A stretch of DNA of 45,261 bases from Pseudomonadales bacterium (lineage in GTDB: Bacteria; Pseudomonadota; Gammaproteobacteria; Pseudomonadales; Azotimanducaceae): assembly GCA_028280225.1 (NCBI GenBank), contig JANQMF010000035.1, positions 1 to 45,261 of the forward strand, written 5' to 3'. Both the position numbers and the translations under genes were made by a program. The stretch's first letter is position 1. Each line of letters opens with the position of its first letter. This document shows, in pieces, positions 1 through 45,261 of the stretch. The notes beneath the pieces are model-generated. The model did not search any database. It saw nothing but the letters and a program-made list of their open reading frames with translations, and was not told the DNA's origin.

Positions 1-172
1 CTCGGGATTGGTGGGGAGCCTGTTTGGCGGCAGCCGGGCGCAATCGTCTATCACCATAGCAAAAGACGGGCTGATCCTGCGGGTGCAACTCCCCGCCACC
101 GGTGACTATTACCGGGTTCGCTTTCTCGGCTGGCTGGTGGACACAACTCAGATTGCACCCGCGCAACAATGA
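1..172 (+). CDS. C-terminal end of an unidentified protein (partial)
   Basis: The frame is open from the window edge and ends at a TGA at 170-172, giving about 56 residues that finish ...WLVDTTQIAPAQQ. The stop overlaps the ATG of the next gene (ATGA), so the two genes are probably translationally coupled and in one operon. DUF2157 genes often sit beside other small membrane or envelope genes, and the piece contains GDYYRVRF, which faintly recalls GDYXXLXY-type proteins. That motif normally lies further from the C-terminus, so I do not assign a family. Confidence 0.6.
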   Translation, partial: SGLVGSLFGGSRAQSSITIAKDGLILRVQLPATGDYYRVRFLGWLVDTTQIAPAQQ

Positions 173-1128
173 CCACGCAATCCGAAGCCCTGGAGCAGAT
201 ATTGGCCATCGCGCGCCATCATCAGTTAACCCCGGAAGACATCAGCGCCGCATTTGCCCGGCATGAGACACCAGCCCAAAATCAAACCAGTCTGTTAAGC
301 CGCGTATTCAGCCTGCTGGGGGCTACCTTTCTATTTGCCGGCCTCAGCGTATTTATTGCCCTGAACTGGGAAGTGATGAATACCTGGGCGCGGATCATCA
401 TCACCCTGGGTTCCGGTCTTGCGGTGTTTATCCTTGCCCTGATTGCCGCCCGGGACAGGTTGTATGCCCAGGCCAGGACGCCGTTGTATATCATTGCCGC
501 CATCCTCCAGCCCACCGGTATTCTGGTGACTCTGGACGAATTATCCGATGGCGGGGACTGGCACGCGGCTGTGCTTATCATGTCCGGCGCAATGGTCCTG
601 CAGCAGGGTATAACATTTGCACAAAAGCAGGATACAACCCTGCTGTTCACCACCCTCCTGTTTGCATGCTGGTTTGCGGGCACGCTGTTTGACCTGCTGT
701 ATATGGATGTTGACCTGATCTTGCTGATTATTGGTCTATCGGTTTGTGCCTTGTGTATGGGGCTGGCAAAAATACCGGGCCAACCCCACCGGGGCATGAC
801 CCCATTCTGGTTTTTATGTGCTTCAACCAGCATTTATGTGGGCCTGTTTGCCCTGGTGGAAGACACCCTGCTGGAATGGCTTTTTCTATTCGCCACCTGC
901 GGCGGCGTTTTCCTGAGTACGGTGATTCCAAGCCGTATGGTGCTTGTATCCAGCACCGTGGCGATCCTTGCCTATGTGGGCTACTTTACCAGCGAGTACT
1001 TGCTCGATGCCGTGGGCTGGCCGCTGTTGTTGATGGTCATGGGGCTGGTGATGATTGGGCTGGGTGCCATGGCGGTCAGGATCAATCAGCGCTACATATC
1101 GCAAGTTTCGGCTCGAAACCGCCATTAG
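169..1128 (+). CDS. DUF2157 domain-containing membrane protein
   Basis: A 319-residue polytopic inner-membrane protein. A soluble N-terminus of about 45 residues is followed by roughly eight hydrophobic segments, the first around residues 46-66 (SLLGATFLFAGLSVFIALNW). The short soluble N-terminus followed by a GATFLFAGLSVFIALNW-type first membrane segment is typical of DUF2157. The start ATG overlaps the upstream stop codon. The family has no established biochemical role. It ends 49 bp from the convergent c-di-GMP gene. The length is slightly short for the family but the frame looks intact. Confidence 0.8.
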   Translation: MTTQSEALEQILAIARHHQLTPEDISAAFARHETPAQNQTSLLSRVFSLLGATFLFAGLSVFIALNWEVMNTWARIIITLGSGLAVFILALIAARDRLYAQARTPLYIIAAILQPTGILVTLDELSDGGDWHAAVLIMSGAMVLQQGITFAQKQDTTLLFTTLLFACWFAGTLFDLLYMDVDLILLIIGLSVCALCMGLAKIPGQPHRGMTPFWFLCASTSIYVGLFALVEDTLLEWLFLFATCGGVFLSTVIPSRMVLVSSTVAILAYVGYFTSEYLLDAVGWPLLLMVMGLVMIGLGAMAVRINQRYISQVSARNRH

Positions 1129-1177
1129 CACCCGTGCTTCAGCCGCCCAAGGGCAACACAACCTCAAACGCTTTAGC

Positions 1178-4100
1178 TCAGACCCGCAGTTCGCTGAGGC
1201 GGTTCGGTTTGGATATCTCGTAGCCCTGCGCAAAGTCGACCCCGATATCCTTCAGGCTTTTAAGAATCTCACCGTCTTCAACATATTCGGCAATGGTTTG
1301 TTTACCCATGTAGTGCCCAATCTCGTTGATCGAGCGCACCACGGCGAAGTCCGCCGGATTGTTGCTGATATCTTTAACAAATACGCCGTCAATTTTGACA
1401 AAGTCTACCGGTAAGTTGCGCAGGTAGGAGTAGGATGACAAACCCGTGCCAAAGTCATCTAACGAGAAGCTACAGCCGATAATCCGCATACGGTTCATAA
1501 AGTCGATGGCATTGTCCAGATTCGCAATAGCCGCTGTTTCGGTGATTTCAAAGGTCACCTTGGTGGTCGGGGCCTGAGTTTTGCCAAATTGCTCCAGGAC
1601 AAAGTCCGCAAAGGTGGCATCGTTAACCGAGTGTCCGGATACATTAATGGCAAAACCGCCAAAGTGATCCAGCATATTTCTGTTTTCAGCCATCCAGGAC
1701 AGCACGTTGCGGATAACCCAGCGGTCAACCGTGGTCATTCTATTGTAGGTTTCCGCTGCGTTTATCAGTTCGGTGGGGGCAACCACATCCCCCAGTTCGT
1801 CCTGCATGGACAGCAGAATTTCGTAGTGCACATCCTGATTGTTGATGTGCCCGCCATCCCCGTTGTTGATCGGCAGAATTTTTTGACAGTTAAGAATCAG
1901 GCGGTCGTCTTCCAAGGCTTTATCCAGCTGGGTCACCCACTCCATGGCACCGTGGCGCTTGATCATGCGCTTATCACCCAGCTCGTACTCCTGAACCCGG
2001 TTGCGGCCGGCATCCTTGGCGGAAAAGCAGGCCTCGTCCGCATGCTGCATCAGCGAATCGACACTGTCGGTGCTTTGGTCGATAAATACCAGACCCATGC
2101 TGGCGGTGAAGTTATAACTGCGGCCCTCCCACTCAAACCTGAGCTCCCGGATGGTGTTAAGGACCTGATCCGCGGTTTCTCTGGCTTCAATACTTTCAAT
2201 ATCTTCCAGCAACATGCCAAATTCATCCCCACCCAACCGGGCAATGGTCTGACTGTCTTTGGAAAATGTATCGGTCAGGCGTTCACCCACCACCCGCAGC
2301 AATTCGTCCCCGGCCCGGTGGCCGCTGGTGTTATTAACAATCTTAAACTGGTCCAGATCCACATAAAGTAAGGCATGCTGGCTGCCCACGGTTTTAGCAT
2401 GCCCCAGCGCCCGCTCGACACTGCGTTCAAACTCCCGGCGGTTGACCAGTTGGGTCAGGTCATCGTGGCTGGCCTGGAAGGCCAGCTGATTGTGCATGTT
2501 TTCCAACATACGCTGGGAGGCACGCTCCATCAACGGCAGATCGTAGTCGTCCAGCAGGGTGATATTACCCTCATACAGATCGTTGGTCATTTCTTTTAGG
2601 CTGCGCTCAAGAGTTTTGACCCCCTTGCGGTTAACCAGGACAAAAGAAGCGGCTTCGTCACCCACAAAGGCCACCGACAAAATCATTGGGCGCCCTTCCC
2701 GGTCGGACGCGGCTAACCACTCGCCAACCTGGATGCGCCGGGCACGCTCCACCGCCCGGTTCCAGCTGACCCTGACACTTTCATCCCCGCTTTCAATCTG
2801 CGGATCAACATCGGGTAACAAGCCGGTTAAGCCCATTACCTCTTCAACCTCACCGGCATTAACAGCCACCGTTGAAACCGGTGCCTTTTTGCCTGTGGTA
2901 TCGCCCACCAGGGCACTGGACATGCGCATGATCAGCGGGGTGCGTTTGCTGGGGTCAAAAGAAATACTGTTCAGCCCGTCCACCACCCTGCGCAACAGCT
3001 TTTCAGGTTCCACGTAGCCGCTGTGATCCGGGCCAATGCGGCCACTCAATTGACCTTGAAGCTGTTCAAGCACAGCCAGTTGATCCAGCCACTCGTGACT
3101 TTCCGGACCGTGTCTTAGATGGGTGTGGACCAGCAGGTTACGCCAACCCGGGTTCAAAAGCTCCAGCACCAGTTCCGGCACTTGTTGATCCGCAATCAAT
3201 TCACTGACTTCGCTGACGACCGCCCGCCGGGCCCGGGCCAGCTTCTGTTGACCTTCGCTGGCGCGAACCGTGCGTTCCACGTTGCCCCGGTAGGTACGGG
3301 ATTGACGATCAATCAGGGGGTGCAGTTCGTCAACCACTTCGGAGAATACTTCCGGGTTTGCATCGTAGTCCCTGACCACCCGCTGCAACAGTTCATCAAC
3401 CCGGCGGCCCACCTCCCGGTCGATGCCCACCCGTGTGTCCTTACCGTTACCCAGACGAGCCAACTGGTTCAACATCTGCACCGCGCTGTGCGGGTTTTCC
3501 GGATCGCTGGACAAAAAGCTGGGATCCTGGGCGGCCACCTTATTTAAGGTGACCTCTAATCTTTGCACCCACTCCCGTACCCCATCGGTGATCAGACGGT
3601 CATCCGCTAAGGATGTGACCAGGCCTTCCATCACATCCAGGGTATCAAAGTCCTCAACCGTTAACCCTTTGTCACCATGTTGGGCTTGCAGGACCTCAAT
3701 CAGTCGGGGCTTGAGGCGGATATCGGAAAGCGGTGCATCCCCCAGTTCATCCTGAATTTGCCCCAGGGCGTTGAGGATATCGCCGGGACGGTATATCTCG
3801 TCGGGCCGGGCGCCTTCCGGTGCCAGCCCTGCTGCCGGGGGTTTACCCATCAGTTCCCGGGTGCGCCGGTTCAAGTCCAGAATAGAACGTGCGGTCTGAT
3901 GTGCGGGTCCCCCGGCCGCTCCGGTGTGGGTAAAGGGGTTGGCATCTACCCGGCCGCCGGTAACACCGTCCGCAGCCATGGCCACTTCGCGCATGGCCTG
4001 ATCCATTTCCTGGTAGTCCTGCGGGGCCACCGCGTGACCTGCGCGATTGCGCACGGTGTAGCGCGGCTGAATGGATTCCCGCAGCTCTTCCAACGATGGA

Positions 4101-5218
4101 AATAAGCCGCTGTCTTCAAACAGCTTGGCCAGGGCCACATAAAGATTTTGCAGAACCTTGTGACACTCAACTTCAAACAGTAAAAATATTTCTTTGCGCA
4201 GTTCCGCACGCATGCCCAGTACTTTCTGTGCATCATCAAAGGCCCAATAGATGGCCGCCGGACCAATGGGAATAACGTCCTTATGCCCCCAGGGTTTTGC
4301 CAACATGCCCATTTGGGCGCGCATGTCCAGCAGATTGTCCTTAAAGCGGTTTTCTGCTTTTGATATCACCTCGGCAACCAGCAACCACTCTTCAAATTGT
4401 TCGGTGTCCACCAGCTCCAGCTTGTTGCTGTTGCCCGATTCTCTTTTACGCCGGCGTTCCAGCACCGCATCCAGGTCCGAGATCTTCTCAACCTGCTGCA
4501 CCACCCCCTGTACAAACAACTGCTGGAACTCCGCCTGATTTTTTTCCAAGCCGTCCAGGGCTTCAAAGTAACGGGTCTGGATGGCATTGGTGCCCGCATC
4601 CCTGGCCTTCACCAGAAGGTCTTCGTTAGCAGACTTAGTAAATGCGCCGGCCAGACGGGTTGAGGCACGTTGGGCAACCGTGCCCACTCTTTTTATAAGG
4701 CGGTCCGCAGCCTCCTGAGGCAGCTTGGCATCACGCAGGCTGGCGTTGCCCAGGGTGCTGGCACCCTTAATGGGGGTAACGCCGTCCGGACCCACCTTGG
4801 CCACATCCGCCAGGTCGTCCAGCTCCGGCTCCGGTAGTTCGTCCGGCACCGCGGTACCGGCGGCAACGGCAAAGTCGACCAGGGTTTTAAACGCCTGTTT
4901 GTCCAGGCCGTTGTCAAAACAAACACCCAGACCGTTGCCGCCATCCAGAATTCTGGCAATCTGCGCCTGGGTACGAAAGTGTTGCTGGCCTTCAGGGGTG
5001 GCCACGGAAAAGTGCAGTGCTACGGTATCACCGGATTTGGCATCAGCGCCGGTGGCCTCCAGCGAACGTGAGCCATTCCCGCCGGTGAGCAGCATACCCT
5101 CTTCACAGAAATCCCGGATGGCGCACAGCCAGGAGCGTCCCTGGGCCGGATGCACCAGAGCAGAGAGTTGTATGGGTTGCCTTTGATACTTTCGCCGATT
5201 CAAATTTGTGTCATCCAA
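1178..5218 (-). CDS. PilZ-DUF1631-GGDEF-EAL cyclic-di-GMP protein
   Basis: A 1346-residue soluble protein. The N-terminal ~115 residues look like PilZ (NRRKYQRQPIQLSALVHP), followed by a long helical DUF1631 region (about 140-870). A diguanylate cyclase domain has GGDEF at residues 996-1000, and an EAL phosphodiesterase domain fills the last ~230 residues. The EAL signature reads EIL, but other catalytic-type residues are visible: INVSG, FEITE, DDFGTG, VKIDG and AEYVED. The RxxD inhibitory site before GGDEF is lost (KDSQ in its place). An in-frame TAA immediately precedes the TTG at 5218, so this TTG is the earliest possible start; a second in-frame TTG lies 15 nt later. The likely role is control of surface-lifestyle behaviour through c-di-GMP. 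Whether synthesis or hydrolysis dominates cannot be read from sequence. Confidence 0.88.
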   Translation of the reverse strand: MDDTNLNRRKYQRQPIQLSALVHPAQGRSWLCAIRDFCEEGMLLTGGNGSRSLEATGADAKSGDTVALHFSVATPEGQQHFRTQAQIARILDGGNGLGVCFDNGLDKQAFKTLVDFAVAAGTAVPDELPEPELDDLADVAKVGPDGVTPIKGASTLGNASLRDAKLPQEAADRLIKRVGTVAQRASTRLAGAFTKSANEDLLVKARDAGTNAIQTRYFEALDGLEKNQAEFQQLFVQGVVQQVEKISDLDAVLERRRKRESGNSNKLELVDTEQFEEWLLVAEVISKAENRFKDNLLDMRAQMGMLAKPWGHKDVIPIGPAAIYWAFDDAQKVLGMRAELRKEIFLLFEVECHKVLQNLYVALAKLFEDSGLFPSLEELRESIQPRYTVRNRAGHAVAPQDYQEMDQAMREVAMAADGVTGGRVDANPFTHTGAAGGPAHQTARSILDLNRRTRELMGKPPAAGLAPEGARPDEIYRPGDILNALGQIQDELGDAPLSDIRLKPRLIEVLQAQHGDKGLTVEDFDTLDVMEGLVTSLADDRLITDGVREWVQRLEVTLNKVAAQDPSFLSSDPENPHSAVQMLNQLARLGNGKDTRVGIDREVGRRVDELLQRVVRDYDANPEVFSEVVDELHPLIDRQSRTYRGNVERTVRASEGQQKLARARRAVVSEVSELIADQQVPELVLELLNPGWRNLLVHTHLRHGPESHEWLDQLAVLEQLQGQLSGRIGPDHSGYVEPEKLLRRVVDGLNSISFDPSKRTPLIMRMSSALVGDTTGKKAPVSTVAVNAGEVEEVMGLTGLLPDVDPQIESGDESVRVSWNRAVERARRIQVGEWLAASDREGRPMILSVAFVGDEAASFVLVNRKGVKTLERSLKEMTNDLYEGNITLLDDYDLPLMERASQRMLENMHNQLAFQASHDDLTQLVNRREFERSVERALGHAKTVGSQHALLYVDLDQFKIVNNTSGHRAGDELLRVVGERLTDTFSKDSQTIARLGGDEFGMLLEDIESIEARETADQVLNTIRELRFEWEGRSYNFTASMGLVFIDQSTDSVDSLMQHADEACFSAKDAGRNRVQEYELGDKRMIKRHGAMEWVTQLDKALEDDRLILNCQKILPINNGDGGHINNQDVHYEILLSMQDELGDVVAPTELINAAETYNRMTTVDRWVIRNVLSWMAENRNMLDHFGGFAINVSGHSVNDATFADFVLEQFGKTQAPTTKVTFEITETAAIANLDNAIDFMNRMRIIGCSFSLDDFGTGLSSYSYLRNLPVDFVKIDGVFVKDISNNPADFAVVRSINEIGHYMGKQTIAEYVEDGEILKSLKDIGVDFAQGYEISKPNRLSELRV

Positions 5219-5438
5219 TTACACGTCACGAAGCTTCGATGGGTAGACTTCAACCAAAATGCCTAGTCCCTGGTCAGCAACCATAGACGATACCGCATCT
5301 TATCGTCATTCGGAACAATCCGGGGAGATCTATGCGCCAGGAGGGGCAAGGATAGGCGACAAGTGTGTGAAGTAGTGCACAGAACGTGAACCGCGCAACG
5401 CACACCGGGTATGTGCCGGGCAGCTAACAGGACGAACT

Positions 5439-6506
5439 TCAGTCGGCGACAATCACCCGGTCGCGGCCCTGGGCCTTGGCCTGATACAGTGCCCGGTCGG
5501 CCCGTCCTAACAGTGCATCTACACTTTCTTCCGGCCGGTAGCTGGTCACCCCTACCGAAACACTCAGGCTCAACTCATCCCCGGCCTGGTCAACCTGGAT
5601 TTGTTTGGTCATTTTAGTCAGCCGGCGCAATACCGGATCCGCCGCCTGTTGCTCCACCCCCACCAGAACCAGCAAAAACTCTTCACCACCAATGCGCGCC
5701 ACAAAGTCGATATTGCGCACTGTGGCTGCTGCCATTTTGGCGAAGCGGCGCAGGACCATGTCACCGGTGGCATGGCCGTAGTGATCGTTGATTAACTTGA
5801 AGTGATCCAGGTCGCAGTAACACAAGGTGAAGGGTTGCTGGCCTCGATCAGCCAGGGATTTCTGCCGGGCCAGCACTTCCAGAATATAGCGGCGGTTGTG
5901 GACGCCGGTAAGTTCATCCTGTAACGCCAGGGTTTGCATACGTTCCATGACTTCGCGTAAACGCAAATTACGGATGTTCAGCAGTTCCCGCACCCGCAGC
6001 ACTTCCCAGGCGATAAAGAGTCCACCCAGCAGGATCAGGGCAAAGGCGATATTGTAGAGCAGTTCCAGATTGGAACTGACCACATTGAGTCCCAACTCCA
6101 TGCCAATTAACGTGTAGCCCAGCCAGGTTAGTAAGGCCAGCAACGCGACCTGGCTGCGCGATAAATGCAGAGCGCTGTAAAACAGGCCAAACAACGGCAC
6201 AACAAGCAGCAGCAGCCGGATAGGGTGAGGTACCAACAGGGCCAGGGCAATTGCACCAAAATTGCACCACAGGGAGCGGGCCCAGATCATCAGCTTATCG
6301 TCCCAGCGCTGCATAAACCCCGGCCGAATCACCAGCACCGCCAGACCCAGGGTCCAACTGCCCAGCAAGAAGTAGTAAGCCTGTGCCGCGGCGGCAACAA
6401 AACCCTGCTGGGCCAGGGCCCATAAGAAAAAGCCATAAGCTGCCGTCCCGCATAGCACCGCCAGCGGGCGTAGTTGGCTCGGTATTTGTTCAGCTTGACT
6501 GTTCAC
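5439..6506 (-). CDS. membrane-bound diguanylate cyclase (GGDEF)
   Basis: A 355-residue protein with about six hydrophobic segments in residues 12-170, a short coiled linker and a C-terminal GGDEF domain. The active-site motif is GGEEF at 273-277, a functional variant. The inhibitory I-site RxxD is intact at R264-D267 (RNID), so product inhibition is expected, unlike in the neighbouring 1346-residue protein. DELTGVHNRR marks the domain start. It would make c-di-GMP from two GTP at the inner membrane. The start codon is GTG with no strong ribosome binding site. About 220 bp without a recognisable feature separate it from the preceding c-di-GMP gene. Confidence 0.88.
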   Translation of the reverse strand: MNSQAEQIPSQLRPLAVLCGTAAYGFFLWALAQQGFVAAAAQAYYFLLGSWTLGLAVLVIRPGFMQRWDDKLMIWARSLWCNFGAIALALLVPHPIRLLLLVVPLFGLFYSALHLSRSQVALLALLTWLGYTLIGMELGLNVVSSNLELLYNIAFALILLGGLFIAWEVLRVRELLNIRNLRLREVMERMQTLALQDELTGVHNRRYILEVLARQKSLADRGQQPFTLCYCDLDHFKLINDHYGHATGDMVLRRFAKMAAATVRNIDFVARIGGEEFLLVLVGVEQQAADPVLRRLTKMTKQIQVDQAGDELSLSVSVGVTSYRPEESVDALLGRADRALYQAKAQGRDRVIVAD

Positions 6507-6608
6507 ATACCAAGATTACGCGATTCTTACCCACAACAATGTAGGCACCACCCGAATAACTGTAAACACACCTTACGAATGTGTAAGAAAGTGTATTTGT
6601 CCCTCAGG

Positions 6609-8132
6609 TTACGTCATCAGGCTGCGGGAAACCGCGCTGGCATAACCTTGTTGCAGCTTCTGGCGGGTTTGCGGGTTCATTTGGGGAGCAAACTGGCTGT
6701 CCAGCGCCCAAGCCTCCCCCGCGGCGGATAAATCGGCAAATAGACCCTGCCCCAATCCGGCAAGCACCGCAGCCCCCAAGGCCGTGGTTTCGGTGTCTTT
6801 GGGGCGTTCCACGGGTACGTTGAGTAAATCCGCCAGAAACTGGCACAAACGATTGTTGACCACCATGCCCCCATCCACACGCAAACGTTCCACCGTTGCA
6901 CCGTCTTTGGCCATGGCTTCCAATAGTTCCTGGGTTTGAAATACCACACCCTGCAGAAAGGCGGTGACGAGTTGGTCCTTTGTCGTGTCCAGGCTGAGAC
7001 CACTGACCAGACCCCGTGCGTGAGGCTGCCAATACGGCGCGCCCAGTCCGGTAAAGGCCGGGACCACATAAACCCCACCCGTATCTCCACCGGTTCTGGC
7101 AAAGGCAGCCTCGGTATCTGCCGCATCACTGATCAGGCCAAGCTGATCCCGCAACCACTTAACCGCTACCCCAGCCACAAAAATACTGCCTTCCAAAGCA
7201 TAGGTTGTATTGTCACCCAGACGATAAGCCACCGTGGTCAGGAGCTTATTGGCTGACGCCAGCGCCTTGTCCCCGGTATTGGTCATGACAAAACACCCGG
7301 TGCCATATGTGCTTTTGCTCATCCCCGGCTGAAAACACCCCTGGCCAATCAGCGCCGCCTGCTGATCCCCCGCCATGCCGGTGATGGGGATGGGGGCACC
7401 AAACCACTCCGCATCGGCAACACCAAACAGGCTTGCATTGTCCTGCACCCCGGGCAGTACTACCGGTGGAATGTTGAATAATGACAAAATGTCCGCATCA
7501 AATCGTTGGCTGTGGATATCAAATAGCTGAGTGCGGCTGGCATTGGAAGGATCGGTGACATGATGGGCACCCTTGGTCAGGCGCCAGACCAGAAAACTGT
7601 CCACGGTGCCAAAACGCAGTTCCCCGGCTTCGGCACGTTGCCGAACCCCGGATACGTTGTCGAGCATCCAGGCGAGTTTGGTCCCGGAAAAATAGGGATC
7701 AACCACCAGACCGGTTTTACGCCGCAGCAGATCCGCCACCGGCTCCCCGTCAAAGTCTGCCTGTGACAACGCCTCACATTGTTCCGCCGTTCTGCGGTCT
7801 TGCCAGACAATGGCGTTGTAGACACACTTGCCGGATTGCTGTTCCCACAGCAGGGTGGTCTCCCGCTGATTGGTAATGCCAATACAGGCAATATCGCTGC
7901 CCTGTAAGGCCGCCTTGCTGATGGCATCCCGCCCCGCCTGCAAGGTGGATTGCCACAAGACCTCAGGATCCTGTTCCACCCAGCCATCCGCTGGAAACTG
8001 CATATCGATTTCATGTTGTGCCACCGCAACAATCTCACCGTTGTCGCGATAGATGATCGCCCGGCTGCTGGAGGTGCCCTGATCCAGGGCCATAATGAGT
8101 TTTGCTGAAGCGGGGTCAGAGTGTGCTGCCAC
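6609..8132 (-). CDS. glpK: glycerol kinase
   Basis: FGGY-family kinase converting glycerol and ATP to sn-glycerol 3-phosphate in the cytoplasm. Recognisable motifs are ALDQGTSSSRA, GWVEQDPEVLW, GITNQRETT, the WQDRRT segment, and a C-terminal DGGMVVNNRLCQ followed by TTALGAAVLAG. I chose the GTG at 8132 (507 residues, close to the usual ~500) because GAGG lies 12 nt upstream. An ATG at 8228 would add 32 residues not expected in the family and would run up against the DnaA boxes of the divergent nrdA region. No glpD, glpF or glpR is visible nearby, so the gene is an orphan here. Confidence 0.93.
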   Translation of the reverse strand: MAAHSDPASAKLIMALDQGTSSSRAIIYRDNGEIVAVAQHEIDMQFPADGWVEQDPEVLWQSTLQAGRDAISKAALQGSDIACIGITNQRETTLLWEQQSGKCVYNAIVWQDRRTAEQCEALSQADFDGEPVADLLRRKTGLVVDPYFSGTKLAWMLDNVSGVRQRAEAGELRFGTVDSFLVWRLTKGAHHVTDPSNASRTQLFDIHSQRFDADILSLFNIPPVVLPGVQDNASLFGVADAEWFGAPIPITGMAGDQQAALIGQGCFQPGMSKSTYGTGCFVMTNTGDKALASANKLLTTVAYRLGDNTTYALEGSIFVAGVAVKWLRDQLGLISDAADTEAAFARTGGDTGGVYVVPAFTGLGAPYWQPHARGLVSGLSLDTTKDQLVTAFLQGVVFQTQELLEAMAKDGATVERLRVDGGMVVNNRLCQFLADLLNVPVERPKDTETTALGAAVLAGLGQGLFADLSAAGEAWALDSQFAPQMNPQTRQKLQQGYASAVSRSLMT

Positions 8133-8231
8133 GGTCTGGTTTATCCTCAATGTCGTCAAAATAGCCCGGCTATCCTGGCTTGTGCGCAGGCACAGAGCAA
8201 GCACCACAGCGGTGCGCATCTCACCCACAAA

Positions 8232-8240
8232 TTATCCACA
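8232..8240 (+). promoter_or_regulatory. DnaA box 1 upstream of nrdAB
   Basis: Perfect match to the strong DnaA box TTATCCACA. A second identical copy follows 32 bp downstream in the same orientation. In E. coli the nrdAB promoter is preceded by two DnaA boxes that couple dNTP supply to replication initiation, so a similar function is likely. Confidence 0.7.
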
Positions 8241-8263
8241 ACAAATTCTTAATAAAGTCCAGG

Positions 8264-8272
8264 TTATCCACA
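8264..8272 (+). promoter_or_regulatory. DnaA box 2 upstream of nrdAB
   Basis: A second perfect TTATCCACA, in direct orientation 32 bp (about three helical turns) after the first. It lies 10 bp before the presumed -35 element of the nrdA promoter. Confidence 0.7.
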
Positions 8273-8281
8273 GACTAATCC

Positions 8282-8310
8282 TTGAACTTTAGGCTAGATC
8301 CCATTATCTT
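8282..8310 (+). promoter_or_regulatory. predicted sigma70 promoter of nrdAB
   Basis: TTGAAC at 8282-8287 and TATCTT at 8305-8310 are separated by exactly 17 bp (consensus TTGACA-17-TATAAT). The -10 hexamer lies inside the first NrdR box, as expected for a repressible promoter. Transcription would start near 8317, giving a leader of about 460 nt before nrdA. Confidence 0.5.
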
Positions 8311-8314
8311 GTGT
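8299..8314 (+). promoter_or_regulatory. NrdR box 1
   Basis: TCCCATTATCTTGTGT matches about 13 of 16 positions of the NrdR consensus (acaCwAtATaTwGtgt) and overlaps the -10 element. It is spaced 31 bp, start to start, from the second box. This three-turn spacing is the hallmark of NrdR operator pairs. Confidence 0.7.
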
Positions 8315-8329
8315 AACCCAGTCGCAAAA

Positions 8330-8345
8330 ACCCTATATATTGGGG
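8330..8345 (+). promoter_or_regulatory. NrdR box 2
   Basis: ACCCTATATATTGGGG carries the CTATATATTG core of NrdR boxes and lies exactly 31 bp after box 1. NrdR with bound ATP/dATP would repress nrdAB here. The nrdR gene itself is not in the window. Confidence 0.75.
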
Positions 8346-8349
8346 TAAG

Positions 8350-8372
8350 TTTATTAGACCTGGTCTAATAAA
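8350..8372. promoter_or_regulatory. 23-bp perfect palindrome in the nrdA leader
   Basis: Arms TTTATTAGACC and GGTCTAATAAA flank a single central T. It starts 5 bp after NrdR box 2 and lies within the transcribed leader. It may be an operator for an unidentified dimeric regulator. As RNA it could form a 9- to 10-bp stem with a CUG triloop. I do not recognise it as a known regulator's site. Confidence 0.5.
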
Positions 8373-8777
8373 TTTGGGACTGACGGGGAGATAAGCGCAG
8401 AATCACTGCGAGATAAACTGAGAAATGACTGAGAAAACCGAAAGATAACCGGGCAATAATCGATAAGTGTTCGGGAATCAGTCGGAAAGTCATCGGTAAA
8501 CAACCGAGAGAAAATAACCTTAACTCAATCTTGTGAGTCACAGGCAAAGCGGGCAAGCGGCAGACACGACACAGTAATTTGCTACGGCAGACGAGTTAGA
8601 CAACGGTCCAGACAAGCAAATAACAGACAGACAAGTAACGGACAGACACGTACCGGACAAGCACGTACCGGACAATAGATAGATAGCTAAATAAATAAAT
8701 CGACAGATTAATCAGTTAAACGTGTTATTTGCTGTTCGCCCACTGACAAGATAATTTGATGGAGCAAAAGCTAAGAA
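8373..8777 (+). other. long T-poor nrdA leader region
   Basis: About 400 bases with no convincing ORF on either strand. The sense strand is visibly short of T. Its first part is built of GAGATAA, GAGAAA and AAGATAACC-like words, its middle of 15-bp tandem repeats (8602-8676), and its end of AGATAGATAG and AAATAAATAAAT runs. No known riboswitch fold or terminator is apparent. It would be the 5' untranslated region of nrdAB if the predicted promoter is used. Confidence 0.45.
8602..8676 (+). repeat. five imperfect 15-bp tandem repeats
   Basis: Successive 15-mers start at 8602, 8617, 8632, 8647 and 8662. The last two, CACGTACCGGACAAG and CACGTACCGGACAAT, differ at one base. The second and third match each other at 13 of 15, and the others match at about 11 of 15. 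The common tail is GGACA(A/G). Stops close by upstream in the frames checked argue against a peptide. Confidence 0.7.
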
Positions 8778-11762
8778 ATGCATACAGACCGGCAGGCGGA
8801 AACACCACAACCCACACCACCTAACTACGCTGCACAAGCACTGGCTGGTACAACACCCCCATTAAGCGCGGCCATCACAGCCACCGCGCCGGGCCAGCTT
8901 AAGGTGATTAAACGTAACGGCACCGTTGTCCCATACACCAAGGATAAAATTGCGGTTGCCATTACCAAGGCTTTTCTTGCCGTGGAGGGCGGGACTGCCG
9001 CTGCCTCCCCCCGCATAAGAGAATTAGTTGGCGCGCTTGCCGACCAGATATCCAATACATTTCACCGGCGCCTGCCTTCCGGCGGCACCCTGCATATCGA
9101 GGACATACAGGATCAGGTTGAACTGGCTCTGATGCGCTCCGGTGAACAGCAGGTAGCCCGCTCCTATGTACTGTATCGGGAGGAGCGTGCCCGGGCACGG
9201 GCGGAAAAAGATGTTGCCGAGGTTGTGGTCGAAGAACCCATGTCGGGTATTCAGGTACAACAAACAGATGGCAGCATGCGTCCGTTGGACGTTGCCCGTA
9301 TCCGCACCATCATCAACGAAGCCTGTGCCCACCTCAGTGACGTTGATGCTGAAAGGATTATTGAAGAGTCGTTACATAATATGTACGACGGCATTTCCAT
9401 CAAGGATGTGGCCACCTCGATACTGATTACAGCGCGCACCCTGGTTGAAGAAGAACCTAACTATACCTATGTCACCTCACGCTTATTGTTGGATGAGCTA
9501 CGCACCGAAGCCCTGACCTTCTTGAATGTCGACGGCAGCGGACAGGAACAGCGTGCCACCCAAACCCAGATGGCCGGCCTTTACTCCGCCGCGCTGCGCC
9601 GTTTTTTGGTCAAGGGTATTGAACTTGAACTGTTAGACCCGCAGTTGATGGATTTTGATCTGGACCGTTTAGGCGCTGCTCTGGATGTCAATCGGGATCT
9701 GCAATTCACCTATCTGGGTTTACAGACGTTGTACGATCGCTACTTCATTCACAGCGATGATATTCGTTTTGAATTACCGCAGATTTTCTTCATGCGTGTC
9801 GCCATGGGCCTGTCCATGGAGGAAGACGACCCCACTACCCGGGCGATTGAGTTCTATGATTTGTTGTCCTCTTTTGACTACATGAGTTCCACACCCACGC
9901 TGTTTAATTCAGGCACCTTAAGGCCCCAGTTGTCATCCTGTTTTCTGACCACTGTGCCGGACAAGCTGGATGGCATTTATGGCGCCATTCACGACAATGC
10001 CATGTTATCCAAGTGGGCCGGCGGATTGGGCAACGATTGGACACCGGTGCGGGCACTGGGCTCTTATATTAAGGGTACTAACGGTAAATCTCAGGGTGTG
10101 GTCCCCTTCTTGAAGGTTGTCAATGACACCGCGGTTGCCGTTAACCAGGGTGGCAAACGTAAGGGTGCGGTATGTGCGTACCTGGAAACCTGGCATCTGG
10201 ATATTGAAGAGTTTTTGGAACTGCGCAAAAACACCGGAGATGACCGGCGCCGCACCCACGACATGAATACCGCCAATTGGATACCGGATTTATTTATGAA
10301 GCGGGTCATGGAGGACGGTGACTGGACACTGTTTTCACCCTCGGATACACCGGACCTCCACGACCTGTACGGTGCTGCATTTGAAAAGCGTTACGAAGCT
10401 TACGAACAGCAAACTCAAACCGGCGAGCTGAAACTCTTCCGGCGCATCAAGGCCCTGGAGCTGTGGCGCAAGATGGTATCCATGTTGTTCGAAACCGGCC
10501 ATCCGTGGATCACCTTTAAGGATACCTGCAATATCCGCTCGCCACAGCAACATGTGGGTGTGGTGCATTCCTCTAATTTGTGTACAGAAATAACCCTGAA
10601 TACCGCTGACGATGAAATTGCGGTCTGTAACCTGGGGTCGGTGAACCTGGTACAGCATATCGAAGACGGTCAGCTTAATATGAAAAAGCTGAAGAAAACC
10701 ATCCGCACCGCAGTGCGCATGTTAGACAACGTCATCGGCATCAACTACTACTCGGTTGAAGCCGCCCGCACGTCGAATATGCGGCACCGCCCGGTCGGCC
10801 TGGGCTTAATGGGATTTCAGGATGCGCTGTACAAGCTGGGTGTCTCTTACGCTTCAGACGCTGCGGTTGAGTTTGCGGATCGTTCCATGGAAGCCATCAG
10901 CTACTATGCCATAGATGCATCCAGCAAACTGGCAAAGGAGCGTGGTGCTTATGCAAGCTTCTCCGGGTCGTTGTGGAGCCGGGGGATTCTGCCCATCGAT
11001 TCTCTCCAAAAGTTACGTCAGGAACGGGGTGAGCAGTTTATCGACGTGAATACCAGTTCCACATTGGACTGGGATAAGTTGCGCAGCAAGGTACAAAACC
11101 ACGGCATGCGCAATTCCAATGTCATGGCTATTGCACCCACAGCCACCATTGCCAACATTTCCGGTGTTTCCCAGTCTATTGAACCGACTTATCAAAACCT
11201 CTATGTGAAGTCGAACCTGTCCGGGGAATTTACCGTGGTTAATCCCTACATGGTGCGTGATCTTAAGGCCATTGACCTGTGGGACAAGGTTATGGTGAAT
11301 GACCTGAAATATTACGACGGCAGCTTACAAGCCATCGAGCGGGTACCGGCGGAAATCAAACAGCGTTATGCCACCGCTTTTGAAGTAGAACCCCGCTGGC
11401 TGGTCGACGCGGCAAGCCGGCGCCAGAAATGGATTGACCAGGCCCAATCCCTCAACCTGTATATCGCCGGTGCATCGGGTAAGAAGTTGGACATTATGTA
11501 TCGCATGGCATGGTTAAGGGGATTAAAAACCACCTATTACCTGCGCGCCCTGGGGGCCACCAGCGCGGAAAAATCCACCCTGGACCGAGGCACGCTCAAC
11601 GCCGTGGCAGCCGGAGGCGCGGATGACGGCAATGTCGAAGCCGGTACCGCGGTAAACAATCCGGTAGAGCCCAGCCAGACAGCGGATATTGACCTGGGGG
11701 AAGCGGCTGCGGTACCCCTGGCGTGTTCAATTGATGACCCCGATTGTGAAGCCTGCCAATAA
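8778..11762 (+). CDS. nrdA: class Ia ribonucleotide reductase alpha subunit
   Basis: 994 residues. The enzyme reduces ribonucleoside diphosphates to deoxyribonucleotides with the NrdB radical subunit. Two ATP-cone domains are visible: residues ~41-138 (VIKRNGTVVPYTKDK) and ~155-245 (IQVQQTDGSMRPLDVARIR). This matches the two-cone arrangement known for Pseudomonas NrdA and implies dATP activity control. Catalytic-domain landmarks are SSCFLTTVPD, NLCTEITLNT (N-x-C-x-E) and APTATIANISG. The C-terminal tail CSIDDPDCEACQ holds the redox-shuttle cysteines. A ~40-residue Pro/Thr/Ala-rich extension precedes cone 1. nrdB follows after 23 bp. Expression is probably controlled by NrdR and DnaA. Confidence 0.97.
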   Translation: MHTDRQAETPQPTPPNYAAQALAGTTPPLSAAITATAPGQLKVIKRNGTVVPYTKDKIAVAITKAFLAVEGGTAAASPRIRELVGALADQISNTFHRRLPSGGTLHIEDIQDQVELALMRSGEQQVARSYVLYREERARARAEKDVAEVVVEEPMSGIQVQQTDGSMRPLDVARIRTIINEACAHLSDVDAERIIEESLHNMYDGISIKDVATSILITARTLVEEEPNYTYVTSRLLLDELRTEALTFLNVDGSGQEQRATQTQMAGLYSAALRRFLVKGIELELLDPQLMDFDLDRLGAALDVNRDLQFTYLGLQTLYDRYFIHSDDIRFELPQIFFMRVAMGLSMEEDDPTTRAIEFYDLLSSFDYMSSTPTLFNSGTLRPQLSSCFLTTVPDKLDGIYGAIHDNAMLSKWAGGLGNDWTPVRALGSYIKGTNGKSQGVVPFLKVVNDTAVAVNQGGKRKGAVCAYLETWHLDIEEFLELRKNTGDDRRRTHDMNTANWIPDLFMKRVMEDGDWTLFSPSDTPDLHDLYGAAFEKRYEAYEQQTQTGELKLFRRIKALELWRKMVSMLFETGHPWITFKDTCNIRSPQQHVGVVHSSNLCTEITLNTADDEIAVCNLGSVNLVQHIEDGQLNMKKLKKTIRTAVRMLDNVIGINYYSVEAARTSNMRHRPVGLGLMGFQDALYKLGVSYASDAAVEFADRSMEAISYYAIDASSKLAKERGAYASFSGSLWSRGILPIDSLQKLRQERGEQFIDVNTSSTLDWDKLRSKVQNHGMRNSNVMAIAPTATIANISGVSQSIEPTYQNLYVKSNLSGEFTVVNPYMVRDLKAIDLWDKVMVNDLKYYDGSLQAIERVPAEIKQRYATAFEVEPRWLVDAASRRQKWIDQAQSLNLYIAGASGKKLDIMYRMAWLRGLKTTYYLRALGATSAEKSTLDRGTLNAVAAGGADDGNVEAGTAVNNPVEPSQTADIDLGEAAAVPLACSIDDPDCEACQ

Positions 11763-11785
11763 TCACCGTTAAGGAGTAACCGAAT

Positions 11786-13201
11786 ATGTTAAGTTGGGAC
11801 GATTACAACGACGATGACGCTTCTAAACAGGTGATTGCCGCGCAAGCGCAAAAGTCTGCTGCGGAAGTTCAACCTCCCCAATCCATTCCTCCCACCCTGG
11901 AGGCGCAGGGGGCGGTAGCCGCGCAGCTGTTAGAAACACAAGAAGCGGCGCAAAAAGCGGCGCAAAAAGCGGCGCAAGGACCAGCGCAAAGGGCCGCGCA
12001 ACAAGTAGAACCGCAACCGGTGGTGGAAATACCGGCCATTCCAGAACCCATGCCCCATGTTCAGGTAGCGGAAAAGCTACCCGAACCCGAGGTCAGCGAG
12101 GTGGTATTTGACGGTATTCAGGTTGACCCCGCGGCAACCAGTCCGTCAGCAAACCTGCAGGCCCATGCGGGTGATGAAAGTTATCAGCGGGTGACCGTTG
12201 ATCAGAAAGCTATGATCAATTGCCGTGCTGATCTCAATCAGTTGGTGCCCTTTAAGTATGATTGGGCCTGGCAAAAATACCTGGACGGCTGCGCTAATCA
12301 TTGGATGCCCCAGGAGGTCAACATGACCGCGGACATATCGCTGTGGAAATCCGACGATGGCCTGAGTGATGACGAGCGCACCATTGTTAAACGCAGTCTG
12401 GGGTTCTTCTCCACCGCTGACTCCCTGGTGGCCAACAATCTGGTGCTTGCCATCTACCGCCTTATCACCAACCCGGAATGCCGCCAATACCTGCTGCGCC
12501 AGGCGTTTGAAGAAGCCATTCACACCCATGCTTATCAATACTGTATTGAATCCCTGGGTATGGACGAAGGTGAAATCTTCAACATGTATCACGAAGTACC
12601 CTGTGTGGCGGAAAAAGCCTCCTGGGCGCTGCAATATACCCATGAGATATCCAGCCCTACTTTTAATACAGGTACCCTGGAAAACGACAAGGCATTGCTG
12701 AAAAATCTGATTGCCTACTATTGTGTTTTGGAAGGCATCTTCTTTTATTGCGGTTTTACCCAAATTCTTTCCATGGGCCGGCGTAACAAAATGACCGGCA
12801 CATCAGAGCAGTTCCAATACATTTTGCGTGACGAGTCCATGCACGTAAATTTTGGCATTGATGTGATCAACCAGATCAAACTGGAAAACCCGCAACTGTG
12901 GGACGAAGAAATGCAAAACCTGGCCAGACATATGATTCTGGACGGTACACGCCTGGAAGTACAATACGCCAGGGATACCATGCCGCGCGGAGTATTGGGG
13001 ATGAACGCCAATATGATGGAAGAATATCTTCAATTTATTGCCAATCGAAGATTGGCGCAAATTGGCCTGGCTGAACAATTTCCCGGGGCAAAAAATCCCT
13101 TCCCGTGGATGTCCGAAATTATGGACCTGAAGAAAGAGAAAAATTTCTTCGAAACCCGGGTAACGGAATATCAAACCGGTGGTGCCCTCACCTGGGACTA
13201 A
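11786..13201 (+). CDS. nrdB: class Ia ribonucleotide reductase beta subunit
   Basis: 471 residues; supplies the diiron-tyrosyl radical to NrdA. Metal and radical motifs are visible: [12 protein letters not shown] (Glu and His ligands plus the presumed radical Tyr, equivalent to E. coli ETIHSRSY) and [11 protein letters not shown]. The N-terminus [11 protein letters not shown] resembles Pseudomonas NrdB. It is about 95 residues longer than E. coli NrdB because residues ~15-125 form an Ala/Gln/Pro-rich low-complexity insertion that includes AAQK repeats. The ribosome binding site AAGGAG precedes the ATG. It is co-transcribed with nrdA. Confidence 0.96.
11945..12004 (+). repeat. 12-bp in-frame tandem repeats inside nrdB
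   Basis: Five consecutive 12-mers. The first two are GCGGCGCAAAAA, followed by GCGGCGCAAGGA, CCAGCGCAAAGG and GCCGCGCAACAA. They encode (A/P)AQ-x units in the N-terminal linker of NrdB. The period is a multiple of three, so changes in copy number would keep the frame. Confidence 0.8.
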
Positions 13202-13213
13202 CCCGGCAGAACC

Positions 13214-13232
13214 ATAAGCCCCACCGGCTTAT
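13214..13232 (+). other. small hairpin between nrdB and the acylase gene
   Basis: ATAAGCC and GGCTTAT form a perfect 7-bp stem around the loop CCACC. It sits just before the GAGGAT ribosome-binding segment of the next gene. There is no T-tract, so it is not a classical terminator. It could modulate processing or translation. Confidence 0.3.
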
Positions 13233-13244
13233 CTGAGGATCGGG

Positions 13245-15662
13245 ATGGGTTTCAGGCAGGTTATGCAACAAGTTAGTGGGTTAGGCACTGGATTAGGCTC
13301 CAGGTTAAACACTTGGCGAAGGACTTGGGTGCTGTTGGCCATAACAGGCTGGTTAACCTCAGTCAGCAGCGTTGCCGCTGAACCCCAGCTCAGCCAGGAC
13401 GTTGCCTACAAAGTTACCGGCTTAAGCCAGCCTGCCCACATTATCGTGGATCGTTGGGGGGTCCCCCATATCTATGCTCAGGACCATTACGATGTCTTCT
13501 TTGCCCAAGGTTTTAACGCTGCCCGAGACCGCCTGTGGCAAATAGACCTGTGGCGCAAGCGCGGCTTAGGCCGGTTGGCAGAAACCTTCGGTCCGGACTA
13601 TGTCCAACAAGATCGGGCCACCCGGCTGTTTCTGTACCGCAAGGACATGTACAGCGAATGGCTTGCTTACGGCAATGACGCCAAAAAGATTACCCAGGCC
13701 TTTGTTGCCGGCATAAATGCCTATATCCAACTGACAAAGACGAACCCGGATTTACTGCCGCCGGAATTTGACCTGCTCGGTTATCAGCCGGAACCCTGGC
13801 GGGCGGAAGATGTGGTCCGCATCCGCAGCAATGGCCTGTGGCGCAACGTCAACACCGAGGTCTGGCGCGCCAGACTTGCCTGCGCCGGCAAATTGGCGAC
13901 CGCCGCCCGCTGGAAACAGCTTGAGCCACCCTGGCAAACTCAGGTACCCGATGGCCTGGATCCCTGTGTTATCCCCGATGATGTGCTGCGGGTTTACCAT
14001 CTGGCCAAGGCACCGGTGAGCTTTTCTCCATCTACCCCAAATGGCGGGGCAATGGCTTTACAAGACCACCCTGCCTTGGGCCCGGCTCTGGGCAGCAATA
14101 ATTGGGCGGTATCCGGCCGCCGGACCAATACAGGCAGACCCATTCTTGCGGACGATCCACATCGCAGCCACGCGGTGCCGTCGTTGCGCTATATTGCTCA
14201 CCTGGTTGCTCCCGGGATAAACGTGATTGGCGCCGGAGAACCCGCCCTGCCCGGCATATCCATTGGTCACAACAAACGTATCGCTTTTGGCTTGACCATA
14301 TTTCCCATCGACCAGGAAGATTTATACGTCTACCGTAAATCCGCTCAAGGTTATCGTTACCAGGACCGGGACGAGCCCTTCACCGTTATCCGGGAGTCCA
14401 TCCCGGTTGCCGGACACAAGCCGCATCCGGTTACCCTGAAATTTACCCGCCACGGGCCGGTGGTGGCGGAAACGGGCAATCACGCCTTTGTGGTCCGCGC
14501 GGCCTGGCTGGAACCCGGCATGGCGCCGTATTTCGGCAGTATTGAGTATATGCGGGCACAGAACTTTCGTACGTTTTCCGGGGCGCTGAACCGTTGGGGG
14601 GCACCTTCGGAAAACCAGGTTTATGCGGATGTTGAGGGCAATATCGGCTACAAACCCGCCGGTCGCTTTCCGGTGCGCAAGACCTGGGACGGCCTGCTGC
14701 CCGTTCCCGGCGACGGCCGTCATGAATGGCAAGGCTATTTTGATATGGACACTCTGCCGGAAGAATATAACCCCCGCCGTGGTTTTACCGGCACCGCCAA
14801 CTCCATGAACCTGCCACCGGACTACCCCATAGACAAGTACCGCATTGGTTTTGAATGGTCCAGCCCCTGGCGTTATCAAAAATTGTGGCAGGTCCTGACG
14901 GCGCAACCCAAACACTCGATCCAGGATGCTCTGGACTTACAACACAATTATCATTCTTTACTGGCCCAGCGTGTCATCAGCAAACTTCCGGACCTGTCCA
15001 CTCACCCCGGCGGCAAGCTATTCCAGGGTTGGGACTACGTCCTGGCCCCGGATTCCGCGGCAGCGGCCTTGTGGAGCGTCTGGTATACCCGCCATCTGGT
15101 TCCCGCCATGGAAAAATACCTGCTGGGCAGTTCAGCAGAGCCTGTCCCCGGCCCGAGTCTGGATGCGTTAACGGTTCTGGATATCCTGGATACACAGGCT
15201 GGGCAGGATATTGCCTACACCAGCCTTGCCCCGGCTTTGGCTGAAACAGAAAAACTGTTAGGCAGCAACCCTGCCCAATGGCAGTGGGGGGCGCTGCACC
15301 AGACAAATTTTGCCCATCCACTTTTAGCCCGGGCAGCGGCCCACAAGCCATCCCTGGCAAAGATGATGAGACTCAAAACCTATCCCAGAGGCGGTGCCAG
15401 GGAGACCACCAACAGCACCGGCTATTCTCGAGAGGATTTTTCGGTACAGTCCGGCGCATCCTTTCGAATGGTAGTGGACGTGGGCCAATGGGATGAGGCT
15501 TACGCCAACAACGCGCCGGGACAGTCCGGTGATCCACGCTCCTATTTTTACGACAACCTATTGGAAAATTGGGCTGCCGATGATGCCTTTAGCCTGGTCT
15601 ACTCCGCTGAAGCGGTAGAAAAAAACAAGGCTTTTACCGTCCGCCTGGTTCCGGAAACCTGA
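13245..15662 (+). CDS. penicillin acylase family (S45) amidohydrolase
   Basis: 805 residues. An N-terminal signal segment (WVLLAITGWLTSVSSVAAE) is followed by the alpha-chain start VDRWGVPHIYAQDHYDVFFAQGF. The beta chain would begin at the nucleophile Ser284 in GSNNWAVSG, after autocatalytic cleavage in the periplasm. LADDPH and the conserved Asn/Arg region follow. Family members hydrolyse amides such as beta-lactams, N-acyl-homoserine lactones and aculeacin; which substrate applies here cannot be read. An ATG with GAGGATCGG upstream gives the start. It lies 44 bp after nrdB and 2 bp before the OmpA-like gene. Confidence 0.9.
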   Translation: MGFRQVMQQVSGLGTGLGSRLNTWRRTWVLLAITGWLTSVSSVAAEPQLSQDVAYKVTGLSQPAHIIVDRWGVPHIYAQDHYDVFFAQGFNAARDRLWQIDLWRKRGLGRLAETFGPDYVQQDRATRLFLYRKDMYSEWLAYGNDAKKITQAFVAGINAYIQLTKTNPDLLPPEFDLLGYQPEPWRAEDVVRIRSNGLWRNVNTEVWRARLACAGKLATAARWKQLEPPWQTQVPDGLDPCVIPDDVLRVYHLAKAPVSFSPSTPNGGAMALQDHPALGPALGSNNWAVSGRRTNTGRPILADDPHRSHAVPSLRYIAHLVAPGINVIGAGEPALPGISIGHNKRIAFGLTIFPIDQEDLYVYRKSAQGYRYQDRDEPFTVIRESIPVAGHKPHPVTLKFTRHGPVVAETGNHAFVVRAAWLEPGMAPYFGSIEYMRAQNFRTFSGALNRWGAPSENQVYADVEGNIGYKPAGRFPVRKTWDGLLPVPGDGRHEWQGYFDMDTLPEEYNPRRGFTGTANSMNLPPDYPIDKYRIGFEWSSPWRYQKLWQVLTAQPKHSIQDALDLQHNYHSLLAQRVISKLPDLSTHPGGKLFQGWDYVLAPDSAAAALWSVWYTRHLVPAMEKYLLGSSAEPVPGPSLDALTVLDILDTQAGQDIAYTSLAPALAETEKLLGSNPAQWQWGALHQTNFAHPLLARAAAHKPSLAKMMRLKTYPRGGARETTNSTGYSREDFSVQSGASFRMVVDVGQWDEAYANNAPGQSGDPRSYFYDNLLENWAADDAFSLVYSAEAVEKNKAFTVRLVPET

Positions 15663-15664
15663 CA

Positions 15665-16714
15665 TTGCCCAAGCTGCCTGCCATCCTTCGCCACCTTGTT
15701 CTCCTGCTGCCCTGTGTGCTGTTGCCTACCCAGGTTGTGGCAAAACCTTCCCAGGTAAACTACGAAACCATCGCATTTCTGGCTGGAGATGGGCACCACT
15801 ATACCAAGTACACCACCACCCGCTCCGATGCCAAGCGCTACAACGTCTTTTTCGATAAAGCAGAAACCCTGCCGGACTATCTTTATATCAACCCCAATCG
15901 GTATGAATTTGACGAATCAGCCGGGGGTGCCAACGTCCTGCGTTTCCAGCAAGGCAGTTATGCCTTGATCAGTCAGGGTGACTACGTCAACAGCAATCAG
16001 CCAGATTTGTCCCTTGTGCGCATCGATCAGGAAGGTACTTATACCCTCACCACCTGGGACGGCAAAAAACAAAAAAACGGACACTACGGCTTTTGGAACG
16101 AACCCGGAAACTTCACCACCTTTGCCGCCGCGTGGGTCTTCCCCGAAAATCTTCAGGTTATCGACTATCACAGCAATCGACGGGGCGAGTGGGTACAGCG
16201 GGGAAATACCCTGGCTTTTTTTGCCCGGGATGTGAACGATCTAACTTTTGAGATTCGCTACCGCCAGCAAGCTCAGGTGACCTTTTTTGAGATACGTGAG
16301 CAGCTTCAGGATATCGAATCCGTGGAAGTGGCCCACAACGAAAACAGCGTAACCGTTATTCTGGAAAACCAGATTCTGTTCAGCTCCGGCTCGGCGTCCT
16401 TATCCGATGAGGGAGAAAGGGTGATATTCGAACTTGCCCAGAGTTTTGCCAAGTCTGAAGACCAACATATTGTCGTGGCCGGCCATACCGACAATGTGGC
16501 CATCACCGGAGATCTGGTTAAAACCTACCCCACCAACTGGGAGCTTTCCGCAAAAAGAGCGCTGAACGTTGTGCACGCCCTGTCCAGCGCCGGTGTCGCC
16601 CCCACCCGGCTGGAAGCCAGGGCTTTTGGTCCCTTTCAGCCCCGGGTGCCCAACAACAGTGAAGATAACCGCCGGGCCAACCGGCGCATTGAGATTATTA
16701 TTCAGCAGAAATAG
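15665..16714 (+). CDS. OmpA-like peptidoglycan-binding envelope protein
   Basis: 349 residues. A signal peptide (HLVLLLPCVLLPTQVVA) is followed by a ~190-residue region I do not recognise. The C-terminal OmpA/MotB domain spans about residues 225-349, with ILFSSGSASLSDEG, AGHTDNVAI, NWELSAKRA and NRRANRRIEI. This domain normally binds meso-diaminopimelate in peptidoglycan. The start is a TTG two bases after the acylase stop; it is the codon that preserves the signal peptide, and it implies translational coupling. The gene ends 14 bp from the convergent beta-barrel gene. Confidence 0.85.
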   Translation: MPKLPAILRHLVLLLPCVLLPTQVVAKPSQVNYETIAFLAGDGHHYTKYTTTRSDAKRYNVFFDKAETLPDYLYINPNRYEFDESAGGANVLRFQQGSYALISQGDYVNSNQPDLSLVRIDQEGTYTLTTWDGKKQKNGHYGFWNEPGNFTTFAAAWVFPENLQVIDYHSNRRGEWVQRGNTLAFFARDVNDLTFEIRYRQQAQVTFFEIREQLQDIESVEVAHNENSVTVILENQILFSSGSASLSDEGERVIFELAQSFAKSEDQHIVVAGHTDNVAITGDLVKTYPTNWELSAKRALNVVHALSSAGVAPTRLEARAFGPFQPRVPNNSEDNRRANRRIEIIIQQK

Positions 16715-16728
16715 GCCGCCGGAGTGTC

Positions 16729-17403
16729 TCAGTCCGGCCGGGTCAGGCGAATGGACAGAGAACCTACAGGGTCGCCATCATTGGAATCGGCAATCCCAAG
16801 GACAATACTGACGTAACGGCTGACAAAAAACTCACCTTCTGCAGACACACCAAAATTGTCATTCACAATGTCGAAGTCTGAATAGTCTAATGACACCCCA
16901 AATTGAAACTTATCCGTGACCCGGGACCGAAATCCCGCTCCGGCAAGATAACCGTCAACAGATTTCCGGTAGGGATAGTATCCGCTTCCGACTAATACAT
17001 CCGTTTCCGCGTAAGCACCGGACACCACAACGTCTGATTTTGGGCCAACGGAAAACGCATAGCCAATGCCCGCGCTATATCCATCACCGTCTATATCCGC
17101 GTCGTCGAACTCTAACTCTGCATAAGACGCCCCTAAAAAGAGGTTTCCGACAACATTCACACTGGCGCTGATACCCGGGCCTTGAACATCCTTGCTGGCT
17201 GCATAACCGGCGTCAACAAAAGTATACGACGGAGATTCCGCCTGGGCGGGGAAAGCAAAAGACAAGCCAGCCACCGCCGCCAGCATCCCCCACCCGATCC
17301 TGCCTGAGCGGTTTGCGGCAACGGGCTTGCTTTTGGCAAACCTTTTGATGCTGACAAACTTTTCCGCAACACGAGCACCGCCGTTCCCAACAATATTCTT
17401 CAC
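16729..17403 (-). CDS. predicted outer-membrane beta-barrel protein
   Basis: 224 residues with an unusually long basic N-terminus (~40 residues) before the hydrophobic signal core ML-AAVAGLSFAF, ending at PAQA-ES near residue 57. The mature part has alternating beta-strand patterning (YTFVDAGYAASKDV, LFLGASYAELEF, YSAGIGYAF, YLAGAGFRS, FGVSLDYSDFD), like small eight-stranded OmpW/OmpA-type or opacity-like barrels. The GTG start has GGAG 7 nt upstream. Function is unknown. It is monocistronic and convergent with the OmpA-like gene. Confidence 0.75.
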   Translation of the reverse strand: MKNIVGNGGARVAEKFVSIKRFAKSKPVAANRSGRIGWGMLAAVAGLSFAFPAQAESPSYTFVDAGYAASKDVQGPGISASVNVVGNLFLGASYAELEFDDADIDGDGYSAGIGYAFSVGPKSDVVVSGAYAETDVLVGSGYYPYRKSVDGYLAGAGFRSRVTDKFQFGVSLDYSDFDIVNDNFGVSAEGEFFVSRYVSIVLGIADSNDGDPVGSLSIRLTRPD

Positions 17404-17550
17404 ACATTATCTCCAAATGGGATAAGTATGAATACGGCAAGGTCCGTTGTATCAACAGAGATCCAACAAATTGTTAACGAAAAAATTAAGCGCCAGCCAA
17501 AGGACAACCGTCAGGGTGTCTGGCTGGGTCTGAGCGCCATAATCAGAGAA

Positions 17551-18450
17551 TCAACCGGAGCGAAGTTCCCGGCACAACTCCCTCAGCGCCGCCACAAAGG
17601 CCAGGGGCTGATCCAGAAAAACATGATGCTGAGCATCCGCTATGCCCACCGCGGGAAAGTCCTGGGGGATCAGCTCCCGCATGTAGGCCAGGGTGCGCTG
17701 GGAAAACAGCTCACTCTCCTCGCCGTAGATTAATCCCAACTTTAACGTTAAGCCGGCATAGTCCTCGGGATGGCGATCCGGGTCTTTCATCCCCGCCAGC
17801 AGGTCTTCATCAAACTTCCACGCCCAGCCGCCGCCATCCACAGGCATTAAGCTGTTCCGCGCGATATACTGCAGAATATATTCGTTGGCACAGGGTTGGG
17901 GCGGCTGTAAACGGAATCTGGACAAGGCGTTGTCCTTGTCCGGATAAACCTTGGCCCGGGCGCCCATCATCATCATGCTGTGTTCCGGGGGCGGGTCATC
18001 CGGGTGGCGAATGCCCGAATCCACCAGCACCAGGGTTTGAAAGCGCTGGGGGTGCCGATTTGCCGCCCGCACCGCCATATACCCCCCAAAACTGTGGGCC
18101 ACTACCGTGGCATCGCCGCCAAAGCCGGCGTGGTCCAGAACCGCTTTGATTTCATCCGCAAAGGTGTCCGCGGCGTATTCATAACGATAGTCCGAATCCC
18201 CCATGCCGGTGAGGTCCATGGCCGCCACTTCATATTCATCCAACAGTTGGGGCGCAATAAAGTCCCACCAGCGGGAGTGGGCGTTCATGCCGTGAATCAA
18301 CAACATGCCGGGTTTGCCCGGGGACGGATAGAAGCGATAAACCACATCACATTCATCCACCTCAACACTGCGGGTTTGCGCCTCGGTTTCAATTGCGGTC
18401 CAGAACCAATCCGGAATGCTTGAAGTGTCTTGTTTATCCCAGCGCGCCAT
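17551..18450 (-). CDS. alpha/beta hydrolase
   Basis: 299-residue cytoplasmic hydrolase. The oxyanion HG lies at 53-54 (LLIHGMNAHSRWW). The nucleophile is Ser120 in AHSFGG. A likely acid is in IYGEESELF and the catalytic His in ADAQHHVFLDQP near residue 275. AAG-GAGGAG lies before the ATG. It is in the same orientation as two acyl-CoA dehydrogenase genes upstream, separated by ~110 bp that contain short repeats. A thioesterase or ring-cleavage-product hydrolase role in the same catabolic route is plausible but not shown. Confidence 0.88.
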   Translation of the reverse strand: MARWDKQDTSSIPDWFWTAIETEAQTRSVEVDECDVVYRFYPSPGKPGMLLIHGMNAHSRWWDFIAPQLLDEYEVAAMDLTGMGDSDYRYEYAADTFADEIKAVLDHAGFGGDATVVAHSFGGYMAVRAANRHPQRFQTLVLVDSGIRHPDDPPPEHSMMMMGARAKVYPDKDNALSRFRLQPPQPCANEYILQYIARNSLMPVDGGGWAWKFDEDLLAGMKDPDRHPEDYAGLTLKLGLIYGEESELFSQRTLAYMRELIPQDFPAVGIADAQHHVFLDQPLAFVAALRELCRELRSG

Positions 18451-18496
18451 TGCTCCTCCTTAACAGCCGTCCTCAGACAGCCTTGGTCTCATTACG

Positions 18497-18526
18497 CCCC
18501 TGACCACCCCTGACTGCCCCTGACTC
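18497..18526 (-). repeat. three 10-bp tandem repeats
   Basis: CCCCTGACCA, CCCCTGACTG and CCCCTGACTC follow each other directly in the gap between the dehydrogenase stop and the hydrolase start. They show no hairpin symmetry and no known function. Confidence 0.65.
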
Positions 18527-18560
18527 ACTTGCCCGCATACTGGTGCAGGCCCACAACCGG

Positions 18561-19691
18561 CTACAGTTGTCCAAAGCGCTTCAGGTGGTAGTCCACATTG
18601 CCAAATAGTGTATCGATAATGGTCAAGCGCTTAAAATAGTGCCCAATATTCAGCTCGTCAGTCATCCCCATCCCGCCGTGCAGTTGCACCGCATTTTGCC
18701 CCACAAAGCGGCCGGACTTTCCAACCTGGACTTTAAAAGCACTGACGGCTTTTTGGGCCTGTGCCCCATATCCTTCATCCATACGCATGGCAGCCATGTA
18801 CATCAGGGATTTAGATTGTTCATGTTCCATAAACATGTCTACCATACGGTGTTGCAACACCTGGAACTTGCCGATGGGTTGGCCAAATTGTTTCCGGGTT
18901 TTGCAGTACTCCACGGTGTCCTTGTACAACACTTCCATACAACCCACCGCTTCGGCGCCAACACACAAAATACCGTCGTCTATGGCTTGTTCAAGAATCG
19001 CCAAACCAGCCCCTTCCGCACCTAGCAGGGCATCCGCCCCAACCTTGACATCTTCCAGGGTAATTTCCGAAGCACGCAAACCGTCCACGGTTGGGTAGTC
19101 CCGCCGACTTACCCCTTGCGTATCCGCCGCCAGCACAAACAACGACACACCTTGCTCATCCCGTTGTTCACCACTGGTGCGGGCGCTGACCACAATAAAG
19201 TCCGCTGCCGGCCCGTTAAGTACAACCGCCTTGTAGCCGTTAAGCACATAACCGTCACCGTCCCGGTTTGCCGTGGTGACCATATCCGCCAGGTTAAACC
19301 GCCCCTGAGGCTCTACATAGGCCAGGGCGGCCTGGGCGGAACCATCAATAATACCCGGCAGGTACTTGGCCTTTTGCTCAGCATTCCCACCGTGTTTAAT
19401 GGCACCCCCGGCCAACACGACCGTGGCCAGATAGGGTTCCACCACCAAACCCCTGCCAAAATTCTCCAGCATCAACATAGACTCTACGGCGCCCCCGCCA
19501 AAACCGCCGTCACTCTCCGGGAAACACACCCCCAGCCAACCCAGTTCCGCAAAGGTTGACCAATTTTTCGCGCTGTAGCCCAGCTCCGATTTCACCAGCT
19601 TCTGGCGGTCTTCAAATGCATAGTCGTTTTGAATAAAGCGCGCCACGCTTTCCTCAAGCAATGTCTGTTCTTCAGTAAATGAAAAATCCAT
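18561..19691 (-). CDS. acyl-CoA dehydrogenase, pimeloyl-CoA dehydrogenase small-subunit-like
   Basis: 376 residues of the acyl-CoA dehydrogenase fold, oxidising an acyl-CoA at C2-C3 with FAD. FAD-binding features are visible in the C-terminal half (TRKQFGQPIGKFQVLQHRM and QLHGGMGMTDELNIGHYFKR). Where typical enzymes have the catalytic Glu in a YEG or GEG segment, this one reads DTLFGNVDYH, so the usual base is absent. Together with the adjacent divergent dehydrogenase, this suggests a heteromeric alpha2beta2 enzyme like those in mycobacterial steroid side-chain degradation. The ATG has GGAGAG upstream. Confidence 0.88.
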   Translation of the reverse strand: MDFSFTEEQTLLEESVARFIQNDYAFEDRQKLVKSELGYSAKNWSTFAELGWLGVCFPESDGGFGGGAVESMLMLENFGRGLVVEPYLATVVLAGGAIKHGGNAEQKAKYLPGIIDGSAQAALAYVEPQGRFNLADMVTTANRDGDGYVLNGYKAVVLNGPAADFIVVSARTSGEQRDEQGVSLFVLAADTQGVSRRDYPTVDGLRASEITLEDVKVGADALLGAEGAGLAILEQAIDDGILCVGAEAVGCMEVLYKDTVEYCKTRKQFGQPIGKFQVLQHRMVDMFMEHEQSKSLMYMAAMRMDEGYGAQAQKAVSAFKVQVGKSGRFVGQNAVQLHGGMGMTDELNIGHYFKRLTIIDTLFGNVDYHLKRFGQL

Positions 19692-19747
19692 ACCTCGGCT
19701 CTCCGTATGTCTTAGTAGTTATGTATTTGTTTTGGTTTAATTTTGTC

Positions 19748-20896
19748 TCAGCCCGGGTGGGAAGCCTGATCCTGCGTCCCACTCAGCCTTAATTGTTCTG
19801 CAATCTGATCCCGTACCGTTGTCCGGGATAACATAAATTCTTCGTCCAAGGCGCCCGCTTGTTGTGCCATGGCCACAACCATGGTCTCGCTTATATCCCC
19901 CGGCGCCACCGGCCCTTCGTTGTGTGTCAACAGGCCATCCGGATAAGGAAGCGCATAATACCCGAAACTTTCCATTTGTAGTTCCCCAAGTTGGGCGAAA
20001 ATTTCCCGGCCCCGCAACGCCAGCGCAGCGAGCGGCACCGGCAAAGGCACCCCCTTTTGCACCGCATCCACGCACCGCTGCTCCAGGGCCAATAGCCCCC
20101 GGGTGGCTACAGCCAAGGCCAGCAGCCTTTGTTGCAAGCCCTCTTCGCCCTCAAAGTCGGCCACAATCTCGGTTAATACGTCAATCTGCCGTTGCAGCCC
20201 GCGGGCACGATACAACACCCGCGCCGGATTCAGGGCCAGCTGATCCGGTGCCAATACCCCAACCGCATCGCCAAGCAGATGGGTGTGCGGAATCACCACC
20301 TTGTCAAAGTCCACCCGGGCCGACGCGGTGCCGGTGCGCTGAATTTTTACCCCGGATGCGTCCACTCTCACAGCCACCCAGACAGGTATCCCGGCTGGCG
20401 GCCGGGCGGCCAGGCAACATAGCCAATCACAACGCTGAATATCCACCCCAACTTTGTGACCGTGCAGGTGCCAGTTTTCCTGGTCTTCCTGACAAATTTG
20501 CGTTTCCACCACATCCAAGTGGTGCCCCCGTTCAGCAATGCCCAGACACCAGCGGCTGCGAAACGCCGCTATATCCGCCAGCCAGTCTTGTGCGTCGGGG
20601 TGTTTCCCGGCCATCAGGATGGGCCCTACAACATCCACCCCGGTCCGGGCTGACTGTGGTGTGTTGTATTGAGCACAGCTACTGAACCAGAGGTAGGCTT
20701 GTGTGGCGGACCAGCCACAGCCGCCAAATTCCACGGGCCAGTGGGGCACGGTCCAGCCTTCTGCCACCAGACCCGCCTGCCAGCGCTGTAAACGCAGCGT
20801 GTCGGATTGACCCGCCGAGGCCAGCCAGTGCGCTTCGATGAAAGCGATCACCCGTGTCTGAAAGCCTTTGTCATCAGCACTCAAGCTACGTCTCAT
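19748..20896 (-). CDS. divergent acyl-CoA dehydrogenase, large-subunit-like partner
   Basis: 382 residues from the ATG at 20896, which has GGAGG 9 nt upstream; an earlier in-frame ATG at 20950 lacks such a site. The N-terminus (FIEAHWL...WQAGLVAEGWTVPHWPVEFGG) resembles large subunits of pimeloyl-CoA-type dehydrogenases. The middle FAD loop is eroded: the usual EPxxGSD region reads LGIAERGHHLD. The C-terminal half has weak family resemblance. It lies 56 bp upstream of the better conserved dehydrogenase, so a heterodimer with shared active sites is likely. The substrate is unknown. Confidence 0.78.
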   Translation of the reverse strand: MRRSLSADDKGFQTRVIAFIEAHWLASAGQSDTLRLQRWQAGLVAEGWTVPHWPVEFGGCGWSATQAYLWFSSCAQYNTPQSARTGVDVVGPILMAGKHPDAQDWLADIAAFRSRWCLGIAERGHHLDVVETQICQEDQENWHLHGHKVGVDIQRCDWLCCLAARPPAGIPVWVAVRVDASGVKIQRTGTASARVDFDKVVIPHTHLLGDAVGVLAPDQLALNPARVLYRARGLQRQIDVLTEIVADFEGEEGLQQRLLALAVATRGLLALEQRCVDAVQKGVPLPVPLAALALRGREIFAQLGELQMESFGYYALPYPDGLLTHNEGPVAPGDISETMVVAMAQQAGALDEEFMLSRTTVRDQIAEQLRLSGTQDQASHPG

Positions 20897-21012
20897 GCGC
20901 TGTTGCCTCCACCCGCTGTGATCCAGCATTGCAAATTTGGGGGTGACCAAGGCAACATAGCATTCCGATACCCATAACTAGCCACTTTAAATCACTCCAA
21001 CAAGACAGGCAC

Positions 21013-21870
21013 ATGAGCTATAAGACCATCATCTACGACGTCGAAGACGGCATTTTAACCCTTACCTTGAACCGGCCGGAATCTCTTAACGCCTTTAACC
21101 GCGAGATGTTGGCCGAGATGCTGGACGCCTGCGACCGCGCTGATGCCGACGACAACATTAAGGCCATTATCGTCACCGGTGCCGGGCGCGCCTTCTGCGC
21201 CGGGGCTGATCTGGCCAGCGGTGGTGATACCTTTGATGCTGACGCGCGCTCGGACAGGACCAGCGGCTTGCAGCCCGATGGTGGCGGTATATTGACCCTG
21301 CGCTTGCACAAGCTCAACAAACCCATTATTGCCGCCATAAACGGTGCTGCCGTGGGGGTGGGTGTGACTATGACGCTGGCCATGGACATTCGTATTGCCG
21401 CTGATGTGGCAAAGTTCGGCTTCGTTTTCGCCAGACGGGGTATTGTGCCCGAAGCCTGTTCCAGCTATTTCCTGCCCAGGGTGGTGGGCATCAGCCAGGC
21501 ACTGGAATGGTGTTATTCCGGCCGGGTCTTCCCCGCCGAGGAAGCCCTGCAGGGGCGGTTGGTCAAATCCCTGCACGACAAAGACACGCTGCTGGATCAT
21601 GCCCGGCAAATTGCCATAGACATTCGCGACAACACCGCTCCGGTTTCCGTGGCCCTCATCCGCCACATGATGTGGAGGATGCTGGACGCTGACCACCCCA
21701 TGGACGCCCATAAAATAGATTCCCGGGGGATTTACCATCGCGGACGCTCAGCAGATGCCAAAGAAGGGGTAGAATCATTTCTTGAAAAACGCCCGGCAGA
21801 ATTTGGGTTAAAGGTATCCTCGGATATGCCCGAGTATTTTCCCTGGTGGGAGGAACCGGATTTTTCCTGA
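21013..21870 (+). CDS. enoyl-CoA hydratase/isomerase family protein (crotonase fold)
   Basis: 285 residues. The oxyanion-hole segment AGRAFCAGADLASGGD and the helix INGAAVGVGVTMTLAMDIR identify the fold. The first catalytic Glu of true hydratases is replaced (Thr119 region). A single Glu147 sits in GIVPEACSSYFLPR, a pattern like delta3,delta2-enoyl-CoA isomerases (PEGCSSY). I therefore favour double-bond isomerisation over hydration. It is divergent from the dehydrogenase pair with a 116-bp shared control region, consistent with one acyl-CoA degradation route. Confidence 0.88.
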   Translation: MSYKTIIYDVEDGILTLTLNRPESLNAFNREMLAEMLDACDRADADDNIKAIIVTGAGRAFCAGADLASGGDTFDADARSDRTSGLQPDGGGILTLRLHKLNKPIIAAINGAAVGVGVTMTLAMDIRIAADVAKFGFVFARRGIVPEACSSYFLPRVVGISQALEWCYSGRVFPAEEALQGRLVKSLHDKDTLLDHARQIAIDIRDNTAPVSVALIRHMMWRMLDADHPMDAHKIDSRGIYHRGRSADAKEGVESFLEKRPAEFGLKVSSDMPEYFPWWEEPDFS

Positions 21871-21917
21871 ATTGAAGTGTCAACCGGAATCTTAAACAAA
21901 AAACGGAGACAACCCTG

Positions 21918-22157
21918 ATGACAGAGCCCGTAATTGCCCAGAAAGCCCCCTATCCGGTAGAGGTCACCGAAGGTAAAAAGTACTTCTGGTGTGCCTGTGG
22001 AAAGAGCAGCCGGCAGCCTTTCTGTGATGGGTCCCACGAGGGTACCGAGTTTACCCCCATGTCTTACGAAGCCCCGGCGACAAAAACCCTGTTCTTTTGC
22101 GGCTGTAAAAAAACTGCCGGCCAACCCCTGTGCGACGGCACCCATAACGGCCTTTAA
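21918..22157 (+). CDS. double CDGSH iron-sulfur protein
   Basis: 79 residues with two CDGSH-type motifs: C25-x-C27 ... C36-DGS-H40 and C61-x-C63 ... C72-DGT-H76. Each can bind a [2Fe-2S] cluster through three Cys and one His, as in MitoNEET-type proteins. No membrane anchor is present, so it is a soluble cytoplasmic protein. A redox, electron-transfer or cluster-transfer role is likely; its position after the crotonase gene suggests electron transfer linked to acyl-CoA metabolism, which is inference. The start has CGGAGA about 12 nt upstream. Confidence 0.93.
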   Translation: MTEPVIAQKAPYPVEVTEGKKYFWCACGKSSRQPFCDGSHEGTEFTPMSYEAPATKTLFFCGCKKTAGQPLCDGTHNGL

Positions 22158-22188
22158 GGCGCCTACCTCTAAACCAGGAGGAACTACC

Positions 22189-24870
22189 ATGTTTAGTCGA
22201 TGGTTGCGAAGAAGTAATCGACTGCAACACGCAGACGCCCAGGTACGGCTGGGGGCCGTGCGGGCACTGAATGCCGACCAGGCGCTGACACAGGAAGCTG
22301 AGCTGGTCAGCCTGGCTTTGAGCGATCCGGATCTTGAGGTGCGCAAGGCTGCTGTCCTTCAGGTCAACAAGCCAAATCAGCTGGCTGCCCTGCTGGATGA
22401 TCAAGCCATGGGTGAGCATACCGCCCGACACATCGCAACGCTGATCCAGCGGGGCGTGGCAGCACAATGCCGCCATCATCCCGGGGTGCTTGTCGCACGT
22501 ATGGCCCTGGCATCACCCGGCGACTTCGCGAGCCTGGTGAATGAGATACAAGACACCCAATTGCTGGCTCAGCTTGCCCTTAAGCATCGCAACAGCGAAC
22601 GCGAAACCCTGCTGCAGCACCCCCGCTTGCAGAGTGAGCAGGGTCTGGTTGACTTAGAGCGGGGTTCCAGGGGCCACGACAAACGCTTGAACCGCTATGC
22701 CCGCGACAAACTTGATCAGCTTAAAAGCGGCCGTAGCGCGTGTGAACAGTTGCTGGCCAGGGTGGCTGAACTGGACTCAGCCATCCACAAAGAACTCAAA
22801 ATCCAGCCCCAGGAAGCTGAGCAACTGATTGTTCACCGGCAAAAACTGGCCAAGCTGGGCAAAATGCGTAGCGAAACCGCTGACGAATTTGTTGCAGCCA
22901 CCCAACGCCTGAATGGGTTAAACGGTGAATACGCGGATTTGTGTCTGCCCGGGGATCCTCTGGCTGGCGTTGATTTATTTGTCCCCGACGCCGCCAACGA
23001 TCCGTTCGCCGAGTTGGCTGACCAATGGCTGAGCCTGGCTGATGCCATGCAACACACCCAGGCAATTGACACCGTGACCACCCGGCGCAACAAGCTTGCG
23101 GACGCCTGGCTTGCCCAGGCGGATAAGTTCCCCCCCACCCGGGCACAGCACCGGATCTTTGAAGACGTTTCAAAACAATATCAAGCTTATCTCAGCGCCT
23201 GGGACCGCTACAACAAAATAAACTGGTTAGAAGCAAAGCTGCCTGAAGAGGAAAACGACCCGGCCATAGCCCGCTGGAAGACAACCTGGGAGGCAAAATT
23301 GCGCGAGCTGAAGTGGCCCAAGGACCATAAACCACCAGCGGAAGTCGCGACCATCGAAGCTGCCCTGGCGCGTATCAGTACCACCCTGACCCAACACAAT
23401 GCCCAGACCCGGGCACAAAGGTCGAAGCTTGATGAGCTTATCCGGCAAGCCCAGGCGGCCCTGGCTGACGGCCACGTGCGCGATACCGCGGCACATCTGA
23501 AGGCCGCCCGGCAAATCTTCAACACGCTTAATGACAAGGCAAAAGCCCGTAAGCTGGAGCAGACCCTGAATGCGCTTTCGGCCCAACTGTCGGAACTGCA
23601 AGACTGGCGGAAATTTGCCACCTCCCCAAAACGTCAAAACCTGCTGACTGAACTGCAGGGGTTATGTGACCACCCCCTACCCCCCAAGGCCCAGGCAGAC
23701 CAGTTAAAGCGCCTGCGCCAGCAATGGCAGCAACTTGGCCGCGCTAACAGCACTGAAGAAGCCAGATTGCATGAACAATTTGACCAGCTTGCTGAACAGG
23801 CTTACGCCCCCTGTAAAACCTACTATGCTGAGCAGAACGAACAACGGGCGGAAAATCTTCGCCAACGCCAGGCCATTTGTGCACAGGTCAAAACCTACCT
23901 GGACAACACCGATTGGGACAACGCCGAAATCAAGGCTGCAGAATCCATACTGCGTACCGCCAGAGAAGCCTGGCGGCGTTATCACCCCTGTGAGCGCAAG
24001 GCATTAAAACCCGTGGAGACCGAATTTGAAGCCCTGCAGGCGCAATTGCACGGTCACATCAAAACGGCCTGGGACAAAAATATTGCCCATAAGTCTGCGC
24101 TGATTGAGGAACTGAAGGCCTTGCTGGCCCAGGACGTTGGCCAGCAGGTGAATGGTGCCAAGGCTTTGCAGCAGCAATGGCGCGCGGTGGGTCCCACGCC
24201 ACGCGGAGCTGACCAACGGCTGTGGCGGGAATTTCGTCAAATCTGCGATCAGATATTTGCCCAACGGGACGCTGACAAAGCCGCGGATCTGGCCCAGCGT
24301 GAACACCAGCAACAAGCCCTGGAGGCAGCCGTTGGAAAACTGGAACAAGCTGCCGCTGATACCACCCCGCAGACCGCCAGCGCTGCAAGTCAAAGAAGCC
24401 TGAACGCTGCTATTACCGAGTGTGGCCAACCCACCCCGGCACAACAACAGCGCATAAGTGCAGCCAACCAGACATACGATGATTTACTGTCAGCGGCAAA
24501 GCATCAAAAACATCAGGCCCAGCTGGAACAATGGCGGATATGGGATATTGAAGTCAGCCTGGCTGAAAACAACCATCAGCCCATGGAACCTCCGGATGCG
24601 CTGTTTGCCGCCCGCCTGGAAGGCAAGACCGCTCCGGAGGATTGGCTGAAGCTCACCCTGACCGCTGAAATTGCCGCAGATCTGTCGAGTCCCGAGGAAA
24701 ATCAGGGTGAGCGGATGGCACTTCAGATTGAACTGATGAATGCCGGAGTCCGCAAATTCACCGACGCGGACAAAAAAGAACTGCTTAACCGCTGGTGCTC
24801 AGCAGGCCCAAAAGATACTGCTGCCGAAGTCCTGCGGGACCGCTTTTTTGCCGCCATTGGCCACCGGTAA
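22189..24870 (+). CDS. DUF349 domain-containing protein
   Basis: 893 residues from the ATG at 22189, which has AGGAGG 7 nt upstream; a longer frame overlapping the CDGSH gene is spurious. The N-terminal ~130 residues look like HEAT repeats (VRLGAVRAL, LEVRKAAVL). The remainder is highly helical and Gln/Ala/Glu-rich, with repeated DUF349-type units such as LRQQWQQLGR, REAWRRYHP and LQQQWRAVGPTPRGADQRLWREF. The molecular function of the family is not established. It ends 5 bp from the convergent histidine kinase stop. Confidence 0.9.
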   Translation: MFSRWLRRSNRLQHADAQVRLGAVRALNADQALTQEAELVSLALSDPDLEVRKAAVLQVNKPNQLAALLDDQAMGEHTARHIATLIQRGVAAQCRHHPGVLVARMALASPGDFASLVNEIQDTQLLAQLALKHRNSERETLLQHPRLQSEQGLVDLERGSRGHDKRLNRYARDKLDQLKSGRSACEQLLARVAELDSAIHKELKIQPQEAEQLIVHRQKLAKLGKMRSETADEFVAATQRLNGLNGEYADLCLPGDPLAGVDLFVPDAANDPFAELADQWLSLADAMQHTQAIDTVTTRRNKLADAWLAQADKFPPTRAQHRIFEDVSKQYQAYLSAWDRYNKINWLEAKLPEEENDPAIARWKTTWEAKLRELKWPKDHKPPAEVATIEAALARISTTLTQHNAQTRAQRSKLDELIRQAQAALADGHVRDTAAHLKAARQIFNTLNDKAKARKLEQTLNALSAQLSELQDWRKFATSPKRQNLLTELQGLCDHPLPPKAQADQLKRLRQQWQQLGRANSTEEARLHEQFDQLAEQAYAPCKTYYAEQNEQRAENLRQRQAICAQVKTYLDNTDWDNAEIKAAESILRTAREAWRRYHPCERKALKPVETEFEALQAQLHGHIKTAWDKNIAHKSALIEELKALLAQDVGQQVNGAKALQQQWRAVGPTPRGADQRLWREFRQICDQIFAQRDADKAADLAQREHQQQALEAAVGKLEQAAADTTPQTASAASQRSLNAAITECGQPTPAQQQRISAANQTYDDLLSAAKHQKHQAQLEQWRIWDIEVSLAENNHQPMEPPDALFAARLEGKTAPEDWLKLTLTAEIAADLSSPEENQGERMALQIELMNAGVRKFTDADKKELLNRWCSAGPKDTAAEVLRDRFFAAIGHR

Positions 24871-24875
24871 CCGGA

Positions 24876-26171
24876 TCAGGACAACGCCGGCAGCATCAGG
24901 GTCAGAGCAGCCCCGCCCAGGGGACCGGCACCAATCTCCAGGCGGCCCTGATACAAACTGACCAGTTCTTTAACCACCGCCAGGCCAATCCCCTGACCGG
25001 ACTGAATTTCATCCAGACGCCGGCCCCGATCCAGAACATCCCCGCGCTGGGCGGCGGGGATACCCGGGCCGTTGTCCGCCACACAAACGCAGACAAATTC
25101 CCGGGTCTCTATGGTTCTGGCAAAGCTTGAGATGTGCACCTCGGACCGGGTGTATTTAAAGGCGTTCTCCAGCAGGTTTCCCAACATTTCCATAAAGTCC
25201 CGCTCGTCACCCTTGGCGGCCAGATCTGGAACCAGGTTTTCTATAACCTTGATGTTCCGGTCCGCATAAGCAATTTCTAAAGCGCGGAGCAAGCGCCGGA
25301 CAAGGACATCGATAACCACCGCCTTACCCACTACCACCGGACCCGTGGCTGATGCCTTGGATAGCTGATGGGTCACCGTGGTTTCCATGCGTTGCAGTTG
25401 TTCCTGCAGCAGAGCTTTATCCGGCACATCATTCAACAGCGCATTACGTATCACCGCCAGCGGGGTTTTCAGACTGTGGGCCAGGTCCTCCAATGCGTTG
25501 CGGTAACGGCTGCGGCGGCTTTGTTCGTGGGCCACAAAACGATCCAGATTATTGGCCAGCCCCTTTAACTCATTGGGGTATGCACTGCTCAAACGCTCCC
25601 GCTCGCCGGCTTCCAGTTCCCGAACTTCCCCGGCCATGGAGCGCAGGGGTAATAATCCCCAGCGCAGGGCGGCCAGTTGTGCAAGGATAAAAAAGGCCGT
25701 GGCGGCCCCCAGACCCAAACCCAGGTTACGGCGGAATTCGTTAATCGACGCCAGGTAAGGTGCCTGATCGGTGGCCGTGCTGAAGACCACCTGCTCGGTA
25801 TCCACACCTTCCCAGATCACCGTATAACTTAAGTGGAATCGCGGCGTGGGCTCCGCGGTCTGGACAAAGACAAAGGAGCCCGGCTGGTAGTCAATTTCCG
25901 GGAAGTTCACCGCCGTGGTGACCGCTGATGCGGACAGCCAAAGCTGCTCCCCCAGATCGCTGGTGACCCGGGCGTACAACCCGGAATCGGGCTGACTGAG
26001 CCGGGGTTCAAACAGGGTTTCGTTAAAGGTGAGCCGGCCACCCTGTTCACCCACCGTACCCATCAATGAATAAATAACTAAACGCAGTTGTTGTTCCGCA
26101 CCGGTGACCACACTGCCGGTAAAAGCACGGTCCAATACCCAACCCGTGCCGGTGAGAAACAAGGCCAGCAC
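24876..26171 (-). CDS. sensor histidine kinase, PhoQ/QseC-like (start uncertain)
   Basis: 431 residues from the GTG at 26171. Membrane segments lie at the extreme N-terminus and at ~153-173, around a ~130-residue periplasmic sensor domain. The H-box is EDLAHSLKTPLAV with His232. The N-box region is LLENAFKYT, followed by DNGPGIP and GQGIGLAVVKE. The GTG cuts the first membrane helix short: the frame continues upstream with a natural helix start (SNSIQNRLLFTSTFV) but has no ATG, GTG or TTG until a stop. The partner response regulator lies ~107 bp upstream. A -1 shift at the TTTT run near 26213-26216 may have hidden the true start. Confidence 0.9.
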   Translation of the reverse strand: MLALFLTGTGWVLDRAFTGSVVTGAEQQLRLVIYSLMGTVGEQGGRLTFNETLFEPRLSQPDSGLYARVTSDLGEQLWLSASAVTTAVNFPEIDYQPGSFVFVQTAEPTPRFHLSYTVIWEGVDTEQVVFSTATDQAPYLASINEFRRNLGLGLGAATAFFILAQLAALRWGLLPLRSMAGEVRELEAGERERLSSAYPNELKGLANNLDRFVAHEQSRRSRYRNALEDLAHSLKTPLAVIRNALLNDVPDKALLQEQLQRMETTVTHQLSKASATGPVVVGKAVVIDVLVRRLLRALEIAYADRNIKVIENLVPDLAAKGDERDFMEMLGNLLENAFKYTRSEVHISSFARTIETREFVCVCVADNGPGIPAAQRGDVLDRGRRLDEIQSGQGIGLAVVKELVSLYQGRLEIGAGPLGGAALTLMLPALS

Positions 26172-26277
26172 AAAGGTGCTGGTGAACAGCAGCCGATTCT
26201 GGATGGAGTTGGAAAAGCGCTCAGCAACCGTGGCCCTGCTCCCTAAATAACTTTGGTTATGTAATTTCCTGGCTTAA

Positions 26278-26946
26278 CTATCCCGCTTCCGTGACAAAGC
26301 GATAACCCTGGCCCCTTACGGTGCGGATGAAGTCTACCGGGGTAATTTTCTTACGCAGTCGCCCGACAAAAACTTCAATAACATTGCTGTCCCGGTCAAA
26401 GTCCTGTTCGTATAGATGATCCGTCAGTTCACTTTTCGACACTACCCTGTCCGGGTTGAGCATCAAGTACTCCAGGACCTTATATTCATACGCAGTCAGT
26501 TCAATGGCGGCACCCTCAACACGCACCTCTTTTTTGGCGGTATCCAACTGCAGGGTACCCTGACTCAAAACCGGTGAGGCATAACCGGCTGAACGGCGAA
26601 TAACCGCGTTTAAGCGGGCCATCAGTTCTTCCATCTGAAAGGGTTTGGCCAGGTAATCATCTGCGCCCGCTTCCAGCCCCTCAACTTTGTCCTGCCAGTG
26701 ACCCCGCGCGGTCAGCACAAGAATGGGAAAACCCTGCTGTTCATCCCGCAGGCGTTTGATCATTTCGATGCCGTCGATCTTAGGCAGCCCCAGATCCACA
26801 ACGGCAGCGTCATATTCGTATTCGCGCCCGTAGTACAGACCCTCTTCACCATCAACAGCCGCGTCTACGGCAAAACCTTCACCCTTAAGCTGGGCCACCA
26901 ACTGCTCACGCAGATTGTGCTCATCTTCTACAACCAAAATACGCAT
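26278..26946 (-). CDS. OmpR/PhoP-family response regulator
   Basis: 222 residues. The receiver domain has the acidic pocket VVEDE, phospho-acceptor Asp51 (VVDLGLPKIDG), Thr79 and Lys101 (YLAKPF). The C-terminal winged helix contains LTAYEYKVLEYL, SKSELTDHLYEQDFDRDSNVIEVFVGRLRKK and VRGQGYRF. The start ATG at 26946 was chosen because AGGAGGAG lies upstream. It is a DNA-binding activator/repressor paired with the adjacent kinase and probably senses cations or an envelope signal, by similarity to PhoPQ/QseBC. A direct-repeat operator upstream of the glycine-zipper gene may be its own target. Confidence 0.94.
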   Translation of the reverse strand: MRILVVEDEHNLREQLVAQLKGEGFAVDAAVDGEEGLYYGREYEYDAAVVDLGLPKIDGIEMIKRLRDEQQGFPILVLTARGHWQDKVEGLEAGADDYLAKPFQMEELMARLNAVIRRSAGYASPVLSQGTLQLDTAKKEVRVEGAAIELTAYEYKVLEYLMLNPDRVVSKSELTDHLYEQDFDRDSNVIEVFVGRLRKKITPVDFIRTVRGQGYRFVTEAG

Positions 26947-27113
26947 GTTCTGTCTCCTCCTTTGCATCGATCACAAACTCTCCCCAGGCGCCCGAGGGTA
27001 CGGTTTCTGCTTATCAGCAGGAGATCAAACCAGGGATAATCGATGTTGGACACTGATGTTGGGGCACCAGGGTTGCCGGTCCGGCCCAAGTACAACCCTT
27101 GGACACACAATTC

Positions 27114-27614
27114 CTAGCGGCGTTCCCGGATTTGCCCTTCACTATCTACCGTCAGGGTAACCACACGCTCACCGTCCACCAACATCCGCACCCTGTATTC
27201 CGTTACTCCGCCAAGCTTACGCGGATTTGCCGACAACACCTTGCCACCGGTGTGCTTGCGCGCAATGGCTGTGGCCTGCTTCAAGGTCACCCCGGGCTGA
27301 GGAGCAAAGTAGTTGGATGAGGCACTGGCTTCTTTGGTGATGCCATTCAAATTGGGCAGGGGCTGGGCAAACAGGGGGGTGGACAACAGCAACATCGTGG
27401 CCACGGTCAGCGCCTGCAGGATTTGTCCAGGCTGACCGGAGCCTTTATTCGTGTCTCTGTTCGTGTCTCCGTTCGTGTCCCTGACCGCGCCTTTTGCCGT
27501 GCACTTCTTTGAGCCCGTATTTGGGTTTTGCATCACAACCATCGCGCTAGTTGCAAACGTTGCCGTTTTTGCCACCTCAATCACCTTGCATACATCCGAT
27601 ATCGGCGATGACAT
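27114..27614 (-). CDS. PepSY-domain envelope protein
   Basis: 166 residues. AAGGA lies 8 nt before the ATG. The first ~65 residues are polar and include three DTN repeats. A hydrophobic stretch (ILQALTVATMLLLSTPLFAQ) follows, then a PepSY domain at ~105-166 (GVTLKQATAIARKHTGGKVL ... VTLTVDSEGQIRER). PepSY proteins often accompany PhoPQ-like two-component systems and may modulate the sensor or proteases. The long polar region before the hydrophobic core makes it either a membrane-anchored protein or one whose start lies further in. The glycine-zipper gene ends 31 bp upstream. Confidence 0.75.
   Translation of the reverse strand: MSSPISDVCKVIEVAKTATFATSAMVVMQNPNTGSKKCTAKGAVRDTNGDTNRDTNKGSGQPGQILQALTVATMLLLSTPLFAQPLPNLNGITKEASASSNYFAPQPGVTLKQATAIARKHTGGKVLSANPRKLGGVTEYRVRMLVDGERVVTLTVDSEGQIRERR
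27444..27480 (-). repeat. 12-bp tandem repeats in the PepSY gene
   Basis: On the minus strand the gene reads GACACGAACGGA, GACACGAACAGA and GACACGAATAAA in a row, encoding DTNG, DTNR and DTNK. The unit keeps the reading frame. It lies just before the hydrophobic segment of the protein. Confidence 0.7.
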
Positions 27615-27645
27615 TGTACCTGTCCTTTTGCACCGTCGTCAGCCC

Positions 27646-28203
27646 CTATTCAGCGGGGCTGACCCGGACACGAACCCGTATGGAATCACCGGGATCACGG
27701 TTCATTCGGGTCGTATAGGTTTCGCCGCCGAAGACATAGCTGACCCGGTAGCCGTCCGCACGCTCTTCTTCGCGCACTTCGGACGACACCCGGCACACCT
27801 CTTCGGTGCGATATCGGACCTCCTCCGAGTGATATTGTCGGCGCTGGTGGCGGGCCACGTCAGCACCGATGGAGCCACCCAGAACGGCACCCACCACGGT
27901 ACCTACTTTCTTGTTTGTGCTGCTGTGCCCCACCGCGTTGCCCACGGCCCCACCGATGATGGCCCCTAAAATTGGGCCCGTTGCTGATGCCCTGCGGTGA
28001 TAAGGTTGGTGATAGGCCACCCGTTCCTCGTGGCATTGTTCCACCGGCACGGTATAGCTGACGGTTTTGTACAATGGCTGTACATCTACCACCCGGGCAC
28101 GCTCGTAGTGAGTCCCCGCCTGTGTTAAACCACTCACCATCACGCCCAAGACGGCACCCGTAACAATCGCAGAACGCTTTAAATGTGTACGTGCATTAAC
28201 CAT
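27646..28203 (-). CDS. glycine-zipper 2TM-domain envelope protein
   Basis: 185 residues with a signal-type N-terminus (IVTGAVLGVMVSGLTQAG). The central glycine zipper (GPILGAIIGGAVGNAVG ... VGTVVGAVLGGSIGADVA) is typical of the Rickettsia 17-kDa antigen/SlyB-like family. SlyB is a known PhoPQ regulon member in enterobacteria, which fits the adjacent PhoPQ-like system. The C-terminal region is charged and beta-rich (YRVSYVFGGETYTTRMNRDPGDSIRVRVRV). It is probably an outer-membrane or periplasmic protein and the first gene of the operon reaching the kinase. Confidence 0.85.
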   Translation of the reverse strand: MVNARTHLKRSAIVTGAVLGVMVSGLTQAGTHYERARVVDVQPLYKTVSYTVPVEQCHEERVAYHQPYHRRASATGPILGAIIGGAVGNAVGHSSTNKKVGTVVGAVLGGSIGADVARHQRRQYHSEEVRYRTEEVCRVSSEVREEERADGYRVSYVFGGETYTTRMNRDPGDSIRVRVRVSPAE

Positions 28204-28257
28204 ATCTCAACCTATCTCGATATTGCCTGTTGTCGATGTTTATCCTAGACCTCTCAA

Positions 28258-28274
28258 CTGAACGACATCTGAAC
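28258..28274 (-). promoter_or_regulatory. predicted OmpR-family operator (GTTCAG-N5-GTTCAG)
   Basis: On the minus strand two identical hexamers GTTCAG are spaced on an 11-bp period, the geometry of PhoP-type boxes. Ten bases later comes TAGGAT, a plausible -10 element without a good -35, as at promoters activated by OmpR-family regulators. It lies 55 bp before the glycine-zipper start and would control that gene and the downstream PepSY and two-component genes. Confidence 0.5.
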
Positions 28275-28291
28275 AGTTACCCCACAAAGGC

Positions 28292-29164
28292 TCAGGGTTT
28301 CGCCAACAGGTTCACACCCATAAGGTGATGATCTTCGTCCAATTCCGCCAACACGCCGGGTTGCAAGGGTACCTGCCCCCACAGCCATCGGGTCAACCGC
28401 TCGTAGTGGGCAATAAAACGCTGTAACTGAACCTCACTCATCCGTAGCGCAGGCTCAATTTGTTGTTCCTGCTGAGCACGCCACTGATAGACCTGCCGGA
28501 AACCGGGGATACGCAAATACGCCCACACATCGATCCCCGACCACAGTCCTTCGTAGTGCAGGCGGATTTGCCGATTCACCCAACGCCGCCAGACGCCTTG
28601 GCTGTCTTCTTCGGCTTCAAGGTGATTAACGGGTGCTGACAATTCTGTTGCGGGCTGGGCGCGGACACCCAGGCACCACCCCTCCAGAATCAATACACGG
28701 GCGTTGATCCGCCGCTCGCCAACCGGGTTGTCCCTGGCTTTGTCGAATACGGGTACGGTCAGGTCCGGCACCCCCCGGCGAAAGTCCCCGAGCACCCCGG
28801 CCAGATGCCGGTGATCGTGGGTCCCGGGCACACCCCGGGTGGCCAGCAGAGGATGTACCGTTTCCGCCAGCAAGCCACGCCGGCTTTGGCTTAAGTAAAA
28901 GTCATCCAGGGACACACAATCGGCTTGTATACCCGCCGCACACAGCACATCACGCAGCACCCCCGCCAGGGTGGATTTGCCGCTGCCCTGAGGGCCGCTG
29001 ATACCCACGACCCGGGCTGGGCCATCAAGGCTGTGGAGAATTTGCAGCAACACCTGAGACACAAGCGCCCAATCCGGGTACGCATCATCCTGATATCCAT
29101 CCACCCGGAGGTCCCGGGCAAATTTTTCCCGCATCTGCTGCTGCAGATTGGACAAGTTAATCAT
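28292..29164 (-). CDS. P-loop kinase, D-glycerate 3-kinase-like
   Basis: 290 residues. The Walker A motif GPQGSGKST lies at 57-65, followed by SLDDFYLSQSRR and RGVPGTHDHRHL, a signature of the GLYK/uridine-kinase-like family that phosphorylates D-glycerate. Further landmarks are VPVFDKARDNPVGER and VLILEGWCLGVRAQP. The length fits the family. Phosphorylation of glycerate in photorespiration-like or serine-cycle metabolism is the best guess; pantothenate- or uridine-kinase-like activity is the alternative. The gene is monocistronic and divergent from DoxX. No obvious ribosome binding site precedes the ATG. Confidence 0.85.
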   Translation of the reverse strand: MINLSNLQQQMREKFARDLRVDGYQDDAYPDWALVSQVLLQILHSLDGPARVVGISGPQGSGKSTLAGVLRDVLCAAGIQADCVSLDDFYLSQSRRGLLAETVHPLLATRGVPGTHDHRHLAGVLGDFRRGVPDLTVPVFDKARDNPVGERRINARVLILEGWCLGVRAQPATELSAPVNHLEAEEDSQGVWRRWVNRQIRLHYEGLWSGIDVWAYLRIPGFRQVYQWRAQQEQQIEPALRMSEVQLQRFIAHYERLTRWLWGQVPLQPGVLAELDEDHHLMGVNLLAKP

Positions 29165-29313
29165 TTAGAATAATGCCCACAATCGTAAGGGAACCTTCTA
29201 TATAGTCAGAGTCTAAGTTTCTCACACTCTTTGGCTTTGTTAATCCGCCTGATGAGAAGCGAGGGGTTCGGTGGGATCTGACTTCCCGGGAAAAATTAAA
29301 GGAGCTAATAATA

Positions 29314-29994
29314 ATGAATGACATGATTGGTACATTATCGAACCTGTACGATAAAGTGTTCGCCTGGGCCAGCCACCTCGACGGGGTGGCCTCGATCATC
29401 TTGCGCCTCATCCTGGCGCCGGTGCTGATTGGCGCCGGCTGGGAGAAAATTACCGGAGACAACTGGTTCAGTCCCGAACTGCTGCCTTTCCCTTTTAACG
29501 TCATTCCCGTTGAACTGTCCTGGTTCCTGGCCAGCTATACCGAATTTATCGGCGGTATCTGCCTGTTGCTGGGTTTGGCCACCCGGCTGTGGGCCATTCC
29601 GCTGGCCGTGACCATGCTGGTGGCCGCGGGATCTGTCCACTGGGACAACGGCTGGCCTGCCATTGCCCCTTCAAACCCGCCCGCGGTCTGCATTCCGGAC
29701 AGCAAAGCCCACGCCGAATCCAGTGTGTTTTATCGTTATATCAAGTGCTACAACGTCAACGAACGCACCATTGAAGCGTCCGAGCGTTTATCCAGAGCCA
29801 AGTCCATTCTGCGCGAGCACGGCAATTACCGGTACCTGAACGGCAGCGGCAGTATAGTCAAGCTGAACAACGGCATCGAATTCGCCATCATCTACATGTC
29901 GATGATTCTGGCGCTGTTTTTTATTGGCGGCGGACGCTACCTGAGCCTGGATTATTACCTGCGGCGCTTTGTCGTCAACAAAGACGATCCATAA
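29314..29994 (+). CDS. DoxX family membrane protein
   Basis: 226 residues, AAAGGAG before the ATG. Four membrane segments are visible: residues ~25-45 (IILRLILAPVLIGAGWEKI), ~70-88, ~90-110 and ~186-206. GWEKI and the FIGGICLLLGLATRLWAIPLAV segment are typical of DoxX. Unusually, a ~70-residue hydrophilic insert between the third and fourth helices contains two Cys (AVCIPDS and YIKCYN), probably facing the periplasm. The exact function is unknown. A Na+/H+ antiporter gene follows after 32 bp. Confidence 0.82.
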   Translation: MNDMIGTLSNLYDKVFAWASHLDGVASIILRLILAPVLIGAGWEKITGDNWFSPELLPFPFNVIPVELSWFLASYTEFIGGICLLLGLATRLWAIPLAVTMLVAAGSVHWDNGWPAIAPSNPPAVCIPDSKAHAESSVFYRYIKCYNVNERTIEASERLSRAKSILREHGNYRYLNGSGSIVKLNNGIEFAIIYMSMILALFFIGGGRYLSLDYYLRRFVVNKDDP

Positions 29995-30026
29995 CGCCCG
30001 GAACACACGCGCCGCCGGTTTAGCAC

Positions 30027-31223
30027 ATGGAAGTTCAAGCTCTGGTTGTCACCTTTGCAGCGCTGAGCCTGCTGCTGTTTAGCGCAGGCTGGCTGGCACC
30101 GCGCATCCACCTGCCACAACCTACAGTACAATTCCTTTTAGGTGCGGTTGCCGCTAATACCGTAGTCGCCTTTGGCGTGGACACAGGCCTGCGCTACCAG
30201 AACTTTCACGACCTTGTTTTTTACCTGTTTCTGCCCATTCTGGTTTATACGGCTGCCTTTGAAATTAACGGCAACGCCCTGCGCCGGCAAATTTCCGGGG
30301 TGGGCAGCCTGGCGGTATTCGGCTTGCTGGTCACCACGGGGCTTACGGCTGTCTGTCTGTTCTACGCCATTAATCACCCAACCGGGTTTCCGTGGGCGGC
30401 TGCTCTGCTGACCGGCGCGCTGCTGGCGGCAACAGACCCGGCCGCGGTGACCAGCCAGAGCTGGATACATGACGTCAAACCCCGGTTGGCTTTGCTGCTG
30501 GAAGGCGAAAGTCTGCTCAACGATGCCACTGCGGTGGTGTTGTTTACCGTTATTCTCAGCCTTGCCCTGAGCCCCGATCCGGCCGCCGGGGGAGCGGTTT
30601 TTCTTACCGCTGCGGGCACCTTTGTCCGGGAGATTCTGGGTGGTCTGTTCTTTGGCCTGGTTGCCGGTTTTGTCGGTCAACGCCTCAGCCGTCGACAAGT
30701 ATCAACCGCCCAACTCTGGATCGGCATGGGCCTGGCCCTGGGCGCTTACCACGCCAGTCTGGCGGTACACGCCTCCGGGGTGGTCGCCTGTCTGGTCTGC
30801 GGGCTGATGCTGGGACACAAGGCTGATGAACATTCCGCCGTCAAACAACAGTGGTCTTTTCTGGCTGATACCACCAACGGTGTATTATTTATACTGATGG
30901 GTGCCACCATTACCGTCACCATGTTTACCGAGCGCTGGCTGGCGATAATTATTGCTATTGCCGCGGTGGTGCTTGCCCGTTTTGTCAGCGTTCACAGCGT
31001 CCTGGGGGCCCAAACCCTGGTCAGCACCCATCCGTCTACCCTGGAAGAAAGAAATCTCATTGGCCTATTAGGAATGCGTGGCGCTATCACCATTGCGCTG
31101 GTTCTGGTCTTGCCTGTTGAACTGCCGTATTGGTGGACCATTCAGTCTATCGCCTATGGCGTGGTCCTGTTTGACCTTATAATAACCGCCCCTATTATGC
31201 CGTTGATCATTCGCCCCAATTAA
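30027..31223 (+). CDS. cation:proton antiporter, CPA1 (NhaP-like)
   Basis: 398 residues with about 12 membrane helices. It exchanges Na+ (or K+) for H+ across the inner membrane. Conserved features are AALLTGALLAATDPAAVTS (the TDP motif in the ion-binding helix), LLEGESLLNDATAVVLF (ND motif) and GLLGMRGAITIAL (the RGA segment). It lacks the long cytoplasmic tail of some NhaP proteins. It is in the same orientation as DoxX with a 32-bp gap, and the M16 protease gene follows after 26 bp. Confidence 0.93.
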   Translation: MEVQALVVTFAALSLLLFSAGWLAPRIHLPQPTVQFLLGAVAANTVVAFGVDTGLRYQNFHDLVFYLFLPILVYTAAFEINGNALRRQISGVGSLAVFGLLVTTGLTAVCLFYAINHPTGFPWAAALLTGALLAATDPAAVTSQSWIHDVKPRLALLLEGESLLNDATAVVLFTVILSLALSPDPAAGGAVFLTAAGTFVREILGGLFFGLVAGFVGQRLSRRQVSTAQLWIGMGLALGAYHASLAVHASGVVACLVCGLMLGHKADEHSAVKQQWSFLADTTNGVLFILMGATITVTMFTERWLAIIIAIAAVVLARFVSVHSVLGAQTLVSTHPSTLEERNLIGLLGMRGAITIALVLVLPVELPYWWTIQSIAYGVVLFDLIITAPIMPLIIRPN

Positions 31224-31249
31224 AAGCAGTTAGCAGTAAGGTAATCCCA

Positions 31250-34093
31250 TTGAAAAACTATTCTTTACGCTCAATTAATCTCTGGTTGGCCGCCCTGGTG
31301 CTGTTGGCCGGTTGCAGTCAGAACCCAACTGCCCCATCCGGCTCCCAGGCCGAGCAGACCAAGGTCAGTGTTCGCAAGAGTCCCAACGACAGCCGCAACT
31401 ACCGGTACTTGACCCTACCCAATAAAATGCGCGTATTGCTGGTTTCGGACGCGGCAACGGAAAAGTCCGCAGCCGCGCTGACGGTATTTCGCGGCAGTTT
31501 TCACGAACCCCAGGATCGTCCGGGACTGGCACACTTTCTGGAACACATGCTGTTTATTCAAACCGAAACCTTTCCCGAAATTGACGGCTTTCAGCACCAT
31601 ATCAGCAGCAACGGCGGGTCTTCCAATGCCTATACCGCCATGGATCACACCAACTACTTTTTTGACATCAGACCGGCTGCTTTTGACGAAGCATTGCAGC
31701 GGTTTGCACACTTTTTTATCGACCCCGTTTTAAGCCCCGAATACTCTCAGCGGGAAAAAAATGCCGTGCACTCGGAGTATCAACTGCAGCTTAAGGATGA
31801 CGGCTGGAGGGGATACATGGTGGGCAAACAAGTTTTGAATCCCCAACATCCCGGTGCACGGTTCACCATCGGCTCCCTGGAAACTTTGTCCGGGGATATT
31901 CACAAAGACCTGGTCGACTTTTTTGACCGTGAATACTCCGCGGACCAGATGGGTTTGGTGGTTTTGTCCAACGAAAGTCTTGATGCTCTGCAAGCCAAGG
32001 TCCAGCCCCTGTTTGGCGCCGTAAAAAATAACGATATTGGTCCCGACTACCCGCCCATGCTCATGTATACAGAGGCTGAATTGCCCGCCCGGGTGGAAAT
32101 CAAAACCCTTAAGGACGGCACGCAGCTCAGCTACAACTTTCCCATCCCCAATACCCTGGAACACTATACAAAGAAACCCGAACAATATATCACCAACCTG
32201 ATTGGCCACGAGGGCGCCGGCAGTCTGTATCAGCTGTTAAGTGCCAAGGGCTGGATCGAAAATCTTGGCGCAAGTGTGGGTAATCTGGACAGAAACAGCA
32301 GCATGGTGTCCATATCCATGGAGCTGAGCGAAGCCGGTAAGGATAAGGTGGCGCAGATTACCGACCTGCTGTTTCAGTACATTGACATGTTAAAGTCCAC
32401 ACCGCCCAGGGAAGGCCTGTACAAGGAACAGGCGGTTGTTGCTGAGCTGGGATTCCGTTTCCAGGAAAAATCCAATCCCATGGGCTTTGTCTACCAGATG
32501 GCACCCAGGCTGGATCAATTTGCGCCGGAAGATCTATTGGTTGCCCCCTATTTGATGGAGTCTTTTGATCCCAAGCTGATTCAGGAATACCTGGCCTACC
32601 TGCGCGAGGATAATTTATTGTTGGAAATATCCGGCGCGGATATCAGTGGAGAACTGGCCGAACCCTGGTTTGGCGTATCCTACAACTTGCGACGCGGGCC
32701 GGTTCCGCGTAAGGCAACCCCAACCGACAGTTTTCATCTGCCTGCGGAAAACCCCTATCTGCCTGAAGACCTGGACCTCAAGATGGCTGATGAGGCGGAT
32801 ATTGCCTTAAAGATTGATCAGCCCGGGATGAAATTGTGGATGGATACCGACCTGTCCTTTGGCACCCCTCGCGCAAATCTGTATCTGGAACTGGCCGTGG
32901 CTGGCGGGCTGACAACCCCGCGGGACCGGGCCATGGCCCAGTTGTACCGCTTACTGGTCAACGATGCCCTCAGCGAGCAGACTTATCCCGCTTACCTGGC
33001 CGGGCTGGGGTATGGCATAAGTGTGCCTGACTCGGGTTTTGAAATCTCTGTGGGTGGATACCAGGACAAGCAGCTGATTTTGCTGGACAAGGTACTGGAT
33101 GCCTTGTTAACAACATCAATCAGGGCGGACAAGTTTGCTCAGTACAAAACATCACTAATCCGAGAGTGGCAAAATTCCCTGAAGGATAAACCCTTTACCC
33201 AGGCTTTTGGCGCGTTGCAGGATGTGTTGCGCACCGGCCGCTGGCCCCGTGTTGTCCTGGCCCACGCCCTGCAGGAGGTGGACCTTGCACAGATGCACCG
33301 GTTTCAGGCAGACAAGCTGAGTGCAATCAGCGTTCAGGGGTTACAGCACGGCAATATCAACAAGACAGACCTGGACGCCCTGGGCAGCCTGCTGCAAGCC
33401 CGGTTGCCCATTAGCGACCACGCTCTGATCCGTGCCCGGACCATTGATATCGAAAGCCCCCTGCGTCTGCAACTGACGGTGGATCACGACGACTCGAGCA
33501 TGGTGTTGCACCTGCAGGACGAAGACGACTCCTTTCCCAGCCGGGCAAAAAGTGCCTTAACGGCACAACTGCTGCACAACGCCTATTTCCGGGAGCTGCG
33601 TACCGAACAACAGTTGGGTTACGTGGTCAGCGCCAACAACCGTCCTGTGGTCCAAAGGGCCGGAATTTCGTTTGTTGTGCAATCCCCGGTGGCATCAGCT
33701 GCACATCTGGAAGAGGCAACCCGGACCTTCTTGACCCAATTTATCGCTGACTGGCCGCAGCAGTCTGACGAGGAGTTTGCCCAGCAGAAGCTTGGACTGA
33801 TCAACCGCCTGCGCCAGACACCTAAGAATTTGAACGAACAATCGTCCCGCTATTGGACAGATCTGGAAAACGGGCACCTCACATTTGACAGCCGGGAGCA
33901 GATTGCCGGTGAAGTGGAGCAGTTGACCCGGGCTGATGTGGCGGCTTATCTGGCGGAACTGGCGGGCAAGTTCAACAACCGCAGGTTACTCATTTATACA
34001 CCGGGAAAATTTTCCGAGGTGCCCACCAAGGGCGCCTTGTTGAGCCAGGCCACCGCCTTAAAACAGCAGGTTACCGGCTCAACTGAAAATTAA
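31250..34093 (+). CDS. M16 (insulinase/pitrilysin) family metalloprotease, lipoprotein
   Basis: 947 residues. The lipobox LLAGC with Cys22 predicts lipid anchoring in the envelope. The inverted zinc motif is HFLEH at 95-99, with the third ligand Glu176 (NAVHSEYQ) 76 residues on, as in pitrilysin. C-terminal inactive repeats typical of M16A follow (LRTEQQLGYVVSANNRP). It would degrade peptides in the periplasm. The start is a TTG at 31250 with TAAGG 7-8 nt upstream, chosen because it yields the complete lipoprotein signal. The last 23 bp overlap the convergent DinG gene. Confidence 0.93.
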   Translation: MKNYSLRSINLWLAALVLLAGCSQNPTAPSGSQAEQTKVSVRKSPNDSRNYRYLTLPNKMRVLLVSDAATEKSAAALTVFRGSFHEPQDRPGLAHFLEHMLFIQTETFPEIDGFQHHISSNGGSSNAYTAMDHTNYFFDIRPAAFDEALQRFAHFFIDPVLSPEYSQREKNAVHSEYQLQLKDDGWRGYMVGKQVLNPQHPGARFTIGSLETLSGDIHKDLVDFFDREYSADQMGLVVLSNESLDALQAKVQPLFGAVKNNDIGPDYPPMLMYTEAELPARVEIKTLKDGTQLSYNFPIPNTLEHYTKKPEQYITNLIGHEGAGSLYQLLSAKGWIENLGASVGNLDRNSSMVSISMELSEAGKDKVAQITDLLFQYIDMLKSTPPREGLYKEQAVVAELGFRFQEKSNPMGFVYQMAPRLDQFAPEDLLVAPYLMESFDPKLIQEYLAYLREDNLLLEISGADISGELAEPWFGVSYNLRRGPVPRKATPTDSFHLPAENPYLPEDLDLKMADEADIALKIDQPGMKLWMDTDLSFGTPRANLYLELAVAGGLTTPRDRAMAQLYRLLVNDALSEQTYPAYLAGLGYGISVPDSGFEISVGGYQDKQLILLDKVLDALLTTSIRADKFAQYKTSLIREWQNSLKDKPFTQAFGALQDVLRTGRWPRVVLAHALQEVDLAQMHRFQADKLSAISVQGLQHGNINKTDLDALGSLLQARLPISDHALIRARTIDIESPLRLQLTVDHDDSSMVLHLQDEDDSFPSRAKSALTAQLLHNAYFRELRTEQQLGYVVSANNRPVVQRAGISFVVQSPVASAAHLEEATRTFLTQFIADWPQQSDEEFAQQKLGLINRLRQTPKNLNEQSSRYWTDLENGHLTFDSREQIAGEVEQLTRADVAAYLAELAGKFNNRRLLIYTPGKFSEVPTKGALLSQATALKQQVTGSTEN

Positions 34094-36149
34094 ACCGGGG
34101 CAGGGAGTCGAGCAGTGCCCGGCCGTAACGCTGGGTCACTATCCGCTTATCCAACATGGTGATGCGCCCGTGGTCATTTTCGTGACGGATAAGACGGCCA
34201 CACGCCTGCACAAGCTTCAGCGCCGCATCCGGAACTGAAATTTCATAGAAGGCGTTGCGGCCCTGGGCTTCTGCCCACTCCGCAATGGCCTGATCCACGG
34301 GATCGTCCGGGACGGCAAAGGGAAGCTTGACGATAATCACATGGCGGCAATAGTCATCCGGCAGGTCCAGACCTTCGGAGAAGCTGGCCAGGCCAAACAA
34401 GTAAGACGGCTTGCCTTGATCGATGCGGTTGCGGTGGTTGCGTATGAGCACTTGTTTAGCCATCTCTCCTTGAACAAATAGTCCCTCGGCTAACTTTTCC
34501 GGGAGCAGCTTGACTACCGCATTAAGCTGCCGCCATGAGGTGAACAGAACCAGCGCGCTCACCTCGGCCGCCAACAAATCCGGGAGAAGCTCGCTGACTT
34601 CCAGGCTGTGTGCCTCAAAGTCCCGGGGATCCGAACTCATCTTCGGCACGCTGAAGGTGGCAATGCGGGGATAGTCAAAAGGGCTGGGAATGCGTATCCG
34701 GGTAGCTTCCGCGGGTAGCCCGGCCCGTTCCATAAAACGGTCAAAACGTCCCATGGCGCTCAGCGTTGCGGATGTGCAGATCACCCCATAAGCCCTGTCC
34801 CAAAGGACTTCCTTAAGAATATGTCCCGGTTCGATGGGAGCGCTGACCAGTTCAACATCGGTATCCGTGCGGTTAATCCAGCGCGCATGCCGGTGGGGCG
34901 ATTTGTTGGCATAGTCCTCCAACAGCGCCTGAACCGCCAGAGCGCGGGTTTGCAACTGGCCCACCGGCACCAGCCAGTCCTCCGCTTCGTAGGCATTTGG
35001 CCAGCCGCTTTCTCCGGCCACCGCCTTTTGCACCAGACTGTGAGCCTTTTCCAGTGCATCACAAATTTTGCTGATGGGACCCAGACAGTCCCCCGCCCCT
35101 TGCCCAAGGTCAGCGGGGACATCCCCCATGACAAACCGGTGGATGTCCAACTGTTCATCCCGCTGGGTATATTCAAGCCCTTGCAACAATTGACTTAAGT
35201 GTTCCAGGCCGGCACTCAGCAGACCGGTTTCGCCGGCCACATCCGTGGCGATCGCCACCAGTTCCGCCGGCCGGGCAAACCGCTGGGTGAGGCTGCCCAG
35301 CACCGAATTGACCTGTTCCAGCCAATTGATGGTGCCATTTACCCGGGTGCGCGCCGAAAAGTGGCTTTGGGTTTTGTCCGCAAGGTGATGGGCCTCATCC
35401 AGGATGAAAATGCAATCTTCCGGCTCGGGTAATACCGCCCCACCCCCCAGGGCCAGATCCGCCAGGACCAGATCATGGTTGGCTACAATAACGTCTATAC
35501 CTTCCAACAGATTGCGCGCTCTGAAGAAGGGGCATTGTTTAAAAAAACTGCAACGGTTGTTGCTGCACCCCCGGTGATCCGTGGTCACCGGCTCCCAAGC
35601 CCCCTCGGGCATCTCCTCGGGCCAGCTATCGGATTCGCCGTCCCACTGCCCGGTGCCAAACTGGTCCAGCATGGCCTGATACAGGGGGGTGAAATCTCCA
35701 TGTTCACTGCCCACCTGAAACAATGCCATTTCCTGCTGACCCTGATATTTCAGGTGATCGTCCAGGCGTTTCAGGCACAAATACCGCCCGCGCCCCTTCG
35801 CCAGGGCCACGGAGAAGTTTAATTGGGCGTTTTCTTTCAGGTCCGGGATGTCATTCAGGGTGACCTGTTCCTGAAGCGCAATGGTGGCGGTGGAAAGGAC
35901 AATGGTTTTATTCATTGCCCGGGCGGTGGGAACCGCCGCCAGACAATATCCCGCGGTTTTTCCGGTACCGGTGCCGGCTTCGATCACCGCAATGCGCGGC
36001 GCGGTGGACACCAAAGTGCGCGCCACGTGGGCTATCATCTCCCGCTGGCCCCGGCGGGGTTTAAACCCCCGGGCAGCCAACCAGGCGCGATAGGCGGTTT
36101 GGATGGTTTCTTTGACTTCGTCGCTTAAGGGGTTTTCGGGCGCCTGCAT
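34071..36149 (-). CDS. dinG: ATP-dependent DNA helicase, DinG family
   Basis: 692 residues, XPD-like superfamily 2 helicase. Walker A is GTGTGKT at 59-65 and the DEAH box is DEAHH. Cysteines likely to bind a [4Fe-4S] cluster lie in YLCLKR, RGCSNNRC and KQCPFF. VANHDLVLA, the C-terminal ATCTS-like ICTSATLS, and QACGRLIRHENDHG (motif VI) complete the core. DinG unwinds R-loops, D-loops and G-quadruplexes 5' to 3'. I see no LexA box at its promoter. The 3' end overlaps the M16 gene tail to tail by 23 bp. YoaA-type is the alternative, but DinG-like spacing fits better. Confidence 0.92.
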   Translation of the reverse strand: MQAPENPLSDEVKETIQTAYRAWLAARGFKPRRGQREMIAHVARTLVSTAPRIAVIEAGTGTGKTAGYCLAAVPTARAMNKTIVLSTATIALQEQVTLNDIPDLKENAQLNFSVALAKGRGRYLCLKRLDDHLKYQGQQEMALFQVGSEHGDFTPLYQAMLDQFGTGQWDGESDSWPEEMPEGAWEPVTTDHRGCSNNRCSFFKQCPFFRARNLLEGIDVIVANHDLVLADLALGGGAVLPEPEDCIFILDEAHHLADKTQSHFSARTRVNGTINWLEQVNSVLGSLTQRFARPAELVAIATDVAGETGLLSAGLEHLSQLLQGLEYTQRDEQLDIHRFVMGDVPADLGQGAGDCLGPISKICDALEKAHSLVQKAVAGESGWPNAYEAEDWLVPVGQLQTRALAVQALLEDYANKSPHRHARWINRTDTDVELVSAPIEPGHILKEVLWDRAYGVICTSATLSAMGRFDRFMERAGLPAEATRIRIPSPFDYPRIATFSVPKMSSDPRDFEAHSLEVSELLPDLLAAEVSALVLFTSWRQLNAVVKLLPEKLAEGLFVQGEMAKQVLIRNHRNRIDQGKPSYLFGLASFSEGLDLPDDYCRHVIIVKLPFAVPDDPVDQAIAEWAEAQGRNAFYEISVPDAALKLVQACGRLIRHENDHGRITMLDKRIVTQRYGRALLDSLPRFNFQLSR

Positions 36150-36413
36150 CTGACAAGCTTACTCCGCGCCCCGCAGTGTTGGCTACATTTCACTGGCTCC
36201 GGAGTGTGTGCGACATGACCAACATCATCGGCACCAACAGCTCAGGACCAACTGTTCAGCCAAATGCCCGGGTTCAACCGGACCAGCGGTTGTGCCGGCG
36301 CAAAATTTTCCCGCACACGCAAGAATCCTGCATGACCAACCCTTCGTCACCGGTTGGATGCAGGACAAATCAACTTGTATTCAGAAAAAACCTTGGGGGT
36401 CTTTCCCGTGCGC

Positions 36414-36695
36414 TTATTGGGCGCTGGCCACTCCAGGCGCCTGCTCCGGCGCGTGAATGACCCCCTGAGCATCGACCAGGTAGTAACCACGCTGATGCAT
36501 ACAGGCAAAAAACGGGCCCTGGGTATCCGTACCCAAAGCCTTTCCCCGGTCCATAACGTCTTGTTGGCATTCGGTTTTATCAAAGGCAAACAAATATTCG
36601 CCACCCTGCGGGTGGTACCAGGAAAACGTAGGCGTATTTGACGTACATCCAGCAATCGATAGAACAGCAAATACGAGAGAAATACCTAATTTCAT
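36414..36695 (-). CDS. small lipoprotein, paralogue of the divergent gene
   Basis: 93 residues from the ATG at 36695. The signal peptide MKLGISLVFAVLSIAGC has Cys17 as the lipidation site. The mature part has one Cys in DKTECQQDV and one in FFACMHQRGYYLV. The pattern C-Q ... DT ... F-x(2,4)-C-M-x2-RGY is shared with the divergent 85-residue lipoprotein. No ribosome binding site is visible. The -10 hexamer of a predicted Pho-box promoter ends 6 nt before the ATG, which would make the transcript leaderless. Function unknown. Confidence 0.78.
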   Translation of the reverse strand: MKLGISLVFAVLSIAGCTSNTPTFSWYHPQGGEYLFAFDKTECQQDVMDRGKALGTDTQGPFFACMHQRGYYLVDAQGVIHAPEQAPGVASAQ

Positions 36696-36717
36696 GTTGC
36701 CATTGTCACGCCGGTTT

Positions 36718-36735
36718 ATGACGTGTTTATGACAG
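36718..36735 (-). promoter_or_regulatory. predicted Pho box for the 93-aa lipoprotein
   Basis: The minus strand reads CTGTCATAAACACGTCAT: one perfect heptamer CTGTCAT, a 4-bp spacer AAAC and a second heptamer with 5 of 7 matches. A further half site ATGTCAT lies upstream (36739-36745). GACAAT follows 10 bp downstream as a -10 element. This is the architecture of PhoB-activated promoters. Confidence 0.6.
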
Positions 36736-36895
36736 AAAATGACATAATTCCGCATTATTTGAAAAAAGTGGTGGGGATTTCGTAAAAATCGGCCGAAAAA
36801 CGGCTGTTTAGCACCCGGTTGTAACAATTCGGGCCACAATTTTCGCTATATTTACCACCAGCAATCGATAAACATCACAGTGACGAGGAGAGTTT

Positions 36896-37153
36896 ATGCT
36901 TAAGTATCTCGCAATCGCTATGACAGCCATACTAATTGCCGGCTGCCAAACCAATGTGGCAGAACCCACCCATCGATGGGCTTCTACCAACGACGCTGAC
37001 CGGGCTCAGTATCAACACGACCATGCCAAGTGCCAAAGCCAGGCTGATATCTCAACAAGCCGCGCGGCTTTAGACACTGACAGTGAAGGCTTTTCAGTCT
37101 ACAAACAGTGCATGAACAGCCGCGGCTATGTATTAACCGCTTATAACAACTAG
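36896..37153 (+). CDS. small lipoprotein, paralogue of the divergent gene
   Basis: 85 residues. The signal peptide MLKYLAIAMTAILIAGC has Cys17 lipidated. The mature part carries HAKCQSQAD and YKQCMNSRGYVLTAY, with the same two-cysteine C-Q ... DT/DS ... F ... C-M-x2-RGY layout as the divergent 93-residue lipoprotein. The two cysteines could form a disulfide in the envelope. GAGGAG precedes the ATG, unlike its paralogue. No Pho box is seen on its side of the shared intergenic region. Function unknown. Confidence 0.85.
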   Translation: MLKYLAIAMTAILIAGCQTNVAEPTHRWASTNDADRAQYQHDHAKCQSQADISTSRAALDTDSEGFSVYKQCMNSRGYVLTAYNN

Positions 37154-37176
37154 CGGTCCATAAAACAGACCGCTAG
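37150..37176. terminator. hairpin after the 85-aa lipoprotein
   Basis: CTAGCGGTC and GACCGCTAG form a perfect 9-bp stem around a 9-base A-rich loop, beginning within the stop codon region of the lipoprotein gene. No T-tract follows, so an intrinsic terminator is only possible. Confidence 0.35.
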
Positions 37177-37195
37177 CTGAACCATTTGGCTTGAG

Positions 37196-37221
37196 AGCTG
37201 GCCAACCTGAGTTGGTCAGCT
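37196..37221. terminator. hairpin at the convergent ends of lipoprotein and TonB receptor
   Basis: AGCTGGCCAAC and GTTGGTCAGCT pair over 11 bp with one wobble around the loop CTGA. It lies 7 bp beyond the receptor stop codon. It lacks a clear T-tract but could act bidirectionally or stabilise 3' ends. Confidence 0.4.
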
Positions 37222-37227
37222 TCCCAA

Positions 37228-40002
37228 TCAAAGTTGCCACTTCAAGTCAATTGAAAACGTCGACCCCACGTTCTGCTCAATCACCGTAACCCGGCCTGCA
37301 GAGCCGTCCTGTTCAATTTCCAGTTCGTCATCTAACAGGTTTTGTGCCTTTACCTTAACCGTCAGGTTCTCGGTAGGATACCAACTGTAGACAAAGTCCA
37401 GGGAATGGAACGGCTGTTCAAAAGCGTCATCGTTGCCATCCACACCGGCGAAAAAGATCCGTTCGCCAAAGGCATTGTAGACCAGGGTGGCTGCGTGTTT
37501 CGCATCCGGCGAATCCCAGCCGATCTGCAGGTTAGCTACCCATTCGGAATGCTGGGTTAAGCGGCGGCTGTCATTAGTAATGGACGCCGCTCCGGGCACC
37601 GCCCGGTCCAGTTCCAGGTCCGAGTCGCTGAAGGTGGCATTACCCGCAAGATAGAAGCCTTCCAAGGCTGAAGACAAACTACCCAGCCCTTTCAGCCATT
37701 CTATTTCTGCACCGTAGATTTCCCCGGACTCACCGTTCACAAAGCTGAACAGAATGTTGTCTTCACTGGCACCACCCTGAACAGTTTCAATGGGGTTATC
37801 GATATCCTTCAGGAACAATGATACAGAGAAGCTGTCGCCACTGTCCCACAGCCATTCCGCACGCACGTCATAGTTGGTGACATCAGAAGACTGTAAGGTC
37901 GAACGGCCTTGTACCCGGGCCTCGGTGAGCGGGTCGATAAAGATGGACTCTGTCACTTCGCGGATGTCCGGGCGGGCAACGGTTTCGCTCCAGGCAAAGC
38001 GCAGCTGGAACTCATCCGACCAGAATCCCGGCTGAATGTAGGTTACCGCCAAAGACGGATAATACTCATCGTCCGCGATAACGCCGTCAGCAATCTCCTG
38101 CGGAGTTGCGGCAACCCGGGGCTGGCCAAAGGTCAGAATATCCAGCGGCACCGAAACTTGCACAAAGTCTTCGTAGCGGACCCCGGCGGCGATGCGCCAG
38201 GTTTCGTTAAGCAGCAGGTCGAACTTAGCCCAACTGGCGTCGTTGATCTGCGCAGCAGCATAACTTTCTTCACCAAACTGGCCAATATTCAAGGCAACTT
38301 GAAGACCCGTGGACGAATCCAGGATGTTGGCGTCACTGAATACCTCACTGGGGGTCCCCGAAGATACCGTGTTGAAGCCCGCATCCGTGCTGCCCAGACC
38401 GAAGGTGATCTGCTCAAAAAAGCGGGTTTTGCGCACATAGTCGTAGCCCGCGGCAAGCTCCAGATCCCAACCGTTACCATAGATGGGATAGGTAGCCGAA
38501 AAGCCATTACTTTCCACCTCATCTTCAAGTTCCGCAAAGGTATAACGGCCGGCGGTGAGCGTGGAGCGGATACGCGTATTTAAAATCGCACCCGTTGCCG
38601 GATCCAGGCTGTCCAGAGATTCCATACGCACTTCGTTGGGAATGTCCGTATCTGCTTGAGAATCCGACCAATACCAGGTGTATTCAAGATCCCGCAGCGG
38701 TGCCAGCCAACTGAAGCTGTCACCCAGGATATCCAGGGTGGCGTCGCCCAGGGTATGGCTGCCCGAAATCTGGTTCACTTCCAGCTCCCGCTGTTCGAAG
38801 CGCAACTCGTTGATACGGCCCTGAGCCGGGGAGGTAGGGTCTGCACAGTCATTAAACTGGCCCTGGCCACAGGTCCGGGATACCGAGGCTTCGTCTTCGG
38901 TATTGCGGATGAACATGGAATTGGTGCCAATTTCATGATCTTCGGTAAAGCGCACCCCAAGGCTTAAGGATCCGGTTAGCGACGTTGAGCGCACGGTACG
39001 CTGTGTTTCGGAAAAATCCGAATCCGGCAGGTTAATCCGCCGGTTCACCCGCTCCCGGTTACGCCAGTTATCATCATAGGCGCCCAGGGCCAGGAAACCG
39101 ACTTCCCAGTTTTCCCCCAAAAACCAACGGTAACCGCCGGTGGCTTCCAGGCCAATGTCTGCCGGCAGATCCTTGTCCCGCACATCGATGTTGCGGTTCA
39201 GCTCTGTCGCTAATTGGCGGTTAACGGCTTCAGCCTCTTCAATGGTGTGAAAGCCGCCGTCCTGGCGCAGAACCTCCAGAATATTGCCCGGTGAAAAACT
39301 ACCCCGGTAGGTGCTGATGGCCGTCTGTAAGGCATCCGGCAACTCCCGGGTGCCATCATCGTCACCAAATTTATCATCGTCACCGCCACTATAGGTGAAG
39401 GCATCGTCGCTGTGGTTGGTATTCCAGCCGGATTTGATTTTCAAACCCAGCACGATATCTTCCGGCACCCGCTTGGTACGGATGTTCACGTTGCCGCCGC
39501 CAAAGGCCGCCGGCAGTTCCGGCGAGTAGCCTTTGCTGACCGTCAGAGCGTCTACAATGTCCGCCGGAAAGATATCCAGGGGCAAAACGTTTCGCGTCAG
39601 GTCCGGTGAAGGCACCGCCGCAGAGTTCAATTGGGTGCTGGAGTAGCGTTCACCCAGGCCGCGAACATATACAAATTTCCCTTGGGCCAGGGTCAGGCCG
39701 GGCACCCGGCGCAGGGCCGCGGCAACATCACCGTCACCGACCCGGCCAATGGCCTCAGCGTCCAGCATGTCTACCGGTACACTGGCATCCATGCGCTCGG
39801 ATACAATATCCGTAGCGGCCGCTTTGTACCGGCCAATGACCACCACCTCTTCGATGGTGGCATTGTCAGCGGCGACCACCGGCTGCTCGGGAGCAGTCCC
39901 GGCCTCGTCCGCCTCCTGGGCTTGCGTTGCCGCGGCCAGGCTCAGGACGAGCAAGGCACCGGCAAACTTACGAGTTAGCATTGTCATTATCTTAATTTCC
40001 AT
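37228..40002 (-). CDS. TonB-dependent outer-membrane receptor, predicted Pho-regulated
   Basis: 924 residues. A signal peptide (FAGALLVLSLAAATQAQ) is followed by a TonB-box-like EEVVVIGR near residue 52 and a plug domain (VPGLTLAQGKFVYVRGLGERYSSTQLN ... FGGGNVNIRTKR). A 22-stranded barrel ends in the aromatic-rich STFSIDLKWQL. It transports a substrate across the outer membrane with TonB energy. It is the second gene of an operon with the beta-helix-like lipoprotein (39-bp gap), whose promoter carries a strong Pho box. I infer a phosphate or organophosphorus-related ligand rather than iron, but the ligand cannot be read from sequence. Confidence 0.93.
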   Translation of the reverse strand: MEIKIMTMLTRKFAGALLVLSLAAATQAQEADEAGTAPEQPVVAADNATIEEVVVIGRYKAAATDIVSERMDASVPVDMLDAEAIGRVGDGDVAAALRRVPGLTLAQGKFVYVRGLGERYSSTQLNSAAVPSPDLTRNVLPLDIFPADIVDALTVSKGYSPELPAAFGGGNVNIRTKRVPEDIVLGLKIKSGWNTNHSDDAFTYSGGDDDKFGDDDGTRELPDALQTAISTYRGSFSPGNILEVLRQDGGFHTIEEAEAVNRQLATELNRNIDVRDKDLPADIGLEATGGYRWFLGENWEVGFLALGAYDDNWRNRERVNRRINLPDSDFSETQRTVRSTSLTGSLSLGVRFTEDHEIGTNSMFIRNTEDEASVSRTCGQGQFNDCADPTSPAQGRINELRFEQRELEVNQISGSHTLGDATLDILGDSFSWLAPLRDLEYTWYWSDSQADTDIPNEVRMESLDSLDPATGAILNTRIRSTLTAGRYTFAELEDEVESNGFSATYPIYGNGWDLELAAGYDYVRKTRFFEQITFGLGSTDAGFNTVSSGTPSEVFSDANILDSSTGLQVALNIGQFGEESYAAAQINDASWAKFDLLLNETWRIAAGVRYEDFVQVSVPLDILTFGQPRVAATPQEIADGVIADDEYYPSLAVTYIQPGFWSDEFQLRFAWSETVARPDIREVTESIFIDPLTEARVQGRSTLQSSDVTNYDVRAEWLWDSGDSFSVSLFLKDIDNPIETVQGGASEDNILFSFVNGESGEIYGAEIEWLKGLGSLSSALEGFYLAGNATFSDSDLELDRAVPGAASITNDSRRLTQHSEWVANLQIGWDSPDAKHAATLVYNAFGERIFFAGVDGNDDAFEQPFHSLDFVYSWYPTENLTVKVKAQNLLDDELEIEQDGSAGRVTVIEQNVGSTFSIDLKWQL

Positions 40003-40041
40003 AGCTGTTACGGGTGGTTAACTAAGTCCCCCGAGCCCGCG

Positions 40042-41652
40042 CTAAGGAATAAAGTAAACAGTGCTGTCGAAGCCGAAGGTCCAACCGCCGGCGGTCCAAT
40101 CGTCTACATCACCGTCACCATCAGGGCCCACTGCACCCAGGAATTCATCGCTGGTGTCGCCGTCACCATCGGTATCCGCCAGGGTGATAGTGATCGGGTT
40201 AACCCCATCCGTGGGTGCTGCAAGGGTTTGATAACCGTTAGTTTCAAAAATGACCGCTGCCGCCGTATCCGTGACCACAGCGTTACCCACATTATTGGGA
40301 TACGAAACTGATCCGGTGTCGGTCACCCACTGCAGCACGGTGTCACCATTGGGAAAGGTGGCCGGGTCTTGAGTTTTGGTGGGTTCCGCGCCAGCCAGCA
40401 GGGTACCGGCAATCACCGAATCACCGTCACCCGCCAATTGACCGGTGGAGTCATCGTTCACTTCCAGCAGCTCGTTACCGGTCTGGGAAAGTTCGTTTAA
40501 ACCATGACCGTCATACAGAACGGAATTTAAGATAGTGGCCTGAGTACCACGACGCAGCACAATACCTTCAGAGTCACCATGGGTGCCGCCGTCAAAGTTC
40601 GAAGGAATGCAGGTCAGGTTGATCAGGGTGGGGTTGGTGGTGGGGGTCAGACCCAGATTGTCACCGTCACCGTCACCTTCCACACAGCGGTTGGCGTCGG
40701 TGGGGTTGTGAATAACCAGCGCCGGGCCAACGGTGCCGATATAGCCGTCGGTCCAGTCGATGGAGTCGTCCCGGACATACATCGCCAACAGATTTTCAAC
40801 GTTGACCGCACCACCGAAGAATTCCACACCGTCATCAAAGGTGCTGTACACCTGAATGTTGCGCACGATGGTACCGGAACCCACAGCGTTGAAGGTGATG
40901 CCGTTCAGCTCGTCACCCGGAGCCGCTTCGAAACCGGTGTGTTTAACCACAACGTATTCCAGGTGGCCGGAGCTTTCGTCGTTTACCGCACCGCCAAAGT
41001 TGGATGGCTTACCTTCGGATAACTCGTGACAGTTGTTGTTGGTACGGGCTGCGTCATCACATTGCGAGGTAATGCCGTTGCCGTTAATCACCACACCACC
41101 CCACAGGGAAACGTCAAACTGTCCGGCGGTGCCACTGACCGCATCCGCAAAACCGGTGATGGTAATGGGCCGGGTAGGTGAACCAACAGCCATGATTTGA
41201 GAACCGCGATTGACCAGCAGATAGTCGTCATCCGCAAACGCCAGGGTGGCGCCGGCTTCGATGGTCAATACCGCACCTGTGCCGCCTGCTGGCGCCTCAC
41301 CGGAATCCACATTGACACCCACCTGCAGCACATCGTTAAAGATATGCGCGCCGGTGATAAACGGAACGGTCAGATTAACTTCTAAAGGGTTGTCAGCACC
41401 CACAAAGGCAGAGTCGTAGGTACAGTTGGTACCGTCAAAAGAACCTTGCTGTACGGTGTTAGACGCCGGATCGGTATAGTTGGCGCAAGGGTTATTGCTG
41501 CCGCCACCGCCGTTTGTCACGCTATTGTCATTTGTTGTGGAATTGTCATTCGCGTTAATTTCAACGTCGCTGCCGCCGCCCCCGCAACCGACAAGTACAA
41601 AAATGCTTACCGCTGCAAAAAAGCCAAAACGCATGTCTTTAAAGCACCTCAT
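40042..41652 (-). CDS. surface lipoprotein with beta-helix-like repeats, partner of the TonB receptor
   Basis: 536 residues from the ATG at 41652 (a TTG at 41670 and an ATG at 41634 are alternatives; the last has GAGGTG 10 nt upstream). The lipobox is VLVGC followed by GGGGSDVE, then an Asn/Thr/Ser-rich linker. The body has a repetitive right-handed-helix-like pattern (GVVINGNGI, GHLEYVVVKHTGF, GTIVRNIQVYSTFDDGVEFFGG, VNVENLLAMYVRDDSIDW) with Asp-rich GDGDGDN and DTDGDGDTSDE segments that could bind Ca2+. It probably sits on the cell surface and captures or processes the receptor's ligand. The family is not recognised by name. Confidence 0.8.
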   Translation of the reverse strand: MRCFKDMRFGFFAAVSIFVLVGCGGGGSDVEINANDNSTTNDNSVTNGGGGSNNPCANYTDPASNTVQQGSFDGTNCTYDSAFVGADNPLEVNLTVPFITGAHIFNDVLQVGVNVDSGEAPAGGTGAVLTIEAGATLAFADDDYLLVNRGSQIMAVGSPTRPITITGFADAVSGTAGQFDVSLWGGVVINGNGITSQCDDAARTNNNCHELSEGKPSNFGGAVNDESSGHLEYVVVKHTGFEAAPGDELNGITFNAVGSGTIVRNIQVYSTFDDGVEFFGGAVNVENLLAMYVRDDSIDWTDGYIGTVGPALVIHNPTDANRCVEGDGDGDNLGLTPTTNPTLINLTCIPSNFDGGTHGDSEGIVLRRGTQATILNSVLYDGHGLNELSQTGNELLEVNDDSTGQLAGDGDSVIAGTLLAGAEPTKTQDPATFPNGDTVLQWVTDTGSVSYPNNVGNAVVTDTAAAVIFETNGYQTLAAPTDGVNPITITLADTDGDGDTSDEFLGAVGPDGDGDVDDWTAGGWTFGFDSTVYFIP

Positions 41653-41729
41653 GGTCCTGAATACCCCCAATTGTTAATAGAGTGATCTGTATCACTGTTT
41701 GTGAATTGCGCGCATCTTAGGGAGGGCTC

Positions 41730-41747
41730 GTGACAATAATGTGACAG
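41730..41747 (-). promoter_or_regulatory. Pho box of the beta-helix lipoprotein/TonB-receptor operon
   Basis: The minus strand reads CTGTCACATTATTGTCAC: heptamers CTGTCAC and TTGTCAC separated by ATTA, matching the PhoB consensus CTGTCAT-N4-CTGTCAY at all but one or two positions. Ten bases downstream lies TAAGAT as a -10 hexamer, with no separate -35. The box is about 80-95 bp upstream of the lipoprotein start. Confidence 0.78.
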
Positions 41748-41886
41748 GTTTAGTTTTCTTGATATTGCCCAACGCCCTTCCCCACCCCACAAGCCTTTGA
41801 CGACTAACTTTTTTTCTTCGTGCAGCGCGCTGTCCAAAACGCGTAAAAACCCTAAAAAACCCCGCAAAAACACTACAAATTTAGCT

Positions 41887-41904
41887 TTGTCACAGAACTG
41901 TAAA
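41887..41904 (+). promoter_or_regulatory. weak Pho-box-like site facing the 114-aa gene
   Basis: TTGTCAC, spacer AGAA and CTGTAAA repeat on the 11-bp period of a Pho box on the plus strand. The second heptamer matches at 5 of 7. The downstream -10 (TACGGT, 10 bp later) is poor. Suggestive only because a strong Pho box lies in the same intergenic region. Confidence 0.28.
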
Positions 41905-41947
41905 AAACACGCGTTACGGTAATCTTTTAAATTCTATCTGGTCCATC

Positions 41948-42292
41948 ATGGGGTACCGGAGACTGCTGAAAGACTACATCTCACACGTGGAAGCCATTGT
42001 CGGGGTAGACTTGATCGACATTGCTGCGCTGACTAATGCCTTGAATAAAAGGGATATTGGCGAACTGCGCACCGTGACTGCCGAGCTCAAGCGTGAGTCT
42101 TTTATGCATGGGCTGAGCACAGACCACAATCACACCATCAAACGGCTGCTGGATGAGGGTAAGCTGACCTATCCGGATCTTAAACACCTGACGGGGATTG
42201 AACCGGCTTCGGACCCTGATGACGAACTGACCGATGAACGCCTGGAGCGGATGATTGAGGTTATTTTGTCAGCTCAAGACAACAATAAATAA
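41948..42292 (+). CDS. hypothetical 114-aa helical protein
   Basis: A soluble, largely helical, acidic protein with no signal peptide and no motif I recognise. Features are LLKDYISHVEAIVGVDLIDI, an internal KLTYPDLKHLTGIEP and the acidic tail DPDDELTDERLERMIEVIL. Coding potential is supported by a clean frame with balanced codon use and by a convergent neighbour starting 9 bp after its stop. No clear ribosome binding site precedes the ATG. It shares its upstream region with the Pho-box operon. Confidence 0.6.
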   Translation: MGYRRLLKDYISHVEAIVGVDLIDIAALTNALNKRDIGELRTVTAELKRESFMHGLSTDHNHTIKRLLDEGKLTYPDLKHLTGIEPASDPDDELTDERLERMIEVILSAQDNNK

Positions 42293-42301
42293 TAGGTAGT
42301 G

Positions 42302-42811
42302 CTATTCCGGTCGATTGAGCCGGCGGCGGTACACCGGGCGTTGATCCGTGGTTTGCTCTGCCTCGGGTGGACCATCAGTTGGGTGATCATTATAAACCGG
42401 CCCGTTATTGCCGTGGGGGCTGTAGGGATAGGGCAGGATATACCCAGGGTAGTTGTTGCGCTGAGGCAGATATGGCTGTGCCGCTTGTTGCTGGGCCTGC
42501 AGCTGCTGATCCCGCCGGCGTTGTGCCCGCTGGGCCTCCCGCTGCAAACGAGACTGCTCCAGCGCACCAGCCACTTCCAACATGGCTGCCACCTGTTGTT
42601 CGGAAATCAATTCTGCTGAGGGCACATCACCATTCTCCGGGTCGCCACCCCGCGGTGGCACATTGGTGTCCACACGGTATGCACCCTGGGAGGCTTGGTC
42701 GGAAAATTCCAGTTCGCCGCGCTCATTGGTGGTGACATAAATTTCCGCTTGGGCCGCCGCAGACGTTGCCAAAATTCCCCAAAACGCTAAAAGTCTAACG
42801 CAGGGAAGCAC
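42302..42811 (-). CDS. DUF4124 domain-containing periplasmic protein
   Basis: 169 residues from the GTG at 42811, which has GGGAG 7 nt upstream inside the end of the dehydrogenase gene. The signal peptide (VRLLAFWGILATSAAAQA) precedes a DUF4124 segment (EIYVTTNERGELEFSDQAS). After that come a Gln/Arg-rich coiled stretch (~80-110) and a Pro/Tyr-rich tail. The function of the family is unknown; it is commonly periplasmic. The start overlaps the preceding dehydrogenase by 17 bp, implying translational coupling although no functional link is evident. Confidence 0.8.
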   Translation of the reverse strand: MLPCVRLLAFWGILATSAAAQAEIYVTTNERGELEFSDQASQGAYRVDTNVPPRGGDPENGDVPSAELISEQQVAAMLEVAGALEQSRLQREAQRAQRRRDQQLQAQQQAAQPYLPQRNNYPGYILPYPYSPHGNNGPVYNDHPTDGPPEAEQTTDQRPVYRRRLNRPE

Positions 42812-43961
42812 CCAACAACTCCCGGGCAATCACATGCCGCTGCACCTCGTTGGGGCCTTCGCCAATGCGGCGAATGCGCATTTCACGGTACCAGCGTTCG
42901 AAGGGCAGGTCCTTGGCCACACCCAGCCCGCCAAACATCTGCATGGCGCGATCCACTACCCGCCCGGCAGCCTCGGTGGCCACCAGCTTGGCCATGGCGG
43001 CTTCTTTGCGGAAGGGTTCACCCTGGTGAGCTTTGTTGGCCGCTTCCAAGGTTATCCACAACGACTGTTTGATATCAATTTCGTTGTCCACCAGCATCCA
43101 TTGAATAGCTTGTCGAGACGACAATGGCGCGCCAAAGGTTTGTCGCTGGGGAACATAATCCAGCGCCATTTCCTGCGCCTTTATGGCCACCCCAATACAT
43201 CCTGCGGCATAGGGTATACGTTGGCGGGTGAGGCGGTCGTTGGCTATGGCAAATCCGCGATTAACCTCACCCAGAATATTCTCCTTGGGTACACGCATAT
43301 CTTCAAACTGAAGTTCTGTTGCATAGTGCGCAGACCTTAAGGTGTGCACGATTCTGCGCACGTGAAAGCCCGGGGTATCGGTGTCGACAATAAAACAGGT
43401 CACCCCGTTACGGCCCTTGTCGGCATCCGTGCGCGCAAAGACCAGGCCGTAATCCGCACGGTCCGCACCGCTGATCCACAGTTTAGCGCCATTAATTATC
43501 CAATCGTCACCATCCTGCACCGCTCTGGTTTGAATGGCCCGGGCCGGATCGGAACCTCCGGAAGGTTCGGAAAGCCCAAAAAAACCACGCTTTTCGCCAC
43601 GCAGGGTAGGATACAGATAACGCTCCTTTTGTTCCTCGGTGGCTTCAAAAAGCTGCGCCAAACCCGCACCGCCAAAGGTACCGTAACAAGGCGCGTACAG
43701 GCCGGCACGGTGTTGCGACATTTCCACCGCCAGCAGGGTGCGGGTAACCAGATCTACATCCGGACCGCCATACTCCGGCGGAATACCCAGGCCGTATAAA
43801 CCCATCTCCCGGGTTTTTTCCACCAAACGATCCCGGTCTGCCGGGGCCAGTTCATCAGCATCCGGATCCAGGTCTGCTTCAAGGGGAAGAATTTCTTCTC
43901 TAACAAATCGGCGCACCATACCCACGATCATGGTCTGTTCTTCAGTAAGATTAAGATCCAT
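42795..43961 (-). CDS. acyl-CoA dehydrogenase
   Basis: 388 residues of a complete canonical enzyme. The FAD and substrate loops are LSEPSGGSDPARAIQT and LWISGADRADYGLVFA. The arginine segment is RQTFGAPLSSRQAIQWMLVDNE. MFGGLGVAKDLPFERWYREMRIRRIGEGPNEV carries the catalytic-type Glu368 (GEGP). It introduces a C2=C3 double bond into an acyl-CoA. Its ATG overlaps the stop of the small GIY-YIG-like gene (ATGA), so it is coupled to the TPP-enzyme operon. This one keeps the catalytic Glu that the dehydrogenase at 18561-19691 lacks. Confidence 0.95.
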   Translation of the reverse strand: MDLNLTEEQTMIVGMVRRFVREEILPLEADLDPDADELAPADRDRLVEKTREMGLYGLGIPPEYGGPDVDLVTRTLLAVEMSQHRAGLYAPCYGTFGGAGLAQLFEATEEQKERYLYPTLRGEKRGFFGLSEPSGGSDPARAIQTRAVQDGDDWIINGAKLWISGADRADYGLVFARTDADKGRNGVTCFIVDTDTPGFHVRRIVHTLRSAHYATELQFEDMRVPKENILGEVNRGFAIANDRLTRQRIPYAAGCIGVAIKAQEMALDYVPQRQTFGAPLSSRQAIQWMLVDNEIDIKQSLWITLEAANKAHQGEPFRKEAAMAKLVATEAAGRVVDRAMQMFGGLGVAKDLPFERWYREMRIRRIGEGPNEVQRHVIARELLGASLR

Positions 43962-44284
43962 CAGCCCGGACTCATTCTACCCAGTGAAATTTTGGGATTA
44001 CCCGCGGGTAACCTGCCGTGATCGTGCATGTATACCATCATTAATTCGCGAAAGCGGCTCAAATAACTGGTGGTGATTTCGTGGCGGAAATAACAGGCAT
44101 CAGGATGATCCGCACAGGCTTGGGTCACTTCTCCCCTCAGGCCCTGCAAACTGTTGCCCCCCGCATAACCCATATAGATCACCGTGTTGTCCGCATCGGC
44201 AAGCTGAAATACCCCCATATGGCCCCGCAGCACCACCGCAATCTGACTGACCTCTATCCAGGGTTTGTCCAGCCGGGCAGCCAT
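43961..44284 (-). CDS. small protein resembling a GIY-YIG-like fold
   Basis: 107 residues from the ATG at 44284, one base after the TGA of the TPP-enzyme gene; a longer frame inside that gene is spurious. The pattern MGVFQLADADNTVIYMGYAGG recalls the paired GxY...YxG strands of GIY-YIG domains, and FRHEITTSYLSRFRELMMVYMHDHGRLP could be the following helices. A metal-binding Glu lies in FREL. A nuclease function is not implied. The position between a TPP enzyme and an acyl-CoA dehydrogenase, with overlapping starts and stops on both sides, suggests a linked role. Confidence 0.72.
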   Translation of the reverse strand: MAARLDKPWIEVSQIAVVLRGHMGVFQLADADNTVIYMGYAGGNSLQGLRGEVTQACADHPDACYFRHEITTSYLSRFRELMMVYMHDHGRLPAGNPKISLGRMSPG

Positions 44285-44285
44285 G

Positions 44286-45261
44286 TCAGCCGGGCAGATC
44301 CACTTCAACTTTTTTCTTGGGCATAACCGATATCTCCATGGGTGCAAAGTGCTCCATGTCCACATCCAGTAGATAGGGGCCTTCCACCTGCATGGCTTCA
44401 TCCATTGCCTGCTGAAATTCAGCCACATTTTTGACCCGCTGGGCAGGTACCCCCATGCTTTGCGCCATCTGGGCAAAGGCAACCTTACCCAAATCAGTTT
44501 CGTTGATACGTCCAAAACGTGTTTCCTGCAGCCAGCGCAAAACCCCGTATCCGGAGTCATTAAACACACAGATGACCAATGGGATCTTGTATTGGGCCGC
44601 GGTGGCCAGTTCTGTGGCGTGAAACATAAACCCGCCATCACCGTGTATGACCACCGTCTTTTTGTTTGTCGCAAGCGCAGCCCCCACGCTCATGGGGAAA
44701 CCCGGACCAATGGCTCCGGAAGTTGGATTGATGGAAGTTCTGGGTGCGTAAATGGGAAATTGTTGATTCCCCCAATTGTAGGCTGAAATGGTCTGGTCCC
44801 TGACAAATACGCTGTCTCGCGGCAGTTTTTCCCGTATGTAGTCCATGACCTGGGGCCAGTCGTCCCCCAACCGGTCGCGCATGGCCTGACGCACCCCATC
44901 CCTGGCTTCCCAAACCACCTGATTAAACTGGCCGTCGTTCGGCAGCAAATCATCCAAACCGGCGTTTATTGCGGTTAAGGCGGATTTAGCATCCGCCAGA
45001 ATGCCCATGGTGGCGGTGTGGGTGCGGCCAATCATGTTGCCATCAATGTCAATCTGCAGCAGCTTGCCCGGTGGGGTCTGGGCCTGAAACTGCCCGTCTA
45101 CGCCCACGGCAAACTTGGTGCCCACGGCCAGGGTGAGATCCGCATCCCGGATGGCATTGTAGATCCCCGCGCTGTTGTAGTAATTGCCCACACACAGCGG
45201 GTGATCCTCGGGAATAACCCCGCGCCCGTCCACCGTGGTCAGTACCGGGCAATCCAGTTTT
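44286..45261 (-). CDS. thiamine-pyrophosphate enzyme, acetolactate-synthase-like (partial)
   Basis: The C-terminal ~324 residues of a TPP-dependent enzyme; the N-terminus lies beyond the window edge (the frame is open through KLDCPVLTTVDGRGVIPEDHP). The central Rossmann-like domain (GVIPEDHPLCVGNYYNSAG, AVGTKFAVGVDGQF) is followed by the TPP-binding domain with GDGGFMFHATELATA ... NDSGYG, the GDG-x26-N motif that binds Mg-TPP. Relatives include acetolactate synthase, glyoxylate carboligase and oxalyl-CoA-type decarboxylases; the exact reaction cannot be set from this part. It is the upstream gene of the operon with the GIY-YIG-like protein and the acyl-CoA dehydrogenase. Confidence 0.92.
   Translation of the reverse strand, partial: KLDCPVLTTVDGRGVIPEDHPLCVGNYYNSAGIYNAIRDADLTLAVGTKFAVGVDGQFQAQTPPGKLLQIDIDGNMIGRTHTATMGILADAKSALTAINAGLDDLLPNDGQFNQVVWEARDGVRQAMRDRLGDDWPQVMDYIREKLPRDSVFVRDQTISAYNWGNQQFPIYAPRTSINPTSGAIGPGFPMSVGAALATNKKTVVIHGDGGFMFHATELATAAQYKIPLVICVFNDSGYGVLRWLQETRFGRINETDLGKVAFAQMAQSMGVPAQRVKNVAEFQQAMDEAMQVEGPYLLDVDMEHFAPMEISVMPKKKVEVDLPG

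Follow-up and report, generated by a model that had tools for sequence, protein, structure and literature searches.

The closest described counterpart of the locus studied here is the ElpS system of Caulobacter crescentus. ElpS (CC_0170) is reported to be a surface lipoprotein of ~50 kDa, induced by Pi starvation and encoded beside the TonB receptor CC_0171 in the gene order lipoprotein-receptor-gspC-gspD; release of ElpS is described as dependent on type II secretion, expression of cc0171 was described as constitutive, and a change in intracellular phosphate was reported as undetected (PMC2996285). In Flavobacterium johnsoniae, the lipoproteins FI, FII and FIII are described as strongly induced by Pi starvation and modestly similar to ElpS. 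FI and FII are clustered with TonB transporters (PUSIII and PUSIV), also reported as induced by Pi starvation, and FII is clustered with phoBR as well (PMC8115612). A TonB2 system of Vibrio vulnificus that includes TtpB (DUF3450) is described as iron-responsive, with a potential Fur site (PMC6957404).

We analyzed a 45,261-nucleotide stretch of DNA (the window) from a member of the Azotimanducaceae, in which a lipoprotein gene and a TonB-dependent receptor gene lie side by side on the same strand (Table 1). The pair is a local representative of a phosphorus-scavenging system that is still poorly understood and was first encountered in Caulobacter, as ElpS. We consider Pho control of the pair very likely from its sequence, and its kind already known, because the PhoB-like boxes are conserved, Fur sites are not enriched, related loci carry phosphate and type II secretion (T2SS) genes, and the elpS gene order and the FI and FII clusters are published.

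Table 1. Coordinates of the features discussed in the text.
Feature	Position	Strand	Details
Small lipoprotein P0003	36414-36695	minus	93 aa; FSWYHPQGGEYLF and CM.QRGY motifs; homologues behind the receptor in L033, L034, L056, L057
-10-like GACAAT	36702-36707	minus	starts 10 nt downstream of box 2
PhoB-like box 2	36718-36735	minus	CTGTCATAAACACGTCAT; precedes P0003; matrix 16.1
Small lipoprotein P0004	36896-37153	plus	divergent; paralogue of P0003
TonB-dependent receptor P0002	37228-40002	minus	924 aa; 39 nt beyond lipoprotein ORF
Lipoprotein P0001, ElpS kind, predicted beta-helix type	40042-41652	minus	lipobox LVGC
-10-like TAAGAT	41714-41719	minus	10-nt spacer after box 1; sequence reading
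PhoB-like box 1	41730-41747	minus	CTGTCACATTATTGTCAC; upstream of lipoprotein and receptor genes; sequence reading, matrix 18.1
PhoB-like box 3	41887-41904	plus	TTGTCACAGAACTGTAAA; faces divergent ORF 41948-42292; matrix 14.5
Protein P0005	41948-42292	plus	114 aa (MGYRxLLK...ELR...RE); divergent from lipoprotein gene

The original prediction placed PhoB-like sites ahead of two lipoprotein genes, the first followed 10 bp downstream by TAAGAT. On reading the sequence, both sites are real and correctly placed, the hexamer is present, and a weight matrix recognizes both boxes. The matrix was built from 15 sites in phoBR/pst promoters of the host genome and related genomes, a few of which may be false, since 21 exceeded the threshold against 4.2 expected. 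Box 1 scored higher than every control promoter (n = 284). The arrangement is that of PhoB-regulon promoters, with TGTCA repeats on an 11-bp period in place of the -35 element and a -10 about 10 bp downstream. Among seven upstream regions inspected, a TGTCA repeat followed by 10 nt and a -10-like hexamer was also found in L033 and L036. Box 2 has an extra TGTCAT half-site 10 bp upstream, and the P0003 transcript is predicted to be near-leaderless because the position of GACAAT puts its start at or beside the ATG. All five P0003-type sequences compared, the window included, have 10 nt between box and -10 and then the ATG 6-8 nt on, and the similarly placed boxes score 23.4 (L033), 20.1 (L056), 15.8 (L034) and 11.5 (L057).

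The window holds four matches of at least 14 (18.1, 17.3, 16.1 and 14.5) against 0.43 expected under a Markov-2 model, and three of them precede genes. The 17.3 match (41514-41531, plus strand) falls within the lipoprotein gene, in codons for an Asn/Asp/Ser-rich stretch, and we regard it as fortuitous and not as a promoter. Across the 4.44-Mb genome, TGTCAYN5TGTCAY with up to one mismatch occurs 56 times, vs 25 for the reversed pattern. Its four exact occurrences are box 1, the front of phoR-pstS (contig C129), the match inside the lipoprotein gene, and C147:322, which precedes an ORF. The phoR-pstS genes, called by family search, have an additional one-mismatch copy upstream. PhoB itself is encoded in the host genome (G000:C198:7021-7695; 302 bits, cut-off 296.2). 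A regulator within the window (26281-26967) was rejected as PhoB; it resembles PhoB by phmmer (127 bits) but fails the PhoB cut-off, and it matched PhoP best at 244 bits, below the PhoP cut-off.

Pho boxes recur at homologous receptor/lipoprotein pairs. The first gene carried a box above the 95th percentile of the controls in 69 of 95 non-redundant pairs, the window included, vs a mean of 8.35 and a maximum of 19 with column-permuted matrices (n = 100); for the second gene the count was 11 of 98. Boxed phoB/pstS neighbors had been removed from the final control set and the sets merged; with earlier controls that retained them, 22 of 70 first genes exceeded the 95th percentile. A box above threshold is missing in 26 of the 95 pairs, among them four Microbulbifer loci and 7 of the 15 T2SS-linked loci, including L222 (6.3). 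The box is not a simple mark of the first gene, because at receptor-first loci (n = 10; receptor boxed in 6) the lipoprotein, as second gene, is boxed in 5, both genes being boxed in L060. This weakens the simple rule of a box at whichever gene comes first.

The lipoprotein P0001 has 536 aa with the ATG at 41652 as start codon and 530 aa with that at 41634. It matches the lipoprotein of the T2SS-linked Hyphomonadaceae locus L222 (40% over 286 aa, E 2e-48) and a Flavivirga homologue whose locus also contains a receptor (35% identity over 338 aa). Its fold class is predicted: the model (pLDDT 85, pTM 0.87) is confident, beta-helix-like and without a close solved relative. None of 190 Foldseek matches reached E<=0.001 (best 2.5e-3, low TM-scores), and most of the 50 listed are presumably, judging by their fold names, enzymes or tailspikes with a beta-helix. 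When the sequence was searched against solved structures, nothing useful was returned. No Pfam family was found at E<=0.01, and hence no SusD-like domain. Asp-rich loops had been proposed as the ligand site, which the homologues make unlikely, since DxDGD-type loops occur in just 9 of 38, with two or more only in 3. The conserved acidic residues lie elsewhere: D267, D268, E271, D289, D290, D293, E319 and D321 (numbered from the ATG at 41634) are invariant in 38/38 sequences.

The receptor P0002 contains PF00593 (E 2.1e-19) and PF07715 (E 1e-7), the only families found at E<=0.01, so that PF13715 was not among them; its match to TIGR01782 falls under the family cut-off. A receptor relative lies in the same stretch as the lipoprotein in 33/36 and 71/80 loci (duplicate genomes included), and the pairing is kept in loci of gammaproteobacteria, alphaproteobacteria and one flavobacterium. 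In outline, a TonB channel with a surface lipoprotein resembles PusCD/SusCD systems; unlike these, the window pair has neither a SusD-type domain in the lipoprotein nor PF13715 in the receptor. The likeness to ElpS, compared via L222 and not CC_0170 itself, is a lipobox lipoprotein adjacent to a TonB-dependent receptor, and relatives in L182, L210 and L222 keep the lipoprotein-receptor-gsp order. In contrast to the Caulobacter locus, the window pair is not adjacent to T2SS genes, has extra small genes, and has its receptor behind a boxed lipoprotein gene, cc0171 being reported as constitutive (PMC2996285). No T2SS genes were found among the window proteins run, and the only GspC match of the host genome is on contig C221. 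FI and FII, compared by their published description, belong to another phylum, and the Flavivirga locus scores under the box threshold (8.3).

The neighboring genes were surveyed in 109 non-redundant related loci, 7 duplicates having been removed. PhoB was counted at >=200 bits because a looser count mixed in other OmpR-type regulators. PhoB was found in 17 loci and PhoR/Pst/PhoU/PiT in 16, with either present in 22. T2SS genes occur in 15 loci, as does a TonB module (DUF3450 or ExbB). Over L164-L243 a pattern search for T2SS motifs gave no match; gspC/gspD were found by family and phmmer searches. OmpR/PhoB-type regulators were the commonest nearest neighbors (12 of 139), 7 of them in the >=200-bit PhoB loci. 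The absence of enzyme and pst genes nearby had been noted in the original prediction; it holds for 20 window proteins and the regulator at 26281-26967, but orthologous loci do have such genes. No recurrent phosphatase or phosphodiesterase adjoins the pair among the family matches listed. DUF3450 and ExbB-type genes, a likeness to the Vibrio TonB2 system, adjoin the pair in some relatives, e.g., Alteromonas, Salinimonas and Colwelliaceae; these DUF3450 genes differ in being Pho-boxed (score >=15 in 7 of 10 scored). The DUF3450 operon of the host genome lies on the phoB contig, away from the pair, and we left it out of the system because it is unboxed (5.7).

Two of the small genes around the pair may be accessories. 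P0003 and P0004 match each other by phmmer and jackhmmer, no Pfam family was found in P0003, and P0004 has no significant box within the window (5.2). P0005 and box 3 were absent from the earlier list of features. Members of the P0005 family are divergent from the lipoprotein gene in 16/16 sources (about 14 distinct), and for 8 of 11 scored the box lies above the 95th percentile of the controls. In L051, L052 and L068 a family member is next to phoB on the same strand, and in L048 the two are convergent. We found no Pfam family in P0005, and its structure model (pLDDT 55) was too poor and was discarded.

It is very improbable that the receptor is a common iron or siderophore receptor and that the Pho-like motif arose by chance. 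The domains of P0002 are generic to TonB receptors and DUF3450 (TtpB) has been described in an iron TonB2 system (PMC6957404). However, Fur-like sites (>=14/19) were found at 0/95 first genes vs 1/528 controls, no Fur box was found upstream of the window pair (best match 10/19), the Pho box is conserved, and phosphate genes occur in related loci. There is a similarly slight chance that another OmpR-family regulator with TGTCA repeats binds the boxes instead of PhoB. Related regulators are present, e.g., the PhoP-like one in the window, but the matrix derives from phoBR/pst-locus sites and 17 of the 109 related loci have a PhoB gene close to the pair. The central claim of the original prediction, a Pho-regulated pair related to phosphorus and not iron, is strongly supported by the conserved boxes, the phosphate genes of relatives, the lack of Fur enrichment and the Pi-starvation induction reported for the published systems.

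Rivals concerning the lipoprotein carry more weight. It is unlikely, though conceivable, that P0001 is enzymatic, acting at the surface as a beta-helix hydrolase or lyase that cleaves a polymer, phosphorylated or not, whose fragments the receptor imports. Many of the 50 Foldseek matches listed of the 190 are, we assume, polysaccharide-active beta-helix proteins. The eight invariant acidic residues, with two DDxx[ED] sets 22 residues apart that may sit on stacked coils, would also suit an active site, and the Flavobacterium relatives have been modelled on polygalacturonase (PMC8115612). Set against this are the report that ElpS, refolded or immunoprecipitated, was without alkaline phosphatase activity of its own (PMC2996285) and the lack of any solved-structure match at E<=0.001. 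We think it improbable that the main role of the lipoprotein is to activate extracellular phosphatases or to serve as their scaffold, with the receptor as sensor or bystander. Such a role would fit the higher secreted phosphatase activity reported on elpS overexpression and the constitutive cc0171 (PMC2996285). It fits poorly with the persistence of the pairing from proteobacteria to a flavobacterium, with the Pho-boxed DUF3450/ExbB module adjoining the pair in some relatives, and with the reported production of ElpS after deletion of cc0171 (PMC2996285).

We infer that the lipoprotein and receptor are probably a PhoB-activated surface system that imports a phosphorus-containing ligand. Under phosphate limitation, PhoB would bind the direct-repeat box, substituting for the -35 element, and RNA polymerase would then express both genes as one transcript. 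The lipobox cysteine would anchor the lipoprotein, a predicted beta-helix-type protein, which on the model of ElpS would be exposed at the cell surface. The receptor, working with it and perhaps in complex with it, would import the ligand on TonB energy; candidates are orthophosphate, a phosphoester, a phosphorylated polymer or a metal-phosphate complex. The small lipoprotein P0003 and the divergent P0005 may be accessories under the same PhoB signal.

More tentatively, at somewhat less than even chance, the family may represent a widespread, phosphate-dedicated and TonB-energized import route across the outer membrane, distinct from SusCD. It would consist of an ElpS-type beta-helix lipoprotein, of one to several domains, and a receptor, with some lineages adding their own Pho-controlled TonB2-type module and a phoB-linked small protein, and would form the phosphorus-ligand front end of Pst/PiT uptake. 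Because the boxes are conserved, relatives have phoB/pst neighbors and the TonB-type module is itself Pho-boxed, we predict that some bacteria pay TonB energy to carry a phosphorus compound over the outer membrane.

The promoter-like sites and genes of the lipoprotein/receptor region are listed in the table. In the 4.44-Mb genome, of which the window is contig C95, the pattern TGTCAYN5TGTCAY was counted with at most one mismatch, giving 56 matches versus 25 for the reversed pattern. There are four exact matches: the operon site, a site upstream of phoR-pstS on contig C129 (PhoR and PstS family-checked) with a one-mismatch match beside it, one within the P0001 lipoprotein gene, and one preceding an ORF on contig C147. 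A PhoB matrix was derived from 15 sites at phoBR/pst loci in the window's genome and related ones. The training sites were preselected by a consensus, and because the 21 training loci gave 21 sites above threshold versus 4.2 in shuffles, a few are possibly false. Among the 90,488 window positions scanned, four scored at least 14 (0.43 expected); they include the two PhoB-type sites of the original prediction, both of which precede lipoprotein genes.

Promoter-like sites and genes around the lipoprotein/receptor pair
Feature	Position	Strand	Remark
PhoB-like 18-bp direct repeat, operon site	41730-41747	minus	read in window sequence
-10-like TAAGAT	41714-41719	minus	10-nt spacer after operon repeat
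Lipoprotein gene (P0001)	40042-41652	minus	downstream of operon repeat and TAAGAT
TonB-dependent receptor gene (P0002)	37228-40002	minus	starts 39 nt past lipoprotein gene
Second PhoB-like repeat	36718-36735	minus	upstream of 93-aa lipoprotein gene
93-aa small lipoprotein gene (P0003)	36414-36695	minus	downstream of second repeat
Third PhoB-like repeat	41887-41904	plus	faces divergent gene
Divergent 114-aa gene (P0005)	41948-42292	plus	
Small lipoprotein gene (P0004)	36896-37153	plus	P0003 paralogue, reciprocal sequence relation

The second repeat is followed 10 nt downstream by a -10-like hexamer, with the ATG 6 nt beyond it, so a near-leaderless P0003 transcript is predicted. The start is predicted at or beside the ATG in all five promoters of this type displayed (window 36695-36735, L033, L034, L056, and L057), which suggests near-leaderless small-lipoprotein mRNAs at these loci. 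No convincing box was found upstream of P0004 (matrix score only 5.2). Elsewhere in the genome, a GDPD-family phosphodiesterase gene (L135, contig C109, 5738-7009, minus) has a Pho-box-like site scoring 15.4. The window also encodes a 1346-aa DUF1631-GGDEF-EAL fusion protein (1178-5218, minus) adjoining a second GGDEF protein (5439-6506).

Relatives of the lipoprotein are present in 40/117 genomes, the window's own counted as one row. In a first set of 36 loci from these genomes, 21/37 lipoprotein upstreams scored above the 95th percentile of 284 controls (Mann-Whitney p 3e-12). So did 8/11 P0005-family upstreams and 6/8 on the small-lipoprotein match list, paralogues included. Six of 33 receptor upstreams passed, five in receptor-first loci and the sixth in L060, where both genes are boxed. 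In a second set, the best 80 of 572 relatives from a genome-contig scan, 22/70 first genes passed (p 8e-21, with contaminated controls) and 1/71 second genes. Pooled without redundancy against 528 controls cleared of Pho/Pst-like neighbours (5% expected above the percentile), boxes precede 69/95 first genes, the window included, versus 11/98 second genes; 100 column-permuted matrices gave a mean of 8.35 and a maximum of 19. The operon box is conserved in most homologous pairs. The 26/95 pairs lacking a box above threshold include four Microbulbifer loci and 7/15 of the T2SS-linked loci. Where the receptor gene comes first (10 loci), six receptors have a box, and so do five of the lipoproteins, there the second gene; two boxes are therefore frequent in such loci.

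A receptor relative is present in 97/109 non-redundant lipoprotein loci, contig ends cutting some of the remainder. Counting neighbours anywhere in the fetched stretch rather than in direct contact, and with families checked on examples, PhoB (at least 200 bits) occurs in 17/109 loci, PhoR/Pst/PhoU/PiT in 16, either of these in 22, T2SS gspC/gspD in 15, and DUF3450 or ExbB in 15. Gene orders include pstSCAB-phoU-lipoprotein-receptor (L167), phoB-phoR-pstS-lipoprotein-receptor-DUF3450-ExbB-ExbB (L204, L198), and lipoprotein-receptor-gspC-gspD (L182, L210). Of the 182 nearest neighbours, 139 were scanned; OmpR/PhoB-type regulators lead with 12, seven of them in loci with PhoB of at least 200 bits, followed by DUF3450 (7) and GspC (6). 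The NCBIfam PhoB cut-off was passed by 8/10 regulators checked and failed by those of L043 and the window. The window regulator, paired with a histidine kinase (24876-26967, minus), matches PhoP best (244 bits, under cut-off). Paired genes for a calcineurin-type phosphoesterase and a group-1 glycosyltransferase lie nearby in L048, L052, and L056 (by Pfam in L052 and L056, by eye in L048) and resemble the plcP-agt lipid-remodelling genes.

A box of at least 15 precedes seven of the 10 scored DUF3450 genes. Such an own-boxed gene, with ExbB-type genes, follows the receptor in L198, L199, L203, L204, L205, L224, and L229. In the window's own genome, the stretch C198:7012-9844 holds both phoB and, ~1.4 kb from it, a DUF3450/ExbB-type operon that has no Pho box. 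The known DUF3450 (TtpB) system is described as iron-regulated (PMC6957404), and open-access searches (DUF3450 with phosphate and TonB receptors; DUF3450 with ExbB) returned no phosphate-linked DUF3450 module.

P0001 has no Pfam or NCBIfam match. Its predicted structure is confident (pLDDT 85, pTM 0.87), and beta-helix enzymes and tailspikes dominate the 50 Foldseek rows listed, with no match reaching E<=0.001. The model is thus likely of the beta-helix fold class, and P0001 is without a close solved relative (best E 2.5e-3). Domain profile matches number one to six per homologue, some perhaps split; lipoproteins of ~1,300-1,400 aa with at least three beta-helix matches occur in L056, L057, L058, L199, L207, L209, L226, and L241. 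The Asp-rich loops are not supported as a ligand-capture site, as DxDGD is found in only 9/38 homologues and the invariant acidic residues (D267, D268, E271, D289, D290, D293, E319, and D321; 38/38) are other ones. Two DDxx[ED] sets among them are spaced 22 residues apart, an arrangement interpreted as an acidic patch across stacked coils. No family was found for P0005. Its relatives are divergent from the lipoprotein gene in 16/16 sources found (about 14 distinct) and lie beside phoB in L051, L052, L068, and L048, all same-genus genomes. The family shares the motif MGYRxLLK...ELR..., often with a C-terminal stretch that looks HTH-like by eye.

The Caulobacter surface lipoprotein ElpS is phosphate-starvation-induced and adjoins the receptor Cc0171 and gsp genes; its overproduction raised secreted phosphatase activity, which ElpS itself did not show (PMC2996285). 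PMC8115612 describes the Flavobacterium lipoproteins FI, FII, and FIII as induced and ElpS-related, FI and FII lying in clusters with TonB transporters, and according to PMC11208175 the Caulobacter PhoB regulon includes TonB-dependent receptors and the T2SS. P0001 shares 40% identity (286 aa) with its counterpart in L222, a Hyphomonadaceae locus with the published elpS gene order, and 35% identity (338 aa) with a homologue from Flavivirga; on these grounds we place it in the known ElpS/FI-FII kind. L222 has no box above threshold, however, and no T2SS gene turned up among the window proteins searched, unlike at elpS. The two-box receptor-first loci slightly lower our confidence in phosphorus import, and the two main but less likely alternatives, the lipoprotein as a surface enzyme or as a phosphatase activator, gain slightly. 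The window pair is very probably under Pho control, and its receptor and lipoprotein probably import a phosphorus ligand.
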